Shown here: in pieces, positions 1 to 51,224 of the stretch
How the letters are laid out: every line of letters starts with the position of its first letter
Numbering within the stretch: the first letter of the stretch is position 1
IMG/VR virus record: IMGVR_UViG_3300042381_000806
Location: 1-51,224 of that record
Length of the DNA stretch: 51,224 bases
Source of the DNA: a virus
Direction: 5' to 3' (one strand)
Position numbers and translations under genes: made by a program
The notes under the pieces: generated by a model
What the model was told of the DNA's origin: nothing
The model's database searches: none
Seen by the model: only the letters and a program-made list of their open reading frames with translations

Positions 1-1518
1 ATCAAATATCTAAAAATCAACCCGAAATATATCAAGGTCATCCGCAACGGAGGCTCAGACCACTTCTACTATAACAATGAGCCAAAGTCAAAGACATTCG
101 TATATACAAGCACACCATTTCGTGGCCTAGAATATCTGCCGGAGATATGGAAACGAATAGTTGCAAAACACCCAGACGCAAAGCTAAAGGTGTTTTCGTC
201 AATGCGCCTCTATGGTCAAGATGACCCAGAGAACTATAAAGAGCTATATCATGAAATCAACCAGCTGCCAAACGCACAGCACTTTTATCCAGTAGAACAC
301 AAAGAGCTTGCACTTCATCTACGAGACGCTGCATTTTTTCTATATCCGAATACTTGGGAAGAAACATCTTGCGTTTCTTTGATCGAAGCAATGAGGTCTG
401 GCTGCATACCTATTATATCAGATGTAGGTGCGCTACCAGAAACTTCTCATGGTTTTGGAAAGATGGTCGCCATGACTGGCATAAATACAACAAGAGGCTG
501 GAAACCAGATCAATCGTTTATAGACAAATTTGCAAATGCAGCAATAGAATATCTAACAGCATTTGATCAAAATAAAAAGTATTACAGCGAAATAAGCAAC
601 TTTGCTATCAATCATTACGATTGGAGCAAAATAAAAATAGAATGGCATGATTATATCAAGGAGATGCAAATGAGTGATAGCAAAAATGGAATACTTCCGG
701 TGGCTTTTCAAGAAGCAATAACGGATAGCTATATTGATAAAGCCAAGGACTTTGTAATGAAGTGGGTTGATCGTGATAGAGAACTTTGCCAGACGACCAG
801 TGACTTTCAGATTGAAAAGTTCATTGCTCTGAACTACAATACAATATCACATGCTGTTGAAAACATTTTGAGAAACAGAAAAGCAGCTGCACTCAATCTA
901 TTCAACAAAAGTGTAGAAATGACAGAACGCCAGCGCGAATTTGATATGAAATGGAGTGAACAGCCAAAGGACAAGCCAATTCGTTGGGAAGACGACAAGG
1001 GCAACAAGAGATGGATTTGGTATGATCTTGATGTTCGCCAGCATGAAATTTATATTGGCGAATCGGAAAACAGCATTCGCGATGCGTGCCACCAGCTTGC
1101 GACATATGACAACATTCTAGAGAAGCTGGAAGAGAAGAATGGCGGCATGGTGACGAGAGAGCAGTTCAATGCTGAATCCGCTGAAAACTGGAAGCGCAAG
1201 TTCCAAACAAACATCTTTGACGACATGCTTTCTCGCCAGACTGGTGTTGCACCGAATGTGTTTGACTCATTCAGAAAGTCAATGGCACCTGGGCTGCTTG
1301 AGTCTTCGGTTCACACAATCAGCACTGATGCGATGCCTAGTTTTGACAAGTCCATCACAAACCCAATTGAGTTCATGACTGCAATGAGCAAGGGCATTGA
1401 AGAAAAGTTCAATGTGTTTGCAGAGGATAAGAGCAGTCTAGTTATAAATAAAGACGAACACTTACAGCAGCCGCAGCAAATAGAAGATTGGTTCAACCAA
1501 GATGCCATTAAGAGATAA
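1..1518 (+). CDS. GT4 glycosyltransferase with extra C-terminal domain (5' truncated)
   Basis: The reading frame is open from base 1, so the N-terminus lies outside the window; 505 residues are visible. Residues 1-215 are the nucleotide-sugar-binding half of a GT-B family 4 glycosyltransferase. The signature is YPNTWEETSCVSLIEAM followed by GALPET. The remaining ~280 residues are hydrophilic, with KRWIWYDLDVRQHE near the middle, and I do not recognise them. An in-frame ATG at 670 lies 6 nt after a perfect AAGGAG, exactly at the domain border, so the C-terminal part may also be made alone. The gene overlaps the next by 17 bp. The likely role is transferring sugars to a virion or cell-surface acceptor; the acceptor is unknown. 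Confidence 0.85.
   Translation: MKYLKINPKYIKVIRNGGSDHFYYNNEPKSKTFVYTSTPFRGLEYLPEIWKRIVAKHPDAKLKVFSSMRLYGQDDPENYKELYHEINQLPNAQHFYPVEHKELALHLRDAAFFLYPNTWEETSCVSLIEAMRSGCIPIISDVGALPETSHGFGKMVAMTGINTTRGWKPDQSFIDKFANAAIEYLTAFDQNKKYYSEISNFAINHYDWSKIKIEWHDYIKEMQMSDSKNGILPVAFQEAITDSYIDKAKDFVMKWVDRDRELCQTTSDFQIEKFIALNYNTISHAVENILRNRKAAALNLFNKSVEMTERQREFDMKWSEQPKDKPIRWEDDKGNKRWIWYDLDVRQHEIYIGESENSIRDACHQLATYDNILEKLEEKNGGMVTREQFNAESAENWKRKFQTNIFDDMLSRQTGVAPNVFDSFRKSMAPGLLESSVHTISTDAMPSFDKSITNPIEFMTAMSKGIEEKFNVFAEDKSSLVINKDEHLQQPQQIEDWFNQDAIKR
658..672 (+). promoter_or_regulatory. Internal ribosome binding site and in-frame ATG
   Basis: AAGGAG at 658-663, a 6-nt spacer and ATG at 670-672, in frame with the glycosyltransferase. 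The following product would be a 282-residue protein starting MSDSKNGIL. Seen in sequence; use is inferred. Confidence 0.5.
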
Positions 1519-2491
1519 CGATGTTCTGACAGCAAGTCAAGTCTACAGACGACAAAGAGCGAGCATTTGGCCCGTTGCTACTATCATTGGTGATGGAGTT
1601 GACTTTCCACAGACGACTGGATGGTTTGGCGGGGGTGCTGCGACCCCTGGGCCAGTTTCGACCATTGATAGACTGAATTTCGTGACGGAGGTGCTCGTCA
1701 GTTCTCCAGCTAAACTGAGCGGTGTTAGAACCGCATTGGCAGCAACAACAGGAAATGGATTTGGTTGGTTCGGTGGCGGCGGTGGGCCCCTATCTACCAT
1801 AGACAAACTGAACTTCTCAGCAGAAACTGTTGCTGTATCGCCAGCAAAACTTAGTATACCAAGGACTCGTGTGGGCAATTCAGCGATAACTGGAAATAGC
1901 TTTGGCTGGTTTGGTGGTGGATTTAATGGTTCTAGCAGCAACTTTTCAACCATCGACCGACTGAACTTCACAGCAGAAACATTGATTAGCTCTCCGGCTA
2001 AACTGAGTCTTGCGAGGGGATATTTAGCAGCAATATCTGGAAATAGCTTCGGTTGGTTTGGTGGTGGATTTCCCGATGCCGGCGTCAGAATTTCAACAAT
2101 AGACAAACTGAACCTCATAGCAGAAACTCTCGCGGTGTCACCAGCGAAACTAAGTACAGTAGCAAACGCAATGTTAGCAGCAACTTCAGGTGCGGGATTT
2201 GGTTGGTTTGGTGGCGGAACAACTGCGGCGGTCACATCTACTATAGACCGTCTGAACTTCTCAGCAGAAACTATTTCTGTATCACCAGCAAAACTTAGTA
2301 TACCAAGAGGATATTTCACATCAACCTCAGGTAGTGGATATGGTTGGTTTGGTGGTGGGTTTAACCCTGGGACCGGTGCTGCCATATCAACCATCGACCG
2401 TATATATTTCACAACAGAAACTGCTGCTGCATCACCAGCAACCCTAAGTGTGGGACGAAACTTGCCAGCTGCTACCGGTTCTGTCACATAA
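1502..2491 (+). CDS. Kelch-like six-repeat protein, paralogue 1 (likely virion surface or fibre protein)
   Basis: 329 residues. After a ~35-residue N-terminus ending WPVA there are six imperfect repeats of about 48 residues. Each has FGWFGGG, then STIDRLNFSAET, then SPAKLS. The double-glycine plus aromatic pattern and repeat length resemble kelch motifs, which would fold as a six-bladed beta-propeller. Ser-Pro is conserved in all six repeats. It overlaps the upstream glycosyltransferase by 17 bp and is followed by a DUF6445-type oxygenase. A paralogue lies at 3127-4071 with the same N-terminal QTTGWF junction. Receptor binding or virion decoration is inferred from location and fold. Confidence 0.8.
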   Translation: MPLRDNDVLTASQVYRRQRASIWPVATIIGDGVDFPQTTGWFGGGAATPGPVSTIDRLNFVTEVLVSSPAKLSGVRTALAATTGNGFGWFGGGGGPLSTIDKLNFSAETVAVSPAKLSIPRTRVGNSAITGNSFGWFGGGFNGSSSNFSTIDRLNFTAETLISSPAKLSLARGYLAAISGNSFGWFGGGFPDAGVRISTIDKLNLIAETLAVSPAKLSTVANAMLAATSGAGFGWFGGGTTAAVTSTIDRLNFSAETISVSPAKLSIPRGYFTSTSGSGYGWFGGGFNPGTGAAISTIDRIYFTTETAAASPATLSVGRNLPAATGSVT

Positions 2492-2515
2492 AAATAACAA
2501 GGAGCAAACTATATC

Positions 2516-3130
2516 ATGAGACAATCACTAATCATCATTGACGACTTCTATGACAACCCATTTGAAGTCAGAAAAATGGCTCTAGAAGCAAAATATCCAA
2601 AGCCAGCTGCACATACCTACCCAGGCAAGAACAGCGATAGTGCTTACTACACGCAAGAGGTTCACGAAAAGATAAAACTCCTTACGGGTGAACCAAATAT
2701 CCGCCCAGCAAAAAATTCAGGATGTGGCTATTTCAGAATATCGCTTGAATCTGATTCTCATGAGCAAGACATTCACATTGATCCTGATTGGGCATGGGGT
2801 GGCGTGTTGTATTTGAATCTGCCACATCAGTTACAAGAAGACTCTGGCACAAAATTTTGGCGGCATAAAAAGCTGAACATTGATAGATGCCCAGATTCAC
2901 CAGAAAAGGGTGCTCAGTTGGGATACACCAATTATCAAGAGATATACGAAAGCTTGATTTATGAAGATGGCAATGACCGCTCAAAATGGGAGCAGTGGGC
3001 AAGTGCTCCAATGAAATACAATAGGCTGGTGTTGTTTGATCCCAAGTTGTGGCATAGTCACGGGTCAAACTTTGGAAATGATATAAATAACGGTAGATTA
3101 GTTCAATTATTCTTTTTGGAAAATGAATGA
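2516..3130 (+). CDS. DUF6445-type 2OG-Fe(II) oxygenase-like protein
   Basis: 204 residues. The metal triad of the double-stranded beta-helix oxygenases is visible: HID at residues 87-89 and LWHSHGSNF with His180. An Arg at 194 in GRLVQLFF would bind 2-oxoglutarate. The pattern matches the DUF6445 family seen beside glycosyltransferase and structural genes in phages. A ribosome binding site AAGGAG lies 11 nt before ATG. The gene sits between the two kelch-like paralogues and overlaps the second by 4 bp, so the two are likely translationally coupled. The substrate is not known; a neighbouring protein or glycan is a reasonable guess. Confidence 0.75.
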   Translation: MRQSLIIIDDFYDNPFEVRKMALEAKYPKPAAHTYPGKNSDSAYYTQEVHEKIKLLTGEPNIRPAKNSGCGYFRISLESDSHEQDIHIDPDWAWGGVLYLNLPHQLQEDSGTKFWRHKKLNIDRCPDSPEKGAQLGYTNYQEIYESLIYEDGNDRSKWEQWASAPMKYNRLVLFDPKLWHSHGSNFGNDINNGRLVQLFFLENE

Positions 3131-4071
3131 CACAATATACAAATACTAAAGGTAGCTTTTGGTCATGGGAAGCGAGAGAACGGCAGTTGGCTGGTGTCTG
3201 GCCAGTAGCAGATCCGGCATATACACAGACTACTGGTTGGTTTGCTGGCGGCTATTCTCCTGGCAGAATCTCCATAATAGACCGACTAAACTTCTCAGCA
3301 GAAACCTTGGTTAGATCTCCAGCAAATCTGACGCTTGCGCGAAGTGGACTCACTGGAACAGCAGGAGGTGGATTTGGCTGGTTTGCTGGCGGAAACTCCG
3401 GGTCTGTATTTGTATCAAACATAGACAAACTAAACTTTTCAGCCCCCACTGCATCCAGATCACCAACAAACTTGAGTTCAGCTAGAGGCAACTCTACTGC
3501 AACTACTGGCAATGGATTTGGTTGGTTTAGTGGGGCAACAGGAGTATCTAGCTTTGATAGACTGAATTTCTCAGCAGAAACAATAGTTATTTCTCCAGCA
3601 ACCTTAAGTGTAGCTAGAACTTCTGGAATTGCAGCCGCATCTAGCAGCAGCTTTGGGTGGTTTGGTGGTGGGGGGTCCATTCCTGGGCTATCGACAATAG
3701 ACCGACTGAACTTCTCAGCAGAAACATCAATTAGATCACCAGCAAATTTGAGCTCAACCAGAGCGTATCTTTCAGCAACTTCTGGTAATGGATTTGGTTG
3801 GTTTGGTGGAGGCACAGGTTCCATTTCAATCATAGACAAACTTACATTCACGACAGAAACCTTGGCTAGATTACCAGCAAACTTGACGAGTGGCGGGCGC
3901 GGCAACCTCGCGGCAACTACTGGCAATGCATTCGGTTGGTTTGGAGGCGGATCACCCATCACATCTATCATAGACCGTCTGAGCTTCAGTACAGAAACTG
4001 TTGCATTGTCGCCAGCAGTCTTGAGTGTCGCCGGCCGATCGGAACCAGCAGCCACTGGGTCCGCTACCTAA
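3127..4071 (+). CDS. Kelch-like six-repeat protein, paralogue 2
   Basis: 314 residues. It is a diverged copy of the 1502-2491 product, with the N-terminus RERQLAGVWPVA and six repeats carrying GWF(G/A)GG, IDRLNFSAET and (R)SPANLS. One repeat has GWFSGATG and one has LPANLT in place of SPANLS. Its ATG overlaps the oxygenase stop (ATGA), indicating translational coupling. The complementary strand is open through most of the repeats because of biased repeat codons; I treat that as an artefact. Same inferred role as paralogue 1. The duplication may permit antigenic or receptor variation. Confidence 0.8.
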   Translation: MTQYTNTKGSFWSWEARERQLAGVWPVADPAYTQTTGWFAGGYSPGRISIIDRLNFSAETLVRSPANLTLARSGLTGTAGGGFGWFAGGNSGSVFVSNIDKLNFSAPTASRSPTNLSSARGNSTATTGNGFGWFSGATGVSSFDRLNFSAETIVISPATLSVARTSGIAAASSSSFGWFGGGGSIPGLSTIDRLNFSAETSIRSPANLSSTRAYLSATSGNGFGWFGGGTGSISIIDKLTFTTETLARLPANLTSGGRGNLAATTGNAFGWFGGGSPITSIIDRLSFSTETVALSPAVLSVAGRSEPAATGSAT

Positions 4072-4101
4072 ATAATATATAACATGGAGTAACATTATAC
4101 T

Positions 4102-4788
4102 ATGAAAAATCTACTAGAAAACATTCTTATTCAACCAAACATTATAAATGAACAAGGCATTGCTGCTATAACTTCGCTAATACAGCAATCAAAGCGAGTA
4201 GACCTTGAAGTGTTTGATCCTCAAAGGACAAATCAAACAGGCAAGACAGAATGGACATTAGATAAAAAAGTCCGTGATACTCAGCATGTAGAACTCAGCC
4301 CAATCATGCCTCAAATAAACTCACTGCTAAAAAAGATTGTCGCGGAAACAATCAACCCCTATTATGGTTTTGAAATTCGTGATGCAGAGGCACCTCAATT
4401 GCTTTGCTATGGAGTTGGTGGACATTATCACCCACATGTTGACGCAGAAGGAATTTGGACAAATCCAGATGGCTCAAAAGAATGGCGCAAAAATATTGAC
4501 AGAGACCTTGCAGTTCTCATATATCTAAACGACGATTACGAGGGCGGCAATCTCGTGTTTCCAGATCTACATATTAGCATCAGACCAAAGAAGGGAATGA
4601 TGGTTGCATTCCCAGCCACACATCATTATTTGCATGGCGTTGAACCAGTAACCAAAGGCGAGAGATTTGCAATTGTTACTTGGATGACCGTAAAAGGATT
4701 TCCTACCGTTGAAGATATAAATAGAGAATACGAAAAAAGATATGCTGCTAATAACACCACCAAACAAGAGGATACTTTCCAGCTATGA
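4102..4788 (+). CDS. Prolyl 4-hydroxylase-like 2OG-Fe(II) oxygenase
   Basis: 228 residues. The catalytic core is clear: HVD at 112-114 in YHPHVDAE, the strand LAVLIYLNDDYEGGNLVFP, His178 in HGVEPV, and Arg188 in GERFAIVTW. This is the P4Hc arrangement of prolyl hydroxylases and phage homologues. The enzyme would use O2 and 2-oxoglutarate to hydroxylate a substrate, typically proline in a peptide. It directly follows kelch-like paralogue 2, whose repeats carry a conserved Ser-Pro, making that protein the obvious candidate substrate (inference). The stop overlaps the next ATG (ATGA). Confidence 0.88.
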   Translation: MKNLLENILIQPNIINEQGIAAITSLIQQSKRVDLEVFDPQRTNQTGKTEWTLDKKVRDTQHVELSPIMPQINSLLKKIVAETINPYYGFEIRDAEAPQLLCYGVGGHYHPHVDAEGIWTNPDGSKEWRKNIDRDLAVLIYLNDDYEGGNLVFPDLHISIRPKKGMMVAFPATHHYLHGVEPVTKGERFAIVTWMTVKGFPTVEDINREYEKRYAANNTTKQEDTFQL

Positions 4789-5432
4789 CGGTTCAATATC
4801 TAAAGCATTATTATGTAAGCTATGAGAATAAAACTATTGCCCTGACTAATACCAATACAGTTGCAGGTGGAAAAATGCACCCAGAGATTGATGGGCTAGA
4901 TGTGCAAATCCAACTTTCAGATTCTAATAATATTGATTACTGCTTGTCAGTAGCTCCAGTTGAGTCCAGTGTTATTGACATTACTGGTGTAACAGTATTG
5001 AATGAAGTTGAATGGAAAAATGAATGGGAATATGGGTTCCACTCAATAAGAGATAGGATGATAGGAAGTATATATCTATCATACAAAGAACGATTTGCAA
5101 GTCTTCCAGATGATTATTATCATCCATATGAGATGCTGTATTCCAACTACATCAAAAGAGTAGAAGCTGGACTCATTACTGCTGAAATGACAGAAGCGGA
5201 AGCTGCATTGGTTGCACCTGTTCTTGCAATAGAAGCATCAGAAAGGGGCATTGATGTGAAAGTGCTTGCGTCAAAGGTCTTGTCACATGCTGGTGTATTT
5301 GATGAAGCTCAGGCACGACTTCTTGCTGAAAGAGGAAAAGAAGTTGACATCCTGTCTGAAAAAGTCTGCGACACAACTTCGGTAGAAACCATAAGAGAGA
5401 GTATAGCTTTGCTCTATGTAATGCCTGAATAA
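4785..5432 (+). CDS. Protein of unknown function in modification cassette
   Basis: 215 residues, not recognised. The N-terminal ~80 residues look beta-rich (TIALTNTNTVAGG, VIDITGVTVL). The C-terminal half is helical and Ala/Glu-rich. No signal peptide or membrane segment is visible. Its ATG overlaps the stop of the prolyl hydroxylase-like gene by 4 bp, so the two are probably translated together, and it lies just before the sulfotransferase gene. A structural or chaperone-like role is possible, but nothing in the sequence decides it. Confidence 0.75.
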   Translation: MTVQYLKHYYVSYENKTIALTNTNTVAGGKMHPEIDGLDVQIQLSDSNNIDYCLSVAPVESSVIDITGVTVLNEVEWKNEWEYGFHSIRDRMIGSIYLSYKERFASLPDDYYHPYEMLYSNYIKRVEAGLITAEMTEAEAALVAPVLAIEASERGIDVKVLASKVLSHAGVFDEAQARLLAERGKEVDILSEKVCDTTSVETIRESIALLYVMPE

Positions 5433-5461
5433 TAAGTCTATTTTTATCATGGAGTCAATTG

Positions 5462-6253
5462 ATGCTTTCGTTTCAAAAGAAATATTTTTTTATTGGTGGG
5501 TTGCCTAGATCTGGGTCGACTCTGCTTTCTTCTATACTTTCACAAAATCCAAATGTGCATTCATCGGTGACAAGCCCGTTATTGCCATTGGTCAGATCAG
5601 CATATGATGTAATAGCCAAAAAAGATGAATACGATTCTCTTATGACTATTCAGACAAAAGAGAAAATATTGAAAGGGTTATTTGATAGCTACTATTCGGA
5701 TACTTCAAAATCAATAGTGTTTGACACAAATAGACTTTGGCCAAATACATACTATCTGGTCAAATCTCTCTTTCCATATTCAAAAATCATACTTACGGTA
5801 AGAGATATATCTTGGGTTGTAGACAGCTTTGAGCGTGCAAGAAATTCAAATCCAATGTATCTTTCTTCTGTATTTCCCGCTGAGCATGATTATAATGTAT
5901 TCACAAGAGCAGATTCTCTTATGCGAGAAAACGGTGTGATTTACAATGCCTATTTTGCAATAAAGACACTTTGGCATTCAGAGTTTAGAAATGATATTAT
6001 GTTTGTGGAATATAACGATTTAGCAAAAAATCCAAAAGAGACTATTGATAGAATCTATAATTTTACAAAAATAGAAAAATATCAACACAACTTCAATGAT
6101 GTTAGCACATCGTATCAAAATTATGATTCCAGCTTGAACTTTCCCGGTTTACATACCACAAAAAGTAAAGTATGCTATACGAATAGAGAAACAGTATTGC
6201 CACCAGAAATATGGAATAAATATAGAGGAATGGAATTCTGGCGTGATGCGTAA
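5462..6253 (+). CDS. Sulfotransferase family protein
   Basis: 263 residues from ATG 5462, chosen over TTG 5459 because GGAG lies 7 nt upstream of the ATG. The PAPS 5'-phosphosulfate loop is plain near the N-terminus: GLPRSGSTLL at residues 13-22. A second conserved block (KIILTVRDISWVVDSF) fits the 3'-phosphate-binding region of sulfotransferases. Such enzymes move sulfate from PAPS to hydroxyl or amine groups of sugars or proteins. Placement between oxygenase and glycosyltransferase genes suggests sulfation of a modified protein or glycan of the virion, which is inferred. Confidence 0.85.
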   Translation: MLSFQKKYFFIGGLPRSGSTLLSSILSQNPNVHSSVTSPLLPLVRSAYDVIAKKDEYDSLMTIQTKEKILKGLFDSYYSDTSKSIVFDTNRLWPNTYYLVKSLFPYSKIILTVRDISWVVDSFERARNSNPMYLSSVFPAEHDYNVFTRADSLMRENGVIYNAYFAIKTLWHSEFRNDIMFVEYNDLAKNPKETIDRIYNFTKIEKYQHNFNDVSTSYQNYDSSLNFPGLHTTKSKVCYTNRETVLPPEIWNKYRGMEFWRDA

Positions 6254-6264
6254 AAGGCTATATT

Positions 6265-9200
6265 ATGAAAATTGCAATAATAGACAAACTGGGGCTCTGT
6301 TATGATGGAGCCACACTATCCAAGCAGGGACTTGGCGGTTCCGAATCTGCTGTAATACTGATTGCCAAAGAACTTCAGCAGATAGGATTTGAAGTTACGG
6401 TATTCAACAACTGTAAAGACGGATCAAATTCAAATCCCGGTATGTATGACGGTGTTCGTTACATAGACAATGTAGATGCAAAATCCCACGGCGAGAAATA
6501 CGATACTGTAGTGGTGTCCAGAACAGTAGCTCCATTCGTCATGAACGATTGGCCGTTTGTTCACACAGCAAAGAAGCGCATTCTGTGGCTGCATGATACC
6601 TTCATTGAAGGCGACGATATGATGGAAAACTTGGTCGTTTCTGGAAAGATAGACCATATCTTCACACTGTCCGACTGGCACACCTCATACATCCTGACAT
6701 GTGCTCACGGCAAGAAGCGCAACTACGAAGTGCTCAAGAAAAAGATATTTCAGACTCGTAACGGTGCTGTCTGTCACATTCCAGAAGTCGACCTGAGCAA
6801 GAAAGACCAAAATCACTTTGTCTACAATGCTTCCGCGACAAAAGGAATGCTTCCACTTGTCAACGACATCTGGCCAGCAATCAGGAAACAGCTTCCACAA
6901 GCCCGATTGAGTATCATCGGTGGTTACTATAGGTTCCGTGAAGGAGCCGCTCCAGACGCGCAGGAAAACACGGTAGAGCAGCTATCAAAGCGGCAAGACT
7001 TGAAAGACCTTGGAGTCACATTCACCGGAGTCATTCCACAGCACGAGATAGCAAAAATTCTTGCAAATGCTTGGATGATGTTGTATCCTGGTGCATTCCC
7101 AGAAACATTTGGAATATCTTCGCTGGAGTCTCTACTCTATAAGACACCACTCATGACAACACGATTTGGCGCGCTGGAAGAAACTGCTGTTGACCTTGCA
7201 TGTTATCATATTGACTATGCGATTGAGCCAAACAGCTTGTTTCCACATATCAACAGGGACCAGCAGGTCCAGAAGTTTCTTCAAGCTTTCTTCTCTGCCT
7301 ACTCTACTCCATATCTCCATCAGCAGAAGCAAAACTATTGCGATGTTGTGAAAGACATTGCTGGATGGGATACTATTGCTCTGCAATGGAAGCAATTCTT
7401 CTATTCCATTCTTGGGGAATTTTTGTCAGTTGATGATTATCGCAGGGTCACTCGAATCAATGATAAGGTTTCCCGCATATTTGGTAGAACCGGAAATATG
7501 CCAGTCCAAAAAGAGTATCGGTCTTTTGCAAAACAAAGACCAATCACGGTTATCTCACCATTCTGGAATGCAGCAGCATATATTGAAAAGAATATTCGCT
7601 CAGTTGCATCGCAAGACTACGATAACTATACCCACATAATAATTGACGATTGTTCTGATGATGAAAGCTACGATATAGCTAAAAAGACAATTGAATCTCT
7701 ACCGAAAACTATTCGTGATCGCTTCTTTCTACTCCATAACAAAGAGAATATTGGATGCATTCGGAATCAGATTACCGAAATCCGCGAATATGCTAGAGCC
7801 GATGACATTGTGATGCTGCTAGACGGCGATGACTGGCTGATAAACAACAACACGATATTCCAATACTACAACGACCTGTATGATCAGGGATATGAATTCA
7901 CCTATGGGTCTATGTGGTCCGTAGTAGACAACATTCCGTTGATTGCACAAGAGTATCCAGCTGAAGTAAAGAAAAACAAGACCTATAGAAGTCATCACTT
8001 CAACTGGAAAATACCATACACTCATTTGAGAACTTGTCTCGGCAAGCATTTTGTTGGATTGGATGAAAGTAAATTCAAGGTCAATAATGAATGGATGAAG
8101 TCTGGCGCAGATAATCCACTATTTTACGAATTGATAGAAAGAATAGATCCAGATAAAATTTATTGCAATCGCGAAATTGTCTGCAACTATAATGACGCAA
8201 ACCCTCTAAACGATTATAAGATAAGAGGAAGTGAACAAAATCAAAATGCTAGTAGGTCGTATGCTAAAAAGGACGGATCAATGAATAAAAAGATACTGGT
8301 TGCAATTCCGACAGCAAAATATATTGAAGTGGAAACATTCAAAAGTCTTTGGGATTTAGAGGTTCCAGATGGATATGAACTTGATTTTCAATATTTTTAT
8401 GGATACTCAATATCACAAATCAGAAACCTAATTGCTGACTGGGCCAAGAGATATGATTATCTGTTTTCTATTGATAGCGATATCGTAATTCCGAGAGATG
8501 CACTGACAAAAATGTTGGCTGCCGATAAGGATATTATTTCCGGGCTTTATATTCAGCGCATTCCAAATACACATACACTTGAAGTCTACATGGATACCCA
8601 AAATGGAGGCTGCACAAACATTCCGTACCAGCTCATAAAAGGAAGAGGCGTAGTAGAAGTTGCTGCTTGTGGCATGGGATGTGCTTTGATCAAGTCAGAA
8701 GTTTTCCGCAAGATGCCATATCCACATTTCTTCTATAAGGAAGCAATCAATCACACAGACACCGTTTCAGAAGATGTATTTTTCTGCATGAAGGCAAGAC
8801 AGAATGGCTTCTTAGTGTGGGCTGATGCGAGCATAGAATGTGATCATAAGGGGTCTACATTCTTCCGAGTGCAGGACACAATTGCTCCAGTTCAAAAAAC
8901 AAAGTCACATCTTCAAAAAGTCGCAGAAGCAGACCTTCTTCCAAAAGAACATGCTGATTATCTAAAGACCATAGATTCGTCTCCAAAAGTAATATATGAC
9001 ATTGGTGCTTGTGTTCAACACTGGACAAGAAAAGCAAAAGAAGTCTGGCCAGATGCGACATACTATCTACTTGATGCAGCTCAATCAGTGGAACCATTTC
9101 TAACAAATGAAAATCATGCTATAGCTGTACTATCCGATGTTGATGGCAGACTCGTTGATTTCTACGAAGACCCAAACAACCCGGGCGGCAACTCATATTA

Positions 9201-9531
9201 CAAAGAGACTACTGGTGCGTTCAATGACGGTCATAAGACAAAAAGAATGACAATGACGCTAGACACTATAGTCAAACAGAATGGTTGGAGAAAGCCAGAT
9301 TTGATAAAAATTGATGTGCAGGGTGCTGAGCTTGACATTCTTCTTGGTGCAAAGAATACCATCACAGAATGCAATGATATTATCATTGAAGCACAGCATG
9401 TAGACTACAATGAGGGAGCTCCAAAGTTTGATGAAGTCAAGATGTATCTAGAAAGTATTGGATTTGAGCTAAGATCCGAAATTATAAAACATGCAGCTGA
9501 TGGAGACTACCACTTTGTTAGAAAATCATAA
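6265..9531 (+). CDS. Four-domain GT4-GT2-GT2-FkbM methyltransferase fusion
   Basis: 1088 residues. Residues 1-400 are a GT4 glycosyltransferase (GLGGSESAV loop; PETFGISSLESLL near 279). Residues 425-670 are a GT2 domain (RPITVISPFWNAA start; DGDDW near 520). Residues 673-890 are a second GT2-like domain (AIPTAKYIEVETF; IDSDIVI near 737). From ~905 to the end is an FkbM-type SAM methyltransferase (VIYDIGACVQHW; DLIKIDVQGAELDIL). At residue 673 an in-frame ATG (8281) follows AAGGA by 7 nt, so the C-terminal two domains may also be made separately. The protein could build and methylate a short glycan on a phage or host acceptor. The stop codon overlaps the gp13 late promoter. Confidence 0.9.
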   Translation: MKIAIIDKLGLCYDGATLSKQGLGGSESAVILIAKELQQIGFEVTVFNNCKDGSNSNPGMYDGVRYIDNVDAKSHGEKYDTVVVSRTVAPFVMNDWPFVHTAKKRILWLHDTFIEGDDMMENLVVSGKIDHIFTLSDWHTSYILTCAHGKKRNYEVLKKKIFQTRNGAVCHIPEVDLSKKDQNHFVYNASATKGMLPLVNDIWPAIRKQLPQARLSIIGGYYRFREGAAPDAQENTVEQLSKRQDLKDLGVTFTGVIPQHEIAKILANAWMMLYPGAFPETFGISSLESLLYKTPLMTTRFGALEETAVDLACYHIDYAIEPNSLFPHINRDQQVQKFLQAFFSAYSTPYLHQQKQNYCDVVKDIAGWDTIALQWKQFFYSILGEFLSVDDYRRVTRINDKVSRIFGRTGNMPVQKEYRSFAKQRPITVISPFWNAAAYIEKNIRSVASQDYDNYTHIIIDDCSDDESYDIAKKTIESLPKTIRDRFFLLHNKENIGCIRNQITEIREYARADDIVMLLDGDDWLINNNTIFQYYNDLYDQGYEFTYGSMWSVVDNIPLIAQEYPAEVKKNKTYRSHHFNWKIPYTHLRTCLGKHFVGLDESKFKVNNEWMKSGADNPLFYELIERIDPDKIYCNREIVCNYNDANPLNDYKIRGSEQNQNASRSYAKKDGSMNKKILVAIPTAKYIEVETFKSLWDLEVPDGYELDFQYFYGYSISQIRNLIADWAKRYDYLFSIDSDIVIPRDALTKMLAADKDIISGLYIQRIPNTHTLEVYMDTQNGGCTNIPYQLIKGRGVVEVAACGMGCALIKSEVFRKMPYPHFFYKEAINHTDTVSEDVFFCMKARQNGFLVWADASIECDHKGSTFFRVQDTIAPVQKTKSHLQKVAEADLLPKEHADYLKTIDSSPKVIYDIGACVQHWTRKAKEVWPDATYYLLDAAQSVEPFLTNENHAIAVLSDVDGRLVDFYEDPNNPGGNSYYKETTGAFNDGHKTKRMTMTLDTIVKQNGWRKPDLIKIDVQGAELDILLGAKNTITECNDIIIEAQHVDYNEGAPKFDEVKMYLESIGFELRSEIIKHAADGDYHFVRKS
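8269..8283 (+). promoter_or_regulatory. Internal ribosome binding site and in-frame ATG in the GT fusion
   Basis: AAGGA at 8269-8273, a 7-nt spacer and ATG at 8281-8283, in frame and at the boundary between the first GT2 domain and the second. Use as a start is inferred. Confidence 0.4.
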
Positions 9532-9534
9532 ATA
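9528..9534 (+). promoter_or_regulatory. Late promoter core for gene 13
   Basis: ATAAATA preceded by TC, overlapping the stop codon of the GT fusion and 54 bp before gp13. It matches the T4 late consensus core. Confidence 0.7.
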
Positions 9535-9587
9535 GAGCAATACATCATCATTGCATAAACAAGAATTAATCTGAATAAGGAACTAAA

Positions 9588-10331
9588 ATGGCACAACCAA
9601 GTGATAGAGAATCTTTCAAGGAATATTGCTTGCGCAAGCTTGGAGCTCCGGTTATAGAAATAAACGTCGCCGATGAACAAGTTGATGACAGAATTGATGA
9701 AGCAATTTCATTCTTTCGCGACTATCATTATGACGGGTCTCAATTGGTCTATCTGAAGCATCAGCTAACTGAGACAGAATTGGAACAAGGGTGGATTGCG
9801 GTTCCTTCTAGACTTCTTGGCATCACAAGAATATTTGATCTTGGAACTTCAATTTCTACTGGTTCTGGTATGTTCAATGTATCATACCAATTTGTTTTGA
9901 ATAATCTAGAACAAATTACCGGATATGATGTGACAAACTACTACATGACAATGCAGCATCTTGAGTTTCTTCAAGAGATTCTTGTCGGGAAGCCACTGAT
10001 ACGATATAACAGACATGTTGATAAACTATTCATTGATATCCGCAAGAATACATTGAAAGCCGGATCATTCATAATAATGGAAGCATATGACATTGTAGAT
10101 GGAGATGTATATGCAGACTTCTGGCGTGACCGCTGGCTACAAAACTATGCAGCAACTTTGATCAAAGAACAATGGGGATTCAACCTAACTAAATTCGAAG
10201 GAATGCAGCTTGTGGGTGGAGTCACATTCAACGGCACACAGATTCTTAGTGACGCTCGCGAAGAAAGACTTAGACTTGAGGATCAAGCAATGAATTCGCT
10301 TCAGCCACTTATTCACAATTTTTGCGGATAA
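9588..10331 (+). CDS. 13: Neck protein, T4 gp13 homologue
   Basis: 247 residues. The N-terminus (SFKEYCLRKLGAPVIEINVADEQVDDRIDEAI) and the FFRDYHYDG block are hallmarks of the gp13 neck/head-completion family in T4-like phages. In T4, gp13 and gp14 form the neck that seals the filled head and receives the tail. A late promoter lies just upstream and AAGGA precedes ATG. It is followed by gp14 after a 97-bp gap. Length is a little below T4 gp13 (309 residues), as in other distant T4 relatives. Confidence 0.9.
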   Translation: MAQPSDRESFKEYCLRKLGAPVIEINVADEQVDDRIDEAISFFRDYHYDGSQLVYLKHQLTETELEQGWIAVPSRLLGITRIFDLGTSISTGSGMFNVSYQFVLNNLEQITGYDVTNYYMTMQHLEFLQEILVGKPLIRYNRHVDKLFIDIRKNTLKAGSFIIMEAYDIVDGDVYADFWRDRWLQNYAATLIKEQWGFNLTKFEGMQLVGGVTFNGTQILSDAREERLRLEDQAMNSLQPLIHNFCG

Positions 10332-10428
10332 GCAGCTTAGCAGCAGCAACAGCAGCCTTTTATTTTTAGCAGTTACACTGATTATACCACATCAACAGAT
10401 TTTGTCAAGAGAAAAGTGAAGATGACAT

Positions 10429-11172
10429 ATGGCAACTAACGTATTTTTCAGACCATATAATAAGTATGGGAATGAAGCCAATTTGTTGGATGACCTCGTT
10501 ATTGAGAGTATCCGCATGTATGGCGTTGACCTTGTGTATTTTACGAGATCGCTGCAAGCAGTCGATGGTATCATGAATGAAGACGACCTGCCTATTTTCA
10601 ATGCAGCTTATAACATGGAAATGTATGTCAAAAATGTTGACGGATTTGAGGGGGAAGGTGACTTCCTATCCAAATTTGGTCTTACCATTCGGGACCAGGT
10701 AACATTCAGTGTTGCGTTTAGAACATTTGAACGCTATGTGACACGAGTTGACCCAACAAAAATGCGCCCAAACGAAGGCGACCTAATCTACTTTCCACTT
10801 AGCAGTGAATTTTTTGAGATTATGCATGTTGAGCATGAATCGGTCTTCTATCAAATGGGTTCTCTGAATGTGTATGATTTGAAGTGCGAAATGTTTGAAT
10901 ACTCTAATGAGAGATTTGAAACTGGCCGAGAAGAATTTGATACTTACTTTGATAGAGAAAAGACAGAAGGTGCTTCAAGCCTTGATGAACTAAATGCTAC
11001 CGATCCAATTGCGAAGAATATTTTCTTTGCTGAAGAAGCAGATGCCTTCATTGACTTTTCGGAAATTGACCCATTCACAGAGACTATTCAGTCACCAACA
11101 AATTATGGTGTCACAGCTGATGATGTAAACGTAACCAGTGACATTACAACAACAACCGCAGATAGCGTATAA
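10429..11172 (+). CDS. 14: Neck protein, T4 gp14 homologue
   Basis: 247 residues beginning MATNVFFRPYNKYGNEANLLDDLVIES, the typical gp14 start. It continues with YGVDLVYFTR and the FSKFG/RDQVTFSVAFRTFE-like block of the family. gp14 works with gp13 at the head-tail junction. It is followed 10 bp later by the large propeller/fibre-like gene, not by gp15 as in T4. The 97 bp before it hold a CAG-rich stretch and no clear promoter. Confidence 0.9.
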   Translation: MATNVFFRPYNKYGNEANLLDDLVIESIRMYGVDLVYFTRSLQAVDGIMNEDDLPIFNAAYNMEMYVKNVDGFEGEGDFLSKFGLTIRDQVTFSVAFRTFERYVTRVDPTKMRPNEGDLIYFPLSSEFFEIMHVEHESVFYQMGSLNVYDLKCEMFEYSNERFETGREEFDTYFDREKTEGASSLDELNATDPIAKNIFFAEEADAFIDFSEIDPFTETIQSPTNYGVTADDVNVTSDITTTTADSV

Positions 11173-11181
11173 GAGGTAAAG

Positions 11182-14100
11182 ATGGTCAAGCAGACAATCA
11201 ATGTGGGCGTCATAGCGAATGACAGGAAAGGTGATCCTATTCGAATCGCCTTTCAGAAGACAAACAGCAATTTTTCGGAGCTTTATACTAACGTTGAAGA
11301 GGTTTCAGCAGATATATCTACGCTATCGGACGTCGCATTCTCCGGTAACTATGATGATCTTTTGAATATCCCAGAACCACCATCTGGTTCCGGGCTTCCT
11401 GAGTATATAGGCGCAACGTTTGGTAATATAGTCACGATCAATACTACTATCAATGAAACAACTCCTAGTATTAATGGTACAGTAATTGATCTTATTCCAA
11501 CTGATTTACTAAATGCTAATGGATGGATTGCTGCAGGTGCTAACAATTCAGCCACTTATCCTACAGTAAGATTTGCTAACGGAGATGCTTATTCTATTAC
11601 CGGAGTACAGATTCTTGGCGATAGTGGTTTCTTGGTTATTGAAAGTGCAATAAACTTAACAGGTATTCAAATTTGGCCTATAGTTATTACCAGTTACAAC
11701 TATAATAAACTGCCAGACGGTAAGGCCATAGAAGTCGGGGAATTTACTTGGAAGTTTGTTGAAAATAGCGATATGATTGCTGCGGGTGATATTATCACGG
11801 GTATTGATGGTCAGGGTGGTAGATTTATACAAGACTGCGCCGATGGTACAACAAGTATGCGCTGGATCAATGTCAATTCTGGTAGTGATACTACACAGCT
11901 GATTCGTGTCTATACTGGCGACCCTAAATTGGAGACGGATGTTGAACGAGCACAGATTAAACTAAATTGGGATCAAACGGAAGATCGAAGTGGTCTAACT
12001 ATTCGAGCGTTCAATGATGGAACACCATACGACTGGCAATTTAATGGAGAAGGTCATGTTGTATTTCCTGATGGCAGTATACAAACAACTGCCTTTACTG
12101 GTTCAACCGACAGCAATATATGGATTGAAACATTTGCTTCAGACAATCCTACTACTGATTTCGTTCAAGGAGCTACTAGTGTAGAATATGATATGGACGG
12201 TAACATCATTGCTCTGTTTAGTCATGTTGTTCCTGACCCAAATTATCTAACATATACATCAGTTGCCAAATTAACTCCAACTGGAGCAAAATTATGGCAA
12301 GCGCGTTTTTCCGCAAATCTAAACACAGATGGCTGGGGCTTGGCATATGACACAGTTGATAACTATGTATATATTGCAGGCAGAACTAGCGGAAGCCCAC
12401 TGAACTATAACTTTGCGGTATTAACTAAACTAAATGGCGCAGATGGTAGTCTAGTGTGGAGTAAGAGATACGACTTCGAAGCAAATAGCCAAAGCGCGGT
12501 AGTAGATGTGGACAGTTCCGGCAATCCTATCATGGTAGGATATGCTTATAACGGCACAGATGACTATATTGTCACAAGCAAAATTGACAAGACGGATGGC
12601 TCAGTCATATGGTGTAAAACCATAGACGGCCAGGGCGACGAGAGAGCATATGGCATGGGAGTCGGCCCAACCGATGAAATTGTTACAGTTGGTTATACTG
12701 ATAATTATGGGCTACAGAACACAGCTGCAACACTTTCTGTTGAACCAGTAAGCAATATAACATGGACAATTGGTGGCTCTATAACTTTCAGTGAATTTAC
12801 TGTAGATTTTACTTTTACTGACGGCATACCTACATTTACTAACCTTGTTGATTCGGAAGGTGGGCGGACAGTAGGTGGCGTTATCGCCACCGTGCTAGGT
12901 TCTACAATTGGCGGCGTAGATGGTACAGACGATATGGTTGTCAAAGTTGCCACATTGGCTGCTAACGATACAGATGATCGCATGGTTGTAATCAAATATG
13001 CTACTGACGGTACTATTGATTGGCAAAAAGCTATACAGTTTGACGCAGGATATAATTGCAGCGGAGCAGATGCAGCAATCGACAGCAGTGGCAACATTTA
13101 TGTTTGTGGTCAATATATTTATGACGCTGGCGGCACTATCGGAACTACTTCAGCAATGAGTCTTGTCAAGTTTGACAGTTCTGGTGTTAAACAGTGGAGT
13201 AGACGCGTAGTAGGAAACTGCGACACATTTGCGACAAGTGTGGTAGTAGGTGACGACGGAGACTTATACTTGAATGGTATTACTGGCAATATCAACACTC
13301 AAGAATATATCTGGGTCGTAGCCAAATACAATACTAATGGAGCTGTTATATGGCAACGCTTAGTAGACAATACTACCTCTTGGACATTCGGCGGGGGATT
13401 CTGGTTCGGCTCTGATGGTGGCGGCAGCAATATTGCTGTTCATAATGGTTATGTTGCTATAGCAGGCGCATTTGGTGACCCATTTGACAACCAACAGTCA
13501 ACCGCAGTAGTGGTACAGATAGACACTGATGCTACGCCATTCTCAGTAGATAATTGGGACATTAAGACTGCCACATTCAGTGGGTTGTTTGACGGAACTG
13601 CTAGCGATATTACAGTAGTCAATGCTAACAAAGTACCAGGTTCGGCTGTACCGTCTGTTGACGTTTTGACAAGTAATGGAGACTTCACCGATTTCCTAAC
13701 AATAACACAATATGGACTTGCTGGTGGTAACGAGAGTTTAGTCAACGGTTCGTATTCGGTTAGCCTGGGAAATACTGGTACTTTAACATTACCTGCGGGT
13801 GGTACGATATCTGAAGGTTTTGTAACCAGCAATCCTACTATACAAATTACACCAGCAACACCAACAGTGGCCAGCCAGAAGTTGGTGATCAAAGGTGGTA
13901 GCAATTATAATTTCACGGACAACGGCATAACCTTAAGTTATCAAGATAACACTGGGATATTTGGTGATACACTTGATTTTTATGTTAACAACGCAATCAC
14001 TTATGCTAACCAAACACTCTACTGGTGGATATATCCAGAGGCTGCTGGCCTAACAACCCCAAGTTCTGGCACAGTAGCACTAGATGCAAATGGTGGCGGC

Positions 14101-15789
14101 GGTCCTATCACTTTTACTGTAAACAACGACAACTTTGAGTTTACTGTACGCGTATCACCAGAAGAAGATAATTACGACCCTGCGAATGTGGGCGTTGAAT
14201 CGGGTTTGATTAACCCTGACGAACCTGCTTTTGATGGTGACCATCACCTACACTTGACTACAGGCGACTTGACAGAGACCAGTATCTTCTTGGGCACTGA
14301 CAATCACAATGTTCGCACTACAGCTGATGGTGGAATACAAGTAACTACGGAAACAACAACAGTACAATCGCCATTTACCATAACGATCACGGGTGCTGAT
14401 GTTAGCGCTGTGAATTTAACCTACACTAGAGATCCTGAGCAAGCAACTCCAACTTGGACTTCGCCTGTGGCCAATACAGCCACTGACCCGTATATAGTGT
14501 TTGTGGAAGGCGAGTATGGAATCATTGCTCCTGACTATGATCCAGTTACACCACTTTATGTCAACACAGGAACACTGACAGTACCATTAGCACAGTGGGC
14601 TACTAATCCTCCTTATGGAAGCGTTGCTCCTCTTGGTGTCTACACATACCCTACTCCAGATGTTCACGCTTGGGCATTTGGTCCAGATGGTACTACCACA
14701 TTCCCAACATTAACAGTTCCTATCAGTGACAATGCTACACCAACTGGCACTGGGCAGATTATAAAATTTGGCGACACTACACAGCAGGCAATCATATTCG
14801 GGCCCGAATCAACAGTAAGTACTATCAGTGCTGAACGAGTTATCATCCAAGGTGCTCCCGGATATACAGGAACTGATGGCGAAGGTGGTGACGTTTATGT
14901 ATGGGCAGGACCAGGAGGAAGCCTTAACGGGTTTGGTGGTGATATTAAAGTTCGCGCTGGTCGAGGCAATGGCACGGGCGCCGGCGGATACTTAAATCTA
15001 CAAGCAGGCGACAGTGGCACAAGCGCAGGCGGATACATCAATATTGAAAGTGGAGAAACGAGTACATACGGCGACGGTGGTGACATTACAGTCCAGGCCC
15101 GTAGTGGCGGCCGCATAGTATTCCGTACATACAACTCAGAAGGCAGTAGCAGAGATCTAGAATTAAACAACGCTGGTACAACAACATTCCCGGGTGCTGT
15201 AGTCAAAAGTACAGTGGCTAAAACTGGTGCGAACCCAGCAGATATTGGTAAAGGTGAGGCCGAAACTATTACGGTATCACCTAGCAACAATACTAATCTT
15301 ACCGTAGGCACAGTAAACGGCATAGCATTTGACGCAGGGTTTACTCTTGATATCACGATTTCGGCCAACGGTGATATCAGTACCGTAGTTACTGCTAGCG
15401 ATCCCGATCTAAGCGTTGGGGATTTTGGTGTTATTGACGGTGGCGGAATCTTAGGCGGAACACAAGGAGTTGATATCACTACCTTTACCGTGGACACATT
15501 GACCAACATCATCATATCAACACCAATAGACCTAACCAAGTCTGTCAACAAACTAACCAACGGTAATTACACACTGGCTAACGGCGTTGAGGGTCAGATC
15601 CTGTACTTGGTTAGACAGAGCGAATCAACATACAATTCTATTATGGTAAATGTTGCCAATGCTCGTGTTTACGGTATGTTAGAAACAACCATTGACTACT
15701 ATCCTTTTGACAATGGTACTTCATTAAACATCAGTACACTGATCTTTACAGACGGTGCTTGGCAATCAGATGTCGGGTCGTGGGATTAA
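11182..15789 (+). CDS. Large virion structural protein with propeller-like and fibre-like repeats
   Basis: 1535 residues. The start (QTINVGVIANDRKGDPIRIAFQKTNSNFSELY) is a module shared by many T4-like phage structural proteins. Around residue 300 is the tail-fibre motif FPDGSIQTTAFTG. Residues ~310-800 contain repeats of the form SGNxIxVGY ... DGSVIWxK, typical of beta-propeller blades. Later parts are Gly/Thr-rich and beta-rich, with GGDIxVxAG repeats near 1240-1310 and a second TTFP motif. There are no signal peptide or membrane segments. It is probably a fibre or receptor-binding component; the location between gp14 and gp15 supports incorporation into the virion. Confidence 0.82.
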   Translation: MVKQTINVGVIANDRKGDPIRIAFQKTNSNFSELYTNVEEVSADISTLSDVAFSGNYDDLLNIPEPPSGSGLPEYIGATFGNIVTINTTINETTPSINGTVIDLIPTDLLNANGWIAAGANNSATYPTVRFANGDAYSITGVQILGDSGFLVIESAINLTGIQIWPIVITSYNYNKLPDGKAIEVGEFTWKFVENSDMIAAGDIITGIDGQGGRFIQDCADGTTSMRWINVNSGSDTTQLIRVYTGDPKLETDVERAQIKLNWDQTEDRSGLTIRAFNDGTPYDWQFNGEGHVVFPDGSIQTTAFTGSTDSNIWIETFASDNPTTDFVQGATSVEYDMDGNIIALFSHVVPDPNYLTYTSVAKLTPTGAKLWQARFSANLNTDGWGLAYDTVDNYVYIAGRTSGSPLNYNFAVLTKLNGADGSLVWSKRYDFEANSQSAVVDVDSSGNPIMVGYAYNGTDDYIVTSKIDKTDGSVIWCKTIDGQGDERAYGMGVGPTDEIVTVGYTDNYGLQNTAATLSVEPVSNITWTIGGSITFSEFTVDFTFTDGIPTFTNLVDSEGGRTVGGVIATVLGSTIGGVDGTDDMVVKVATLAANDTDDRMVVIKYATDGTIDWQKAIQFDAGYNCSGADAAIDSSGNIYVCGQYIYDAGGTIGTTSAMSLVKFDSSGVKQWSRRVVGNCDTFATSVVVGDDGDLYLNGITGNINTQEYIWVVAKYNTNGAVIWQRLVDNTTSWTFGGGFWFGSDGGGSNIAVHNGYVAIAGAFGDPFDNQQSTAVVVQIDTDATPFSVDNWDIKTATFSGLFDGTASDITVVNANKVPGSAVPSVDVLTSNGDFTDFLTITQYGLAGGNESLVNGSYSVSLGNTGTLTLPAGGTISEGFVTSNPTIQITPATPTVASQKLVIKGGSNYNFTDNGITLSYQDNTGIFGDTLDFYVNNAITYANQTLYWWIYPEAAGLTTPSSGTVALDANGGGGPITFTVNNDNFEFTVRVSPEEDNYDPANVGVESGLINPDEPAFDGDHHLHLTTGDLTETSIFLGTDNHNVRTTADGGIQVTTETTTVQSPFTITITGADVSAVNLTYTRDPEQATPTWTSPVANTATDPYIVFVEGEYGIIAPDYDPVTPLYVNTGTLTVPLAQWATNPPYGSVAPLGVYTYPTPDVHAWAFGPDGTTTFPTLTVPISDNATPTGTGQIIKFGDTTQQAIIFGPESTVSTISAERVIIQGAPGYTGTDGEGGDVYVWAGPGGSLNGFGGDIKVRAGRGNGTGAGGYLNLQAGDSGTSAGGYINIESGETSTYGDGGDITVQARSGGRIVFRTYNSEGSSRDLELNNAGTTTFPGAVVKSTVAKTGANPADIGKGEAETITVSPSNNTNLTVGTVNGIAFDAGFTLDITISANGDISTVVTASDPDLSVGDFGVIDGGGILGGTQGVDITTFTVDTLTNIIISTPIDLTKSVNKLTNGNYTLANGVEGQILYLVRQSESTYNSIMVNVANARVYGMLETTIDYYPFDNGTSLNISTLIFTDGAWQSDVGSWD

Positions 15790-15810
15790 CGGACAAGAGA
15801 ACAATTTATT

Positions 15811-16566
15811 ATGAAATATCATAGAGATCAATATCTATTATTTGTATATCAAGTAATTGCCCACATTGGACTATTGCTATTACTATTTTATGGAACATGG
15901 TTACAATTACTGATATCTTTTACGATTTATTATGTTTTAGGTACGGTAGGTGCAAGTATGACTTATCACAGATTACTCACTCATAGGTCATACACTCCGC
16001 CTAGATGGTTTGAACTACTAGGTAGTGTTGTTGGTGCATTATGTTTGATAGGAAGTCCTGTTAGTTGGGTTGCCATGCACAAACAGCACCATAGATACAG
16101 CGATCAGGAGCTGGACCCGCACAGTCCAGTTCATCACAGTTTTATTCATGTGATGTGCTTTGAAATGTTTAGTGAAGTTAATTTACGTTACGCTGCAAGT
16201 ATGCTACGAGATCCAATTCAATTGTTTCTACACAAATACTACTTCTTAATACACGCTTCTATTTTTACAACATTAATAGTCGTCAATCCTTGGAGTGTAG
16301 TTTACTTATATCTAGCACCTGTTGCATTTGTTTGGACATTAGGAAACTGCGTCAATTATTTTAATCATACATCAGGGTATAGAAATCACGAAACAAAAGA
16401 CAACAGCAGGAACAATCCAATACTCGCTATACTATTTGGCGGAGAAGGATGGCATAACAATCACCACGCTAATCCTGCTAAATATTATTATGGCGAGAAG
16501 TGGTGGGAATTTGATCTAGCTGGTTTCCTGATTAAAACATTTTTAGATCGTCGGATAGATGAATAG
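15811..16566 (+). CDS. Membrane fatty acid (acyl-CoA delta-9 type) desaturase
   Basis: 251 residues. All three His boxes of the stearoyl-CoA desaturase family are present: HRLLTH (53-58), HKQHH (90-94) and HNNHH (215-219), plus NYFNH (182-186). Hydrophobic stretches at ~10-45, 65-88 and 145-180 fit a membrane-embedded di-iron enzyme. It would introduce a double bond into host acyl chains, probably to alter membrane fluidity during infection. This is an auxiliary metabolic gene placed inside the morphogenesis block, 21 bp after the fibre-like gene and before the gp15 late promoter. Upstream SD is weak. Horizontal acquisition is likely. Confidence 0.92.
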   Translation: MKYHRDQYLLFVYQVIAHIGLLLLLFYGTWLQLLISFTIYYVLGTVGASMTYHRLLTHRSYTPPRWFELLGSVVGALCLIGSPVSWVAMHKQHHRYSDQELDPHSPVHHSFIHVMCFEMFSEVNLRYAASMLRDPIQLFLHKYYFLIHASIFTTLIVVNPWSVVYLYLAPVAFVWTLGNCVNYFNHTSGYRNHETKDNSRNNPILAILFGGEGWHNNHHANPAKYYYGEKWWEFDLAGFLIKTFLDRRIDE

Positions 16567-16594
16567 TTATTTCTAATATATAATAGAGATAGCC

Positions 16595-16601
16595 ATAAAT
16601 A
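16595..16601 (+). promoter_or_regulatory. Late promoter core for gene 15
   Basis: ATAAATA preceded by CC, in the 54-bp gap between the desaturase and gp15. SD AGGAG follows. Confidence 0.7.
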
Positions 16602-16620
16602 TATCGAATTAGGAGAATAA

Positions 16621-17421
16621 ATGCCAATTGTAAATCACTTTTATAATGGAACAACGCGGCGCTACATCGCGTTGTTCGGTTCACTATTCAATAAGATGAG
16701 TCTGACTCGTGACGATAACGCAGGCAATGAAATACAGAGAATGGTCGTTCCTATTTCATACGGACCATTTCAGAAGTTCTTGGCAAAGCTTATTCAAGAT
16801 CCAGATTTGTCAAAAATTTCAGCTGTCACTCTTCCAAGAATGTCATTTGAAATTGTGTCAATGTCTTATGATGGCCCAAGAAAGACAAACAGCCGCAATA
16901 CGATATCAACCAATGACGGCGCTTCTGTATTCTCTCCTGCTCCATACAATATAGAGTTTAGTCTGTATATCATGACAAAATATGCAGAAGATGGAACTAA
17001 GATTATAGAGCAAATTATCCCATTCTTCAAGCCAGAATATACATATAGCGCTTATGTTCTTGATAATGCGCCTGCTATGGATATTCCATTGGTGCTAAAT
17101 AGTGTTAGTATAGAAGATTTATACGAAGGTGACTTTGAGACTCGCCGAACTATGATGTGGACATTAACATTCACGATGAAAGCTTGGTATTTTGGCCCAG
17201 TTCGGGAAAAGAAGCATATCAAATTTGTAGATGTTCGATCATATACACAAATGGAACAGGGTGGCGGTTCTATTATTACGGTTCAGCCTGGATTGACCGT
17301 GAATGGCGATCCAACTAATGATATAACTGAAACAATACCATTCCAAGAAATTGAGATTGATGATGATTGGGGTGTAATCACAATAGTAGAGGATTTAGAA
17401 TATGACGGCAATCAGCAATGA
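16621..17421 (+). CDS. 15: Tail sheath stabiliser and completion protein, gp15 homologue
   Basis: 266 residues. The opening (VNHFYNGTTRRYIALFGSLFNKM), RMVVPISYGPFQKFLAKL, and PRMSFEI...YDGPRKTN are the conserved blocks of gp15. In T4, gp15 caps the tail tube and sheath and joins the tail to the neck. AGGAG precedes ATG by 7 nt and a late promoter lies upstream. The end overlaps gp16 by 20 bp. Confidence 0.93.
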   Translation: MPIVNHFYNGTTRRYIALFGSLFNKMSLTRDDNAGNEIQRMVVPISYGPFQKFLAKLIQDPDLSKISAVTLPRMSFEIVSMSYDGPRKTNSRNTISTNDGASVFSPAPYNIEFSLYIMTKYAEDGTKIIEQIIPFFKPEYTYSAYVLDNAPAMDIPLVLNSVSIEDLYEGDFETRRTMMWTLTFTMKAWYFGPVREKKHIKFVDVRSYTQMEQGGGSIITVQPGLTVNGDPTNDITETIPFQEIEIDDDWGVITIVEDLEYDGNQQ

Positions 17422-17884
17422 TCCGATTGAAATGGCTCTTGGATTGAGACCCGTTGAAGATGCTATTGAATATACCGACTATAGCAATGCGTCAGCTAGC
17501 GATACAGCGGGCTCCATATCCGTCACTACTGCCACCATGCCAGCGTTGATTGCCGCTAATGCTGACGAAGATGACACGGTACAGGACATTGAACTTGCTA
17601 GGTCTAATATAAAGAACATCATAGAGCAGGGAGATGATGCGCTCAAAGAGATGATCAATCTTGCAAAGCAGTCAGAAAGCCCAAGAGCCTATGAAGTTGC
17701 CTCAACCCTGATGAAGACGCTTCTTGATGCAAACAAAGACTTTGTGGAAATGTCTACGAAGAAAAAGTATGCCAAAGAAGAAATACTTCACCCGAAAGAC
17801 GAAGCAGCTACGACGAATGTTACCAATAATAACCTGATTCTGTCAACCGCAGATTTGTTGAAGATGCTAAAGGGTGATGAATGA
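17402..17884 (+). CDS. 16: Terminase small subunit, gp16 homologue
   Basis: 160 residues. The acidic N-terminus with DPIEMALGLRPVED and the central helices (NIIEQGDDALKEMINLAKQ, ARAYEV-like, MKTLLDANKDFVEM) match gp16 small terminase. It oligomerises, binds DNA and regulates the gp17 motor. It starts inside the gp15 3' end (20-bp overlap) and its stop overlaps the gp17 start (ATGA). Confidence 0.9.
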   Translation: MTAISNDPIEMALGLRPVEDAIEYTDYSNASASDTAGSISVTTATMPALIAANADEDDTVQDIELARSNIKNIIEQGDDALKEMINLAKQSESPRAYEVASTLMKTLLDANKDFVEMSTKKKYAKEEILHPKDEAATTNVTNNNLILSTADLLKMLKGDE

Positions 17885-19479
17885 ACATCGGGTACAACGG
17901 CAATTCAAATCTAAAAAAATCGGACACACCTGTTGAGTGGACTCAAGAGCTTATTCAAGAATTTGCAAAGTGTGCAGCTGATCCGGTCTACTTTGCAAAG
18001 ACATATATCAAGATTGTTCATGTTGACAGAGGGCTTATCCCGTTTGATATGTATGACTATCAAGAAGAAATTGTTGAGAAAATTACAAACAATCGCCGTG
18101 TTGCTGTTCTCACTGCTAGACAGTCTGGCAAGACCACCACAGCAGTTGCTGTCATTCTGCACTACATCCTATTCAATGAGTTCAAGACAGTTGCTATTCT
18201 TGCTAACAAGGGTGATGCTGCGACCGAAGTTCTTAGCCGAATCAAACTTGCTTATGAGGCACTTCCTGCTTGGCTTCAACAGGGAGTCGAAGAATGGAAC
18301 AAGACCTATATCACACTTGAAAATGGATGCAAGATCTATGCAGGAACAACATCATCTTCTGCTATTCGTGGTAAGGCTGTAAGCTTCCTCTACCTAGACG
18401 AAGTTGCGTTCATTGAAGGGTATGATGAATTCTTCGCATCTGTCTATCCTACCATATCATCTGGTGAGACTACCAAACTTCTCATGACATCTACCCCTAA
18501 CGGGATGAATCATTTTTGGAAAACATGTAAGGGTGCTGAAGAGGGAACGAATGGATACAAGTTTGTTCGGGTCATGTGGTATGATGTTCCGGGTCGTGGT
18601 GAAGCATGGCAACAGGAGACTATAGAAGCACTCGACCATGACCAAGAAAAGTTCAATCAAGAATATTGCTGTCAATTTATCGGCAGTTCTGGAACCCTTA
18701 TCTCTGGCCACAAGCTAAAAGAACTTTCTCCATTTAGGCCAATTGCTCAGAGTGATGGACTACTACAATACGAGCGACCAGAAGCCGACAACACCTATGC
18801 CATTATCGTTGATGTGTCAAGAGGAAAGGGATTAGACTATTCCGCATTCTCTGTTATTGACATTACAAAAATGCCATATAAACAGGTATGTACATTTAGA
18901 GATAACATGATTGGCGTTGTGGATTATTCTTCTGTGGTTCACAATATTGCTAAACTTTACAATGAAGCATATCTACTAATAGAAATAAATGATATTGGCG
19001 GCCAAATAGCAGATATATTGTATTTAGATTATGGATATGAAAACATGGTATTTACTGAGAATGCTGGGCGAACCGGAAAAAGGGTTTCCGGCGGCTTTGG
19101 GAAAAATGTTGACAGGGGTATCCGTACAACTAAATCAGTGAAGTCGGTTGGGTGTTCCGTATTGAAGATGCTAATTGAACAGAACCAATTGATTGTCACT
19201 GACTTCAACACAATACAGGAGCTATCTAGGTTTTCTCGTAAGGCGCTGTCATATGAAGCCGAATCTGGCGCTACCGATGACTTGGTAATGGGACTAGTTC
19301 TTTTTGCCTGGTTAAGCGATCAGTCTTACTTTAGAGACTTGACTGATATCAATACAATGGCAGCTCTGAGAGAGAAAACAGAAGAAGAAATCGAGAGCGA
19401 CTTATTGCCCTTTGGATTCATAAACAATGGCATTGACGATGATGATGCACCCGTAGTTCGACATGCAAACTGGCTTTGA
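17881..19479 (+). CDS. 17: Terminase large subunit, gp17 homologue
   Basis: 532 residues. The ATPase domain has Walker A ARQSGKTT (79-86), Walker B FLYLDE with Asp173-Glu174, and coupling motif TSTPNG (203-208). The nuclease domain has DVSRGKGLDYSAF (Asp311), IEINDIGG (Glu368) and a late Asp in ATDDLVMG. It packages DNA into proheads and cuts concatemers. All expected catalytic residues are present. The start overlaps gp16. Downstream is a late promoter for gp18. Confidence 0.96.
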   Translation: MNIGYNGNSNLKKSDTPVEWTQELIQEFAKCAADPVYFAKTYIKIVHVDRGLIPFDMYDYQEEIVEKITNNRRVAVLTARQSGKTTTAVAVILHYILFNEFKTVAILANKGDAATEVLSRIKLAYEALPAWLQQGVEEWNKTYITLENGCKIYAGTTSSSAIRGKAVSFLYLDEVAFIEGYDEFFASVYPTISSGETTKLLMTSTPNGMNHFWKTCKGAEEGTNGYKFVRVMWYDVPGRGEAWQQETIEALDHDQEKFNQEYCCQFIGSSGTLISGHKLKELSPFRPIAQSDGLLQYERPEADNTYAIIVDVSRGKGLDYSAFSVIDITKMPYKQVCTFRDNMIGVVDYSSVVHNIAKLYNEAYLLIEINDIGGQIADILYLDYGYENMVFTENAGRTGKRVSGGFGKNVDRGIRTTKSVKSVGCSVLKMLIEQNQLIVTDFNTIQELSRFSRKALSYEAESGATDDLVMGLVLFAWLSDQSYFRDLTDINTMAALREKTEEEIESDLLPFGFINNGIDDDDAPVVRHANWL

Positions 19480-19513
19480 TTGCCAGAGAAGCTTGACTCA
19501 AAGCGAGAAAATC

Positions 19514-19520
19514 ATAAATA
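19514..19520 (+). promoter_or_regulatory. Late promoter core for gene 18
   Basis: TCATAAATA in the 93-bp gap between gp17 and gp18, followed by an AAAAGGAG ribosome binding site. Confidence 0.72.
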
Positions 19521-19572
19521 ACTAAAAGAAGATTGAGCAATCAAAACAACCCGTCAAAAGGAGACAAAACAC

Positions 19573-21453
19573 ATGGTTTTTTCCGTTAGTCCATCCATTA
19601 CAGTAAGAGAAGTTGACCTTACTACTACCGTTCCTGCTATTACAACTCCGCCTGCTGCTATTGCTGGCGTGTTCAATTGGGGGCCAGTCAATGAAAGAGT
19701 TTTGATTTCTTCTGAAATTGAGCTCGCAAATATATTCGGAAAGCCAACAGACGATAATTATGAAACATTTTTCTCGGCTGCTGACTTTCTATCATATTCT
19801 AACGCATTGTATGTCACCCGCGTTGTTTCTGATACCGCAAATACAGCAAGTTCAACTTACTTTGAAGCAAAATATCCAGGTGAGCTTGGTAATTCTTTAG
19901 CAGTATCTGTCGTCACTGCTGCCAATGATGATATAGAAGACCCGATTGCTTTTAGTGCTCCTGCTTGGACCGCAACTAAAGTTGTTGGGACGGTATCGGA
20001 GCTTCAGACAAACCCCGCAGACGAGGTCGCTGGAATGGCGTTTGGAACAACAGTTCTATATGTTACGACCTTAGCAGCAACACTAGATATCAAATCTGAT
20101 GATGTTATCCACATATCTTCCGACATATATGGCGCACAGGAAATTTCTGTATCCAATTTTGACGATAATATCACAAATGCAAACACAACTCCATACATTC
20201 ATAAGATTACGCTATCTGGAAAATATACACTACCAGAAACCGATCCAACTGATTTGACTTTCAGCCGCAGATGGGGATTTTCTAGTGCAGTTGGTGCAGC
20301 TCCTTCTGCTGGTCGTATGCATATTATAGTGTATGATAACGATGGTAATATTACAGGTACTGCTGGCCAGATCATTGAAAAGTATGAAAATGTTTCGGCC
20401 GAACCTACTTCTAAACTAGCAGACGGCACGAACAACTACTATAAGGATGTTCTCAGCACAAAATCATCTTATATCGTCGCTTTGGATTCAACCTCAATTG
20501 ATACTGAAGACCAATTGCGTCAAGGCGACGTGCTCGCATCTGGCGCGAATGGTGAAAGCGAAAGCGAGATTGTTCTTGGCAAAATTGCGCAGGGATATGA
20601 CCTATATAAAGAAGCTAACGAGGTTGATGTTTCATTTGCAATTCAAGGAAGACCATCTCTGAATCTTGCGAATTATCTGATTTCAAATCTGGCTGAATAT
20701 CGCAAGGATTGTATGGTATTTGTTTCTCCAACTAAAGCTGATGTTGTTGATGTTGCATCACCACAGACACAGTTGACGAATATTCTTGCTTATCGCGCCG
20801 ACCTTCAGAATTCTTCCTATTGGTTCATGGATTCTGGTTACAAGTATCGCTATGACAAGTACAATGATGTATTTCGTTGGGTTCCTCTGAATGGGGATAT
20901 GGCTGGTCTTGCCTCACTTGTTCAGCCATGGGAGTCGCCAGCTGGTTATAGAAAGGGTCGCGTTCGTAATGTGATCAAACTCGCATTCAATCCAAATAAG
21001 GCTCAGCGCGATCAGCTATATGGAAAAGATGTCAACCCAGTCATTACACAATCTGGCCAGGGAACAATTCTTTTTGGTGACAAGACTGGATTTGGCACCG
21101 CAACCGGAAGCGCGTTTACTCGCATCAATGTCCGTCGCTTGTTCATCACGGTGGAAAAGGCAATTGCTACAATATCTGCTCAACTATTGTTTGAATTCAA
21201 TGACGAATTCACGCAAAATCAGTTTCGTCAGATTGTTGACCCATTCCTTCGTGACATTCAGGGTCGCCGTGGTATTATTGACTTCCGTGTTGTTTCGGAT
21301 GCAACCGTGAACACCCCACAGATAATCGATATGAACACTTTCCGTGCAAACATCTTTATCAAACCTTCACGTTCCATAAATTACATCGAATTGACTTTTG
21401 TGGCAACCAGAACTGGCGTTGAATTTGAAGAGATTGTCGGCCAACAGTTCTGA
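19573..21453 (+). CDS. 18: Tail sheath protein, gp18 homologue
   Basis: 626 residues. The N-terminus (VSPSITVREVDLTTTVPAI, AIAGVFNWGPVNER) and the C-terminal block (FQDKT-like GDKTGFGTATGSAFTRINVRRLF, VEKAIA, FRQIVDPFLRDIQGRRGIIDFRV) are diagnostic for contractile tail sheaths. Length is close to T4 gp18 (659). It polymerises around the tail tube and contracts at infection. The ATG context has AAAAGGAG and a late promoter. Confidence 0.96.
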   Translation: MVFSVSPSITVREVDLTTTVPAITTPPAAIAGVFNWGPVNERVLISSEIELANIFGKPTDDNYETFFSAADFLSYSNALYVTRVVSDTANTASSTYFEAKYPGELGNSLAVSVVTAANDDIEDPIAFSAPAWTATKVVGTVSELQTNPADEVAGMAFGTTVLYVTTLAATLDIKSDDVIHISSDIYGAQEISVSNFDDNITNANTTPYIHKITLSGKYTLPETDPTDLTFSRRWGFSSAVGAAPSAGRMHIIVYDNDGNITGTAGQIIEKYENVSAEPTSKLADGTNNYYKDVLSTKSSYIVALDSTSIDTEDQLRQGDVLASGANGESESEIVLGKIAQGYDLYKEANEVDVSFAIQGRPSLNLANYLISNLAEYRKDCMVFVSPTKADVVDVASPQTQLTNILAYRADLQNSSYWFMDSGYKYRYDKYNDVFRWVPLNGDMAGLASLVQPWESPAGYRKGRVRNVIKLAFNPNKAQRDQLYGKDVNPVITQSGQGTILFGDKTGFGTATGSAFTRINVRRLFITVEKAIATISAQLLFEFNDEFTQNQFRQIVDPFLRDIQGRRGIIDFRVVSDATVNTPQIIDMNTFRANIFIKPSRSINYIELTFVATRTGVEFEEIVGQQF

Positions 21454-21455
21454 GA

Positions 21456-21462
21456 ATAAATA
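21456..21462 (+). promoter_or_regulatory. Late promoter core for gene 19
   Basis: ATAAATA three bases after the gp18 stop and 25 bp before gp19; SD CAGGAG follows. Confidence 0.7.
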
Positions 21463-21486
21463 TAGCAAACAACAGGAGATAACGAT

Positions 21487-22023
21487 ATGAGCTTCTCAAT
21501 AAATCAATTTAAGTCTGAACTAGTGGGGGGTGGTGCGCGCCCCTCACTCTTCCAAGTTCAAATCACAAACCCAATTCTTGGTGTCGCTGACTTCAAAGTT
21601 CCATTCATGGTAAAAGCAGCTGCGCTTCCTGCTTCTACTCTTGGAACTTATGTCGTGCCATATTTTGGCCGTGACATCAAATACGCTGGAGACAGAACTT
21701 TCGAAGATTGGGAAGTGACGATAATCAACGATGAAGACTTCTCAATTCGCAATGCTATGGAAGCATGGTCAAACGCAATCAATTCGCACATTTCAAATAC
21801 GAGAGCACTTCCACAGCAGTATAAATCTGACGCCATCATTACACAATATGGCAAAGACGGGCAGACTCTTCGCATCTATAACTTCCAAGGCATACATCCA
21901 CTAACTATAGGTAGTATTGCGATGCAATGGGATACAAAAGATACTATTGAAGAATTTACCGTATCATTCCAGTACGATCTTTGGAATATTGTTGGTGGAA
22001 CCACCGGAAATCCTATAACCTGA
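21487..22023 (+). CDS. 19: Tail tube protein, gp19 homologue
   Basis: 178 residues. SINQFKSELVGGGARPSLFQVQITNP, PFMVKAAALPASTLGTYVVPYFGRDIKYAGDRTFEDWEVTI, and the final TIEEFTVSFQYDLW are typical gp19 blocks. It forms the inner tube of the contractile tail. Length is close to T4 gp19 (163). Confidence 0.95.
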   Translation: MSFSINQFKSELVGGGARPSLFQVQITNPILGVADFKVPFMVKAAALPASTLGTYVVPYFGRDIKYAGDRTFEDWEVTIINDEDFSIRNAMEAWSNAINSHISNTRALPQQYKSDAIITQYGKDGQTLRIYNFQGIHPLTIGSIAMQWDTKDTIEEFTVSFQYDLWNIVGGTTGNPIT

Positions 22024-22042
22024 TATAAGAGGTCTATATAAT

Positions 22043-23707
22043 ATGCAACTTTTTGGCTACGAGATCCTCAGAAAACGGGATAAAGAAGAACAACCAAAAT
22101 CCTTTGCGCCGCCGTTGAATGACGACGGCGCAGTAAACGTAGAATCCACCGCTGTTGGTGGAGCCTACGGCTACTTTCTGGACATTGAAGGATCTGCAAA
22201 AACAGAATCCGAGTTAGTTACGCGCTATAGGTCTATGGCACTTCAGCCAGAAATCCAGCAGGCAGTTGATGAAATTGTCAACGAGGCTATCAACATTGAT
22301 TATAATGAAAGAGCTGCCGAGATTGTGTTGGAAGAGACTGAGCTTCCTTCTAAAGTCAAGGAAGTCATAGCTGAAGAATTTGATAATATTCTTCGTCTGC
22401 TGGACTTTTCAAATCAAGGCTATGAAATATTCCAAAGATTCTTCGTTGATGGTCGTATCAACTATCATGTTATCATAGATGAGAAAAATGTCAACAAAGG
22501 AGTTGTCGAACTTCGGTATCTTGACCCAAGAAAAATTCGACTCATTCGTGAAAGTGATTCCACCGAAAGAGATAAGAATACTGGTGTTCCTTTCCGCAAG
22601 ATAAAAAAGGAATACTACATGTATTCCGAAACTGGGTTTGGATCAGCTACGAGCCGGGCTGGCGGAGATATGCAATCCATTACTGGATTTCGTATCGCCA
22701 AAGACTCTATTGCTCGCGTTACATCTGGATTGATGAATGAGACCCAGACGCTTGTGCTATCTCACTTACATAGAGCAATCAAACCACTAAACCAGCTTCG
22801 AGTTCTAGAAGATGCGACGATCATCTATACTCTAACAAGAGCACCAGAGCGGCGCGTTTTCTATGTTGACGTTGGTAACTTGCCAAAGGCGAAGGCAGAG
22901 CAATATCTCGCTGACATGATGGCTCGTCACAAGAACAAACTAAACTATAACTCGGCAACTGGCGAAGTTGGTGACACTCGTAAATTCATGACTATGACGG
23001 AAGATTTTTGGTTCCCTCGCCGTGAAGGAAACAGATCAACCGAAGTTGATACCCTACCTGGTGGTGGAGCTGCCTTTGGTGACAACGATAACCTTGCTTA
23101 TTTTCAGAAGAAACTATATAAATCACTTGGCGTTCCGGTATCACGACTTGAACCAGAGACTATGTATTCATTTGGTCGTGTTTCTGAAATGACTAGAGAT
23201 GAACTTCGCTTCTCAAAGTTTATTCGCCGTTTGCGTGTCCGATTCTCTATCCTATTTGATACTATTCTAGAAAAGCAGCTTATTCTAAAGGGCATTCTAA
23301 CGCCAGAAGAATGGCTTGAAATCAAGGATAAAATACGCTACGATTTTATGAAAGACAATTATTTTGAAGAACTAAAACAGATGGAAATTCTTCGCGAGAA
23401 AGTTTCCATGCTTCGTGATATTGATGATAATGTTGGTAAATACTTCTCTCGTAACTGGGTGCAAAAACATGTGCTGTTTATGAATGACGAAACCATTGAA
23501 GAAATGACAGCCGAAATAGATGCCGAACGCGCTGCTGGGATCTATCGCGACCCAGATGAGCCACCTCCAGAAGATGCTCTACCACCAGAGGATGATGGTG
23601 CTGGCGAGGCACCTCCAGAGGATGAGCCAACAGAAGAGCAGAACAATTTATTGATAAATAGCACAAAGTTTGACAAATATAAACAAAGTCGGAGAAAATT
23701 CAGATGA
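22043..23707 (+). CDS. 20: Portal vertex protein, gp20 homologue
   Basis: 554 residues. Conserved portal blocks are visible: TRYRSMALQPEIQQAVDEIVNEA, VELRYLDPRKIRLIRE, LSHLHRAIKPLNQLRVLEDA, FYVDVGNLPKAKAEQYL, NYNSATGEVGD, and VPVSRLEPE. The C-terminus is Pro/Glu-rich (EPPPEDALPPEDD). It forms the dodecameric ring through which DNA enters and the neck attaches. AGAGG precedes ATG. The stop overlaps the next start (ATGA). Confidence 0.96.
   Translation: MQLFGYEILRKRDKEEQPKSFAPPLNDDGAVNVESTAVGGAYGYFLDIEGSAKTESELVTRYRSMALQPEIQQAVDEIVNEAINIDYNERAAEIVLEETELPSKVKEVIAEEFDNILRLLDFSNQGYEIFQRFFVDGRINYHVIIDEKNVNKGVVELRYLDPRKIRLIRESDSTERDKNTGVPFRKIKKEYYMYSETGFGSATSRAGGDMQSITGFRIAKDSIARVTSGLMNETQTLVLSHLHRAIKPLNQLRVLEDATIIYTLTRAPERRVFYVDVGNLPKAKAEQYLADMMARHKNKLNYNSATGEVGDTRKFMTMTEDFWFPRREGNRSTEVDTLPGGGAAFGDNDNLAYFQKKLYKSLGVPVSRLEPETMYSFGRVSEMTRDELRFSKFIRRLRVRFSILFDTILEKQLILKGILTPEEWLEIKDKIRYDFMKDNYFEELKQMEILREKVSMLRDIDDNVGKYFSRNWVQKHVLFMNDETIEEMTAEIDAERAAGIYRDPDEPPPEDALPPEDDGAGEAPPEDEPTEEQNNLLINSTKFDKYKQSRRKFR
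23654..23660 (+). promoter_or_regulatory. Possible late promoter inside the 3' end of gene 20
   Basis: GATAAATAGC 44 bp before the next gene, the same form as other late promoters here. It lies in coding sequence, so confidence is lower. Confidence 0.45.
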
Positions 23708-25173
23708 AGACATTCAAGCAGTTGATTGCAGAAGTCGCTCAGCCAAATAACGATGATGAGCTCAATTTCAAAGAAAAGCATACCATCGAAGTTATTGACA
23801 ACGATAAACCATTTCCTACAGTGAAGAGAAGCCCACGTCGCAGAGCAGATTACGACGAAGGCGAGGATGAAGTAGTATATGAAGCATCGAAGCTTGACCC
23901 TGTTGGAAAGGCTGATGCTGATATTGACAATGATGGCGATACAGACAATTCGGATGAGTTTCTACATGCTCGTCGCAAGGCAATCGCTAAAGCAATGAAG
24001 AAAGAAGCCCTTGATCTAAGAGAGAAGGCAGTTTCGCAGGCGCAACAGCAAGCCGCTGGTGTAGCGCTAGCTGTGAAGCGCGGAGACAAGCCAAAGTCTG
24101 CTCTCATTGGTGCATCCAAAGAGATGTATAAAATGTCTGAGAAAGACTTGGAAGATTTTGCAAAAACGAAGCACAAGGGTCTTCCAGAAAAGATTACAGA
24201 AGCTAGTGATAGCAAAATCATCGCTTCGATCAATGCTGGTGATTCCATTGATGTTACGGTTCAAAAGAACCTGAACCGCAAAGGTGACAACAAAGACGAA
24301 ATTCTCAAAGTCATTCGCGACTACAATTGGAAGAAGCGTATGAAGAAAGAAGAAGTCGGTCAGATCGATGAAGCTGTTGCTGGTCCACAAGACTGCTGGC
24401 CCGGTTACAGAAAAGTCGGTACTAAAATGGGTACAGGCAGAAATACCGGCAATAGAGTGAACGATTGCGAAAAACTTGACGAAGATGCAACACTTGACCA
24501 AATCCGTGCTATTCTAACAAAAAAGAATGACGGAACAAAAGTAGTCAAGGATAAGTCTGGATACTTTCATATCAAAACAGCAAACTCCCACAAGGGACCA
24601 TTTCATACAATGAAAGATGTTCTCAAAGATTTGAGTGAAAGCACAAAAAACCTTGGCGAGGCACTTCCAGCACATCTTGTTCGTGGTGATAGCTATGTTG
24701 GTATTCCAGATGGAATCGTTGCTCAGGCAAAAGAAAGAGTTAGACGTCTGAAACCAGCTACATCAAGTGAACATTATGAACAGATGCATAAAGCACTTTC
24801 TGACCTTGGTTGGGAGATGACTGTAGGTGGTAAGTATGTAAGAGAGGGAGCTTTTGTTGCAAAAGCAGCTAGTGCATATGTCGCAGGAAAGAAGAAATTC
24901 AAACTTGATGATGAAGAATTTCCAGTAACGATAAAGCCATCTACTGCTAAGAAGATAGTCAAAGAAAATGCAACCCTCACTGAAACTTTCAAAGTTGGTG
25001 CTGTCAAACTGAATGACGGTTCTTCTATCATCATCAAAGAGCAAGATGCAAAAATATTGAACCAACTGGTCAAAGAACTAAGTGGGCCAAATCGCGAAGC
25101 AATGATGACCGCTGCGATGAAGGATAAGACTGGTTTCAATGAAATTCTAGGATTTGCGAAGGAGGCATTGTGA
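23704..25173 (+). CDS. Prohead core/internal protein with DUF3008 and an EF-hand-like loop
   Basis: 489 residues. Residues 73-84 (DIDNDGDTDNSD) fit a 12-residue EF-hand or dockerin calcium loop. Residues ~108-163 (AQQQAAGVALAVKRGDK, SKEMYKMSEKDLEDFAKTKHKGLPEKI) match DUF3008. Then comes a Gly/Cys block (GPQDCWPGYRKVGTKMGTGR) and low-complexity charged helices. Charge, helicity and position between portal and protease genes fit a prohead core or internal head protein, where T4 has genes 67 and 68. The ATGA overlap with gp20 indicates coupling. Processing by gp21 is possible. Confidence 0.75.
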   Translation: MKTFKQLIAEVAQPNNDDELNFKEKHTIEVIDNDKPFPTVKRSPRRRADYDEGEDEVVYEASKLDPVGKADADIDNDGDTDNSDEFLHARRKAIAKAMKKEALDLREKAVSQAQQQAAGVALAVKRGDKPKSALIGASKEMYKMSEKDLEDFAKTKHKGLPEKITEASDSKIIASINAGDSIDVTVQKNLNRKGDNKDEILKVIRDYNWKKRMKKEEVGQIDEAVAGPQDCWPGYRKVGTKMGTGRNTGNRVNDCEKLDEDATLDQIRAILTKKNDGTKVVKDKSGYFHIKTANSHKGPFHTMKDVLKDLSESTKNLGEALPAHLVRGDSYVGIPDGIVAQAKERVRRLKPATSSEHYEQMHKALSDLGWEMTVGGKYVREGAFVAKAASAYVAGKKKFKLDDEEFPVTIKPSTAKKIVKENATLTETFKVGAVKLNDGSSIIIKEQDAKILNQLVKELSGPNREAMMTAAMKDKTGFNEILGFAKEAL

Positions 25174-25421
25174 TGATGATAATCAAGCCACTAGACGAAG
25201 AAACTTCCATAACAACAGCTGATGATATGAATGGTGCTCGCCTTGTTCGTGTATACGCTGCAGCAGTCTCAAAAGTTACAATAGAAAATCCAGCAGCAAA
25301 CACTGTCGTTGGCTCATTCACCGTTCCTGCTGGATCTACTACAATTGTGGAAAAGAATGGGACAGACACTATCGCCGGTTCTACTACGCTTCTTTGTACA
25401 GCTGTATCGTACAAGTCATAA
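25173..25421 (+). CDS. Small probable head decoration or core protein
   Basis: 82 residues from ATG 25173, chosen because GGAGG (25161-25165) sits 7 nt upstream; GTG 25170 is the alternative. The ATG shares one base with the upstream TGA (TGATG). Sequence is beta-rich with GSFTVPAGSTTIVEKNGTDT, like small beta-sandwich virion proteins. I do not recognise the family. Its position before the protease gene suggests a capsid-associated role. Confidence 0.7.
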   Translation: MMIIKPLDEETSITTADDMNGARLVRVYAAAVSKVTIENPAANTVVGSFTVPAGSTTIVEKNGTDTIAGSTTLLCTAVSYKS

Positions 25422-25426
25422 GAATC

Positions 25427-25433
25427 ATAAATA
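25427..25433 (+). promoter_or_regulatory. Late promoter core for gene 21
   Basis: TCATAAATA in the 37-bp gap before gp21, identical in its first nine bases to the gp18 promoter. Confidence 0.72.
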
Positions 25434-25458
25434 AAAGAAAACAACCGGAGAAACCATA

Positions 25459-26235
25459 ATGGCATTGCTGATTACAGAAGTATTCAACGAAGATTGCGAA
25501 GTGCTTGTTGAAGCAAATGAGAACGGCTCTAAGTCGCATTACATCAATGGTATCTTCATGCAGGGTGATATCAAGAACCGTAATGGTCGTGTATATCCTT
25601 CTGATATGCTTGAGAAAGAGATGAAAAGATACAATGAGCAGTTCGTCAAGACGAAAAGAGCTCTTGGCGAACTAGGTCATCCAGATGGCCCACAAATCAA
25701 TGGTGATCGTGTTTCACATCTAATCACTGAAATGAAAAGAGACGGTTCCAATTTCGTTGGTAAGGCAAAGATCCTTTCTACACCAATGGGAAACATTGTC
25801 AAGACATTTATTGATGAGGGTGTAAAAATTGGAGTATCTACTCGTGGTCTTGGTTCTGTCAAGACCACAAAAGAAGGAATTATGGAAGTTCAAAATGACT
25901 TCCATCTTGCAACCGTTGATATTGTTACTGACCCAAGTGGTCCAGACTGCTTTGTTCAGGGAATAATGGAAAACACCCAATACTACTTTGATATTGCTAC
26001 TGCATCTTGGAGACAATCCGCTGATACCATAGTAGCAGAAGCAACTGAGATGGGCGCTAGTTCTATGGATGCTTGCGTATCACCCGATCAGTTCAACGAG
26101 GCTATGGATCGTATCCAGATGCTTGAAGACACTATTCGTTCTATCAAAGAGTCATTTAGCAAACCGTCAAAGAAAATTGATGAAGCTAAAGCTCTACAGA
26201 TCTTTGAAACGTATATGTCAACACTGAAAAACTGA
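25459..26235 (+). CDS. 21: Prohead maturation protease, gp21 homologue
   Basis: 258 residues. The herpesvirus-assemblin-like serine protease core is visible: GELGHPDG (His74) and GVSTRGLGSVK (Ser127). GIFMQGDIKNRNGRVYP is the family start block. It cleaves scaffold, capsid and internal proteins during prohead maturation. It lies between the small protein and the scaffold gene, as expected. GGAG precedes ATG and a late promoter lies upstream. Confidence 0.94.
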   Translation: MALLITEVFNEDCEVLVEANENGSKSHYINGIFMQGDIKNRNGRVYPSDMLEKEMKRYNEQFVKTKRALGELGHPDGPQINGDRVSHLITEMKRDGSNFVGKAKILSTPMGNIVKTFIDEGVKIGVSTRGLGSVKTTKEGIMEVQNDFHLATVDIVTDPSGPDCFVQGIMENTQYYFDIATASWRQSADTIVAEATEMGASSMDACVSPDQFNEAMDRIQMLEDTIRSIKESFSKPSKKIDEAKALQIFETYMSTLKN

Positions 26236-26239
26236 ATAT

Positions 26240-26246
26240 AATAAAT
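26240..26246 (+). promoter_or_regulatory. Late promoter core for gene 22
   Basis: ATAAATAG five bases after the gp21 stop, 38 bp before gp22; SD AAGGAG follows. Confidence 0.7.
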
Positions 26247-26283
26247 AGTTATGAAATCGCAAAAAACAAGAAGGAGTTTCTAA

Positions 26284-27246
26284 ATGGCAGAAAACCTAGA
26301 AGAAAAGAAGATGTCCGCTGATGGCCAATCTTCCGTTGAAGATCCAGTGAGCCCTGCTGGTGGTGAACCAAAGCAGAGCCCAACTGGTGCTGATACAAAG
26401 AAAAAGGTTGATCCAAACGCTGACACAGTTGCTGATGGCGTTACAAAAGTTACCAAGAACGCTGAAAAAGCTGTTGAATTCGCAGAAGAAGTCGAGCTAG
26501 AAGAGCATGTCGGTATCTCTGGTCTATTTGAAGGTCTTGACCTTTCGGAAGACTTCAAAGCAAGAGCAGAGCTCGTATTCGAAGCTGCTGTCAATGAAGC
26601 TGCTACCGTCAAAGCAAAATCAATTGTTGAATCTGTTGAGGCTGATCTACAGGAACAGTTTAGCAATTCTCTGAATGAGTCTCTAGAAGAAATCGTTGAA
26701 AATCTAGATTCATACCTTGACTATGTTGTTCAAGAGTGGATGTCAGAAAATGAAGTTGCTATTGAAGCTGGCATCAAAGTAGAGATGGCTGAATCCTTCA
26801 TGGATGGGCTAAAGGAACTCTTCTATGAGCATAATGTCAAGATTGATGAAGATACGATTGACGTGGTTGCTGAACTCGAAGAAGAAGTTGCAGCTGCTAA
26901 AGAAGCTGCAAATCGCGCTATCATCGAAAGCATCGGCATCAACGAAGAACTACAAACTCTTCGTGCTGAGCGCGAATTTTCTAACATGACTGAAGGACTT
27001 TCACAGTCTCAAGTTGAACGTTTTCGTGTTCTATCAGAGAAACTGAATAGTTCAGATATCGCTTCCTACAAGCAAGACCTTGCTACTATCAAGGAATCTT
27101 TCTTCAAGAAAACAAACAGTGCGACAGCCGTCAAGGATCTTGATGAAGCTGCTGGTGAGTTTATCATTGAAGAAGTTATTCCAGTCAAGAAATCCGGCGA
27201 TGCTTCCATTAATGCTTATGCTGAATTTCTGAATAACATGAAATAA
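26284..27246 (+). CDS. 22: Prohead scaffold protein, gp22 homologue
   Basis: 320 residues, very acidic and almost wholly helical (FAEEVELEEHVGISGLFEGLDLSEDFK, AELEEEVAAAKEAANRAIIESIG), with coiled-coil stretches. Conserved gp22 blocks include FKARAELVFEAAV and MTEGLSQSQVERF. It is the major scaffolding core around which gp23 assembles, then is degraded by gp21. The start follows AAGGAG by 8 nt. Confidence 0.9.
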   Translation: MAENLEEKKMSADGQSSVEDPVSPAGGEPKQSPTGADTKKKVDPNADTVADGVTKVTKNAEKAVEFAEEVELEEHVGISGLFEGLDLSEDFKARAELVFEAAVNEAATVKAKSIVESVEADLQEQFSNSLNESLEEIVENLDSYLDYVVQEWMSENEVAIEAGIKVEMAESFMDGLKELFYEHNVKIDEDTIDVVAELEEEVAAAKEAANRAIIESIGINEELQTLRAEREFSNMTEGLSQSQVERFRVLSEKLNSSDIASYKQDLATIKESFFKKTNSATAVKDLDEAAGEFIIEEVIPVKKSGDASINAYAEFLNNMK

Positions 27247-27252
27247 TAAATA
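27246..27252 (+). promoter_or_regulatory. Late promoter core for gene 23
   Basis: ATAAATAA at the gp22 stop, 38 bp before gp23; a good AAGGAGAG ribosome binding site follows. Confidence 0.72.
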
Positions 27253-27289
27253 ACTAAGTAAACACAAACCATCAAGGAGAGACAAAGAA

Positions 27290-28609
27290 ATGAGTCAAAA
27301 CAATCGTTTCCTAGTAGAAAAGTGGAAGCCAGTTCTGGACCACGAAAAATTCGGCCGTATCGGTGATGATTATCGCCGTGGCGTTACTGCAACAATTCTA
27401 GAGAACACACAGAACGCTCTGCGCGAAGACCGCACCGCAGTTTCTATGACGTCTCTCTTGAGCGAAACAACAAACAACACCTACGGCGCTGGCGCTGGTG
27501 CTGCTGGATTTAGTTCTGGTGCAGAGGCTAGCGGTCCAACCGCTGGTTATGACCCAATCCTAATCAGCTTGGTTCGTCGTTCCATGCCTAACCTGATTGC
27601 TTACGATATCGCTGGTGTTCAGCCGATGACTGGTCCAACCGGACTTATCTTCGCGATGCGCTCCAAGTACACTGCAATGGCTGGTAACACTTCAACAGAA
27701 GCTTTCTACGGCGAAGCAAACACCGCGTTCTCTGGAACCGGAACACCAAACTCCGCTGGTCTTCCAACCAACGCAAACTTCGGTACTGCTATGAGAACTG
27801 AAGTAGGCGAAACTCTTGGTACTGGCGGCAACCCATTCGGCGAAATGGCTTTCTCAATCGAAAAAGTCGCTGTCGAAGCAAAGACCCGCGCATTGAAAGC
27901 AGAATACACCACTGAACTTGCACAAGACCTCAAGGCAGTTCATGGTCTGGACGCTGAGACAGAACTTGCAAACATCCTTTCTTCTGAAATCCTTGTTGAA
28001 ATCAACAGAGAAGTTGTTCGTACAATCTATAGTTCTGCTGTTCAGGGTTCTCAGGGAACCGCTGTAAACGGTACATTCGATCTTGACGTTGACGCAAATG
28101 GCCGTTGGTCAGTTGAGAAGTTCAAGGGTCTGATGTTCCAGATTGAGAAAGAAGCTAACGCAATTGCTAAGGCAACTCGTCGCGGCAAGGGTAACATCGT
28201 TATCTGTTCTTCTGATGTTGCTTCTGCACTTCAGATGGCTGGTATCCTTGATTACACTCCTGCTCTAAACTCTAACAATCTACAGGTAGATGATACCGGC
28301 AATACTTTCGCTGGTGTTCTGAACGGCCGCTTCCGCGTATACATCGACCCATACGCTGGTTCAAACTACCTGGTTGTTGGTTACAAGGGCTCATCCGCGT
28401 TTGACGCTGGTATTTTCTACTGCCCATACGTTCCACTACAGATGGTTCGTGCTATCGGCGAAGATACCTTCCAGCCAAAAATTGGCTTCAAGACCCGCTA
28501 CGGCATGGTCGCGAACCCATTCGCTGGTGGCGCTACTCAAGGTATGGGTGCTATCTCTGCTGCATCAAACGTGTACTACAGAAAAGTTATTGTATCAAAT
28601 CTGTTCTGA
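27290..28609 (+). CDS. 23: Major capsid protein, gp23 homologue
   Basis: 439 residues. SLVRRSMPNLIAYDIAGVQPMTGPTGLIFAMRSKY is the hallmark gp23 block. The conserved central and C-terminal blocks (VEAKTRALKAEYTTELAQDLKAVHGLDAE, GFKTRYGMVANPF) follow. It is shorter than T4 gp23 (521), as in many non-enterobacterial T4-like phages. The N-terminal ~60 residues are likely removed by gp21. Codons are more C/G-ending than in neighbours, as expected for the most abundant protein. A UUCG-capped terminator follows. Confidence 0.97.
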   Translation: MSQNNRFLVEKWKPVLDHEKFGRIGDDYRRGVTATILENTQNALREDRTAVSMTSLLSETTNNTYGAGAGAAGFSSGAEASGPTAGYDPILISLVRRSMPNLIAYDIAGVQPMTGPTGLIFAMRSKYTAMAGNTSTEAFYGEANTAFSGTGTPNSAGLPTNANFGTAMRTEVGETLGTGGNPFGEMAFSIEKVAVEAKTRALKAEYTTELAQDLKAVHGLDAETELANILSSEILVEINREVVRTIYSSAVQGSQGTAVNGTFDLDVDANGRWSVEKFKGLMFQIEKEANAIAKATRRGKGNIVICSSDVASALQMAGILDYTPALNSNNLQVDDTGNTFAGVLNGRFRVYIDPYAGSNYLVVGYKGSSAFDAGIFYCPYVPLQMVRAIGEDTFQPKIGFKTRYGMVANPFAGGATQGMGAISAASNVYYRKVIVSNLF

Positions 28610-28645
28610 TAAAAGAACTCGGAAACAACCGAGTCAAACTAAAGG

Positions 28646-28672
28646 GGCGGAACTTCGGTTCCGCCTTTTTTT
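28646..28672 (+). terminator. Rho-independent terminator after gene 23
   Basis: GGCGGAAC, loop TTCG, GTTCCGCC, then seven T. Perfect 8-bp stem with a cUUCGg tetraloop 37 bp after the gp23 stop. Confidence 0.95.
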
Positions 28673-28727
28673 ATTGCTAAGTCAAAAACTATTTTCAGTT
28701 TCTTCTTATCGTAAGCAACTTACTCTA

Positions 28728-28734
28728 ATAAATA
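28728..28734 (+). promoter_or_regulatory. Late promoter core for the GIY-YIG endonuclease gene
   Basis: TAATAAATAGAAG, with the predicted start of transcription at about 28740, where the structured leader begins. Confidence 0.7.
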
Positions 28735-28739
28735 GAAGT

Positions 28740-28777
28740 ATAGGTCGCGGAGGTCGAGTCCCACCTATTCTAGAACT
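28740..28777 (+). ncRNA. Structured 5' leader, copy 1 (two nested stems plus TCTAGAACT)
   Basis: Outer stem ATAGGT (28740-28745) pairs perfectly with ACCTAT (28763-28768). CGC bulge, then inner stem GGA/TCC with 7-nt loop GGTCGAG. TCTAGAACT follows (28769-28777). The same layout with different paired bases occurs at 43022-43061, which supports a conserved RNA structure at the mRNA 5' end. Confidence 0.6.
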
Positions 28778-28803
28778 ATCATTTTTTGGAAGGAGTCCCA
28801 GCA

Positions 28804-29625
28804 ATGTCTATTTATACTGGTTTTGTTTACATTTGGTTTGATCGCAAAAAGAAGTGGTTTTGTATTGGTTCTCACATGGGTAGTTTGGATGATGGTTATA
28901 CCTCATCAACTGGTTTCATGAAAAAGGCATACAAAAAGCGACCAAATGACTTTAGACGAAAAATACTTGAGTTTTACTATGGAAACGACAGCAGAGAACT
29001 ATTCTCTATTGAACAAAAGTATCTTGACATGATAAAGGATGCAGAACTTTGTCTTGGTGAAAATAAGACAAATGGAACCATAAGATATTACAATGTAAAG
29101 AAGAAAGCATTAGGAATTTCTGGTATAGCCGCTTCTGTTATAAAGAAAAGCTATTGGAATAGTGAAATTGGTAGAAAAAAGAAGATGGAAATGAGTGAAA
29201 ACATGAAGAAAAATAATCCATCAAAAAAGGGCGCGGTTCCTTGGAATAAAGGAAAGCGTTGTCCGTCAATTTCAATTGCAAAACTTGGAAAATCTATGAA
29301 CTATACAGAAGAACAACGAAATCGTAGATCGGAAAGGTCCAAAGAGTTATGGGCCGATCCAGAATATCTAGAAAAAATGCGCAACCGCAAAAGCCCAGAC
29401 TATGAAAAAATAGCAGACAAAATGCGCGGCCGAAATCACGACGAAGATACTAAGGCTCGCATATCAGAATCTTTGCTGGGAAAACAAAAGACAGAAGAAC
29501 ACAAACTGGCAATGAAAGTATCTGCTAAAACAAGAAACCCATTTACATGCCCGCATTGTGGATTTCAAGGAAGGGGTGGTCATCGCTATCACTTCAATAA
29601 CTGCAAATCTTTTCCCAAAGAATAA
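28804..29625 (+). CDS. GIY-YIG homing endonuclease with NUMOD3-like motifs and zinc finger
   Basis: 273 residues from ATG 28804 (GGAAGGAG ends 8 nt upstream; TTG 28786 lacks an SD). The N-terminus has GFVYIW ... FCIGSHMG, a GIY-YIG core, with RRKIL and a later catalytic-type Glu in IEQKYL. The middle has NUMOD3-like DNA-binding repeats (NKGKR, SESLLGKQKTEEHK). The C-terminus has CPHCGF...HYHFNNC, a zinc finger. Free-standing selfish gene between gp23 and the convergent early genes, with its own late promoter and leader. A second endonuclease at 43089 shares the leader and finger type. Confidence 0.85.
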   Translation: MSIYTGFVYIWFDRKKKWFCIGSHMGSLDDGYTSSTGFMKKAYKKRPNDFRRKILEFYYGNDSRELFSIEQKYLDMIKDAELCLGENKTNGTIRYYNVKKKALGISGIAASVIKKSYWNSEIGRKKKMEMSENMKKNNPSKKGAVPWNKGKRCPSISIAKLGKSMNYTEEQRNRRSERSKELWADPEYLEKMRNRKSPDYEKIADKMRGRNHDEDTKARISESLLGKQKTEEHKLAMKVSAKTRNPFTCPHCGFQGRGGHRYHFNNCKSFPKE

Positions 29626-29629
29626 AAGA

Positions 29630-29655
29630 GGCGGGCTTTATGCCCGCCTTTTTTT
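29630..29655 (+). terminator. Terminator after the GIY-YIG endonuclease
   Basis: GGCGGGC, loop TTTAT, GCCCGCC, then seven T. It lies between convergent genes. On the minus strand the run after the stem is CTCTTTTATT, so it may work weakly in both directions. Its 3' half (CCGCCTTTTTTTAT) is identical to that of the gp23 terminator. Confidence 0.92.
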
Positions 29656-29986
29656 ATCCCAAAATGCTAAACAGATATAGCTTTGCTGGTTCGTGTTCTG
29701 TCCAGTCTAGCAACTCTTCTGATGTCACATCACGAAAGGCAGTTGCAAGCTTATCATAGTCTTCTAGATACATGATAGTATCTTCTACCTTCATCTCAAG
29801 CAGATCGAATCCGGTGATGCTGTCGCTTACTTTCAGTATCTTGCCATAGACAGCAAACTCTTCGCTGTCTGGCGAAAAATAGCTGTCAATCGTCTCAAAT
29901 TGCAAATCATCAATAAAATCTGCATCAAGAATCTCTTCTTTTAGCTTCCATCCGAGCACAAGATAATCATATCTATACACCCCCAT
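29654..29986 (-). CDS. Small acidic early protein of unknown function
   Basis: 110 residues, not recognised. It is acidic (many Asp/Glu), with no Cys, membrane segment or known motif; the start MGVYRYDYLVLGWKL is hydrophobic-aromatic. AAAGGA precedes ATG. It is the last gene of the minus-strand early region, 19 bp after the zinc-finger gene and presumably co-transcribed with it. Its stop lies within the T-run of the convergent terminator. Function unknown. Confidence 0.78.
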   Translation of the reverse strand: MGVYRYDYLVLGWKLKEEILDADFIDDLQFETIDSYFSPDSEEFAVYGKILKVSDSITGFDLLEMKVEDTIMYLEDYDKLATAFRDVTSEELLDWTEHEPAKLYLFSILG

Positions 29987-30005
29987 TGTTCAGTCCTTTC
30001 TTTGG

Positions 30006-31151
30006 TTATGCTTTCACCTTTGCGCGGGTCAGAACCGTCTGTTTGGTTCCTTTGTAGAGTTTATGTTCTTTCACAGTCGCATCAACTTTGAGGTTGGTGC
30101 CTTCGGCGGATTCGACCTTGTTTCCGGTGATCCACGAGAAGGCATTGCCATCGGCATCTTTCAGCAGGTGGAGATAGGAAGGCCCGAAGGAGCCAGAACC
30201 GAGATAGATGATCCGTTCCAGCAACAGAGAGACATCTTTCAGACGACCCTTGACTTCGCCAACGAAGTTGCTTTCCTTGACCGCAGCCTTCGGAGCGAGT
30301 TCCCGCTGCGCGGTGATGACAGCACTAGAAATCAGGGCGACATGTTCTTTCTTGATAATGTCCTGCTTCGTCAGCACCCGAATGTTATCCATGTAATCAT
30401 TGCCGAACGAAACATCCCGCCGAAAGAAGCCAACCGTTTTTTCGGCCCACTCGCGGTCAATCTCGGTGGGTTCAATCTTGTAGGCAGGAACCCCAGCGAT
30501 TCCCCACATCACCATCTCGCCGGTCGTCGGGTCACCAGTTTCAGTCTGCCGTGCCTTGGAGACATAACCATGTTTCCGAATATTGGCAGCAGCTGCAACC
30601 AGAACCTCGTTCAAGCCGTAGTAGCCGAAAGAACCGAAGTTGCCGAGATCATCTTCATCCGACATATCTTTCAGTTCTTCAAAGAACTGAGCACGAGCGA
30701 CAATCGATTTCGGGTCATCGATGCCGAGAAATTCCCGCAGGCACTGCCGACCGACAGCGATCTGCTTTTCGTCATTGGCGAGAACGAACACATCATTCCG
30801 CCGACGAGCAGAGTTGCAGTGGTCGCAGAAACCGTCATGCGACCGAAAACGCTCTTCCAGTGTTTTGGTCGTGCCGGGAACCCGATGGACCAGGTTCTCT
30901 TCACCGAGAAGTTCGATCCGAGCGAGGAAATCCCAACCCGAAATCCGCGGTGCTTCACCAGAGACAGTCACATCTACGAAGTCAATGACCATCTTGCCGT
31001 ATTCGGTGTCCACCTCGCGAGAGACGACTTCACCGAACGAAAAGGCGATGTCGGGATTGCCGTTCTTGACGGCTTTTTTCGCGAGCTTCACAAGCCGCGC
31101 CTCGATGGTGGTCTTACGGAAGGCGGGAATCGAGAAAGTGGTGAGTTCCAT
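30006..31151 (-). CDS. Phage zinc-finger early protein (CxxC...C), unknown function
   Basis: 381 residues from the ATG at 31151, chosen because GAGGAG lies 9 nt before it but directly abuts the ATG at 31160. A zinc-binding-like block FCDHCNSARRRNDVFVL...GRQCLREFLG lies near residues 110-145. The C-terminus (GEVKGRLKDVSLLLERII, SGSFGPSYLHLLKDADGNAFSW, VDATVKEHKLYKGTKQTVLTRAKV) looks like an OB-fold nucleic-acid-binding domain. Similar proteins are common in large phages. GC content is visibly higher than in neighbours. It has its own GANTC promoter. Confidence 0.85.
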   Translation of the reverse strand: MELTTFSIPAFRKTTIEARLVKLAKKAVKNGNPDIAFSFGEVVSREVDTEYGKMVIDFVDVTVSGEAPRISGWDFLARIELLGEENLVHRVPGTTKTLEERFRSHDGFCDHCNSARRRNDVFVLANDEKQIAVGRQCLREFLGIDDPKSIVARAQFFEELKDMSDEDDLGNFGSFGYYGLNEVLVAAAANIRKHGYVSKARQTETGDPTTGEMVMWGIAGVPAYKIEPTEIDREWAEKTVGFFRRDVSFGNDYMDNIRVLTKQDIIKKEHVALISSAVITAQRELAPKAAVKESNFVGEVKGRLKDVSLLLERIIYLGSGSFGPSYLHLLKDADGNAFSWITGNKVESAEGTNLKVDATVKEHKLYKGTKQTVLTRAKVKA

Positions 31152-31180
31152 GATGAGCATCTCCTCTGGGTTACAGCTAC

Positions 31181-31209
31181 ACTCTAGGCCGAATCGATGT
31201 CCAAGTCAA
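31181..31209 (-). promoter_or_regulatory. Early promoter with GANTC in spacer
   Basis: TTGACT, 17-bp spacer with GATTC at spacer positions 9-13, then TAGAGT. The TGA stop of the 31206 gene is inside the -35 box. It serves the 30006-31151 gene. Confidence 0.7.
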
Positions 31210-31529
31210 GCGGCTTGTTCGCCAAGAACCTGAAAAAGATTGACGCAAGAGTGTTTTTCGATCCAATCATATACATATTCTCGTGGCGCGGTATCCATGT
31301 CATAAAGATGCTGCTCTGCCCCTTTCCAATCTCCATCTGCCAATAATACAGCAGCATCGATACCGCTCGAAGCATCCATAAGGACCATAGAAAGCATAGA
31401 GGCGTCATCTTCCCACATCACGAGATCATTTTTCAGTTTGGTCATGACCTCATTCTTTACAGCTTTAGCGAGAGCATCCCAATCTACTTTCACGACTTTG
31501 ACTACCGTCTCGGTGATTACTACAGTCAT
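31206..31529 (-). CDS. Small early protein of unknown function
   Basis: 107 residues from ATG 31529 (AAGGAA upstream; the longer open frame overlaps the upstream gene). Sequence is MTVVITETVVKVVKVDWDALAK, then acidic helices. Not recognised. It ends EQAA with GCT TGA, where the stop doubles as the -35 box of the next promoter. It is probably in one transcript with 31543 and 31865. Confidence 0.75.
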   Translation of the reverse strand: MTVVITETVVKVVKVDWDALAKAVKNEVMTKLKNDLVMWEDDASMLSMVLMDASSGIDAAVLLADGDWKGAEQHLYDMDTAPREYVYDWIEKHSCVNLFQVLGEQAA

Positions 31530-31542
31530 TTCGATTCCTTTC

Positions 31543-31851
31543 TTAAGCAGCGAGTTTCTTAGCCATCCAAGCTTCCACAACATCAGCAATCCGTTCACTT
31601 TCGTCGCCTTCTGTGTAGTAGATTGTGAATTCGCCAACGCGGTTCGTGCTCTCTTTGGATACATACTCAAAACCGCCATAATATTCCAGAGAACCACGAT
31701 TGGGTTCTTCTACGATAACAGCATCTTCTGTGACCCAGATAGAGCCGCACCGATAGTCAAGACCAACAAGACTCGCATTCAGGCATTCGCCATTCTCTTC
31801 TAGCCACTCACGAACCCGCTCTTCAGCGTCACTTACGATATCATAAAGCAT
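31543..31851 (-). CDS. Small early protein of unknown function
   Basis: 102 residues, acidic, with GLDYRCGSIWVTEDAVIVEEPNRGSLEYYGGFEYV. The middle is beta-rich and both ends are helical. The pattern resembles small phage proteins with a single alpha/beta domain but I cannot name a family. It lies 13 bp after the upstream gene and 13 bp before the next, in the operon from the 32210 promoter. Confidence 0.78.
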   Translation of the reverse strand: MLYDIVSDAEERVREWLEENGECLNASLVGLDYRCGSIWVTEDAVIVEEPNRGSLEYYGGFEYVSKESTNRVGEFTIYYTEGDESERIADVVEAWMAKKLAA

Positions 31852-31864
31852 GGTATGTTTCCTT

Positions 31865-32176
31865 TCAACCAGCGATTTTTTTCAGAGCATTCAGAACGCG
31901 AACCGACCCGCCACTTTTATTCATCTTGAACACACGAGAACTCATAGCGGACAGAGCCCCAATACCCCCACCATCCGTGCCCCAAATACTGCCGGGGCTG
32001 GTCGAGGGCAGAAGACCGAGAATACTGAAGTATTCCATGTCAGCCCGAACAAAGTCATCAGTCGAGTTGATGCCCGACTTGGTGATGGTCAGGATGGAAC
32101 CGCGAACGGTCACCTCCCAGCCATACTCATTAGCGACAGCGAGAATCTTCGCGGCGGTTTCTGTAGCAGCACTCAT
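31865..32176 (-). CDS. Small early protein of unknown function
   Basis: 103 residues from ATG 32176, which has AAGGAG 6 nt upstream; a TTG at 32191 is less likely. Sequence is MSAATETAAKILAVANEYGWEVTVRG, then a Gly/Ser-rich middle and a basic C-terminus. Not recognised. It is first in the operon driven by the GANTC promoter at 32210-32238. Confidence 0.78.
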   Translation of the reverse strand: MSAATETAAKILAVANEYGWEVTVRGSILTITKSGINSTDDFVRADMEYFSILGLLPSTSPGSIWGTDGGGIGALSAMSSRVFKMNKSGGSVRVLNALKKIAG

Positions 32177-32209
32177 GGCGATCTCCTTCAAAGCAGCGAT
32201 TACTTTTTG

Positions 32210-32238
32210 ACAGTATAGTGATTCGGATTTATTGTCAA
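32210..32238 (-). promoter_or_regulatory. Early promoter with GANTC in spacer
   Basis: TTGACA, 17-bp spacer with GAATC at positions 9-13, then TACTGT. The TGA stop of the 32235 gene is inside the -35 box. Confidence 0.72.
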
Positions 32239-32618
32239 GCGGCGATAAGCATCTCTACCGCTTCAAATGGAATATTGTCAGCTTTGTATTTCCACACAGA
32301 GACGAACCATGCCTCACCGTCCCACAGGTAGAGGTACTGAGCTCCAGCATATTCAAAGCCTTCAGCGAAGTAATCTTCGACCGAAGCGAAAGTGACAGCC
32401 TTGTCCGAATGAACAGCGCTATTCCGCGACTCTTCGTAGTCCTTCGTCAGTGACGACAGATAACCACCAGTCGCAACAATCCAAGCATCCAATGAACTGT
32501 TGTAGGATTCCGTAAGCAACGCGCCCACCCCTTCGACATAACCATCATAATGAACATAGGAAGCAGTGACTTCGTTGGTCTCTTCGTCCCAAATACCGAT
32601 CATAGCATGAGTACCCAT
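32235..32618 (-). CDS. Small early protein of unknown function
   Basis: 127 residues, acidic and aromatic-rich: MGTHAMIGIWDEETNEVTASYVHYDGYVEGVGALL. Proteins starting this way (IGI/YVHYDGYxExVGxxL) recur in phages; the function is unknown. AAGGAG lies upstream of ATG and a GANTC promoter sits at 32651-32679. It ends IAA with GCT TGA, which overlaps the next promoter. Confidence 0.8.
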   Translation of the reverse strand: MGTHAMIGIWDEETNEVTASYVHYDGYVEGVGALLTESYNSSLDAWIVATGGYLSSLTKDYEESRNSAVHSDKAVTFASVEDYFAEGFEYAGAQYLYLWDGEAWFVSVWKYKADNIPFEAVEMLIAA

Positions 32619-32650
32619 TGCGATTCTCCTTGTCTCGCGATTACTTCTTG

Positions 32651-32679
32651 ACGGTATACCGATTCGTCTCTCTTGTCAA
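32651..32679 (-). promoter_or_regulatory. Early promoter with GANTC in spacer
   Basis: TTGACA, 17-bp spacer with GAATC at positions 9-13 (GAATCGG), then TACCGT. Its -35 lies in the right-hand copy of the direct repeat flanking the GIY-YIG repeat gene. Confidence 0.7.
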
Positions 32680-32688
32680 GCAAGTATT
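32673..32688. repeat. 16-bp direct repeat, right copy
   Basis: TTGTCAAGCAAGTATT, identical to 34118-34133; the pair brackets the 32717-34093 endonuclease gene. This copy supplies the -35 box of a functional-looking promoter. Confidence 0.8.
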
Positions 32689-32716
32689 CGTGTTGCTATA
32701 GCATTTATCATAAATA

Positions 32717-34093
32717 TCACGCGCCAGACATAATAATTTGTTTTGCTAGTTTTTCTTCTTCTAGCGTTAGATGTCTGATCTCTGTTTTTCCATCTTTTAT
32801 TCCAAAAAGTGTTGCTGTTTCTCCGATACCAAGTAGTTTTCTTTCAATTCTGTATGCGCGTTCGGCTCGATTCCATAGAACTTCGTTCAGGGTAAAATCT
32901 GTCTGTGATACCACCTTTTTTATGCGACGGTCTACGGAAATATCATTTGATACACCAAACTTCCAAATATTTGGATTTTCGATGGTGTTCCACATATAAA
33001 CCACGTCAACGCGCCGCAAACCAACAAGCATATGACGACAAATTTCATCCAACCAGTCGTTGATGCGCGCCGCATGATATGCACCACCCGCTGCTACAAA
33101 AAACTCTTTCCTAGTATTGTATTTTCTTGCTTCTTCTGCACAGTTTTCATATGACCAATGATTTGGATTTGCTGTAATTTTTGGAGACATGTGACCATGC
33201 GCTTCATCCAGCCAACCATTTCTCTTTGCGGCAGAGTAAGCACCACAATTGGATTTTCTAAAGTCTTCTCTCGATTCATATTGTCTCGATTGTTTTAGGC
33301 ATAGCTCTTTTGTCCAATATCCACTTGGTTTTTTTGAAGTATCATACAAATGGCGAATCAATTCAACCCAGTTGTTTCTTTTGATTGCGTTGTATAGATT
33401 CTTATTGCAATTTAGCATTTCGGAAAGGGTTTTATATTTAGAAACTTCCTGTTTGCATTTTTCATATGTCCAATACTCGTATACATCTTTCATACCATCA
33501 AATAGTTCTGTCCATCCACTGGTATGAATTTTGTAATATGCTGATGGGCTAGACAATCTCATTTCTAGTTTTGATTTATACAACATGGCTTCTTTTTTGC
33601 AAGATTCGTATGTCCATTTTGTTCTTAGTTTGTGTCCATTTGTCATATGTGAACAAATTTCATCGAACCATCCTTCCTTTACGCTTTTTCTATGAAATGA
33701 CGGTGACGCTTTTTTGAAGTCGCTTTTGGTTTGATATTTGAGTGCTTCTTGTTTGCAATCTTCATATGACAAATTAGGAGTGGTGTTCATGTGATTACAA
33801 ATTTCTGGCAACCACCCATAAGATTTTGCAAACCTATACACTTCCACATTTTCTTTCTCAAATTGCTTGTGTGTTTTGTACACGGAGGCAACTTCTTTAC
33901 AATGTTCGTATGAAAACTTTTCTGTTTTCGGCTTCTCCATGTGCTTACATAATTCATCCAGCCATCCGTTTTTTCTGGCTGCTTCATATGCCCTACCAGA
34001 GCCTTTCTTGAAACTTACTCTATTTGTATATTTTGATGCTTCATCAGCGACTTGCTCTTTTGTTCGCCAGTATCTATATTTTTTCGTATTCAT
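32717..34093 (-). CDS. Putative homing endonuclease: seven DNA-binding-type repeats plus GIY-YIG-like domain
   Basis: 458 residues. Seven repeats of ~45 residues run from residue 8 to ~335. Each has W(T/S)YExCKxEAxKYxT, a variable segment and GWLDEICxHM. Residues ~350-430 have VVYMWN...IWKFGVSND, DRRIKKV and IERKLLG. These resemble a diverged GIY-YIG core with Tyr/Phe-Gly, Arg and Glu. The repeats look like modular helical DNA-recognition units. It lies between the SLOG gene and the 32235 gene, within 16-bp direct repeats. TTGGAG precedes ATG, but the early promoter upstream has lost its GANTC and -10. Confidence 0.78.
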   Translation of the reverse strand: MNTKKYRYWRTKEQVADEASKYTNRVSFKKGSGRAYEAARKNGWLDELCKHMEKPKTEKFSYEHCKEVASVYKTHKQFEKENVEVYRFAKSYGWLPEICNHMNTTPNLSYEDCKQEALKYQTKSDFKKASPSFHRKSVKEGWFDEICSHMTNGHKLRTKWTYESCKKEAMLYKSKLEMRLSSPSAYYKIHTSGWTELFDGMKDVYEYWTYEKCKQEVSKYKTLSEMLNCNKNLYNAIKRNNWVELIRHLYDTSKKPSGYWTKELCLKQSRQYESREDFRKSNCGAYSAAKRNGWLDEAHGHMSPKITANPNHWSYENCAEEARKYNTRKEFFVAAGGAYHAARINDWLDEICRHMLVGLRRVDVVYMWNTIENPNIWKFGVSNDISVDRRIKKVVSQTDFTLNEVLWNRAERAYRIERKLLGIGETATLFGIKDGKTEIRHLTLEEEKLAKQIIMSGA

Positions 34094-34117
34094 TTTTGCT
34101 CCAAGTTTTAGTTTTCT

Positions 34118-34133
34118 TTGTCAAGCAAGTATT
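34118..34133. repeat. 16-bp direct repeat, left copy
   Basis: TTGTCAAGCAAGTATT, identical to 32673-32688. It contains the stop codon of the 34121 gene and an orphan -35 box. Confidence 0.8.
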
Positions 34134-34654
34134 TGCATGGTCATGAAAGAAGCGAAGTCGTCATAGCCATTTTTGAGGTTGAACACTGGTATTTTGTAGT
34201 GGGTTGCTATCCTGATTGCCTGGCCCGTACCACCACTTGCTTTGCCGTCTTTTGTCCAGCATAGAACAAAGTCAACTGGGCTTTTCAGATCAGACCCTAG
34301 AACTTGATATGAGTTTCTTGACATAAATTTCCAACCAGCATCTGATAGTGCATCTGGCTTCGGATGATATTTTCGAACAAGGTCGGGATTGAATGGCGGA
34401 ACGATGTAACTACCTTCGCCGTGAAGTTTGATCAGCGGTTCTATGTTCCGTTTATTGAACCCATCCCAAGGAAGGAATATTTGTCGATTGATAACTGCGC
34501 CCCACTCGAAGGCAGTATCAGCTCCATCAGCCCCACCGGAATTGCAAGTATAGCCAAGAGACGCTAATCTCTTGGCTATTGCTGTCATATGTAGACATAC
34601 TTCTGGTGGTGTTCTTCTTGAACCGATTCCGGCGTATGCCCTAACGCTTTGCAT
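34121..34654 (-). CDS. SLOG/DprA-like Rossmann protein
   Basis: 177 residues. AYAGIGSRRTPPEV near the N-terminus and CNSGGADGADTAFEWGA near residue 40 are the nucleotide-binding loops of the SLOG (DprA/LOG/DUF2493) superfamily. VDFVLCWTKDGKASGGTGQAIRIA is the second half-site. DprA acts in recombination, while other SLOG proteins bind nucleotides or ligands. The exact role in phages is not known. The start overlaps the upstream gene by 14 bp. The stop lies in the direct repeat left by the endonuclease insertion. Confidence 0.82.
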   Translation of the reverse strand: MQSVRAYAGIGSRRTPPEVCLHMTAIAKRLASLGYTCNSGGADGADTAFEWGAVINRQIFLPWDGFNKRNIEPLIKLHGEGSYIVPPFNPDLVRKYHPKPDALSDAGWKFMSRNSYQVLGSDLKSPVDFVLCWTKDGKASGGTGQAIRIATHYKIPVFNLKNGYDDFASFMTMQILA

Positions 34655-34889
34655 CTTCTAGCATAGCTAAACACATCCTGAAATTTCCAATCACATCATC
34701 AAGTTCATATGAAAGTTCTTCATAAACCTTTCCGTCTTCATCGGAGACGACACCTTCAAGAAACCGTTCTACGAGATCCATATGCGAATAGATGATTGAT
34801 GGTGTACCGGCATTCCCAAGGTATAGGTTCAATCCAGAACCATCTACCATCAGAGAAATATCAATATTTGCTGAAATTGATTTGATCAT
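34641..34889 (-). CDS. Small acidic protein of unknown function
   Basis: 82 residues: MIKSISANIDISLMVDGSGLNLYLG, then DLVERFLEGVVSDEDGKVYEELSYELDDVIGNFRMCLAML. Not recognised. Its ATG overlaps the stop of the GapR-like gene (ATGA) and its end overlaps the SLOG gene by 14 bp, so the run 35904 to 34121 looks like one translationally coupled operon. Confidence 0.75.
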   Translation of the reverse strand: MIKSISANIDISLMVDGSGLNLYLGNAGTPSIIYSHMDLVERFLEGVVSDEDGKVYEELSYELDDVIGNFRMCLAMLEDAKR

Positions 34890-35140
34890 TTCATCCCCAG
34901 CGCGGCTTTATACATTTCCATGATCGCTTCTTCCTCGGCAATCTCATCCGGCTTGCGCTTGCGCAGCGCAATCACTTTTTTCACGATCTTGCCATCATAT
35001 CCGCGGCCCTTAAGTTCCGACATGAGTTCTTTTTGATTCTCGGTCACATCTTTTTTCTCTGCTTCTAGCTGCTCGTAGCGTTCAATGAACTGGCGTAGTT
35101 CATCAGCAGTAACATTGTAGGCTTCATTCGTATCGCTCAT
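34886..35140 (-). CDS. GapR-like DUF2312 DNA-binding protein
   Basis: 84 residues from ATG 35140, which has AAGGAG 7 nt upstream. ELRQFIERYEQLEAEKKDVTENQKELMSELKGRGYDGKIVKKVIALRKRKPDEIAEEEAIMEMYKAALG aligns along its whole length with DUF2312/GapR. It has the long N-terminal coiled coil, the basic LRKRK strip and the C-terminal helix. In alphaproteobacteria, GapR binds overtwisted AT-rich DNA ahead of replication and transcription. A phage copy could manage supercoiling of viral DNA or compete with host GapR. It supports an alphaproteobacterial host. Confidence 0.85.
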   Translation of the reverse strand: MSDTNEAYNVTADELRQFIERYEQLEAEKKDVTENQKELMSELKGRGYDGKIVKKVIALRKRKPDEIAEEEAIMEMYKAALGMK

Positions 35141-35315
35141 TTTGTAGCTCCTTGAGTTTGATTGTAAGTTCAACAGCAGCGTCAAGTTCTTCTCTTGTTG
35201 AAGATAGAACCACGCAGCTCCATAATTCTTGAAAGCCGAGACCACTGAAATAGGCATTTCCAATGGAGCTTCCAATGTAGTCGTAGTCCGAAATGTCAGG
35301 GTCGTTTTGGATCAT
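35124..35315 (-). CDS. Small protein of unknown function
   Basis: 63 residues: MIQNDPDISDYDYIGSSIGNAYFSGLGFQELW, then an amphipathic helix. Not recognised. It overlaps the GapR-like start by 17 bp. Its own ATG overlaps the stop of the small membrane-protein gene, and AGAGGA lies upstream. Confidence 0.7.
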   Translation of the reverse strand: MIQNDPDISDYDYIGSSIGNAYFSGLGFQELWSCVVLSSTREELDAAVELTIKLKELQNERYE

Positions 35316-35464
35316 TTATGTTCCTCTGCGATTCTGATTAGTTCTGCAATCAGCAGAAGCCCTGCTGATGTTGTTGCAACTGTAAGCCCAAAAGCTAATC
35401 CACCGAATGCGACAATCCTAAGCAGGCTTTTGGAATATGACAAATACAGTTTGTGGTTTTTCAT
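35312..35464 (-). CDS. Small single-span membrane protein
   Basis: 50 residues, starting MKNHKLYLSYSKSLLRIV. One hydrophobic segment (VAFGGLAFGLTVATTSAGLLLIA, residues ~18-40) is preceded by basic residues and followed by an acidic tail. ATGA overlaps at both ends, with the PTH2-like gene upstream and the 35124 gene downstream, argue that it is translated. It could be a small inner-membrane protein such as a lysis modulator; nothing specific supports that. Confidence 0.65.
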   Translation of the reverse strand: MKNHKLYLSYSKSLLRIVAFGGLAFGLTVATTSAGLLLIAELIRIAEEHK

Positions 35465-35904
35465 GGATGAAGCGAGAACTTTTTCAGAATAGTACTCGCA
35501 AATTTGTCATTTTCTTTGTTGGGCACAAATACATATGCGCAGGTATCCAGCGGAATGTGATGGACAACCTCGCCGTCAAGAATTGGATAGGTCGGATCAT
35601 GAACCACATCAGCAATGTATTCCATGCCCCGGAAAATGTCAACTGTTGCTTTGATGTCCGGCATTTTTCCAGCAAGAACAAGTACAGTGCCGAAGAATTG
35701 AGAAGTCGAGTTTTCCCATTCAGCAAAACCAGTCATGGTCGAGGTTTGCATCTCACTGTACATTGGCTTCGAGTTATACTCTTGAGCATAACCATGAAAA
35801 TGTCCGACAAATGCGTTAGACGCGTGACTTGCCTGAGCCATTGCCTTTCCGGCATTAAGCGAGGCAAGGTCATTCCGAACGATGATATATAATACTGCTG
35901 TCAT
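35461..35904 (-). CDS. PTH2-fold (peptidyl-tRNA hydrolase 2-like) protein
   Basis: 147 residues. LYIIVRNDLASLNAGKAMAQASHASNAFV matches the N-terminal strand-helix of PTH2 (the VR-DL ... GK-AAQ-AHA pattern). The end (PLDTCAYVFVPNKENDKFASTILKKF) could be its last strand and helix. PTH2 enzymes free tRNA from stalled peptidyl-tRNA; phage homologues are uncharacterised and this one has a long insertion. It is first gene of a coupled operon down to 34121. Confidence 0.6.
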   Translation of the reverse strand: MTAVLYIIVRNDLASLNAGKAMAQASHASNAFVGHFHGYAQEYNSKPMYSEMQTSTMTGFAEWENSTSQFFGTVLVLAGKMPDIKATVDIFRGMEYIADVVHDPTYPILDGEVVHHIPLDTCAYVFVPNKENDKFASTILKKFSLHP

Positions 35905-35926
35905 ATGGGTTCCCTTGTTTGATTCG

Positions 35927-36235
35927 TCAGTGAAAAGTATATGTCAACATTGGAAGATTGTCAATCATATTTTCGGTGTGTTTTGTATGACCAGACTTTA
36001 TGATATCAATGACATTAACATAGTTGTCAGTTGAATTTGTTTCTATAGCTATAGCTGATAGTTCAGCTGACATCTTCGGAAGTGCCTTTCCAAAAAATGT
36101 ATGAATATCTGTTTCGGTGCCAAATCTAATAGCTTTACATGAAAGTGCGATTGGGCTACTACTGAATAGGTGGTTGCCTAAATATATGCCCAGATAGATT
36201 CCTCGGTCTTCATGAAATGCAATGTATGACTTCAT
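35927..36235 (-). CDS. Small protein of unknown function
   Basis: 102 residues: MKSYIAFHEDRGIYLGIYLGNHLFSSSPIALSCKAIRFGTETDI. Similar phrases (ValAlaFxxxxGIYLG, FSxxPI...A..F.s) occur in small phage proteins of unknown role. The ATG overlaps the stop of the membrane-protein gene by 4 bp. No promoter with a good -10 is visible between this gene and 35904. Confidence 0.75.
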   Translation of the reverse strand: MKSYIAFHEDRGIYLGIYLGNHLFSSSPIALSCKAIRFGTETDIHTFFGKALPKMSAELSAIAIETNSTDNYVNVIDIIKSGHTKHTENMIDNLPMLTYTFH

Positions 36236-36612
36236 TCTTTCCTTTCCTCCATCATATCGATTGAACGGAACACCAGAATCAAAATAGAGATGACGACAGT
36301 AGTAACAGTGATGCCCGCAAAAAGCACATACCCAAGCGTATAGAGATGCCAGACTCCAAGTAGTAGAAGAATTCGAATAATAATAAGCGTTCTAGCATCA
36401 GACCTTTCGGTAAATGCTTTGAGCTCTTCGATTCTCTTTTCTGGATTCTTAAGCAGAGTCTTCTGAAATCCTATAACAATTGCGATTGAGTATAGTACCA
36501 AAAATACATTAAGACAGAGAATGCCGATGATGATGTTGGTCGCCCAGAGGGCTCCACCCATAGACATATAGAGTGAACCAGCGATCACAGATGCTACGAT
36601 TATATAAATCAT
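36232..36612 (-). CDS. Multi-span membrane protein
   Basis: 126 residues from ATG 36612 (AAAGGAA upstream). At least four hydrophobic segments: MIYIIVASVIAGSLYMSM, IIIGILCLNVFLVLYSIAIVIGF, TLIIIRILLLLGVWHLYTLGYVLFA, and VTTVVISILILVF. A charged loop (NPEKRIEELKAFTERSD) lies in the middle. It is an inner-membrane protein of unknown role, overlapped by 4 bp at both ends. Confidence 0.78.
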   Translation of the reverse strand: MIYIIVASVIAGSLYMSMGGALWATNIIIGILCLNVFLVLYSIAIVIGFQKTLLKNPEKRIEELKAFTERSDARTLIIIRILLLLGVWHLYTLGYVLFAGITVTTVVISILILVFRSIDMMEERKE

Positions 36613-37175
36613 CCAATTTCCTTTGATTTGAACCATTCTGGAATTTCGCGATTGGTCCATGCCATCTTGAATCGTTCTTGTTTTGTTTGATAGAAGGCAC
36701 GATAGGAACGAACTGGGTCGTTATGAAACATGCATTCTGGGTTAGATTTCATGGCGAGTGCAAATGGCGTCATTGGACCATACTTGATGTTTTTTGGCAT
36801 CAAGGATAGTTTTTCGCGCAAAACTTTATCAGTCAGATGTACCTTGCCGTAGCGATGCGTATACTCGTCACACAGCGCGATGAAATGAGCGTAGTGCCAA
36901 CCATAGTTCATTGCAGATGCCATTGTCCAAGCCGTGCAGGGATGAGCGCTGTGGACGGCTTTATACAGAATATGATTCATATATGGATCAGGATGTAGCC
37001 ATACTTTGACTTGCGATTTTCCCGACTTGGACGCTGCTTTGATAGAGTGTCCATCAAGGATGCGGTGTGCTGTTGAGAGCATTTGTGCGCTCTCAATTAC
37101 CATTTTTGGAATGTGTTTATTGCACTGCAGTTGTGCAGCCTTTACTGGCTCCAAATCAAGAATGAACAGATTCAT
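36609..37175 (-). CDS. Conserved phage protein, possibly pyrimidine dimer DNA glycosylase-like
   Basis: 188 residues. MNLFILDLEPVKAAQLQCNKHIPKMVIESAQMLSTAHRILDG starts a family common in large phages. HPCTAWTMASAMNYGWHYAHFIALCDEYTHRYGKVH and TPFALAMKSNPEC are its other conserved blocks. His and Asp residues are well conserved. Some family members are annotated as related to endonuclease V-type glycosylases; I cannot confirm this from the sequence. It directly abuts the 37176 gene. Confidence 0.75.
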   Translation of the reverse strand: MNLFILDLEPVKAAQLQCNKHIPKMVIESAQMLSTAHRILDGHSIKAASKSGKSQVKVWLHPDPYMNHILYKAVHSAHPCTAWTMASAMNYGWHYAHFIALCDEYTHRYGKVHLTDKVLREKLSLMPKNIKYGPMTPFALAMKSNPECMFHNDPVRSYRAFYQTKQERFKMAWTNREIPEWFKSKEIG

Positions 37176-37586
37176 TTAGTCAATCCGAGAACCAGCACTT
37201 GCATTGATGCCGTTCTCACGAAGAACCTTGGAGAAGGCACGAGCAAATGCTTCTTTCTTCTGCATAGACTGGTTGAATTCGCTCACCCAGCGCTGATAGT
37301 TCTTTTCATATTCGTTCTTACTGAACCCAGCAGCTTCAAGCACTTTGCGCTCTTCTTTGCCGAGTTTGGTGCTTCCCTTGAATTCAGGATAGACATTGAT
37401 CCAAGCAAATCCACAAACCCCATCGGCAACATACTCGGTGGGTTTGGAGTAGTCAATTTCGTTGGAGAACAAACCCTTCGCAGAGCCGACGACCATCGGA
37501 ATAACCTTAGCCTTCGTCACAGCTTCATTGCCAGCAGCGTCTGCTTTGGTGATGATTTCTTTGAGAACGGAAAGAGTCGGAATCAT
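37176..37586 (-). CDS. Early protein of unknown function
   Basis: 136 residues from ATG 37586 (AAGGAG 7 nt upstream). It contains GVCGFAWINVYPEFKGSTKLGKEERKVLEAAGFSKNEYEKNYQRWVSEF, a compact alpha/beta pattern shared with small proteins of other large phages. Not assigned. It is first gene of the operon from the GANTC promoter at 37614-37642. Confidence 0.78.
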   Translation of the reverse strand: MIPTLSVLKEIITKADAAGNEAVTKAKVIPMVVGSAKGLFSNEIDYSKPTEYVADGVCGFAWINVYPEFKGSTKLGKEERKVLEAAGFSKNEYEKNYQRWVSEFNQSMQKKEAFARAFSKVLRENGINASAGSRID

Positions 37587-37613
37587 AGTGTATCTCCTTT
37601 TGAACACTAGTGC

Positions 37614-37642
37614 AGATTACGGCGATTCGGATGTATTGTCAA
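37614..37642 (-). promoter_or_regulatory. Early promoter with GANTC in spacer
   Basis: TTGACA, 17-bp spacer with GAATC at positions 9-13, then TAATCT. The stop of the 37639 gene is inside the -35 box. Confidence 0.72.
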
Positions 37643-37893
37643 GCCAGAGAAACGCGCCGTTCGTAAGTCTTCCGCCGAGGTTTTTCGACACCGGTCGTTT
37701 TCGGTTTCGCGTTCACAGCGTACCGAATGAGCCGCTGATCCACATCAGACAGAGCATGACCCCTGCTCGAAGGGGTCTCGAACCGAACAGCGAGCGCAGA
37801 CGCTGCATTCGCGATCACATCATTCTTATCTTTCTCTGCGGTGTAGTAGAGGGTCTGCAGGAAAGACTTGGCACGAAGGTCATTGATGATCAT
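37639..37893 (-). CDS. Small basic early protein
   Basis: 84 residues. Helical N-terminus (RAKSFLQTLYYTAEKDKNDVIANAASALAVRFE) and a strongly basic C-terminus (KPRRKTYERRVSLA) that could bind nucleic acid. Not recognised. It is a monocistronic unit between two GANTC promoters; AAAGGA precedes ATG. Confidence 0.77.
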   Translation of the reverse strand: MIINDLRAKSFLQTLYYTAEKDKNDVIANAASALAVRFETPSSRGHALSDVDQRLIRYAVNAKPKTTGVEKPRRKTYERRVSLA

Positions 37894-37926
37894 AGTGATT
37901 CCTTTTTTGTTTCCGTCACAAGTATG

Positions 37927-37955
37927 GTTATAGACCGATTCGACTCACTAGTCAA
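37927..37955 (-). promoter_or_regulatory. Early promoter with two GANTC sites in spacer
   Basis: TTGACT, 17-bp spacer containing overlapping GAGTC and GAATC (the latter at positions 9-13), then TATAAC. The stop of the 37952 gene lies in the -35 box. Confidence 0.75.
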
Positions 37956-38359
37956 GCCATAATAGTTTCCAGTTTGGAGATCATGCCCTTCAGTTCTTCA
38001 ATCCGTTCTTTGGTTGCAATCCAGTCACCGCTGTAGCTCCAACCGGACTTCATTGTACCTTCGATTTCCTTAGCAATTTTGGCGCGAGCTTCCCGGTCAT
38101 TATCCCGAGCCAGTTCTTCGCGAAGTTTGTCAGCGTTTCCAATGCTCGGACCCCACTCATTTTTGTAGGAGTCTCCACTTTTGTTGAAACGGTATTCCTT
38201 GGGACCACAGCTGTGGTCACCACAGGTGACAAAGATATGACCATGACCGTTGATCTTGGTAACAGTACCAAATTCAGCAATGGAAAGCCCACCATAGCGG
38301 GTGCGCTTGACAACAGCAACTTCTTTACCGACATGGGCATCAAAGATTCCGAAAGACAT
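37952..38359 (-). CDS. Early protein of unknown function
   Basis: 135 residues: an SH3-like N-terminus (VGKEVAVVKRTRYGGLSIAEFGTVTKINGHGHIFV) followed by a basic/acidic helical region and a C-terminal coiled-coil segment (KERIEELKGMISKLETIM). The N-terminal barrel suggests protein or nucleic-acid binding, but I know no function. AGGAG precedes ATG by 8 nt. It is the single gene behind the GANTC promoter 38389-38417. Confidence 0.78.
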   Translation of the reverse strand: MSFGIFDAHVGKEVAVVKRTRYGGLSIAEFGTVTKINGHGHIFVTCGDHSCGPKEYRFNKSGDSYKNEWGPSIGNADKLREELARDNDREARAKIAKEIEGTMKSGWSYSGDWIATKERIEELKGMISKLETIMA

Positions 38360-38388
38360 GTAGTGTTCTCCTCTTGTCTACAAGTATG

Positions 38389-38417
38389 GTTATATACCGA
38401 ATCATCTTACTAGTCAA
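38389..38417 (-). promoter_or_regulatory. Early promoter with GANTC in spacer
   Basis: TTGACT, 17-bp spacer with GATTC at positions 9-13 (GATTCGG), then TATAAC. A second TTGACA with the upstream gene's TGA stop lies 11 bp further upstream. Confidence 0.75.
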
Positions 38418-38424
38418 CCCGGTG

Positions 38425-38736
38425 TCAAGTATGTTCTACGATTTTTATTCCAGAAGCTTCGATTGCTCCCCTACAGATTGGGCAGGGTTTTGCCACCTTC
38501 TCTTCTCCATCTTTGCCAAACCGAGTCACCACAATTTTGTGTGCCCTGTCGAGTCTACGACACCGCAAAATTGCGTGAATTTCAGCATGAAGAAATTGTT
38601 TATCTGGCAACCCAACTTTCTCAGCGCACTTTGCTTGGTATGGGTGGGTTTTCACATAGCTGTTTTTGCCGATGGATAAAACTTTGCCGCGTTTGTCATA
38701 GATGATGGCAGTGATATCGAACCGCGCTTTCGTCAT
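38425..38736 (-). CDS. Cytidine/deoxycytidylate deaminase-like protein
   Basis: 103 residues from ATG 38736. The zinc deaminase motifs are present: HAEIHAIL (His-Ala-Glu) and PCPIC (Pro-Cys-x-x-Cys). FDITAIIYDKRGKVLSIGKNSYVKTHPYQAKCAE fits the N-terminal strands. It would deaminate a cytosine nucleoside or nucleotide, probably feeding dUMP/dTMP synthesis. It is short for dCMP deaminase (T4 gpcd is 193). No SD is seen; the ATG is 2 nt past the upstream TGA, implying coupling. Confidence 0.82.
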   Translation of the reverse strand: MTKARFDITAIIYDKRGKVLSIGKNSYVKTHPYQAKCAEKVGLPDKQFLHAEIHAILRCRRLDRAHKIVVTRFGKDGEEKVAKPCPICRGAIEASGIKIVEHT

Positions 38737-38737
38737 A

Positions 38738-38977
38738 TCAGAGCAGACGAAACTTTTTGGAAAGAGTCTTGAATACCTTTTCCCAACCAAACTTCTCATA
38801 GAGCGACTTGAGTTCAGCGTCAGCCTCGGCATAGCCGTTCATCGTCAGACGGTTTGCATCAAGGACGAGTTCCAGAGCGATGGAGTTGTCACCATCGCAC
38901 ATGTCGTAAGCATCTGAGGCGATGTAATCCCATGTTGCATAGATTGCGTTTTCAGTAGCACGGCTAATTGTAAGCAT
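38738..38977 (-). CDS. Small early protein of unknown function
   Basis: 79 residues from ATG 38977, which shares one base with the upstream TGA; GTG 38980 is the alternative. Sequence: MLTISRATENAIYATWDYIASDAYDMCDGDNSIALELVLDANRLTMNGYAEADAEL. Helical and acidic with a basic tail. Not recognised; related small proteins occur in other phages. Confidence 0.75.
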   Translation of the reverse strand: MLTISRATENAIYATWDYIASDAYDMCDGDNSIALELVLDANRLTMNGYAEADAELKSLYEKFGWEKVFKTLSKKFRLL

Positions 38978-39198
38978 CACTTGATTTCCTTGCCAGTTGT
39001 GATTTCGTAGATAGCTGCTTCGGCGAGTTTGATGAACATGTTCTTGATGCCTTCATCAAGGATGTCCCAATTATTATGGCTATTGGGATTTTCGACAAAG
39101 GATTTCTTCGCAAGGTCGAGAGCATCTTCATAGGCATTCATCTTGGCGAACTCTTTCACTGTGTCGATGGCAGCACGAATCATTTCTTTGTCTGTCAT
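38977..39198 (-). CDS. Small early protein of unknown function
   Basis: 73 residues, helical: MTDKEMIRAAIDTVKEFAKMNAYEDALDLAKKSFVENPNSH. Not recognised. It is first gene of a three-gene unit behind the 39223 promoter, ending with the deaminase gene. Confidence 0.75.
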   Translation of the reverse strand: MTDKEMIRAAIDTVKEFAKMNAYEDALDLAKKSFVENPNSHNNWDILDEGIKNMFIKLAEAAIYEITTGKEIK

Positions 39199-39222
39199 GT
39201 CTTATCTCCCGATTACTCTTGT

Positions 39223-39251
39223 AAGATAGACGATTCGTAATCAGATGTCAA
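39223..39251 (-). promoter_or_regulatory. Early promoter with GANTC in spacer (shifted one base)
   Basis: TTGACA, 17-bp spacer with GAATC at positions 10-14, then TATCTT. The stop of the 39248 gene lies in the -35 box. Confidence 0.7.
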
Positions 39252-39739
39252 CCTGGCTGATAAGCTTTCTTCAAATCTTCTTCGTGATAAAGCGATTTGT
39301 AGCACTTGTAGGCTACATCTATGCTGTCTCTAATTCGCTCTGCGCTCTGTTTCGGAAATCCATTTGCTCTAAGAAGTGCAAGAGAGCGCGTCTGCCATTC
39401 TTCGATTCCTATGGTTTGACAACCAACAACTATGAAATCATGGGCAATAACGATTTCTTGCTCAAAGCCATGAATTGTTATTGGAGTCTTCGTCAATGTT
39501 ACATTTCCATGAATCGTAGTCGCATTCAAGAAAGCATTTCCACCAACCTTTGCGCCATCTTCCACAACTGATTTGTTTTGAAGAACCGCATTTCCAAAAA
39601 TAGTTGAGCCTGTTGCCACTGTGCAGTTCTCTCCAATAACAGCATTATCAAGGATCTCGCAATCGTAGCCGACAAAAGCAGTTGGATGAACAGATGCCGT
39701 CTCGGCGACAAGTCCACCGCCAATAGGATGCTTTATCAT
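39248..39739 (-). CDS. Left-handed beta-helix hexapeptide-repeat protein
   Basis: 163 residues. Residues ~15-85 carry hexapeptide repeats (VHPTAF, AVIGENC, STIFGNA, SVVEDGA, KVGGNA, TIHGN) typical of trimeric acyl/acetyl-transferases. The C-terminal half (IVIAHDFIVVGCQTIGIEEW, then helices) is different from known enzymes. The catalytic His is not obvious, so a structural role is possible. The stop is in the next promoter and the start overlaps the nuclease gene by 4 bp. Confidence 0.78.
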   Translation of the reverse strand: MIKHPIGGGLVAETASVHPTAFVGYDCEILDNAVIGENCTVATGSTIFGNAVLQNKSVVEDGAKVGGNAFLNATTIHGNVTLTKTPITIHGFEQEIVIAHDFIVVGCQTIGIEEWQTRSLALLRANGFPKQSAERIRDSIDVAYKCYKSLYHEEDLKKAYQPG

Positions 39740-40413
39740 AGTTTTACCTTCTCTCTTATTTCAATGAATTTTTCTATCCAGTCTTTTGACCGCTCGATGA
39801 ACACAAGTGGCTCTCCATCATCAACCATCATCAAAATGACGATTTTCTTTGGAAGCATTCCGGTTCGCTCAAATGTCATGTAGGAATAAGCTGAAGTTTG
39901 TGTAAAATATCCATCAATGTCTTCTCGCTTTTTCTCTCGCTTACTCGTCTTGAAATCTATAATGGATAGTTCGCCGTCCCACTCAGCGAGGCAATCTACC
40001 CGTCCAGCAACGCGCAGCTTGTCCGAATAGAGGGGTACTTCAAGTCCATAGACCTTAGAGACATGCTTGTCAAGGATGGGTCGTATCTGTCCAAATGACG
40101 CTATATTGACGGGCATATGACCCTTGGTATATGCTGGATTGTTTTTTAGATATTCTTCTGCAAGCTCATGAACAGCAGTTCCTCGCCGGGATGCCTGCTC
40201 TGTTACTTTGCGAGCTGCTTCTTCGCCAACCCTGGCCTTCCAACCATCTAGCCAAGATTTGTCAGACCCAGCGCCGATTACGGTCGTGACAGAAGGATAT
40301 CTGTTGCCTTCTGGAGTGGTATAGATGCGACCAACACCTTCTACAATTTCATCCGTCAGTTGCGGAAAGACGGTCCAAATATCATGCTCAAATTTTCTCG
40401 TTGATGTCTTCAA
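39736..40413 (-). CDS. PD-(D/E)XK (Cas4/RecB-like) exonuclease
   Basis: 225 residues from TTG 40413 (no in-frame ATG is available before the conserved part). GNRYPSVTTVI, GTAVHELAEEYL (His82), VAGRVDCLAEWDGELSIIDFKTSKR (Asp140, Asp153, Lys155) and the Tyr-rich QTSAYSYMTF block are the canonical PD-(D/E)XK motifs. Similar nucleases occur in T4-like cyanophages. It probably trims DNA for recombination or degrades host DNA. The start overlaps the 2H phosphoesterase gene by 26 bp. Confidence 0.88.
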   Translation of the reverse strand: MKTSTRKFEHDIWTVFPQLTDEIVEGVGRIYTTPEGNRYPSVTTVIGAGSDKSWLDGWKARVGEEAARKVTEQASRRGTAVHELAEEYLKNNPAYTKGHMPVNIASFGQIRPILDKHVSKVYGLEVPLYSDKLRVAGRVDCLAEWDGELSIIDFKTSKREKKREDIDGYFTQTSAYSYMTFERTGMLPKKIVILMMVDDGEPLVFIERSKDWIEKFIEIREKVKL

Positions 40414-40885
40414 TTTTCAAATATCCAAATTTCATTCTAAAATCGGGAAGTTTTATCCCGCTAAAATCATAGTCTTTTCTCACATAGGACAGTGAAATAT
40501 GTGGTATGTAGTCTGGCCATTGATCCATAAGACCACGCCCCGCAAAATTATCTCGTATTTCTGATATATCAGGCGAGGAAACTACAAGAACGGGTATGTC
40601 GCTATTATCCCCAAGCAGTTTGAATCTAGAGGAGAGTGCTTCGCCTTGTGTGAGGCGAAGCACTTCATTCTCTATATTAGATTGGTTGATAGAATAGAAT
40701 ATGGTCGTATGAAATTCAAAGTCTTCTGGTGGGTTGTCATTTCCACTATATGACTTTGTTATATCAAATCCATTTTCTTGGCACCAATTACGAAGATTTT
40801 GTTGAGTCTCATCATCATATACTATACAGACATATTTTCTATTCATATTCACTTTCTCACGAAACATTCTAAAAGTCTTTATCAT
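40388..40885 (-). CDS. 2H phosphoesterase, Acb1-like (anti-CBASS candidate)
   Basis: 165 residues. Two His-x-Ser/Thr motifs are spaced as in 2H enzymes: HTT (59-61, in EFHTTIFYS) and HIS (129-131, in YIPHISLSY). LLGDNSDIPVLVVSSPDISEI and FRMKFGYLKIEDI also match the layout of T4 Acb1 (155 residues), which cleaves cyclic nucleotides of CBASS defence. The start is uncertain: ATG 40885 is coupled to the PAAR stop, and ATG 40846 lies just before the conserved part. Alternative: another 2H function such as RNA 2',3'-cyclic phosphate ligation. Confidence 0.8.
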   Translation of the reverse strand: MIKTFRMFREKVNMNRKYVCIVYDDETQQNLRNWCQENGFDITKSYSGNDNPPEDFEFHTTIFYSINQSNIENEVLRLTQGEALSSRFKLLGDNSDIPVLVVSSPDISEIRDNFAGRGLMDQWPDYIPHISLSYVRKDYDFSGIKLPDFRMKFGYLKIEDINEKI

Positions 40886-40886
40886 T

Positions 40887-41282
40887 TTATACTGCTACAC
40901 TTGGACCACCAATTGATACTTTTTCGCTTCCAGTGAGTACCGTGTGATCAAATGTAGTTCCTTTGTTGAACTTACTTCCTACCCGGACAACCTTCTTGCC
41001 GCCTATCGATACACTACCAGCACACAATGATGCGGCTGGCGCATGATCTATAGCTTCTTCCGTACATGGAAGACCGTCTGGGTGCAAATCCATAGAGTCT
41101 CCTTCTACAGCAACTAGTTTTCCTTCCACATATACCTTTGTGTTGGTGGTTGCTCCCGTAACTTGTATCGATTCAACATCCCAATTCCACTTAGACGGTA
41201 ATGAGCTGCATATAGCACCTCTATTACCGTCAGTACATTCTATATCACTGAAACCATCAGCCCAAGCTATGCCATTAGACAA
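40887..41282 (-). CDS. PAAR-like baseplate spike-tip protein
   Basis: 131 residues from TTG 41282, which has AGAAGAG 7 nt upstream; TTG 41288 is too close to it. Residues ~60-130 show the PAAR pattern (HAPAASLCAGSVSIGGKKVVRVGSKF, FDHTVLTGSEKVSIGGPSVAV). The N-terminus (GIAWADGF, CSSLPSKWNWD) adds an extra region. In T4, gp5.4 caps the central spike with such a fold to pierce the cell envelope. It is oddly placed among DNA-metabolism genes and overlaps the phoH-like 3' end. Confidence 0.75.
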   Translation of the reverse strand: MSNGIAWADGFSDIECTDGNRGAICSSLPSKWNWDVESIQVTGATTNTKVYVEGKLVAVEGDSMDLHPDGLPCTEEAIDHAPAASLCAGSVSIGGKKVVRVGSKFNKGTTFDHTVLTGSEKVSIGGPSVAV

Positions 41283-42012
41283 GTTCAAGCTCTTCTTCTG
41301 CTATAATAAATTCCTTCACAAGCCCAGATCGCACAACATCATCTACTGTAAATTGGATTGTACTAAAGCATTCCATTCTGTCAAGGATTTGTTTGAACTT
41401 ACGAAGTCCAGAAACATCCATGCGGTTCTTTGAGCAATCAAGGTCATCCTGCTTAGTATCACCGCAGAATATAATTTTTGAACCTTCGCCGACACGCGTG
41501 ATAATTGTTCTTAATTCGTCAAGCCGCATGTTCTGACATTCATCTACTATAATCACAGCATTGTCAAATGTCAAGCCACGAATGAATGATGTGCTCATAA
41601 AACGAATCATTTTTTTCTGTTTCATTATGTCATATCCGTCAGCACGCTCAAATAGGTCGTTCACAATATCAACATAGGGTGCTTCGAAGTTTGCCATTTT
41701 TTCCTGCGCGCCTCCGGGCATGTGTCCCTGTTCTCTTGATTGAACTGATGACCGGATGATGATAATCTCCTTATATTCGTTTCTGTCCATAACGTCTTTT
41801 AGTGCCAGATAGAGGGAAATGTATGTCTTTCCTGTTCCTGCCGATCCAATTGCGAGAAGATTTTGACTATCACTATATTCTTGGAATAGAATGCGTTGAT
41901 TTTTAGTCATTGGTTCAATTTTCTTCATTGCAAATTTTGTATTTAGCAGATGATTAGTCTCCTTTTCCACTCTAGCTTTGGTTCTCTTTGTAAGACGTCT
42001 GTTTGCTGACAT
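41275..42012 (-). CDS. phoH: PhoH-like P-loop ATPase
   Basis: 245 residues. Walker A is GSAGTGKT (56-63) and Walker B is VIIVDECQ (Asp157-Glu158). QREQGHMPGGAQEKM and CGDTKQDD are PhoH signatures. The N-terminal ~35 residues are basic. PhoH-like genes are very common in phages of marine bacteria; the role is uncertain (RNA/ATP-related helicase-type activity has been proposed). AGGAG precedes ATG. The C-terminus overlaps the PAAR gene by 8 bp. Confidence 0.92.
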   Translation of the reverse strand: MSANRRLTKRTKARVEKETNHLLNTKFAMKKIEPMTKNQRILFQEYSDSQNLLAIGSAGTGKTYISLYLALKDVMDRNEYKEIIIIRSSVQSREQGHMPGGAQEKMANFEAPYVDIVNDLFERADGYDIMKQKKMIRFMSTSFIRGLTFDNAVIIVDECQNMRLDELRTIITRVGEGSKIIFCGDTKQDDLDCSKNRMDVSGLRKFKQILDRMECFSTIQFTVDDVVRSGLVKEFIIAEEELELV

Positions 42013-42057
42013 GTGAACTCCTATGTTGAGTTTAGTTGATTTGCAAGACCGATCCTT

Positions 42058-42294
42058 TTACCACGTGTTGATAATGTTTTTTTTGTGATGGCCGGAGACG
42101 GTCTTGAGCACATCGCGGAACCCATCATCGGGCCTCCGCTTTCCGAGACGCACGGAATCGCCGAGCGCAGGGAATCTGGTAAACACTTGTATTATGTTGG
42201 TGTTGTCATTGAGATACTGCTCAAATTCGGCGAACTTCATGTTCACCTCAAAGACTTCATCTGTGTCCTTGTTCATAGCGCTATAGATTGGCAT
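42058..42294 (-). CDS. FmdB-like small protein lacking zinc cysteines
   Basis: 78 residues. MPIYSAMNKDTDEVFEVNMKFAEFEQYLNDN ... GDSVRLGKRRPDDGFRDVLKTV is a compact protein widespread in T4-like phages. Its N-terminus resembles the FmdB zinc ribbon with the cysteines missing. Function unknown. GGAGG sits 6 nt before ATG and directly follows the T-run of a strong hairpin terminator, so expression may depend on read-through. Confidence 0.82.
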   Translation of the reverse strand: MPIYSAMNKDTDEVFEVNMKFAEFEQYLNDNTNIIQVFTRFPALGDSVRLGKRRPDDGFRDVLKTVSGHHKKNIINTW

Positions 42295-42303
42295 CTATCC
42301 TCC

Positions 42304-42342
42304 AAAAAAATAGTGCGGTGTCCGAGTAACAGACACCGCACT
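42304..42342 (-). terminator. Strong hairpin terminator immediately before the 42294 gene
   Basis: Perfect 11-bp stem (plus-strand AGTGCGGTGTC and GACACCGCACT, 42312-42322 and 42332-42342), 9-nt loop, then A plus seven T on the minus strand. The GGAGG of the next gene begins right after the T-run, giving it the geometry of an attenuator. Confidence 0.88.
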
Positions 42343-42374
42343 TTGCTTTCATTACAAATCGACTGTTACAACTG

Positions 42375-42381
42375 TATTTAT
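42375..42381 (-). promoter_or_regulatory. Late promoter core upstream of the terminator
   Basis: Minus-strand GCATAAATACAG. Transcripts from it must cross the 42304-42342 hairpin to reach the 42058-42294 gene. Confidence 0.5.
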
Positions 42382-42404
42382 GCTTACAGTTGTCTCAGTC
42401 TAGG

Positions 42405-42992
42405 TCAATTTCCGGTTATCAACTCATATATTTCTTTCCAGTTTGTCACACGTCTCACATCTTCATGATGATCATCAATATTATAATGATGAGACATCAA
42501 AATGGGCTTCATACCATGACCCAAACCCATCAAGGCATTTTTCATCAAATCTTCAATCCAAAAGCACCCAGTTCCTTCATATTCTTTCAGTAGTTCTTTT
42601 TTGTTCGATGAACTGCCACATAGGGTCAAGCGCTCAAATGCTGTCTTACCAAAGAGGTTGTGAATGTTTTCCATTCTGGCATCATACATATCGCGTGTAT
42701 TTGGAATTGCGCTGATGCAATGGAACACATAGCCATGATCTTCGTGAAGTTTGCGGATGTATTTGATGGCGTCTTTGAATGGAGGCAAACTCCGCATGGC
42801 AGCACTTTCATTGAAAGCAGCTGCCAGCTCATCGCCTTCTTCTTTCGAGATGCCATATTTGTCTTCGATGCTGTAGAATCCGTTTATGGTTTCTTTGTAC
42901 CCCTTGGACACCATTGACATGTGGAAACCGTGTTCCCAATACCCAATAACCCCATCGAAATCTGTGACAATCACATTGTCATAAGCAATCAT
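42405..42992 (-). CDS. HAD hydrolase, 5'(3')-deoxyribonucleotidase-like, copy 1
   Basis: 195 residues. Motif I is VTDFDGVIGYWEHGF (DxD at 11-13). CISAIPNT is motif II. GCFWIEDLMKNA is motif IV. The layout is that of NT5C-type 5'(3')-nucleotidases, which hydrolyse dNMPs or related nucleotides. The first 29 bases of the gene lie in a 30-bp repeat duplicated at 44033-44062. The SD (GGAG at 43000-43003) comes from the inserted endonuclease cassette. A second nucleotidase-like gene was probably adjacent before the insertion. Confidence 0.82.
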   Translation of the reverse strand: MIAYDNVIVTDFDGVIGYWEHGFHMSMVSKGYKETINGFYSIEDKYGISKEEGDELAAAFNESAAMRSLPPFKDAIKYIRKLHEDHGYVFHCISAIPNTRDMYDARMENIHNLFGKTAFERLTLCGSSSNKKELLKEYEGTGCFWIEDLMKNALMGLGHGMKPILMSHHYNIDDHHEDVRRVTNWKEIYELITGN

Positions 42993-42993
42993 T
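42964..42993. repeat. 30-bp direct repeat, right copy
   Basis: Identical to 44033-44062. It contains the dyad TGACAATcacATTGTCA (42965-42981) and the ATG of the 42405-42992 gene. Confidence 0.95.
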
Positions 42994-43009
42994 CAATATC
43001 TCCATAATG

Positions 43010-43016
43010 ATAAATA
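43010..43016 (+). promoter_or_regulatory. Late promoter core for the HNH endonuclease gene
   Basis: TGATAAATAGAAG, the same eleven bases (ATAAATAGAAG) as upstream of the 28804 endonuclease. Predicted start at about 43022. Confidence 0.7.
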
Positions 43017-43021
43017 GAAGT

Positions 43022-43061
43022 GTCAATCGCGGTAGTGCAAATACCCACTGACTCTAGAACT
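43022..43061 (+). ncRNA. Structured 5' leader, copy 2
   Basis: Outer stem GTCAAT (43022-43027) with ACTGAC (43047-43052), five of six pairs. CGC bulge; inner stem GGTA/TACC with 7-nt loop GTGCAAA. Then TCTAGAACT (43053-43061). Compared with copy 1 at 28740, paired bases differ but pairing is kept. Confidence 0.6.
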
Positions 43062-43088
43062 TGTCACCTAAAAGAAGGAGCTCCAGCA

Positions 43089-44033
43089 ATGGATATTTAT
43101 CCGATTCTAGCATCAAAGCCTCATAGCGAACATCATCTCAATAGATATATCAGGTTTATTGAGCAATGTCAACAGAATAACAAAAAGTCTTCCATAAAAA
43201 CACATAGGCATCATATTTGCCCAAGAGCAAAAGATATGTTTCCAGAATATGAGTCGTTCGCCAAGAACAAATGGAATATGGCACGACTGACGCCACGACA
43301 GCATTTCATCGCCCACATAATGTTGTGGAAAGTATATCCAAACATTTCTTCGCAGTTCAATGCTGTTTGGCAAATGAAACACAGAAATAACGAACAAATG
43401 AATTCGCGACTATATGAAAGCGTTCTATTAGAGCATAGCAGAGTAACCTCAGCTAGACTAAAAAATACGGTTTCTGTATATGATGCAAATGGTTTATTTC
43501 ATCGTATTCCAGTAAGTGAATATGACGAAAGTAAGCATACACCCATTTCTGCAAATAGAGTAGTAGCAAAAATGGATAGCGGTGATTATGTTGTGGTTTC
43601 TGTAGATGAGTTTCGTTCTAGAACTGATTTACACGGAACAACAAAAAATACGAAAGCATGGAATGATGGAAATACTGTTATGTATTCTTACAAAAATCCT
43701 GGCCCTGGTTTTACGAGGGGTCATTTACCCCTCTCGGATGAGCAGAAGAAAATTCGTAATGAAAAGACTCGACAGACTATATCAAAAAGAACATCAGAAG
43801 AAAATAAACTAATCAGTATAAAGAGCTCTCAAGCTAAAAGAGAGTATTATGCCAATCTCTCACCAGAAGAAAGAAAAAAGCCGCAAGAGTTCAAAGACAA
43901 GTTGTCGGAAATCAGGAAAGAAAGCAATCCGGGTTTCAGAGCAACTCACGCCTGCCCTACTTGCGGCAAAGAAGGTCAGAAAGCTAATATTTCAAAGCAT
44001 CACGGTCTCAATGGCGAAAAGTGTAGATGGTAG
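43089..44033 (+). CDS. HNH homing endonuclease with C-terminal zinc finger
   Basis: 314 residues from ATG 43089 (GAAGGAG ends 8 nt upstream). The HNH core is HRHHICPRAKDM, NKWNMARLTPRQHFIAHIMLWK. The middle resembles NUMOD-type DNA-binding repeats (FTRGHLPLSDEQKK, RTSEENKLISIKSSQ). CPTCGKEGQKANISKHHG...C is a terminal finger like the one in the GIY-YIG enzyme at 28804. It stands on the plus strand, against the flanking genes, inside 30-bp repeats. It is a selfish gene expected to cut phages lacking the insert near the nucleotidase start. Confidence 0.88.
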   Translation: MDIYPILASKPHSEHHLNRYIRFIEQCQQNNKKSSIKTHRHHICPRAKDMFPEYESFAKNKWNMARLTPRQHFIAHIMLWKVYPNISSQFNAVWQMKHRNNEQMNSRLYESVLLEHSRVTSARLKNTVSVYDANGLFHRIPVSEYDESKHTPISANRVVAKMDSGDYVVVSVDEFRSRTDLHGTTKNTKAWNDGNTVMYSYKNPGPGFTRGHLPLSDEQKKIRNEKTRQTISKRTSEENKLISIKSSQAKREYYANLSPEERKKPQEFKDKLSEIRKESNPGFRATHACPTCGKEGQKANISKHHGLNGEKCRW

Positions 44034-44062
44034 TGACAATCACATTGTCATAAGCAATCATT
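44033..44062. repeat. 30-bp direct repeat, left-end copy
   Basis: Identical to 42964-42993. It starts at the last base of the HNH stop codon and ends next to the TAA of the 44063 gene. Confidence 0.95.
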
Positions 44063-44533
44063 TTACAATCCCGTAATCTTGAAGATTTCCCGCAGTGTGT
44101 CAGCGGTGTTCTTGTGAACAATTGCGATGCCGCCGAGCTCTTTCCATGCCTTGCAGTTTTTTTCGAAGTCATCAATCAGAATGTCGCCAGGTTCGTGCAT
44201 GAACAATGCTTTGTTCACTCCGCCCATCATCGGAATGACAGTAATGTCTTTGGATAGATGTTCCCGCACCCAAGCCCGTTTTTGAATAGCAGCATTTTTG
44301 TAGTTCGACTTTGGGCAAGCAGACAGAATGGTAACATCAAAATTGTCAACCAATATGTTGAACATCCCCTTTGCATCTTTCATAAGCGGAAGGTTAGCGT
44401 AGAAGTCGTGGTAGCCGTTGATCATCTTCCACATCACATCGTCGTCAAGCGTTTGTGGGTCAACGCCGAATTTTTCAACAAAGTGGGTGTCGAAGTCCGC
44501 CATCACGCCATCGAGGTCTAGGTAGATACGCAT
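44063..44533 (-). CDS. HAD hydrolase, 5'(3')-deoxyribonucleotidase-like, copy 2
   Basis: 156 residues. Motif I is LDLDGVMADFDTHFV (DxD at 6-8). VTILSACPKSNYKNAAIQKRAWVREHL is the motif II region, and GDILIDDFEKNCKAWKELGGIAIVH holds motif IV. It is shorter than the 42405 paralogue and more typical of phage NT5C. It likely hydrolyses nucleoside monophosphates from degraded host DNA. It has a canonical sigma70 promoter at 44566-44594. Confidence 0.87.
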   Translation of the reverse strand: MRIYLDLDGVMADFDTHFVEKFGVDPQTLDDDVMWKMINGYHDFYANLPLMKDAKGMFNILVDNFDVTILSACPKSNYKNAAIQKRAWVREHLSKDITVIPMMGGVNKALFMHEPGDILIDDFEKNCKAWKELGGIAIVHKNTADTLREIFKITGL

Positions 44534-44565
44534 TATTTTTCTTTCATTATTACCATTACAGAATC

Positions 44566-44594
44566 ATCATAGGGCATATGTAGCTATGTGTCAA
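44566..44594 (-). promoter_or_regulatory. Sigma70-like promoter for the 44063 gene
   Basis: TTGACA, 17-bp spacer, TATGAT; the best -10 in the window. No GANTC in the spacer, but GATTC follows the -10 directly. Confidence 0.72.
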
Positions 44595-44597
44595 GCG

Positions 44598-44765
44598 CTA
44601 TTCGTCGTCTTTCCCATCATATGATGACATTTTTTCATTATTCTTTTGCCGCTGCTTCATTTTTCGCTCTTTCAGCCTGTCTTGTTTATTACGAATTTCA
44701 TCGTCATCATTGATCCATTCGCCTTCGTATTGGTCTTCGCGAAAGTGACGAAACGACTTAGCCAT
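44598..44765 (-). CDS. Small highly charged protein
   Basis: 55 residues starting MAKSFRHFREDQYEGEWINDD. The rest is a charged helix (KQDRLKERKMKQRQKNNEKM) with an acidic tail. AAGGAG lies 9 nt upstream, inside the end of the DUF6433 gene, whose TAA is one base before this ATG. The arrangement supports translation. Similar short basic/acidic proteins occur in T4-like phages; the function is unknown. Confidence 0.68.
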   Translation of the reverse strand: MAKSFRHFREDQYEGEWINDDDEIRNKQDRLKERKMKQRQKNNEKMSSYDGKDDE

Positions 44766-44766
44766 T

Positions 44767-45216
44767 TTAGTTAGCTCCTTCTGGGCTGCTAGTGTTATCT
44801 TCGATAGAAATTAGGTCGGGAAATGCTTCAGCAACAACAGCTCTAGACAGCCCCTTGAGTGGCTTCTGAGCAATCATTTTGCATAGCAGTTCAGCATCTT
44901 TGTCATCAATATCTTCTAGCAAAGAGATGAACAGCTGTTCTCGCTTCACTTTGTCGAGTTGATCATATCCGCCACCCTTGATGAAGATACGAAGTCTACG
45001 AGTTTCTTTGTAGAGCATCCCTTCTACGCCGATGTAGCCGTTCTTTTTCCATGGCGGAGGTACTGATGGAATCAGAAATTCCACCGTAGGGTCATACATG
45101 TATTTTAGAACTGTTTTTAGTGGAACGCCGTCACACTGTCGAAGCCAAGCAATTTTTTCTTCCTTGGTCTTGAGTTCAGTTGCTTTATTGACGATTTCGG
45201 AAAGAGAGTTTAGCAT
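44767..45216 (-). CDS. DUF6433-like conserved phage protein
   Basis: 149 residues. ATELKTKEEKIAWLRQCDGVPLKTVLKYMYDPTVEFLIPSVPPPWK and KREQLFISLLEDIDDKDAELLCKMIAQKPLKGLSRAVVAEAFPDLI match DUF6433 of T4-like cyanophages, found next to rnh as here. Function unknown, presumably linked to replication. Its first base is shared with the last base of the RNase H gene. Confidence 0.82.
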   Translation of the reverse strand: MLNSLSEIVNKATELKTKEEKIAWLRQCDGVPLKTVLKYMYDPTVEFLIPSVPPPWKKNGYIGVEGMLYKETRRLRIFIKGGGYDQLDKVKREQLFISLLEDIDDKDAELLCKMIAQKPLKGLSRAVVAEAFPDLISIEDNTSSPEGAN

Positions 45217-46076
45217 TAAAAGTCACCAATGTCTGTCATGAGGTTTTTGAGTTTCTTCTGAATGAAGTAGTTGAGTAGTTTGGTTCGGCCGATAGTCTTT
45301 TCTTGGTTGTATGCTTCGAGTATCTGGGTCTTGTATACAACAGGTGTATCAGATAAGTCAATCAACATTTTGTTGCGATGATATCTAATTTTGGTCGTCT
45401 CATCCATGCTGTTCATAGAAGAGCGAAACATTTCCATCTTCTTGGCAGTCATCGGCTTTTGACGCTCCCCAATCACAAGACAATTGTCGGGCGAAAGAAT
45501 GTTTGGAATTCCATCACCAGTGTCGCCTTTGAGAATATGCTCCACAAGAAATTCATCTGGATTTTCGTGACGAATCCACTTTTTGCGCACCGGGTCATAC
45601 TGATCGATGTTCGCATAGCGTTGAAGTTGAATGTAATCTTTGTCGCCGGATAGCACCAAGAATTTCTCTGACCCCGTATTGAGTTCTGTTCCAAATTCAT
45701 GAGAAACAACACCGATGATATCATCTGCTTCACACCTATCGATTTGAATCACTTTATAGGGAAAATGCTCAGCAATCTCTTCGCGGATATCAGACATGAT
45801 TCGAAATAGTTCATTCCAATCAAGCTCTGACTTTTCGCGGCTAGTACGCCGACTTGCTTTGTAGTATGGAAATGCTTCTCGCCGCCATGAGTTTTTTCCA
45901 TCACAACAGAGTACAATGTCTCCATAGGTGTCTTTGAATTTTGTACGATTATACTTCAAAGACATCAGAAACATATGTCGAATCACATCATCAGACATTT
46001 CAACATTTGTATGATTTCCGATATTGGCGAATAGTGTAGCAAGCATCACTTGGCTATAATCAACTAGTATGGGCAT
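45216..46076 (-). CDS. rnh: RNase H / 5'-3' exonuclease, T4 rnh homologue
   Basis: 286 residues. FEN-1-type acidic residues are in place: Asp6 (ILVDYSQVM), Asp59 (CCDGKNSWR), CEADDII (Glu116, Asp118, Asp119), and SGDKDYIQL (Asp145, Asp147). TGDGIPNILSP is the helix-hairpin-helix region. In T4 it removes RNA primers from Okazaki fragments. Length is near T4 RNase H (305). Confidence 0.93.
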   Translation of the reverse strand: MPILVDYSQVMLATLFANIGNHTNVEMSDDVIRHMFLMSLKYNRTKFKDTYGDIVLCCDGKNSWRREAFPYYKASRRTSREKSELDWNELFRIMSDIREEIAEHFPYKVIQIDRCEADDIIGVVSHEFGTELNTGSEKFLVLSGDKDYIQLQRYANIDQYDPVRKKWIRHENPDEFLVEHILKGDTGDGIPNILSPDNCLVIGERQKPMTAKKMEMFRSSMNSMDETTKIRYHRNKMLIDLSDTPVVYKTQILEAYNQEKTIGRTKLLNYFIQKKLKNLMTDIGDF

Positions 46077-46078
46077 TC

Positions 46079-46414
46079 TTAAGATTCCTCATTATCCACA
46101 TTGTCACCAATATAACCCTCTTCGTCTTCAATGTCAACTCCAAAAATATCTTTTGCGATATCTTGGAATGGATGGTCGTCGTATCCTTGTGATAGCAAGT
46201 ACATAGCAGAAATAACTTCCTCAAGGCAAAGGGCTATTGGCATGAATTCATCATCTGTAAAGATGCAGTCGCCGGTTTTATCGTGTAGCGCGTTATGGAT
46301 GATTTCAATAATTTCAGATGCAAACTCATTCGCATCTTCTTCCACTGCCATCCTATCTTTGATCTCAATTACCTCTTCCTTTGGCTTCGGAAACGGAATC
46401 ACATTATTTTTCAT
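46079..46414 (-). CDS. Small acidic protein of unknown function
   Basis: 111 residues from ATG 46414 (GAAAGAGA upstream). MKNNVIPFPKPKEEVIEI is a start shared with proteins of T4-like cyanophages. The rest is helical and acidic (ANEFASEIIEIIHNALHD, FMPIALCLEEVISAMYLLSQG). Function unknown. It is flanked by RNase H and a glycosyltransferase, with a 4-bp overlap upstream. Confidence 0.77.
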   Translation of the reverse strand: MKNNVIPFPKPKEEVIEIKDRMAVEEDANEFASEIIEIIHNALHDKTGDCIFTDDEFMPIALCLEEVISAMYLLSQGYDDHPFQDIAKDIFGVDIEDEEGYIGDNVDNEES

Positions 46415-47343
46415 TGTATCTCTTTCAGTAGGTTTGTCCACTTGTCAGCAAACATTGTTATATTATGTCTTGGACTACTATTTATGGTCTTGGATTTTCT
46501 AAGGTCATGCGATAGAACAGCTGACATCACCTGATAAAACTTTTTGGCGTGCTCGTTTTGGTTTTCTGTATAGTCATACATAAATGTGTTCTGTCCAGCT
46601 GTTTCTGGAAGCGCAGCTAGGTTTGGATGGACAGTTAATACTTTATGCTCAATCGCCTCTATTAGAGCTATACATGAAGTCTCTTTCCATGTACAAGGAT
46701 ATGGAAAGTAATGAGCCCTTGACAGATAGTCGCGAACAACGCTATTTGGTTGAGCTCCATGATATGTTACATTTGGATTTTTCCGCAACTGATCAAACAC
46801 AGGTTTATATCCCTTGTCCCGCTCTCCCCATCCATAGACCCCAAATGACGAAAATACATCTAAGTGAAGTCGGTCTGGGTATTGTGGTTTTTTTGTGAGC
46901 TCATCAAATACGGAAGCGAGAATGTGTAGACCTCTATGTGGAGTCGTATGATAGATCAGCCGTATCGTACCGTCAGTTTCTTTGTTGAGTTCCCCAGCAG
47001 GCTCAATCGCATTCTCTATGACGCGGCACATAGAATGTGGAATTCCAAACCGAGCAATGTATGCGTCTCTCTGCCAACATGTAACGAATACAAACATCCT
47101 AAACTGTTTCCATCCGCCATTTTCAAGAATTTTTGTCTCTGGATCTTCTGGTAAGTCGTGGGCGAAAAATATGTTGGGAACTCCGGCATATACTTGACGG
47201 ACTCTTGCGAAGTGTATTGCAACATTTTTTAGCAGCGACGGATCTATATATTTCAGAAGTCGATCTCGCATTTGTTCTGTCCCGCCCATTGCTGAGCGAG
47301 ACAGATTTGTATCAATGACTTCACCTTTATAGATGACAGACAT
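46411..47343 (-). CDS. GT4-family glycosyltransferase
   Basis: 310 residues. AMGGTEQMRDRLL is the N-terminal loop. IRLIYHTTPHRGLHIL is the start of the donor domain, and PYPCTWKETSCIALIEAIEHKVL with NLAALPETAG is the GT4 E-x7-E signature. It closely resembles the C-terminal half of the truncated glycosyltransferase at 1-1518 (YPNTWEETSCVSLIEAM), so the two are paralogues in separate clusters. The acceptor is unknown. Confidence 0.9.
   Translation of the reverse strand: MSVIYKGEVIDTNLSRSAMGGTEQMRDRLLKYIDPSLLKNVAIHFARVRQVYAGVPNIFFAHDLPEDPETKILENGGWKQFRMFVFVTCWQRDAYIARFGIPHSMCRVIENAIEPAGELNKETDGTIRLIYHTTPHRGLHILASVFDELTKKPQYPDRLHLDVFSSFGVYGWGERDKGYKPVFDQLRKNPNVTYHGAQPNSVVRDYLSRAHYFPYPCTWKETSCIALIEAIEHKVLTVHPNLAALPETAGQNTFMYDYTENQNEHAKKFYQVMSAVLSHDLRKSKTINSSPRHNITMFADKWTNLLKEIQ
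46479..46485 (-). promoter_or_regulatory. Possible late promoter inside the glycosyltransferase gene
   Basis: Minus-strand CCATAAATAG, 65 bp before the 46414 start. It is within coding sequence, so it is tentative. Confidence 0.4.
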
Positions 47344-47606
47344 TAGACAGTAGCTTCTGCGTTGATATGATTTACAGAATCATATCGGAAGCTTCGCCAT
47401 GCTGACTTATCCAAGTCCCATACAGCCTGGACATCTGGGTTTTCTTTCTTTGGGGTCTTTCCTTCAACAATCGGGGTCGATGGAATCATATCCGAGCGAA
47501 GTGTACAGCGCATTTCGCGTACCTCTCCATTTGCCTTCGTGAAGGATACGATAGCTACACCACTATGCAGGGCATTTTTCACATCTTGTACATTCATAGT
47601 ATTCAT
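47343..47606 (-). CDS. DUF2693-like SH3-fold phage protein
   Basis: 87 residues from ATG 47606 (AAGGGA upstream). GVAIVSFTKANGEVREMRCTLRSDMIPS and VQAVWDLDKSAWRSFRYDSV match the DUF2693 family of small phage proteins with an SH3-like beta-barrel. Role unknown. It abuts the glycosyltransferase start by one base. Confidence 0.8.
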   Translation of the reverse strand: MNTMNVQDVKNALHSGVAIVSFTKANGEVREMRCTLRSDMIPSTPIVEGKTPKKENPDVQAVWDLDKSAWRSFRYDSVNHINAEATV

Positions 47607-47616
47607 AATTTTTCCC

Positions 47617-47868
47617 TTACGAAATGATAAAACGTTGTTTTTCGCGCTCTTTGGGATTGCCCCAAAGTATATTCGACCTAACTCGAATCTTAGTCTTTTT
47701 GGTTTCATTCTTGTTCGGATTATCAATAGTCACCCACGGATTTTGGCCAAGCCAATATGCTCTTTGAATATTCCTGACCTTCTCAGCCGGGTCATTCACC
47801 CTCGTGCTCATAGAGCTTGCACGTTCCCCCTTGGAGGTGGAGTGCTTTCCAGATGCTTTACTTCCCAT
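47617..47868 (-). CDS. Small basic protein of unknown function
   Basis: 83 residues: MGSKASGKHSTSKGERASSM, a disordered basic start, then NIQRAYWLGQNPWVTIDNPNKNETKKTKIRVRSNILWGNPKER. Similar basic proteins ending in a WG-x-P-K motif are found in T4-like phages. AAGGAG precedes ATG. Nucleic-acid binding is possible. Confidence 0.72.
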   Translation of the reverse strand: MGSKASGKHSTSKGERASSMSTRVNDPAEKVRNIQRAYWLGQNPWVTIDNPNKNETKKTKIRVRSNILWGNPKEREKQRFIIS

Positions 47869-47886
47869 AATGTAGTCTCCTTCATA

Positions 47887-48105
47887 TCAAGTTTTAGCTG
47901 GTTCAAGTTTTAGTAATTTTAGGTCCATCAGTATACGATAACTGATGTTCACAATGTCACCATCCGAATCAATCCGAAGCGTTGCTAACAGTTTGTCCAG
48001 AAAGACGAGTTCTTTGTTTTGTGCTTTAGCAATCTTCATGCAATCCATTACGCATTGAACGTCATATGGATTTTCAACGAAGATTTGCAACCTTTGAGTT
48101 GGCAT
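47887..48105 (-). CDS. Small protein of unknown function
   Basis: 72 residues from ATG 48105 (AAGGAA upstream). Sequence: MPTQRLQIFVENPYDVQCVMDCMKIAKAQNKELVFLDKLLATL. Helical, no motif recognised. It overlaps the kinase-like gene 3' end by 32 bp. Confidence 0.68.
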   Translation of the reverse strand: MPTQRLQIFVENPYDVQCVMDCMKIAKAQNKELVFLDKLLATLRIDSDGDIVNISYRILMDLKLLKLEPAKT

Positions 48106-48712
48106 TAGCTTCCTTTCCAAGTATTTTTCTTATCATTTGATGGAAGTCGCTAACAGATGTGTTGTTATAGATCCGATACATACGGATTGGTATCTGTGGC
48201 TCTGATTTTTGAATTGAGCTTTCGGAATCTTTGGTTCCTAGTTCTTCTATCAAAATGCCGTTTATGTAGTTCCGAGAATCAGAAGAAAACGAGCATCCGG
48301 TGCGATATATTTGAACGATGCAAACTTTGTCATGTCCAACTCTATTTATTACAGGAGTAATTTCTTCTACGAAGCCGCCGTCACTGAAGCAATAGTTACG
48401 AGATGGGTCAACTTTCTCTGATGTTTTTACACCAAAATAGTCTTTACCATGCCGTGGTTTGATAATTTCTTCTGATACGAAGATCATAGCTTCTCTTCTA
48501 GAAAATCCATCGAGCCTATGTTCGCCTCGTTCTTTTATGATCCTATCGTTATAATTTTCCATAAACCAGTCTAAGGATACATCATAATACTGTGCAGTAG
48601 CACGAAATAGTTCTTGCTTGAACTCTAGATGGGCGTAACCATAGTTTACTTTTAGGAAGTGGCACGCCTCATCCTTTCCAGAACCAGGCGGGCCATTGAA
48701 AATAAAGTTCAA
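48074..48712 (-). CDS. dNMP kinase-like P-loop protein
   Basis: 212 residues from TTG 48712, which overlaps the upstream TGA (TTGA) and puts the P-loop at the usual N-terminal place; GTG 48742 is an alternative. FIFNGPPGSGKDEACHFL is the Walker A. YGYAHLEFKQELF is a nucleotide-monophosphate-binding-like region and SFSSDSRNYI is near the end. It resembles phage deoxynucleoside monophosphate kinases (T4 gp1 type), which is inferred. Confidence 0.75.
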   Translation of the reverse strand: MNFIFNGPPGSGKDEACHFLKVNYGYAHLEFKQELFRATAQYYDVSLDWFMENYNDRIIKERGEHRLDGFSRREAMIFVSEEIIKPRHGKDYFGVKTSEKVDPSRNYCFSDGGFVEEITPVINRVGHDKVCIVQIYRTGCSFSSDSRNYINGILIEELGTKDSESSIQKSEPQIPIRMYRIYNNTSVSDFHQMIRKILGKEANANSKVANLR

Positions 48713-48915
48713 GCTTCGATATCCGCGAATGCAGAATCCCACTCATCTGCTGTGATACCCGATAGGATAAACTCGCGGTCATTCATAGACAGGTATGGCA
48801 TCAGGTCTTGGATGTTTCCGTGTCCAGCCTGCCAAGCCATGAAGTCTTCAGGATTTACCGGAATGTCCATAGTGCGTTGGATTCCAGAAATAACGCTCTT
48901 GCGTGTGATTTGCAT
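48709..48915 (-). CDS. Small conserved phage protein
   Basis: 68 residues: MQITRKSVISGIQRTMDIPVNPEDFMAWQAGHGNIQDLMPYLSMNDREFILSGITADEWDSAF. This is a widespread small phage protein in which a WxxG then IQDxxPxLSxxxREFIxxGxTxxEW core is kept. Function unknown. It has a sigma70-like promoter at 48951-48979 and is coupled to the kinase-like gene. Confidence 0.82.
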   Translation of the reverse strand: MQITRKSVISGIQRTMDIPVNPEDFMAWQAGHGNIQDLMPYLSMNDREFILSGITADEWDSAFADIEA

Positions 48916-48950
48916 GTTCTCGTCTCCATTGTGTTTCTTCGTGTATGTTC

Positions 48951-48979
48951 AATTTATCCCATTTGTACGAGATTGTCAA
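48951..48979 (-). promoter_or_regulatory. Sigma70-like promoter for the 48709 gene
   Basis: TTGACA, 17-bp spacer, TAAATT; no GANTC. The TGA stop of the 48976 gene is inside the -35 box, as in the early promoters further downstream. Confidence 0.65.
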
Positions 48980-49536
48980 GCAGTATTTCCACCGTGAAAT
49001 CGGTATTTGCACATGTAGTAGGCGTCAAACATATCGCTTACTGGGTTCCATGCCTTGGCTACCTCTTGTCCGATAAGATGAAAGAGGTTCAGTTGTGTCT
49101 CTTCTATGAAGGCTTCCCAAACTTTTTCCTTGTTGGCATTGCCCTTTCCACAAGCAAACTTCTTTACAGAGGTAGGTGCGTATACTTCAAAGTCTATGCC
49201 AGCTTGCCACATTTTATGTTTGAGCAATCCGGTATTCTCTCCAATTTCAAAAAGACGGCTTCCGGTGCTGCCATATGAGTAACCTTCAAGGCCTACTACC
49301 GCTGCTTTATGTGAATTGAGAATATTTAGAGCCCAGTTAGATAGATTGTCAAACCGCTGTTGTTGCGATTCAAACTCTTCGTAAAGAGATCCGCGAACCT
49401 GGTCAGTATGTATAAGAAGCTTGTTCTTTTGTGTGAGATAGTAGAATGTGCAGTTGTTTATTGACCACTCTTCTCCGTCATGGATACAAACCGCCGGCGA
49501 AGTCATTGACCAATCAATTCCTGCAATAATAGTCAT
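48976..49536 (-). CDS. RuvC-like RNase H-fold nuclease
   Basis: 186 residues. AGIDWSMTSPAVCI (Asp8), VVGLEGYSYGSTGSRLFEIGENTGLLKHKM (Glu84) and SDMFDAYYM (Asp168/Asp171) are the acidic motifs of RuvC-like Holliday-junction resolvases found in phages. VYAPTSVKKFACGKGNANKEKVW is a typical lysine-rich loop. It could resolve branched DNA before packaging, the role of endonuclease VII in T4. A late promoter and GAGGAG lie just upstream. Confidence 0.85.
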   Translation of the reverse strand: MTIIAGIDWSMTSPAVCIHDGEEWSINNCTFYYLTQKNKLLIHTDQVRGSLYEEFESQQQRFDNLSNWALNILNSHKAAVVGLEGYSYGSTGSRLFEIGENTGLLKHKMWQAGIDFEVYAPTSVKKFACGKGNANKEKVWEAFIEETQLNLFHLIGQEVAKAWNPVSDMFDAYYMCKYRFHGGNTA

Positions 49537-49557
49537 AATATAGCTCCTCTTTGAAGC

Positions 49558-49564
49558 TATTTAT
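49558..49564 (-). promoter_or_regulatory. Late promoter core for the RuvC-like gene
   Basis: Minus-strand TCATAAATAGC, 22 bp before the start codon, giving a very short leader. Confidence 0.68.
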
Positions 49565-49574
49565 GACTTTTTTG

Positions 49575-49895
49575 TTAGTTTCGGCGCATTTGTGCTGAGT
49601 CAATCGCAGCTTGCGGATTATCTTTGCGGATAGGCATTAGATTTGACTTGTGCATAGTCACAATACCAAGAATTTCTGTACCGGAGTATGAATTTTCTCT
49701 GATTTTGCTTCCGTTGCCCGGAATAGCATTGGATGTTATACGATAGTTATTTGTGCTGTAATCTGGAATTTCATTCACAGATTTCTTTGAAGCAGTTCCT
49801 TTATAGCCTACGCGACGAAGGAACTGTTCATGTTCTTTATGTTGAGAAACCTGTCGTTCAGCCTTTGTCGGACCTCTTGGTTTTACTTTCGCCAT
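49575..49895 (-). CDS. Conserved phage protein of unknown function
   Basis: 106 residues: a basic N-terminus (KVKPRGPTKAERQVSQHKEHEQFLRRVGYKG), then EIPDYSTNNYRITSNAIPGNG and MHKSNLMPIRKDNPQAAIDSAQMRR. Similar proteins with HExFLxRxGYxG and IPDYS occur in T4-like cyanophages. It may bind nucleic acid; not established. It overlaps the gp33-like gene by 38 bp. Confidence 0.75.
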   Translation of the reverse strand: MAKVKPRGPTKAERQVSQHKEHEQFLRRVGYKGTASKKSVNEIPDYSTNNYRITSNAIPGNGSKIRENSYSGTEILGIVTMHKSNLMPIRKDNPQAAIDSAQMRRN

Positions 49896-50118
49896 TACAT
49901 GTCAACCTTGTCAATTGAAAATCTGGAGTTTGGCCAGTATAGACCATCATGATTGTTTGAACTTTGTCTAAATCATACAATCGTTCTTCCAAAAAGTCAA
50001 CCACATCAAATACGCTATCTGCATCAACCTCATGATAAGAAAACATATAATCAAGAGCTTCCCGCATAGTGCATTTTTCATTCACCATGATGTCTACGAC
50101 TTCTTTTTCAAAGCTCAT
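49858..50118 (-). CDS. Possible late-transcription coactivator (gp33-like)
   Basis: 86 residues from ATG 50118; GTG 50151 is an alternative inside the glutaredoxin gene. MSFEKEVVDIMVNEKCTMREALDYMFSYHEVDADSVFDVVDFLEERLYDL has the small all-helical pattern (a fixed Ala/Tyr after a Thr, then two acidic helices) of gp33 proteins in T4-like cyanophages. gp33 links the RNA polymerase beta flap to the sliding clamp at late promoters. The assignment is tentative; sequence identity in this family is low. Confidence 0.5.
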   Translation of the reverse strand: MSFEKEVVDIMVNEKCTMREALDYMFSYHEVDADSVFDVVDFLEERLYDLDKVQTIMMVYTGQTPDFQLTRLTCNGESKTKRSDKG

Positions 50119-50125
50119 GGTGTAA

Positions 50126-50380
50126 TCAGAAAGGTGAATCACCGAAGCCACCCATCACATTAGTTATTTCATCAGCAAAATCTTCATATCCGCCTATGTA
50201 GCGATCATACCACCAAATTTGTGGAATACTAGACCGCTGAACTGGAATAATCGTTTTCAACTCATTCAGATTTGCATCATCATCTGTGTCCTTGAACACA
50301 TAAGGTAGATTATATTGAGTCGCCAGTCTCTTTGCTCTGATGCAATAGCTGCATGTCTCATTTCCGTAAATTGTTATCAT
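50126..50380 (-). CDS. nrdC: Glutaredoxin
   Basis: 84 residues from ATG 50380 (GGAGG 5 nt upstream; the ATG at 50392 lies before that SD). MITIYGNETCSYCIRAKRL has the redox pair CSYC (10 and 13). SSIPQIWW carries the cis-proline and IGGYEDF the glutathione-binding Gly-Gly. It likely reduces phage or host ribonucleotide reductase, as T4 nrdC does. A late promoter is just upstream. Confidence 0.92.
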   Translation of the reverse strand: MITIYGNETCSYCIRAKRLATQYNLPYVFKDTDDDANLNELKTIIPVQRSSIPQIWWYDRYIGGYEDFADEITNVMGGFGDSPF

Positions 50381-50408
50381 TTGGGCCTCCATAAATGCTG
50401 ATGTTGAT

Positions 50409-50415
50409 TATTTAT
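50409..50415 (-). promoter_or_regulatory. Late promoter core for the glutaredoxin gene
   Basis: Minus-strand ACATAAATAATC, overlapping the stop of the 50412 gene and 29 bp before the glutaredoxin start. Confidence 0.62.
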
Positions 50416-50528
50416 GTCAGGTCCGATAGACAGAACACAATACCACGGCAGTATGCGAGGGTGAAGTTCCCACCCTCGCTTCCGTATTGAATACCATTCA
50501 GTTTGTCAGCAACTTCCTGAATGTTCAT
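50412..50528 (-). CDS. Small 38-residue protein
   Basis: 38 residues starting MNIQEVADKLNGIQYGSEGG. ATGA overlap with the upstream membrane-protein gene supports translation. Sequence resembles the N-terminus of small phage proteins of unknown role (a helix then GxQY...F). Its TAA is part of the downstream late promoter. Confidence 0.6.
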   Translation of the reverse strand: MNIQEVADKLNGIQYGSEGGNFTLAYCRGIVFCLSDLT

Positions 50529-50986
50529 GCCTTGAAATCCACCGGAACGCAGACACCAGATTTCCAAGAAGAATACTTCGCACCTGCAAGACTGGTTTCA
50601 GTTTCGCCCTCGTAGAGAATCTTGTCAAGCTTAACTCTCTTGCGGTCATCCAACCATCCAGCGAGAGCAATAGTTCCTACAGTGAGTATGATAAGACCAA
50701 TCACACCTCCGGCGCCAAGAAGAAAGTCTGTCGTATGATATACCATGGCGTAACCCATAAGGTAGATCACAAATATGCTAAGGGAAGCCAGACCAATAAG
50801 GAATGCAGCCGTAACAGCGACCTTGAACATGCTCCACAGCGTCATTTGCCAATAGGAGCAAAGGTTGTCCCTGCTTTGAACAAATTTTTCTGCGTTATCG
50901 TTTCTGTTTAGGCGTTCGTTTGTTTTTACCATCCTGACATTCAGCTTGTAGTGCCAAGAGTTTTTGTTGACAGAAAAAGTTTTCAT
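50525..50986 (-). CDS. Membrane protein of unknown function
   Basis: 153 residues from ATG 50986, one base past the upstream TAA. MKTFSVNKNSWHYKLNVRM ... NLCSYWQMTLWSMF is a start shared by small phage membrane proteins. Two hydrophobic spans follow: VAVTAAFLIGLASLSIFVIYLMGYAMVY and LLGAGGVIGLIILTVGTIALAGW. The C-terminus is soluble. No function is known. Confidence 0.78.
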   Translation of the reverse strand: MKTFSVNKNSWHYKLNVRMVKTNERLNRNDNAEKFVQSRDNLCSYWQMTLWSMFKVAVTAAFLIGLASLSIFVIYLMGYAMVYHTTDFLLGAGGVIGLIILTVGTIALAGWLDDRKRVKLDKILYEGETETSLAGAKYSSWKSGVCVPVDFKA

Positions 50987-50987
50987 T

Positions 50988-51224
50988 TTAGACCCCATAA
51001 ATTTCGGTTGCAATTTGTCCGGCGCGCTTCATGTCAGCAAGCGCACCAAAATGATCACGAAGCGCTTTCATGATATCACCCTTCTTTGGTACAGGACCCA
51101 TTTTACTGCGCCCAGTCATGAATGCGCTAAGAAATGCAGCAATTTCTTGATCAGAAGCCATCTGTGGAAGCACACTAACAAGAATTGATTTCTCGTCTTC
51201 CATATCTTTGCGCTGCCCGTCTCC
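50988..51224 (-). CDS. GatB/YqeY-domain-like protein (5' truncated)
   Basis: The frame is open to the window edge, giving 78 residues plus stop. MEDEKSILVSVLPQMASDQEIAAFLSAFMT ... KKGDIMKALRDHFGALADMKRAGQIATEI follows the YqeY/GatB C-terminal helical bundle (the E-x-x-x-L-x-x-x-LP-x-QM pattern). Such domains bind tRNA in amidotransferases; stand-alone versions have unknown roles and occur in phages. The N-terminal part lies beyond the window. Confidence 0.7.
   Translation of the reverse strand, partial: GDGQRKDMEDEKSILVSVLPQMASDQEIAAFLSAFMTGRSKMGPVPKKGDIMKALRDHFGALADMKRAGQIATEIYGV

Follow-up and report, generated by a model that had tools for sequence, protein, structure and literature searches.

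The window, a 51,224-nt stretch of phage DNA, carries a GIY-YIG-type and an HNH-like homing endonuclease gene, and the same series of short motifs precedes both start codons. Why should two nuclease genes of different families share such a segment, and on which strand does it act? The original prediction described it as a two-stem RNA leader at the 5' end of the endonuclease mRNA. Both copies were found where they had been placed, each with the order ATAAATAGAAG, outer stem, CGCGG...CCC, outer stem, TCTAGAACT, GAAGGAG, CCAGCA and ATG (Table 1). A third copy, detected with the covariance model R1 (see below), lies outside the window on the 72-kb parent contig (G001:70236-70306).

The two window copies and known RNA families

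Four of the six outer-stem pairs differ between the window copies, as had been noted, but pairing is kept in the mRNA sense at only three of these four. The single mismatch ascribed to copy 2 is indeed present as an A.C in the mRNA sense, and becomes a G.U on the opposite strand. In minimum free energy, copy 1 reaches -15.1 on the minus strand with the consensus fold and -12.5 in the sense direction, and copy 2 reaches -18.3 versus -7.9. Compared with dinucleotide shuffles, neither copy folded better in the mRNA sense (z 0.42 and 1.26), and the opposite strand showed only a modest gain (z -0.83 and -0.92). Hence, the two window copies alone are weak evidence for a fold on either strand.

Table 1. 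Positions of the two element copies and associated features in the window
Feature	Position	Strand	Remarks
Copy 1, left box ATAAATA	28728..28734	+	late-promoter-like, for endonuclease mRNA
Copy 1, structured element	28740..28802	-	R1 match, E 1.5e-12
Copy 1, layout of element		-	5'-G, hairpin 2' (CUG..UAG base), A, hairpin 1' (6-bp outer stem, single G-C pair flanked by bulged Gs, inner stem)-3'
Copy 1, Shine-Dalgarno GAAGGAG of endonuclease gene	28789..28795	+	between hairpin 2 arms
Copy 1, right box	28809..28815	-	TATTTAT within ORF, ATAAATA on minus strand, 6 nt before element's first base
GIY-YIG-type homing endonuclease gene, 273 aa, after copy 1	28804..29625	+	phrog_314 E 6e-9, phrog_655 E 3e-5
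29-bp sequence, start of minus-strand neighbour gene	42965..42993		exact repeat across HNH gene
Copy 2, left box ATAAATA	43010..43016	+	
Copy 2, structured element	43022..43087	-	R1 match, E 7.6e-14
Copy 2, Shine-Dalgarno GAAGGAG	43074..43080	+	between hairpin 2 arms
Copy 2, right box	43094..43100	-	minus-strand ATAAATA within ORF, 6 nt before element's first base
HNH-like homing endonuclease gene, 314 aa, after copy 2	43089..44033	+	HH..P motif, likeness to L340 protein
Second copy of 29-bp sequence	44034..44062		exact direct repeat flanking leader and HNH gene

A search of Rfam 15 gave no gathering-level match in the window and nothing at E ≤ 1 in seven copy-bearing loci, in agreement with the earlier statement that no named RNA family fits. 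A tRNA-like or T-arm-like identity of copy 1 was rejected, with no tRNA found and a loop that is not conserved. Some copies contain CUGAUG, which we take to resemble the hammerhead, a self-cleaving ribozyme; these bases sit in a covarying stem and vary, and the ribozyme assignment was also discarded.

Distribution of the element in phages

An initial pattern scan of IMG/VR revealed three new loci whose outer stems differ from one another, all followed by an endonuclease-like ORF. Two broad scans, one requiring the plus-strand box and an independent second one requiring a CAGC-N5-TATTTAT end instead, gave at least 171 distinct copies after removal of duplicates, a count of related copies with common ancestry rather than of independent events. 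The covariance model R1, built from 70 copies, produced 104 matches in 24 of 27 viral (phage) records, among them 13 in a 361-kb phage, the highest count for one genome, and 12 in a 142-kb phage. The original prediction had called for such a search of metagenomic phages and expected hits in front of homing endonuclease genes; many further examples were obtained, nearly all of them in this position.

R1 was also run on 20 isolate or single-cell phage records and recovered the element in just two of them, Rhizobium phage RHph_I1_18 (E 4e-7) and Variovorax phage V45v66 (E 1e-14). The best match in T4 reached only E 0.15, and none was found in the cyanophages, pelagiphages, phiM12, phiN3, Aeh1, Aeromonas phage 25 and S-PM2 tested. 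Blastn searches of isolates with consensus leaders returned mostly chance matches along with the genuine RHph_I1_18 copy, and a scan of genome contigs gave 12 pattern matches, one of them real (a Nitrosomonadales bacterial MAG contig). The structured element appears to be undescribed in the open papers covered by our literature search.

Downstream genes and cassette mobility

The downstream genes were compared in 80 copies fetched with R1, a set thus chosen without regard to promoter boxes or to the genes themselves. The downstream gene is GIY-YIG- or HNH-like in nearly all of them, which upholds the view that endonuclease genes of different families have the element in common, nearly every copy lying directly upstream. 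The clear exception is L359, which has lost the downstream gene to a deletion; L286 and L327 have truncated forms of it. PHROG homing-endonuclease families match most of 71 downstream proteins (phrog_314 in 45, phrog_655 in 24), and Pfam detected NUMOD3 in 27, HNH_3 in 12 and several GIY-YIG families; the mean identity of the proteins is low. Neither window gene has a Pfam match above the cut-off, and beyond the window's own contig one weak relative was found for the GIY-YIG protein and none for the HNH protein.

Empty sites, usually in intergenic gaps, show that leader and gene are present or absent together. The 29-bp repeat that flanks the copy 2 cassette repeats the start of the neighbouring minus-strand gene, so the insertion parted this gene from its operon partner at 44063-44533. 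At one site (L359/L147/L255) a solo element has both hairpins and the right box intact, but only about 11 codons are left of the endonuclease gene. In L109 and L095, the next gene's late promoter (CCGATAAATAGGGTATGA) contains the end of the endonuclease ORF, and deleting the endonuclease would therefore damage that promoter.

A C-terminal Cys/His motif, CPHCGKxG...MxRWHFxNC, is often common to the GIY-YIG and HNH proteins encoded behind this leader (window positions 29550-29610 and 43950-44030; ORF ends of L005, L083, L084, L095 and L127), as if endonuclease cassettes swapped their ends as well as their starts. Sinorhizobium phage phiM12 (L128 1452-1488) encodes a homologue of the window GIY-YIG gene without this element, and has instead a near-perfect hairpin (AATAATTCCG/CGGAGTTATT) masking the ribosome-binding site just before the ATG.

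Anatomy and covariation of the fold

The RNAalifold consensus contains 18 pairs, 11 of which have two-sided changes, arranged as two hairpins joined by one A. The covariation score of the 70 aligned copies is 0.522, against 0.152 after shuffling and at most 0.094 with slid partners. On the minus strand, the fold begins with G1 followed by hairpin 2', whose base pairs CUG with UAG as C-G, U-A and G.U in all 70 copies. Above this base, four to five covarying pairs lead to a loop holding the complement of the Shine-Dalgarno sequence. Hairpin 1' has five covarying pairs, an invariant U-A and a single G-C between two bulged Gs, and its inner stem consists of GG/CC plus variable pairs, then the loop. 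GCUG, UAGA and the bulged Gs around the single G-C pair (the GCG bulge) are invariant in the 70 aligned copies. More distant copies found with R1 vary at some pairs that do not change in the seed alignment (for example, the single G-C pair is A-T in L291).

The covarying hairpin 2, which surrounds the ribosome-binding site, was absent from the original prediction. An SD-like sequence lies between its arms in 74 of the 80 R1-fetched copies. Despite the shared ancestry of the copies, 47 distinct arm pairs of hairpin 2 occur in the second set described below. GAACT after TCTA, formerly read as a fixed motif, turned out to be one arm of this hairpin. After hairpin 1', a consistent terminator was not found; the tail is U-rich in many copies but not in all.

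The strand opposite the gene is the one that folds

An A.C on one strand corresponds to a G.U on the other, and the two kinds of pair therefore report which strand is selected to fold. In the mRNA sense, the outer stem of hairpin 1 in 70 distinct copies contains 404 Watson-Crick pairs, 14 A.C or C.A and no G.T. A second set was found without any pairing requirement, and among its listed copies the outer stem has 731 Watson-Crick, 17 A.C and no G.T pairs and hairpin 2 has 538, 69 and 2, respectively (poorly pairing hairpin-2 arms, 1/125, omitted from the count). Thus, A.C outnumbers G.T by 86 to 2 over both helices of the second set, and by 17 (A.C/C.A) to 1 in the independent 80-copy set. The minus strand was also the more stably folded one in 157 of 166 copies among those listed. 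These counts argue that selection maintains the fold of the strand opposite the gene, and the description of the fold as a leader at the 5' end of the endonuclease mRNA has to be given up. G.T pairs stabilize DNA hairpins as well, and in single-stranded DNA they are superior to A.C. For this reason, the assignment of the fold to RNA is favoured by the promoter-like box described below and not by the pairs alone.

Two facing late-promoter-like boxes

The element sits between two facing boxes, the right one, within the first codons of the gene, being absent from the original prediction. In the 80 R1-fetched copies, the left box ATAAATA is exact in 65 and the right box TATTTAT, 5-7 nt after CAGC, in 68, with no occurrence of either in 80 control windows. 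The outer stem had been predicted to begin at the late +1. Among the 65 copies with an exact left box, the box-to-stem distance is 5 nt in 41, in keeping with this placement, but 3 nt in 10 and anywhere from 2 to 23 nt in the rest. In both window copies, the right box is 6 nt away from CAGC where 5 is usual, and the Variovorax isolate has no right box at the usual distance. Late genes of the window (e.g. 9528, 16595, 19514 and 27246) have promoters of the form C/A/G-ATAAATA, not the T4 consensus TATAAATA. A closing stem between the two boxes was considered and rejected, with no compensating changes seen.

Several features identify the right box as a nucleotide signal. In genes beginning M-x-I-Y, its Ile codon is ATT in 90 of 96 cases versus 43% elsewhere in those genes (p 4e-25), and its Tyr codon is TAT in 90 of 96 versus 74% (p 2e-6). 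TATTTAT is retained in other reading frames (M-I-F-I, M-Y-L), and where the start codon lies upstream (L022, L094, L186, L208) the ATG lies inside an arm and the CAGC-TATTTAT unit is not parted from the hairpin arms. If the right box is read as a late promoter, its predicted transcript would begin with the first base of the fold, a position occupied by a purine in the inspected copies (CAGC, or CAGT in a few). In the G020 copies (L341, L342, L344), L301 and L361, GTCAACA takes the place of the left box and the right box is kept; these endonuclease genes possibly use a different type of promoter.

Comparison with known regulatory systems

What is known of how T4-like phages control free-standing endonucleases consists mostly of gene-by-gene hairpins on the sense strand. 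The T4 genes for I-TevI, I-TevII, I-TevIII and segB and mobE of Aeh1 have such hairpins, each specific to a single gene and sequestering its ribosome-binding site (PMC2988022), and seg43 of Aeromonas phage 25 has a stable hairpin just upstream of its ribosome-binding site (PMC2988022). As in the T4 and Aeh1 cases, a late promoter here adjoins a structured region at the start of a homing endonuclease gene. However, the opposite strand folds here, and one structure serves many gene families. The seg43 hairpin likewise differs in lying on the sense strand, and Aeromonas phage 25 has no R1 match. CfrI of cyanophage S-PM2, about 225 nt long, is the one antisense RNA to a homing endonuclease gene that we know of in a T4-like phage (reviewed in PMC2984593); it resembles the element in this orientation, but is longer and also antisense to psbA, and R1 found no homologous match in S-PM2 (NC_006820).

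The closest parallel is RNA-OUT of IS10, a 69-nt structured antisense RNA made from a facing promoter, whose first 35 nt cover the translation start of the transposase (PMC5006887). Both systems involve a mobile nuclease or transposase gene with a facing promoter, here a putative one read from the promoter-like box, just inside it, and in both the antisense strand folds and covers the translation start, a likeness known here from sequence only. RNA-OUT is a single stem-loop, whereas the element has two hairpins with an invariant junction and is common to many unrelated endonucleases. We know of no sequence relation between the two.

A candidate antisense control and its alternatives

Since IS10 offers the closest parallel, T4-type control being sense-strand and gene-specific and CfrI having no R1 match, we tentatively propose, at somewhat below an even chance, that a minus-strand antisense RNA covers the ribosome-binding site and limits endonuclease translation. 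A structured RNA of about 55-65 nt would be encoded opposite the endonuclease gene. Its late promoter would be ATAAATA, which appears as TATTTAT among the first codons; transcription would begin at the purine facing the final base of CAGC and run in the direction of the gene's own late promoter. The RNA would fold into the two hairpins linked by a single A, be complementary to the entire endonuclease mRNA leader and expose an anti-Shine-Dalgarno sequence in the loop of the first hairpin. Pairing with the mRNA would then block ribosome binding and keep late nuclease expression low, as RNA-OUT does for the IS10 transposase. The strand, the fold, both boxes and the nearly exclusive endonuclease link are established computationally from sequence; production of the RNA, the position of its 3' end and the repression itself are inferred. 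The inconsistent terminator after hairpin 1', the Variovorax isolate with no right box at the usual distance and the 6-nt spacing of the window copies speak against the proposal. Predicted pairing energies are -117 kcal/mol with the copy's own target, -58 with another copy of the same genome, -48 with one from another genome and -25 with shuffled sequences, so the common leader would also permit pairing across copies.

An extended form of the antisense proposal, which we regard as rather unlikely, is a shared immunity group, in which the antisense RNA of each copy would also repress the others and up to 13 different selfish endonucleases would be under genome-wide copy-number control. It is suggested by the very similar leaders carried by unrelated endonucleases in one phage: copies are more alike within genomes than between them, also where the endonucleases are unrelated (0.822 versus 0.796, 0 of 500 permutations). 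The same likeness fits a genome-specific partner, and a minus-strand RNA whose main role is to bind a protein of the phage or host, with the conserved junction as the binding site, or to act on other targets in trans, is a serious though still unlikely alternative. The invariant GCUG, UAGA and GCG bulge exceed the needs of a cis-acting antisense RNA and hint at such a protein or shared partner. The intact solo copy also favours it, and counts against antisense control of the element's own gene. Against it stand the nearly exclusive endonuclease link and the position of the hairpin arms around the ribosome-binding site. An element acting as DNA, whose minus strand would fold when single-stranded and serve the mobility or recombination of the cassette, has a low probability. 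It would accord with the stability of G.T pairs in DNA and with the joint movement of leader and gene, but RNA is suggested by the constant spacing between the promoter-like box and the first base, the 3' flanks that were read showed no matching structure, and different endonucleases would need one common DNA enzyme.

The remaining alternatives concern the mRNA or the neighbouring gene. In I-TevI, segB and mobE, translation from early read-through transcripts is blocked (PMC2988022), and here the left box in early mRNA could similarly pair with TATTTAT, late transcripts being without the left box. The two boxes are indeed mutually complementary and flank the start region. This arrangement is nevertheless very improbable: loci with GTCAACA in place of the left box still have the right one, the right-box variants TACTTAT, TATCTAT and TATTTAC would amount to A.C mismatches at the mRNA level, and the two hairpins and their strand are left unexplained. 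We consider it equally improbable that the element is an outward promoter and leader for an upstream neighbour severed from its own promoter by the insertion. The minus-strand neighbour of copy 2 (42992-42405), split from its operon and faced by the minus-strand box, would suit such a role; however, among the copies listed, upstream genes are co-directional in 72 and divergent in 88, and the right box and the fold are the same in both groups. Least credible is a sense-strand leader, in which hairpins at the 5' end of the endonuclease mRNA would stabilize it or tune its translation. In its favour are the typical spacing of the left box in many copies and the seg43 precedent, but a T4-type stem in the mRNA sense was not found: sense G.U is almost absent and A.C common, which strongly disfavours this model, as do the scattered box-to-stem distances and the sense folding of the window copies, no better than that of shuffles.

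The element is common to many T4-like phages and lies on the strand opposite homing endonuclease genes, over the start signal of each gene. Unrelated selfish genes may thus have one antisense off-switch, or one regulatory cassette, in common. R1 provides a sensitive marker for such endonuclease genes, which are often annotated as 'hypothetical protein' (e.g. in Rhizobium phage RHph_I1_18), and the presence of the element in two cultured phages makes direct testing of its role possible.

What the first reader, a model, noticed from the sequence alone, without database searches (positions are those of the whole stretch)
42964..44062. HNH gene bounded by perfect 30-bp repeats that duplicate a gene start
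42964-42993 and 44033-44062 are identical over 30 bp and contain the dyad TGACAATcacATTGTCA. The repeat holds the ATG of the 42405-42992 nucleotidase gene. One copy remains as its real start and the other is stranded beside the neighbouring nucleotidase gene. The cassette also supplies a Shine-Dalgarno (GGAG, 43000-43003) for the displaced gene on the opposite strand. Target duplication is not a usual trait of free-standing homing genes, so the insertion mechanism is of interest.
Basis: partly seen in the sequence, partly recalled or inferred. Interest (0 to 1): 0.78.

Follow-up and report, generated by a model that had tools for sequence, protein, structure and literature searches.

The report
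Phage homing gene with shared RNA leader
A DNA-cutting "homing" gene has inserted into the start of a neighbouring phage gene and left a stranded 30-base copy of that start behind; it belongs to a family of mobile nuclease cassettes that all share one previously uncatalogued folded RNA leader, although their nucleases are of at least three unrelated kinds.

Summary
Observation confirmed: 42964-42993 and 44033-44062 are identical (30/30), and six insert-free homologous loci carry a single copy. Target duplication recurs: DNA-level terminal gene duplications flank 5 of about 42 related cassettes, against 0 of 293 control ORFs. Outside this window the copies are diverged alleles (72-85% identical), so a fixed staggered cut is unlikely. 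Best model: one-sided break repair, in which the cassette arrives fused to a donor copy of the severed gene end, restoring the gene and stranding the resident end. Fungal mitochondria have a precedent for 3' ends.

The larger find is the HNH gene's leader (43022-43087). Compensatory changes support its structure in 49 copies (covariation 0.71 against 0.16 shuffled; 14 of 15 pairs changed on both sides). It precedes HNH, GIY-YIG and PD-(D/E)XK-type nucleases, including a second cassette here (28720-29625) and the annotated homing endonuclease of cultured Caulobacter phage Cr30. Rfam 15 has no match. Three cassettes at this nucleotidase site share a C-terminal tail (55-67%) despite unrelated catalytic domains, so the tail probably sets the site. 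The dyad is not conserved and is probably incidental. Leader function, cut site and donor/resident polarity are untested.

The parts
42964..42993 (-). Right copy of the 30-bp repeat: functional start (ATG 42992) of nucleotidase gene 2
42405..42992 (-). Displaced nucleotidase gene (NT5C, phrog_420), 195 aa, complete
43000..43003 (-). GGAG Shine-Dalgarno for the displaced gene, supplied by the cassette
43009..43016 (+). GATAAATA, T4-type late-promoter motif of the HNH gene (ATAAATA enriched in window: 24 against 10.8 expected)
43022..43087 (+). Structured RNA leader: helix 1 (43022-43027/43047-43052), helix 2 (43031-43034/43042-43045), helix 3 over the Shine-Dalgarno (43057-43061/43079-43083), CAGC 43084-43087
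   Evidence: covariation in A1, A3, A4; no Rfam match
43089..44033 (+). HNH homing endonuclease gene, 314 aa, phrog_655; C-terminal Zn-ribbon-like tail
43094..43100 (+). TATTTAT, conserved in nucleotides across all three reading frames; its reverse complement is ATAAATA
44033..44062 (-). Left copy of the 30-bp repeat: stranded remnant of the gene start
44063..44533 (-). Upstream nucleotidase gene (phrog_2643, 5'-3' deoxyribonucleotidase), 156 aa
28720..28819 (+). Second copy of the leader in the window, with a different apical loop
28804..29625 (+). Second cassette nuclease gene (273 aa; phrog_314/phrog_655 homing endonuclease), after the major head protein gene 27290-28609

Best explanation
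A free-standing homing-endonuclease cassette of a T4-like phage. It consists of a late promoter, a structured RNA leader, a catalytic domain and a C-terminal targeting tail. SHOWN: it sits in the first codons of nucleotidase gene 2; insert-free relatives have one uninterrupted start; the leader is conserved by compensatory change in front of unrelated nucleases; cassettes at this site share the tail, not the catalytic domain; terminal duplications of the invaded gene recur at cassette edges. INFERRED: the enzyme cuts at or near the conserved gene terminus where the cassette sits. Repair is one-sided: one end by homology, the other by an illegitimate join. The cassette therefore arrives joined to a donor copy of the severed gene end. 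That copy becomes the working start, with a Shine-Dalgarno from the cassette, and the resident end is stranded. The duplication both keeps the invaded gene alive and separates the two halves of any recognition site longer than 30 bp. The leader probably limits translation of the nuclease, since its last helix pairs part of the Shine-Dalgarno and ends next to the start codon.
For: Single copy in insert-free relatives. Duplications at cassette edges: window 30/30; L011 36 nt, 4 synonymous differences, left copy 28/29 to the insert-free relative L009 but 25/29 to its own right copy; L154 exonuclease 3' end; L089:8425 metallophosphatase 3' end; L156 head-closure gene start; weaker protein-level cases L089:6918 and L163. 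Control 0/293. Tail identity 55-67% at this site against 22-33% for other-site HEGs with a comparable tail, while window and L011 N-termini share only 22%. Leader covariation 0.712 against 0.157, slid controls at most 0.066. One-sided illegitimate repair is documented for T4 homing (PMC2988022).
Against: In the window the copies are identical, so the two-allele argument rests on other loci. L006, at the same site, keeps at most 7 nt of duplication. Most cassettes (about 35 of 42) show no duplication. The dip in L011/L009 similarity next to the cassette is weak, so donor and resident copies are not securely assigned. No cleavage, homing or RNA assay exists. Single-sequence folding of the leader is not unusually stable (window z +1.3), so the structure rests on covariation alone.
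Confidence: 0.66

Rival explanations
1. Staggered nicks by the HNH enzyme (several phage HNH homing enzymes are nickases) about 30 nt apart, filled in after insertion, produce a true target-site duplication as in transposons.
For: Window copies are perfectly identical over 30 bp; left copies in the window and L011 both run 29 nt from the ATG.
Against: L011 copies differ at 4 synonymous sites; other duplications range from 51 nt to about 175 nt and are 72-85% identical; L006 has almost none; gene ends as well as gene starts are duplicated. No terminal inverted repeats, no transposase.
Confidence: 0.15
2. The insertion is old and vertically inherited; the remnant arose by an unrelated local duplication and the homing gene no longer moves.
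For: The sister contig is identical; some copies elsewhere are decayed (L073 split ORF, L166 leader without ORF).
Against: Empty, HNH-filled and GIY-YIG-filled alleles of one junction coexist among relatives; duplications sit at cassette edges and are absent from 293 control ORFs; leaders recur at unrelated sites, 8 in one phage.
Confidence: 0.1
3. The conserved leader is a DNA element (operator for autorepression, as for I-TevI, or a recombination end) rather than an RNA.
For: It abuts the late promoter; TATTTAT and CAGC are conserved even when the start codon or frame shifts; I-TevI autorepression is known (PMC2988022).
Against: Stem sequences vary freely while pairing is kept (214 double-change cells), which sequence-specific DNA binding would not give; a Shine-Dalgarno region is part of the element.
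Confidence: 0.15
4. The insert is a group I intron or intein remnant.
For: Phage homing genes often live in introns.
Against: No group I or II intron match in Rfam; both flanking genes are complete reading frames; the insert lies antisense between genes.
Confidence: 0.02

Closest known systems
T4 free-standing homing endonucleases (seg, mob) and Aeh1 mobE (PMC2988022)
   Same: HNH or GIY-YIG nuclease gene between conserved genes of a T4-like phage; late-promoter motif; RNA structure at the ribosome-binding site; can supply signals to displaced neighbours
   Different: T4 hairpins are reported to sequester the RBS in early transcripts with the late promoter inside the hairpin; here both hairpins lie downstream of the late-promoter motif and one leader is shared by unrelated nucleases. 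T4 cut sites are reported hundreds or thousands of bp from the gene; here tail and site correlate. The word duplication does not occur in the T4 review.
Fungal mitochondrial mobile ORFs carrying gene ends (Allomyces and Glomus atp6, atp9, cox2, nad3; PMC3630166)
   Same: Homing gene inserted with a foreign, diverged copy of the invaded gene's terminus that repairs it, resident end displaced
   Different: Those are C-terminal ends; here gene starts (window, L011, L156) as well as gene ends (L154, L089) are duplicated, in phages, with HNH and GIY-YIG enzymes and a shared RNA leader
Aeh1 mobE in nrdA, T4 mobA in gene 60 (PMC2988022)
   Same: Homing gene inserted into coding sequence of an important gene
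   Different: There the host gene is split in two; here it is kept whole by duplication of its end
I-TevI operator and hairpin (PMC2988022)
   Same: Leader region regulates a homing gene
   Different: The I-TevI operator is a DNA site resembling its homing site; this leader is conserved by base pairing across nucleases at different sites

Membership tests
T4-type free-standing homing endonuclease gene | Homing-type catalytic domain | tested here: met
   phrog_655 homing endonuclease E 2.9e-24, HNH motif HHICP..N..H invariant in relatives; Pfam gave no HNH hit above cut-off
T4-type free-standing homing endonuclease gene | Not inside an intron or intein | tested here: met
   No Rfam intron match, complete flanking ORFs
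T4-type free-standing homing endonuclease gene | Presence/absence polymorphism at a conserved gene junction | tested here: met
   six insert-free loci, three different filled alleles
T4-type free-standing homing endonuclease gene | Cuts or nicks alleles lacking the gene and is preferentially inherited | not testable with these tools
   needs enzyme and mixed infection
Transposon or insertion sequence with target-site duplication | Fixed-length identical target duplication | tested here: not met
   lengths 29 nt to about 175 nt, copies diverged at other loci
Transposon or insertion sequence with target-site duplication | Transposase and terminal inverted repeats | tested here: not met
   only a homing nuclease ORF; no inverted repeats at the insert ends
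Gene-end-carrying mobile ORF (fungal mitochondrial type) | Duplicated gene terminus flanking a homing gene, one copy in phase with the gene | tested here: met
   window, L011, L154, L156, L089:8425
Gene-end-carrying mobile ORF (fungal mitochondrial type) | The two termini come from different alleles | tested here: inconclusive
   met at L011, L154, L156, L089; in the window the copies are identical
Hairpin-regulated T4 late genes (I-TevI, segB, mobE, soc) | RBS-sequestering structure absent from the late transcript | tested here: not met
   both hairpins lie downstream of the late-promoter motif in the alignment; transcript start not mapped
Known Rfam RNA family | Score above a family's gathering threshold | tested here: not met
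IscB/HEARO RNA-guided HNH | HEARO/omega RNA adjacent to an IscB-type nuclease | tested here: not met
   no Rfam HEARO match; protein matches phage homing endonuclease families instead

The most novel reading that the evidence does not exclude
The leader is a new class of regulatory RNA that has been taken up by at least three unrelated homing-nuclease superfamilies and acts as a common platform. It may be bound by the nuclease or a phage factor, and as a shared 5' module it may let catalytic domains be swapped and cassettes spread to new sites, each time carrying a spare end of the invaded gene.
Probability: 0.2. Interest if true: 0.92.

Novelty: new variant of a known kind. Interest (0 to 1): 0.8.

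Why it matters
How free-standing homing genes enter new sites inside important phage genes without killing the phage is an open question. These loci show a recurrent answer, a spare copy of the severed gene end, that can be tested in mixed infection. The leader is a well-supported structured RNA absent from Rfam, and it ties unrelated nucleases into one set. A cultured phage with a laboratory host (Caulobacter phage Cr30 on C. crescentus CB15) carries it, so its function can be tested directly.

Tried and rejected
Dyad as recognition feature: 1-5 mismatches in nine relatives. Kissing of the apical loop with TATTTAT: loops vary in copies found by the model, so not supported. Long stem between upstream TATAAATA and downstream TATTTAT: lost in several copies that keep TATTTAT, no covariation. 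Intron: no Rfam support. Folding energy: not better than shuffles, so not used as evidence. Repeats beside window 28720 and L151 are terminator hairpins, not target copies. L159's long flank similarity is a second nuclease tail, not a target copy. L077's 18-nt flank match equals the shuffled maximum and is not counted. One collection pattern was mis-specified and found nothing. The first control run had an edge artefact (nine ORFs near contig ends) and was repeated. Two family searches failed on wrong coordinates and were rerun. PDB search gave no relevant relative. Core pattern absent from genome contigs; blastn in cultured phages missed the diverged Cr30 copy, which only the covariance model found.

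Full report
OBSERVATION. The 30-bp repeat is exact and unique. One copy is the start of the 195-aa nucleotidase, the other is stranded after the upstream nucleotidase's TAA. The window is a T4-like phage record, with a major head protein (phrog_138, E 1e-156), a PhoH-like protein and an exonuclease (phrog_107). The HNH gene starts at ATG 43089; its stop shares one base with the repeat. It belongs to phrog_655, homing endonuclease.

EMPTY AND FILLED SITES. Searching viral contigs with the displaced nucleotidase gave 11 other loci at 62-85% identity besides the identical sister contig. Six have the gene pair with no insert and one gene start: L002, L003 and L004 (same sequence here), L007, L009, L012. 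L007 matches the 30-mer at 29/30, once. L006 carries an HNH cassette at the same junction (61% identical protein). L011 carries a different nuclease there; it matches phrog_314 homing endonuclease and its catalytic part is 59% identical to the L154 nuclease. I read it as GIY-YIG type from its start motif; Pfam gave no domain hit. The sister contig is identical to the window over 8.6 kb.

A MODULAR CASSETTE. Over the first 100 residues the window protein is 75% identical to L006 but only 22% to L011. Over the last 58 residues all three are 55-67% identical. HNH relatives at other sites (L089a, N-terminus 55-57%) have tails only 24-33% identical. The tail therefore follows the site and the catalytic domain does not. 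This is inference about specificity, not a cleavage test.

THE LEADER. The sequence upstream of these genes is more conserved than the genes. Pattern scans of viral contigs found it in front of many nucleases. Covariance models extended this to 49 distinct copies. Structure: a late-promoter motif NATAAATA (39 of 49); helix 1 of six pairs; a CRC bulge; helix 2 of four pairs with a variable loop; CUCUA; helix 3 of five pairs that includes part of the Shine-Dalgarno; CAGC; then TATTTAT, usually 5 nt after the first base of the start codon. Pair counts: 94.0% of cells paired against 63.8% shuffled, covariation score 0.712 against 0.157 (0 of 500 shuffles reach it), at most 0.066 when partners are slid; 14 of 15 pairs have changes on both sides. 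A4 was fitted to the model; the unfitted MAFFT alignment A1 gives the same picture (0.529 against 0.147). Free-energy folding does not single out the element.

TATTTAT and CAGC are conserved as nucleotides. Frames differ in L079, L162, L165, L092 and L153, and in L157-L159 the start codon lies before CAGC, yet the letters persist. TATTTAT reversed is ATAAATA, the late-promoter core that is enriched in this window (24 against 10.8); whether it works as an antisense promoter is unknown.

The downstream proteins include HNH (PF01844, PF13392), GIY-YIG (PF01541, PF22945, SegE_GIY-YIG) and DUF559/REase-type nucleases, which I class as PD-(D/E)XK-like (PF04480, E 3.8e-11). One 195-kb phage record has eight copies. 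Cultured carriers: Caulobacter phage Cr30 gp204, annotated homing endonuclease, and Rhizobium phage RHph_I1_18 beside EVB91_137. No match in T4, Aeromonas phage 25, LIMEstone1, phiW-14, P-SSM2, HTVC008M or phiM12. Rfam 15 has no match. Literature searches in open-access papers found no description; subscription papers were not searchable.

TARGET DUPLICATIONS. Comparing the two flanks of each cassette at DNA level gave five clear cases at the cassette edges, each scoring 24 or more: window (30/30), L011 (36 nt), L154 (103 nt at 72%), L156 (51 nt), L089:8425 (68 nt). Among 293 control ORFs none reached 20; by my arithmetic 5 of 42 against 0 of 293 has a chance near 2.5e-5. Protein comparison added L089:6918 (11-codon remnant, E 0.004) and L163 (16 codons, E 2e-4), both weaker. 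In each clear case one copy belongs to a complete gene and the other is a remnant. L154: the exonuclease (phrog_298) is complete, its last codons overlapping the 3' end of the nuclease gene antisense, and a remnant of about 58 codons lies beyond the leader. L089:8425: metallophosphatase-like gene complete, about 38-codon remnant. L156: head-closure gene (phrog_218) complete from a start inside the nuclease 3' end, about 17-codon start remnant.

Except in the window the copies are diverged, mostly at synonymous positions. In L011 the left copy is 28/29 identical to the insert-free relative L009 but 25/29 to its own right copy. Two alleles are therefore involved at these loci. In the window the copies are identical, so the argument is carried over from the family.

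MECHANISM. Best reading: break at a conserved gene terminus, repair by homology on one side and an illegitimate join on the other, which carries in the cassette together with a donor copy of the gene end. T4 homing assays show such one-sided events with junctions at microhomology (PMC2988022). Fungal mitochondrial mobile ORFs are known to bring a foreign, diverged C-terminus that replaces the resident one (PMC3630166). Here the same is seen at gene starts as well. Selection would favour such products because clean insertions would break the gene. With 30 bp duplicated, each junction lacks one flank of a longer recognition site, so the occupied allele would be protected; this is inference.

LEADER FUNCTION. 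Helix 3 pairs part of the Shine-Dalgarno and ends next to the start codon, so lowering translation is the simplest role. It differs from the T4 scheme, where the structure exists only in early transcripts: here it lies downstream of the late-promoter motif. A DNA role or protein binding is not excluded.

VERDICT. The repeat is real and meaningful. The insertion is by a homing gene, with a duplication mode that has a mitochondrial precedent and for which I found no phage description in the open papers searched. The shared leader is a strong candidate for a new RNA family.

Noticed in passing
window 28720-29625: Second cassette with a diverged copy of the same leader, directly after the major head protein gene; L151 in another phage has the matching cassette beside its head protein gene.
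   Followed up: partly
window 43094-43100 and 28809-28815: ATAAATA on the antisense strand inside the first codons of both nuclease genes, possibly a late promoter pointing back out of the cassette.
   Followed up: partly
L079 3258-3349, L092 653-12994, L153, L162, L165: TATTTAT stays conserved although the reading frame through it differs.
   Followed up: yes
L073 5134-6128: Cassette between a gp32-like gene and a gene upstream of a recA/uvsX-like gene, with its nuclease split by a frameshift; the same locus holds an alpha-type tmRNA match at 909-1275.
   Followed up: no
L166 1951-2034 (contig of L107): Leader helices 1 and 2 kept but no nuclease gene follows: a relic.
   Followed up: no
L089 6103-8528: A metallophosphatase-like gene bracketed by two cassettes, one at each end, each with a remnant of that gene end.
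   Followed up: partly
L152 1370-2020: Leader followed by a protein with only a Zn-finger-like tail and no recognisable catalytic domain.
   Followed up: no
L159 1538-1648: Two similar nuclease-like tails in tandem around a short ORF with the leader.
   Followed up: no
IMGVR_UViG_3300005611_000002 (G010): Eight leader copies dispersed over one 194.6-kb phage record.
   Followed up: partly
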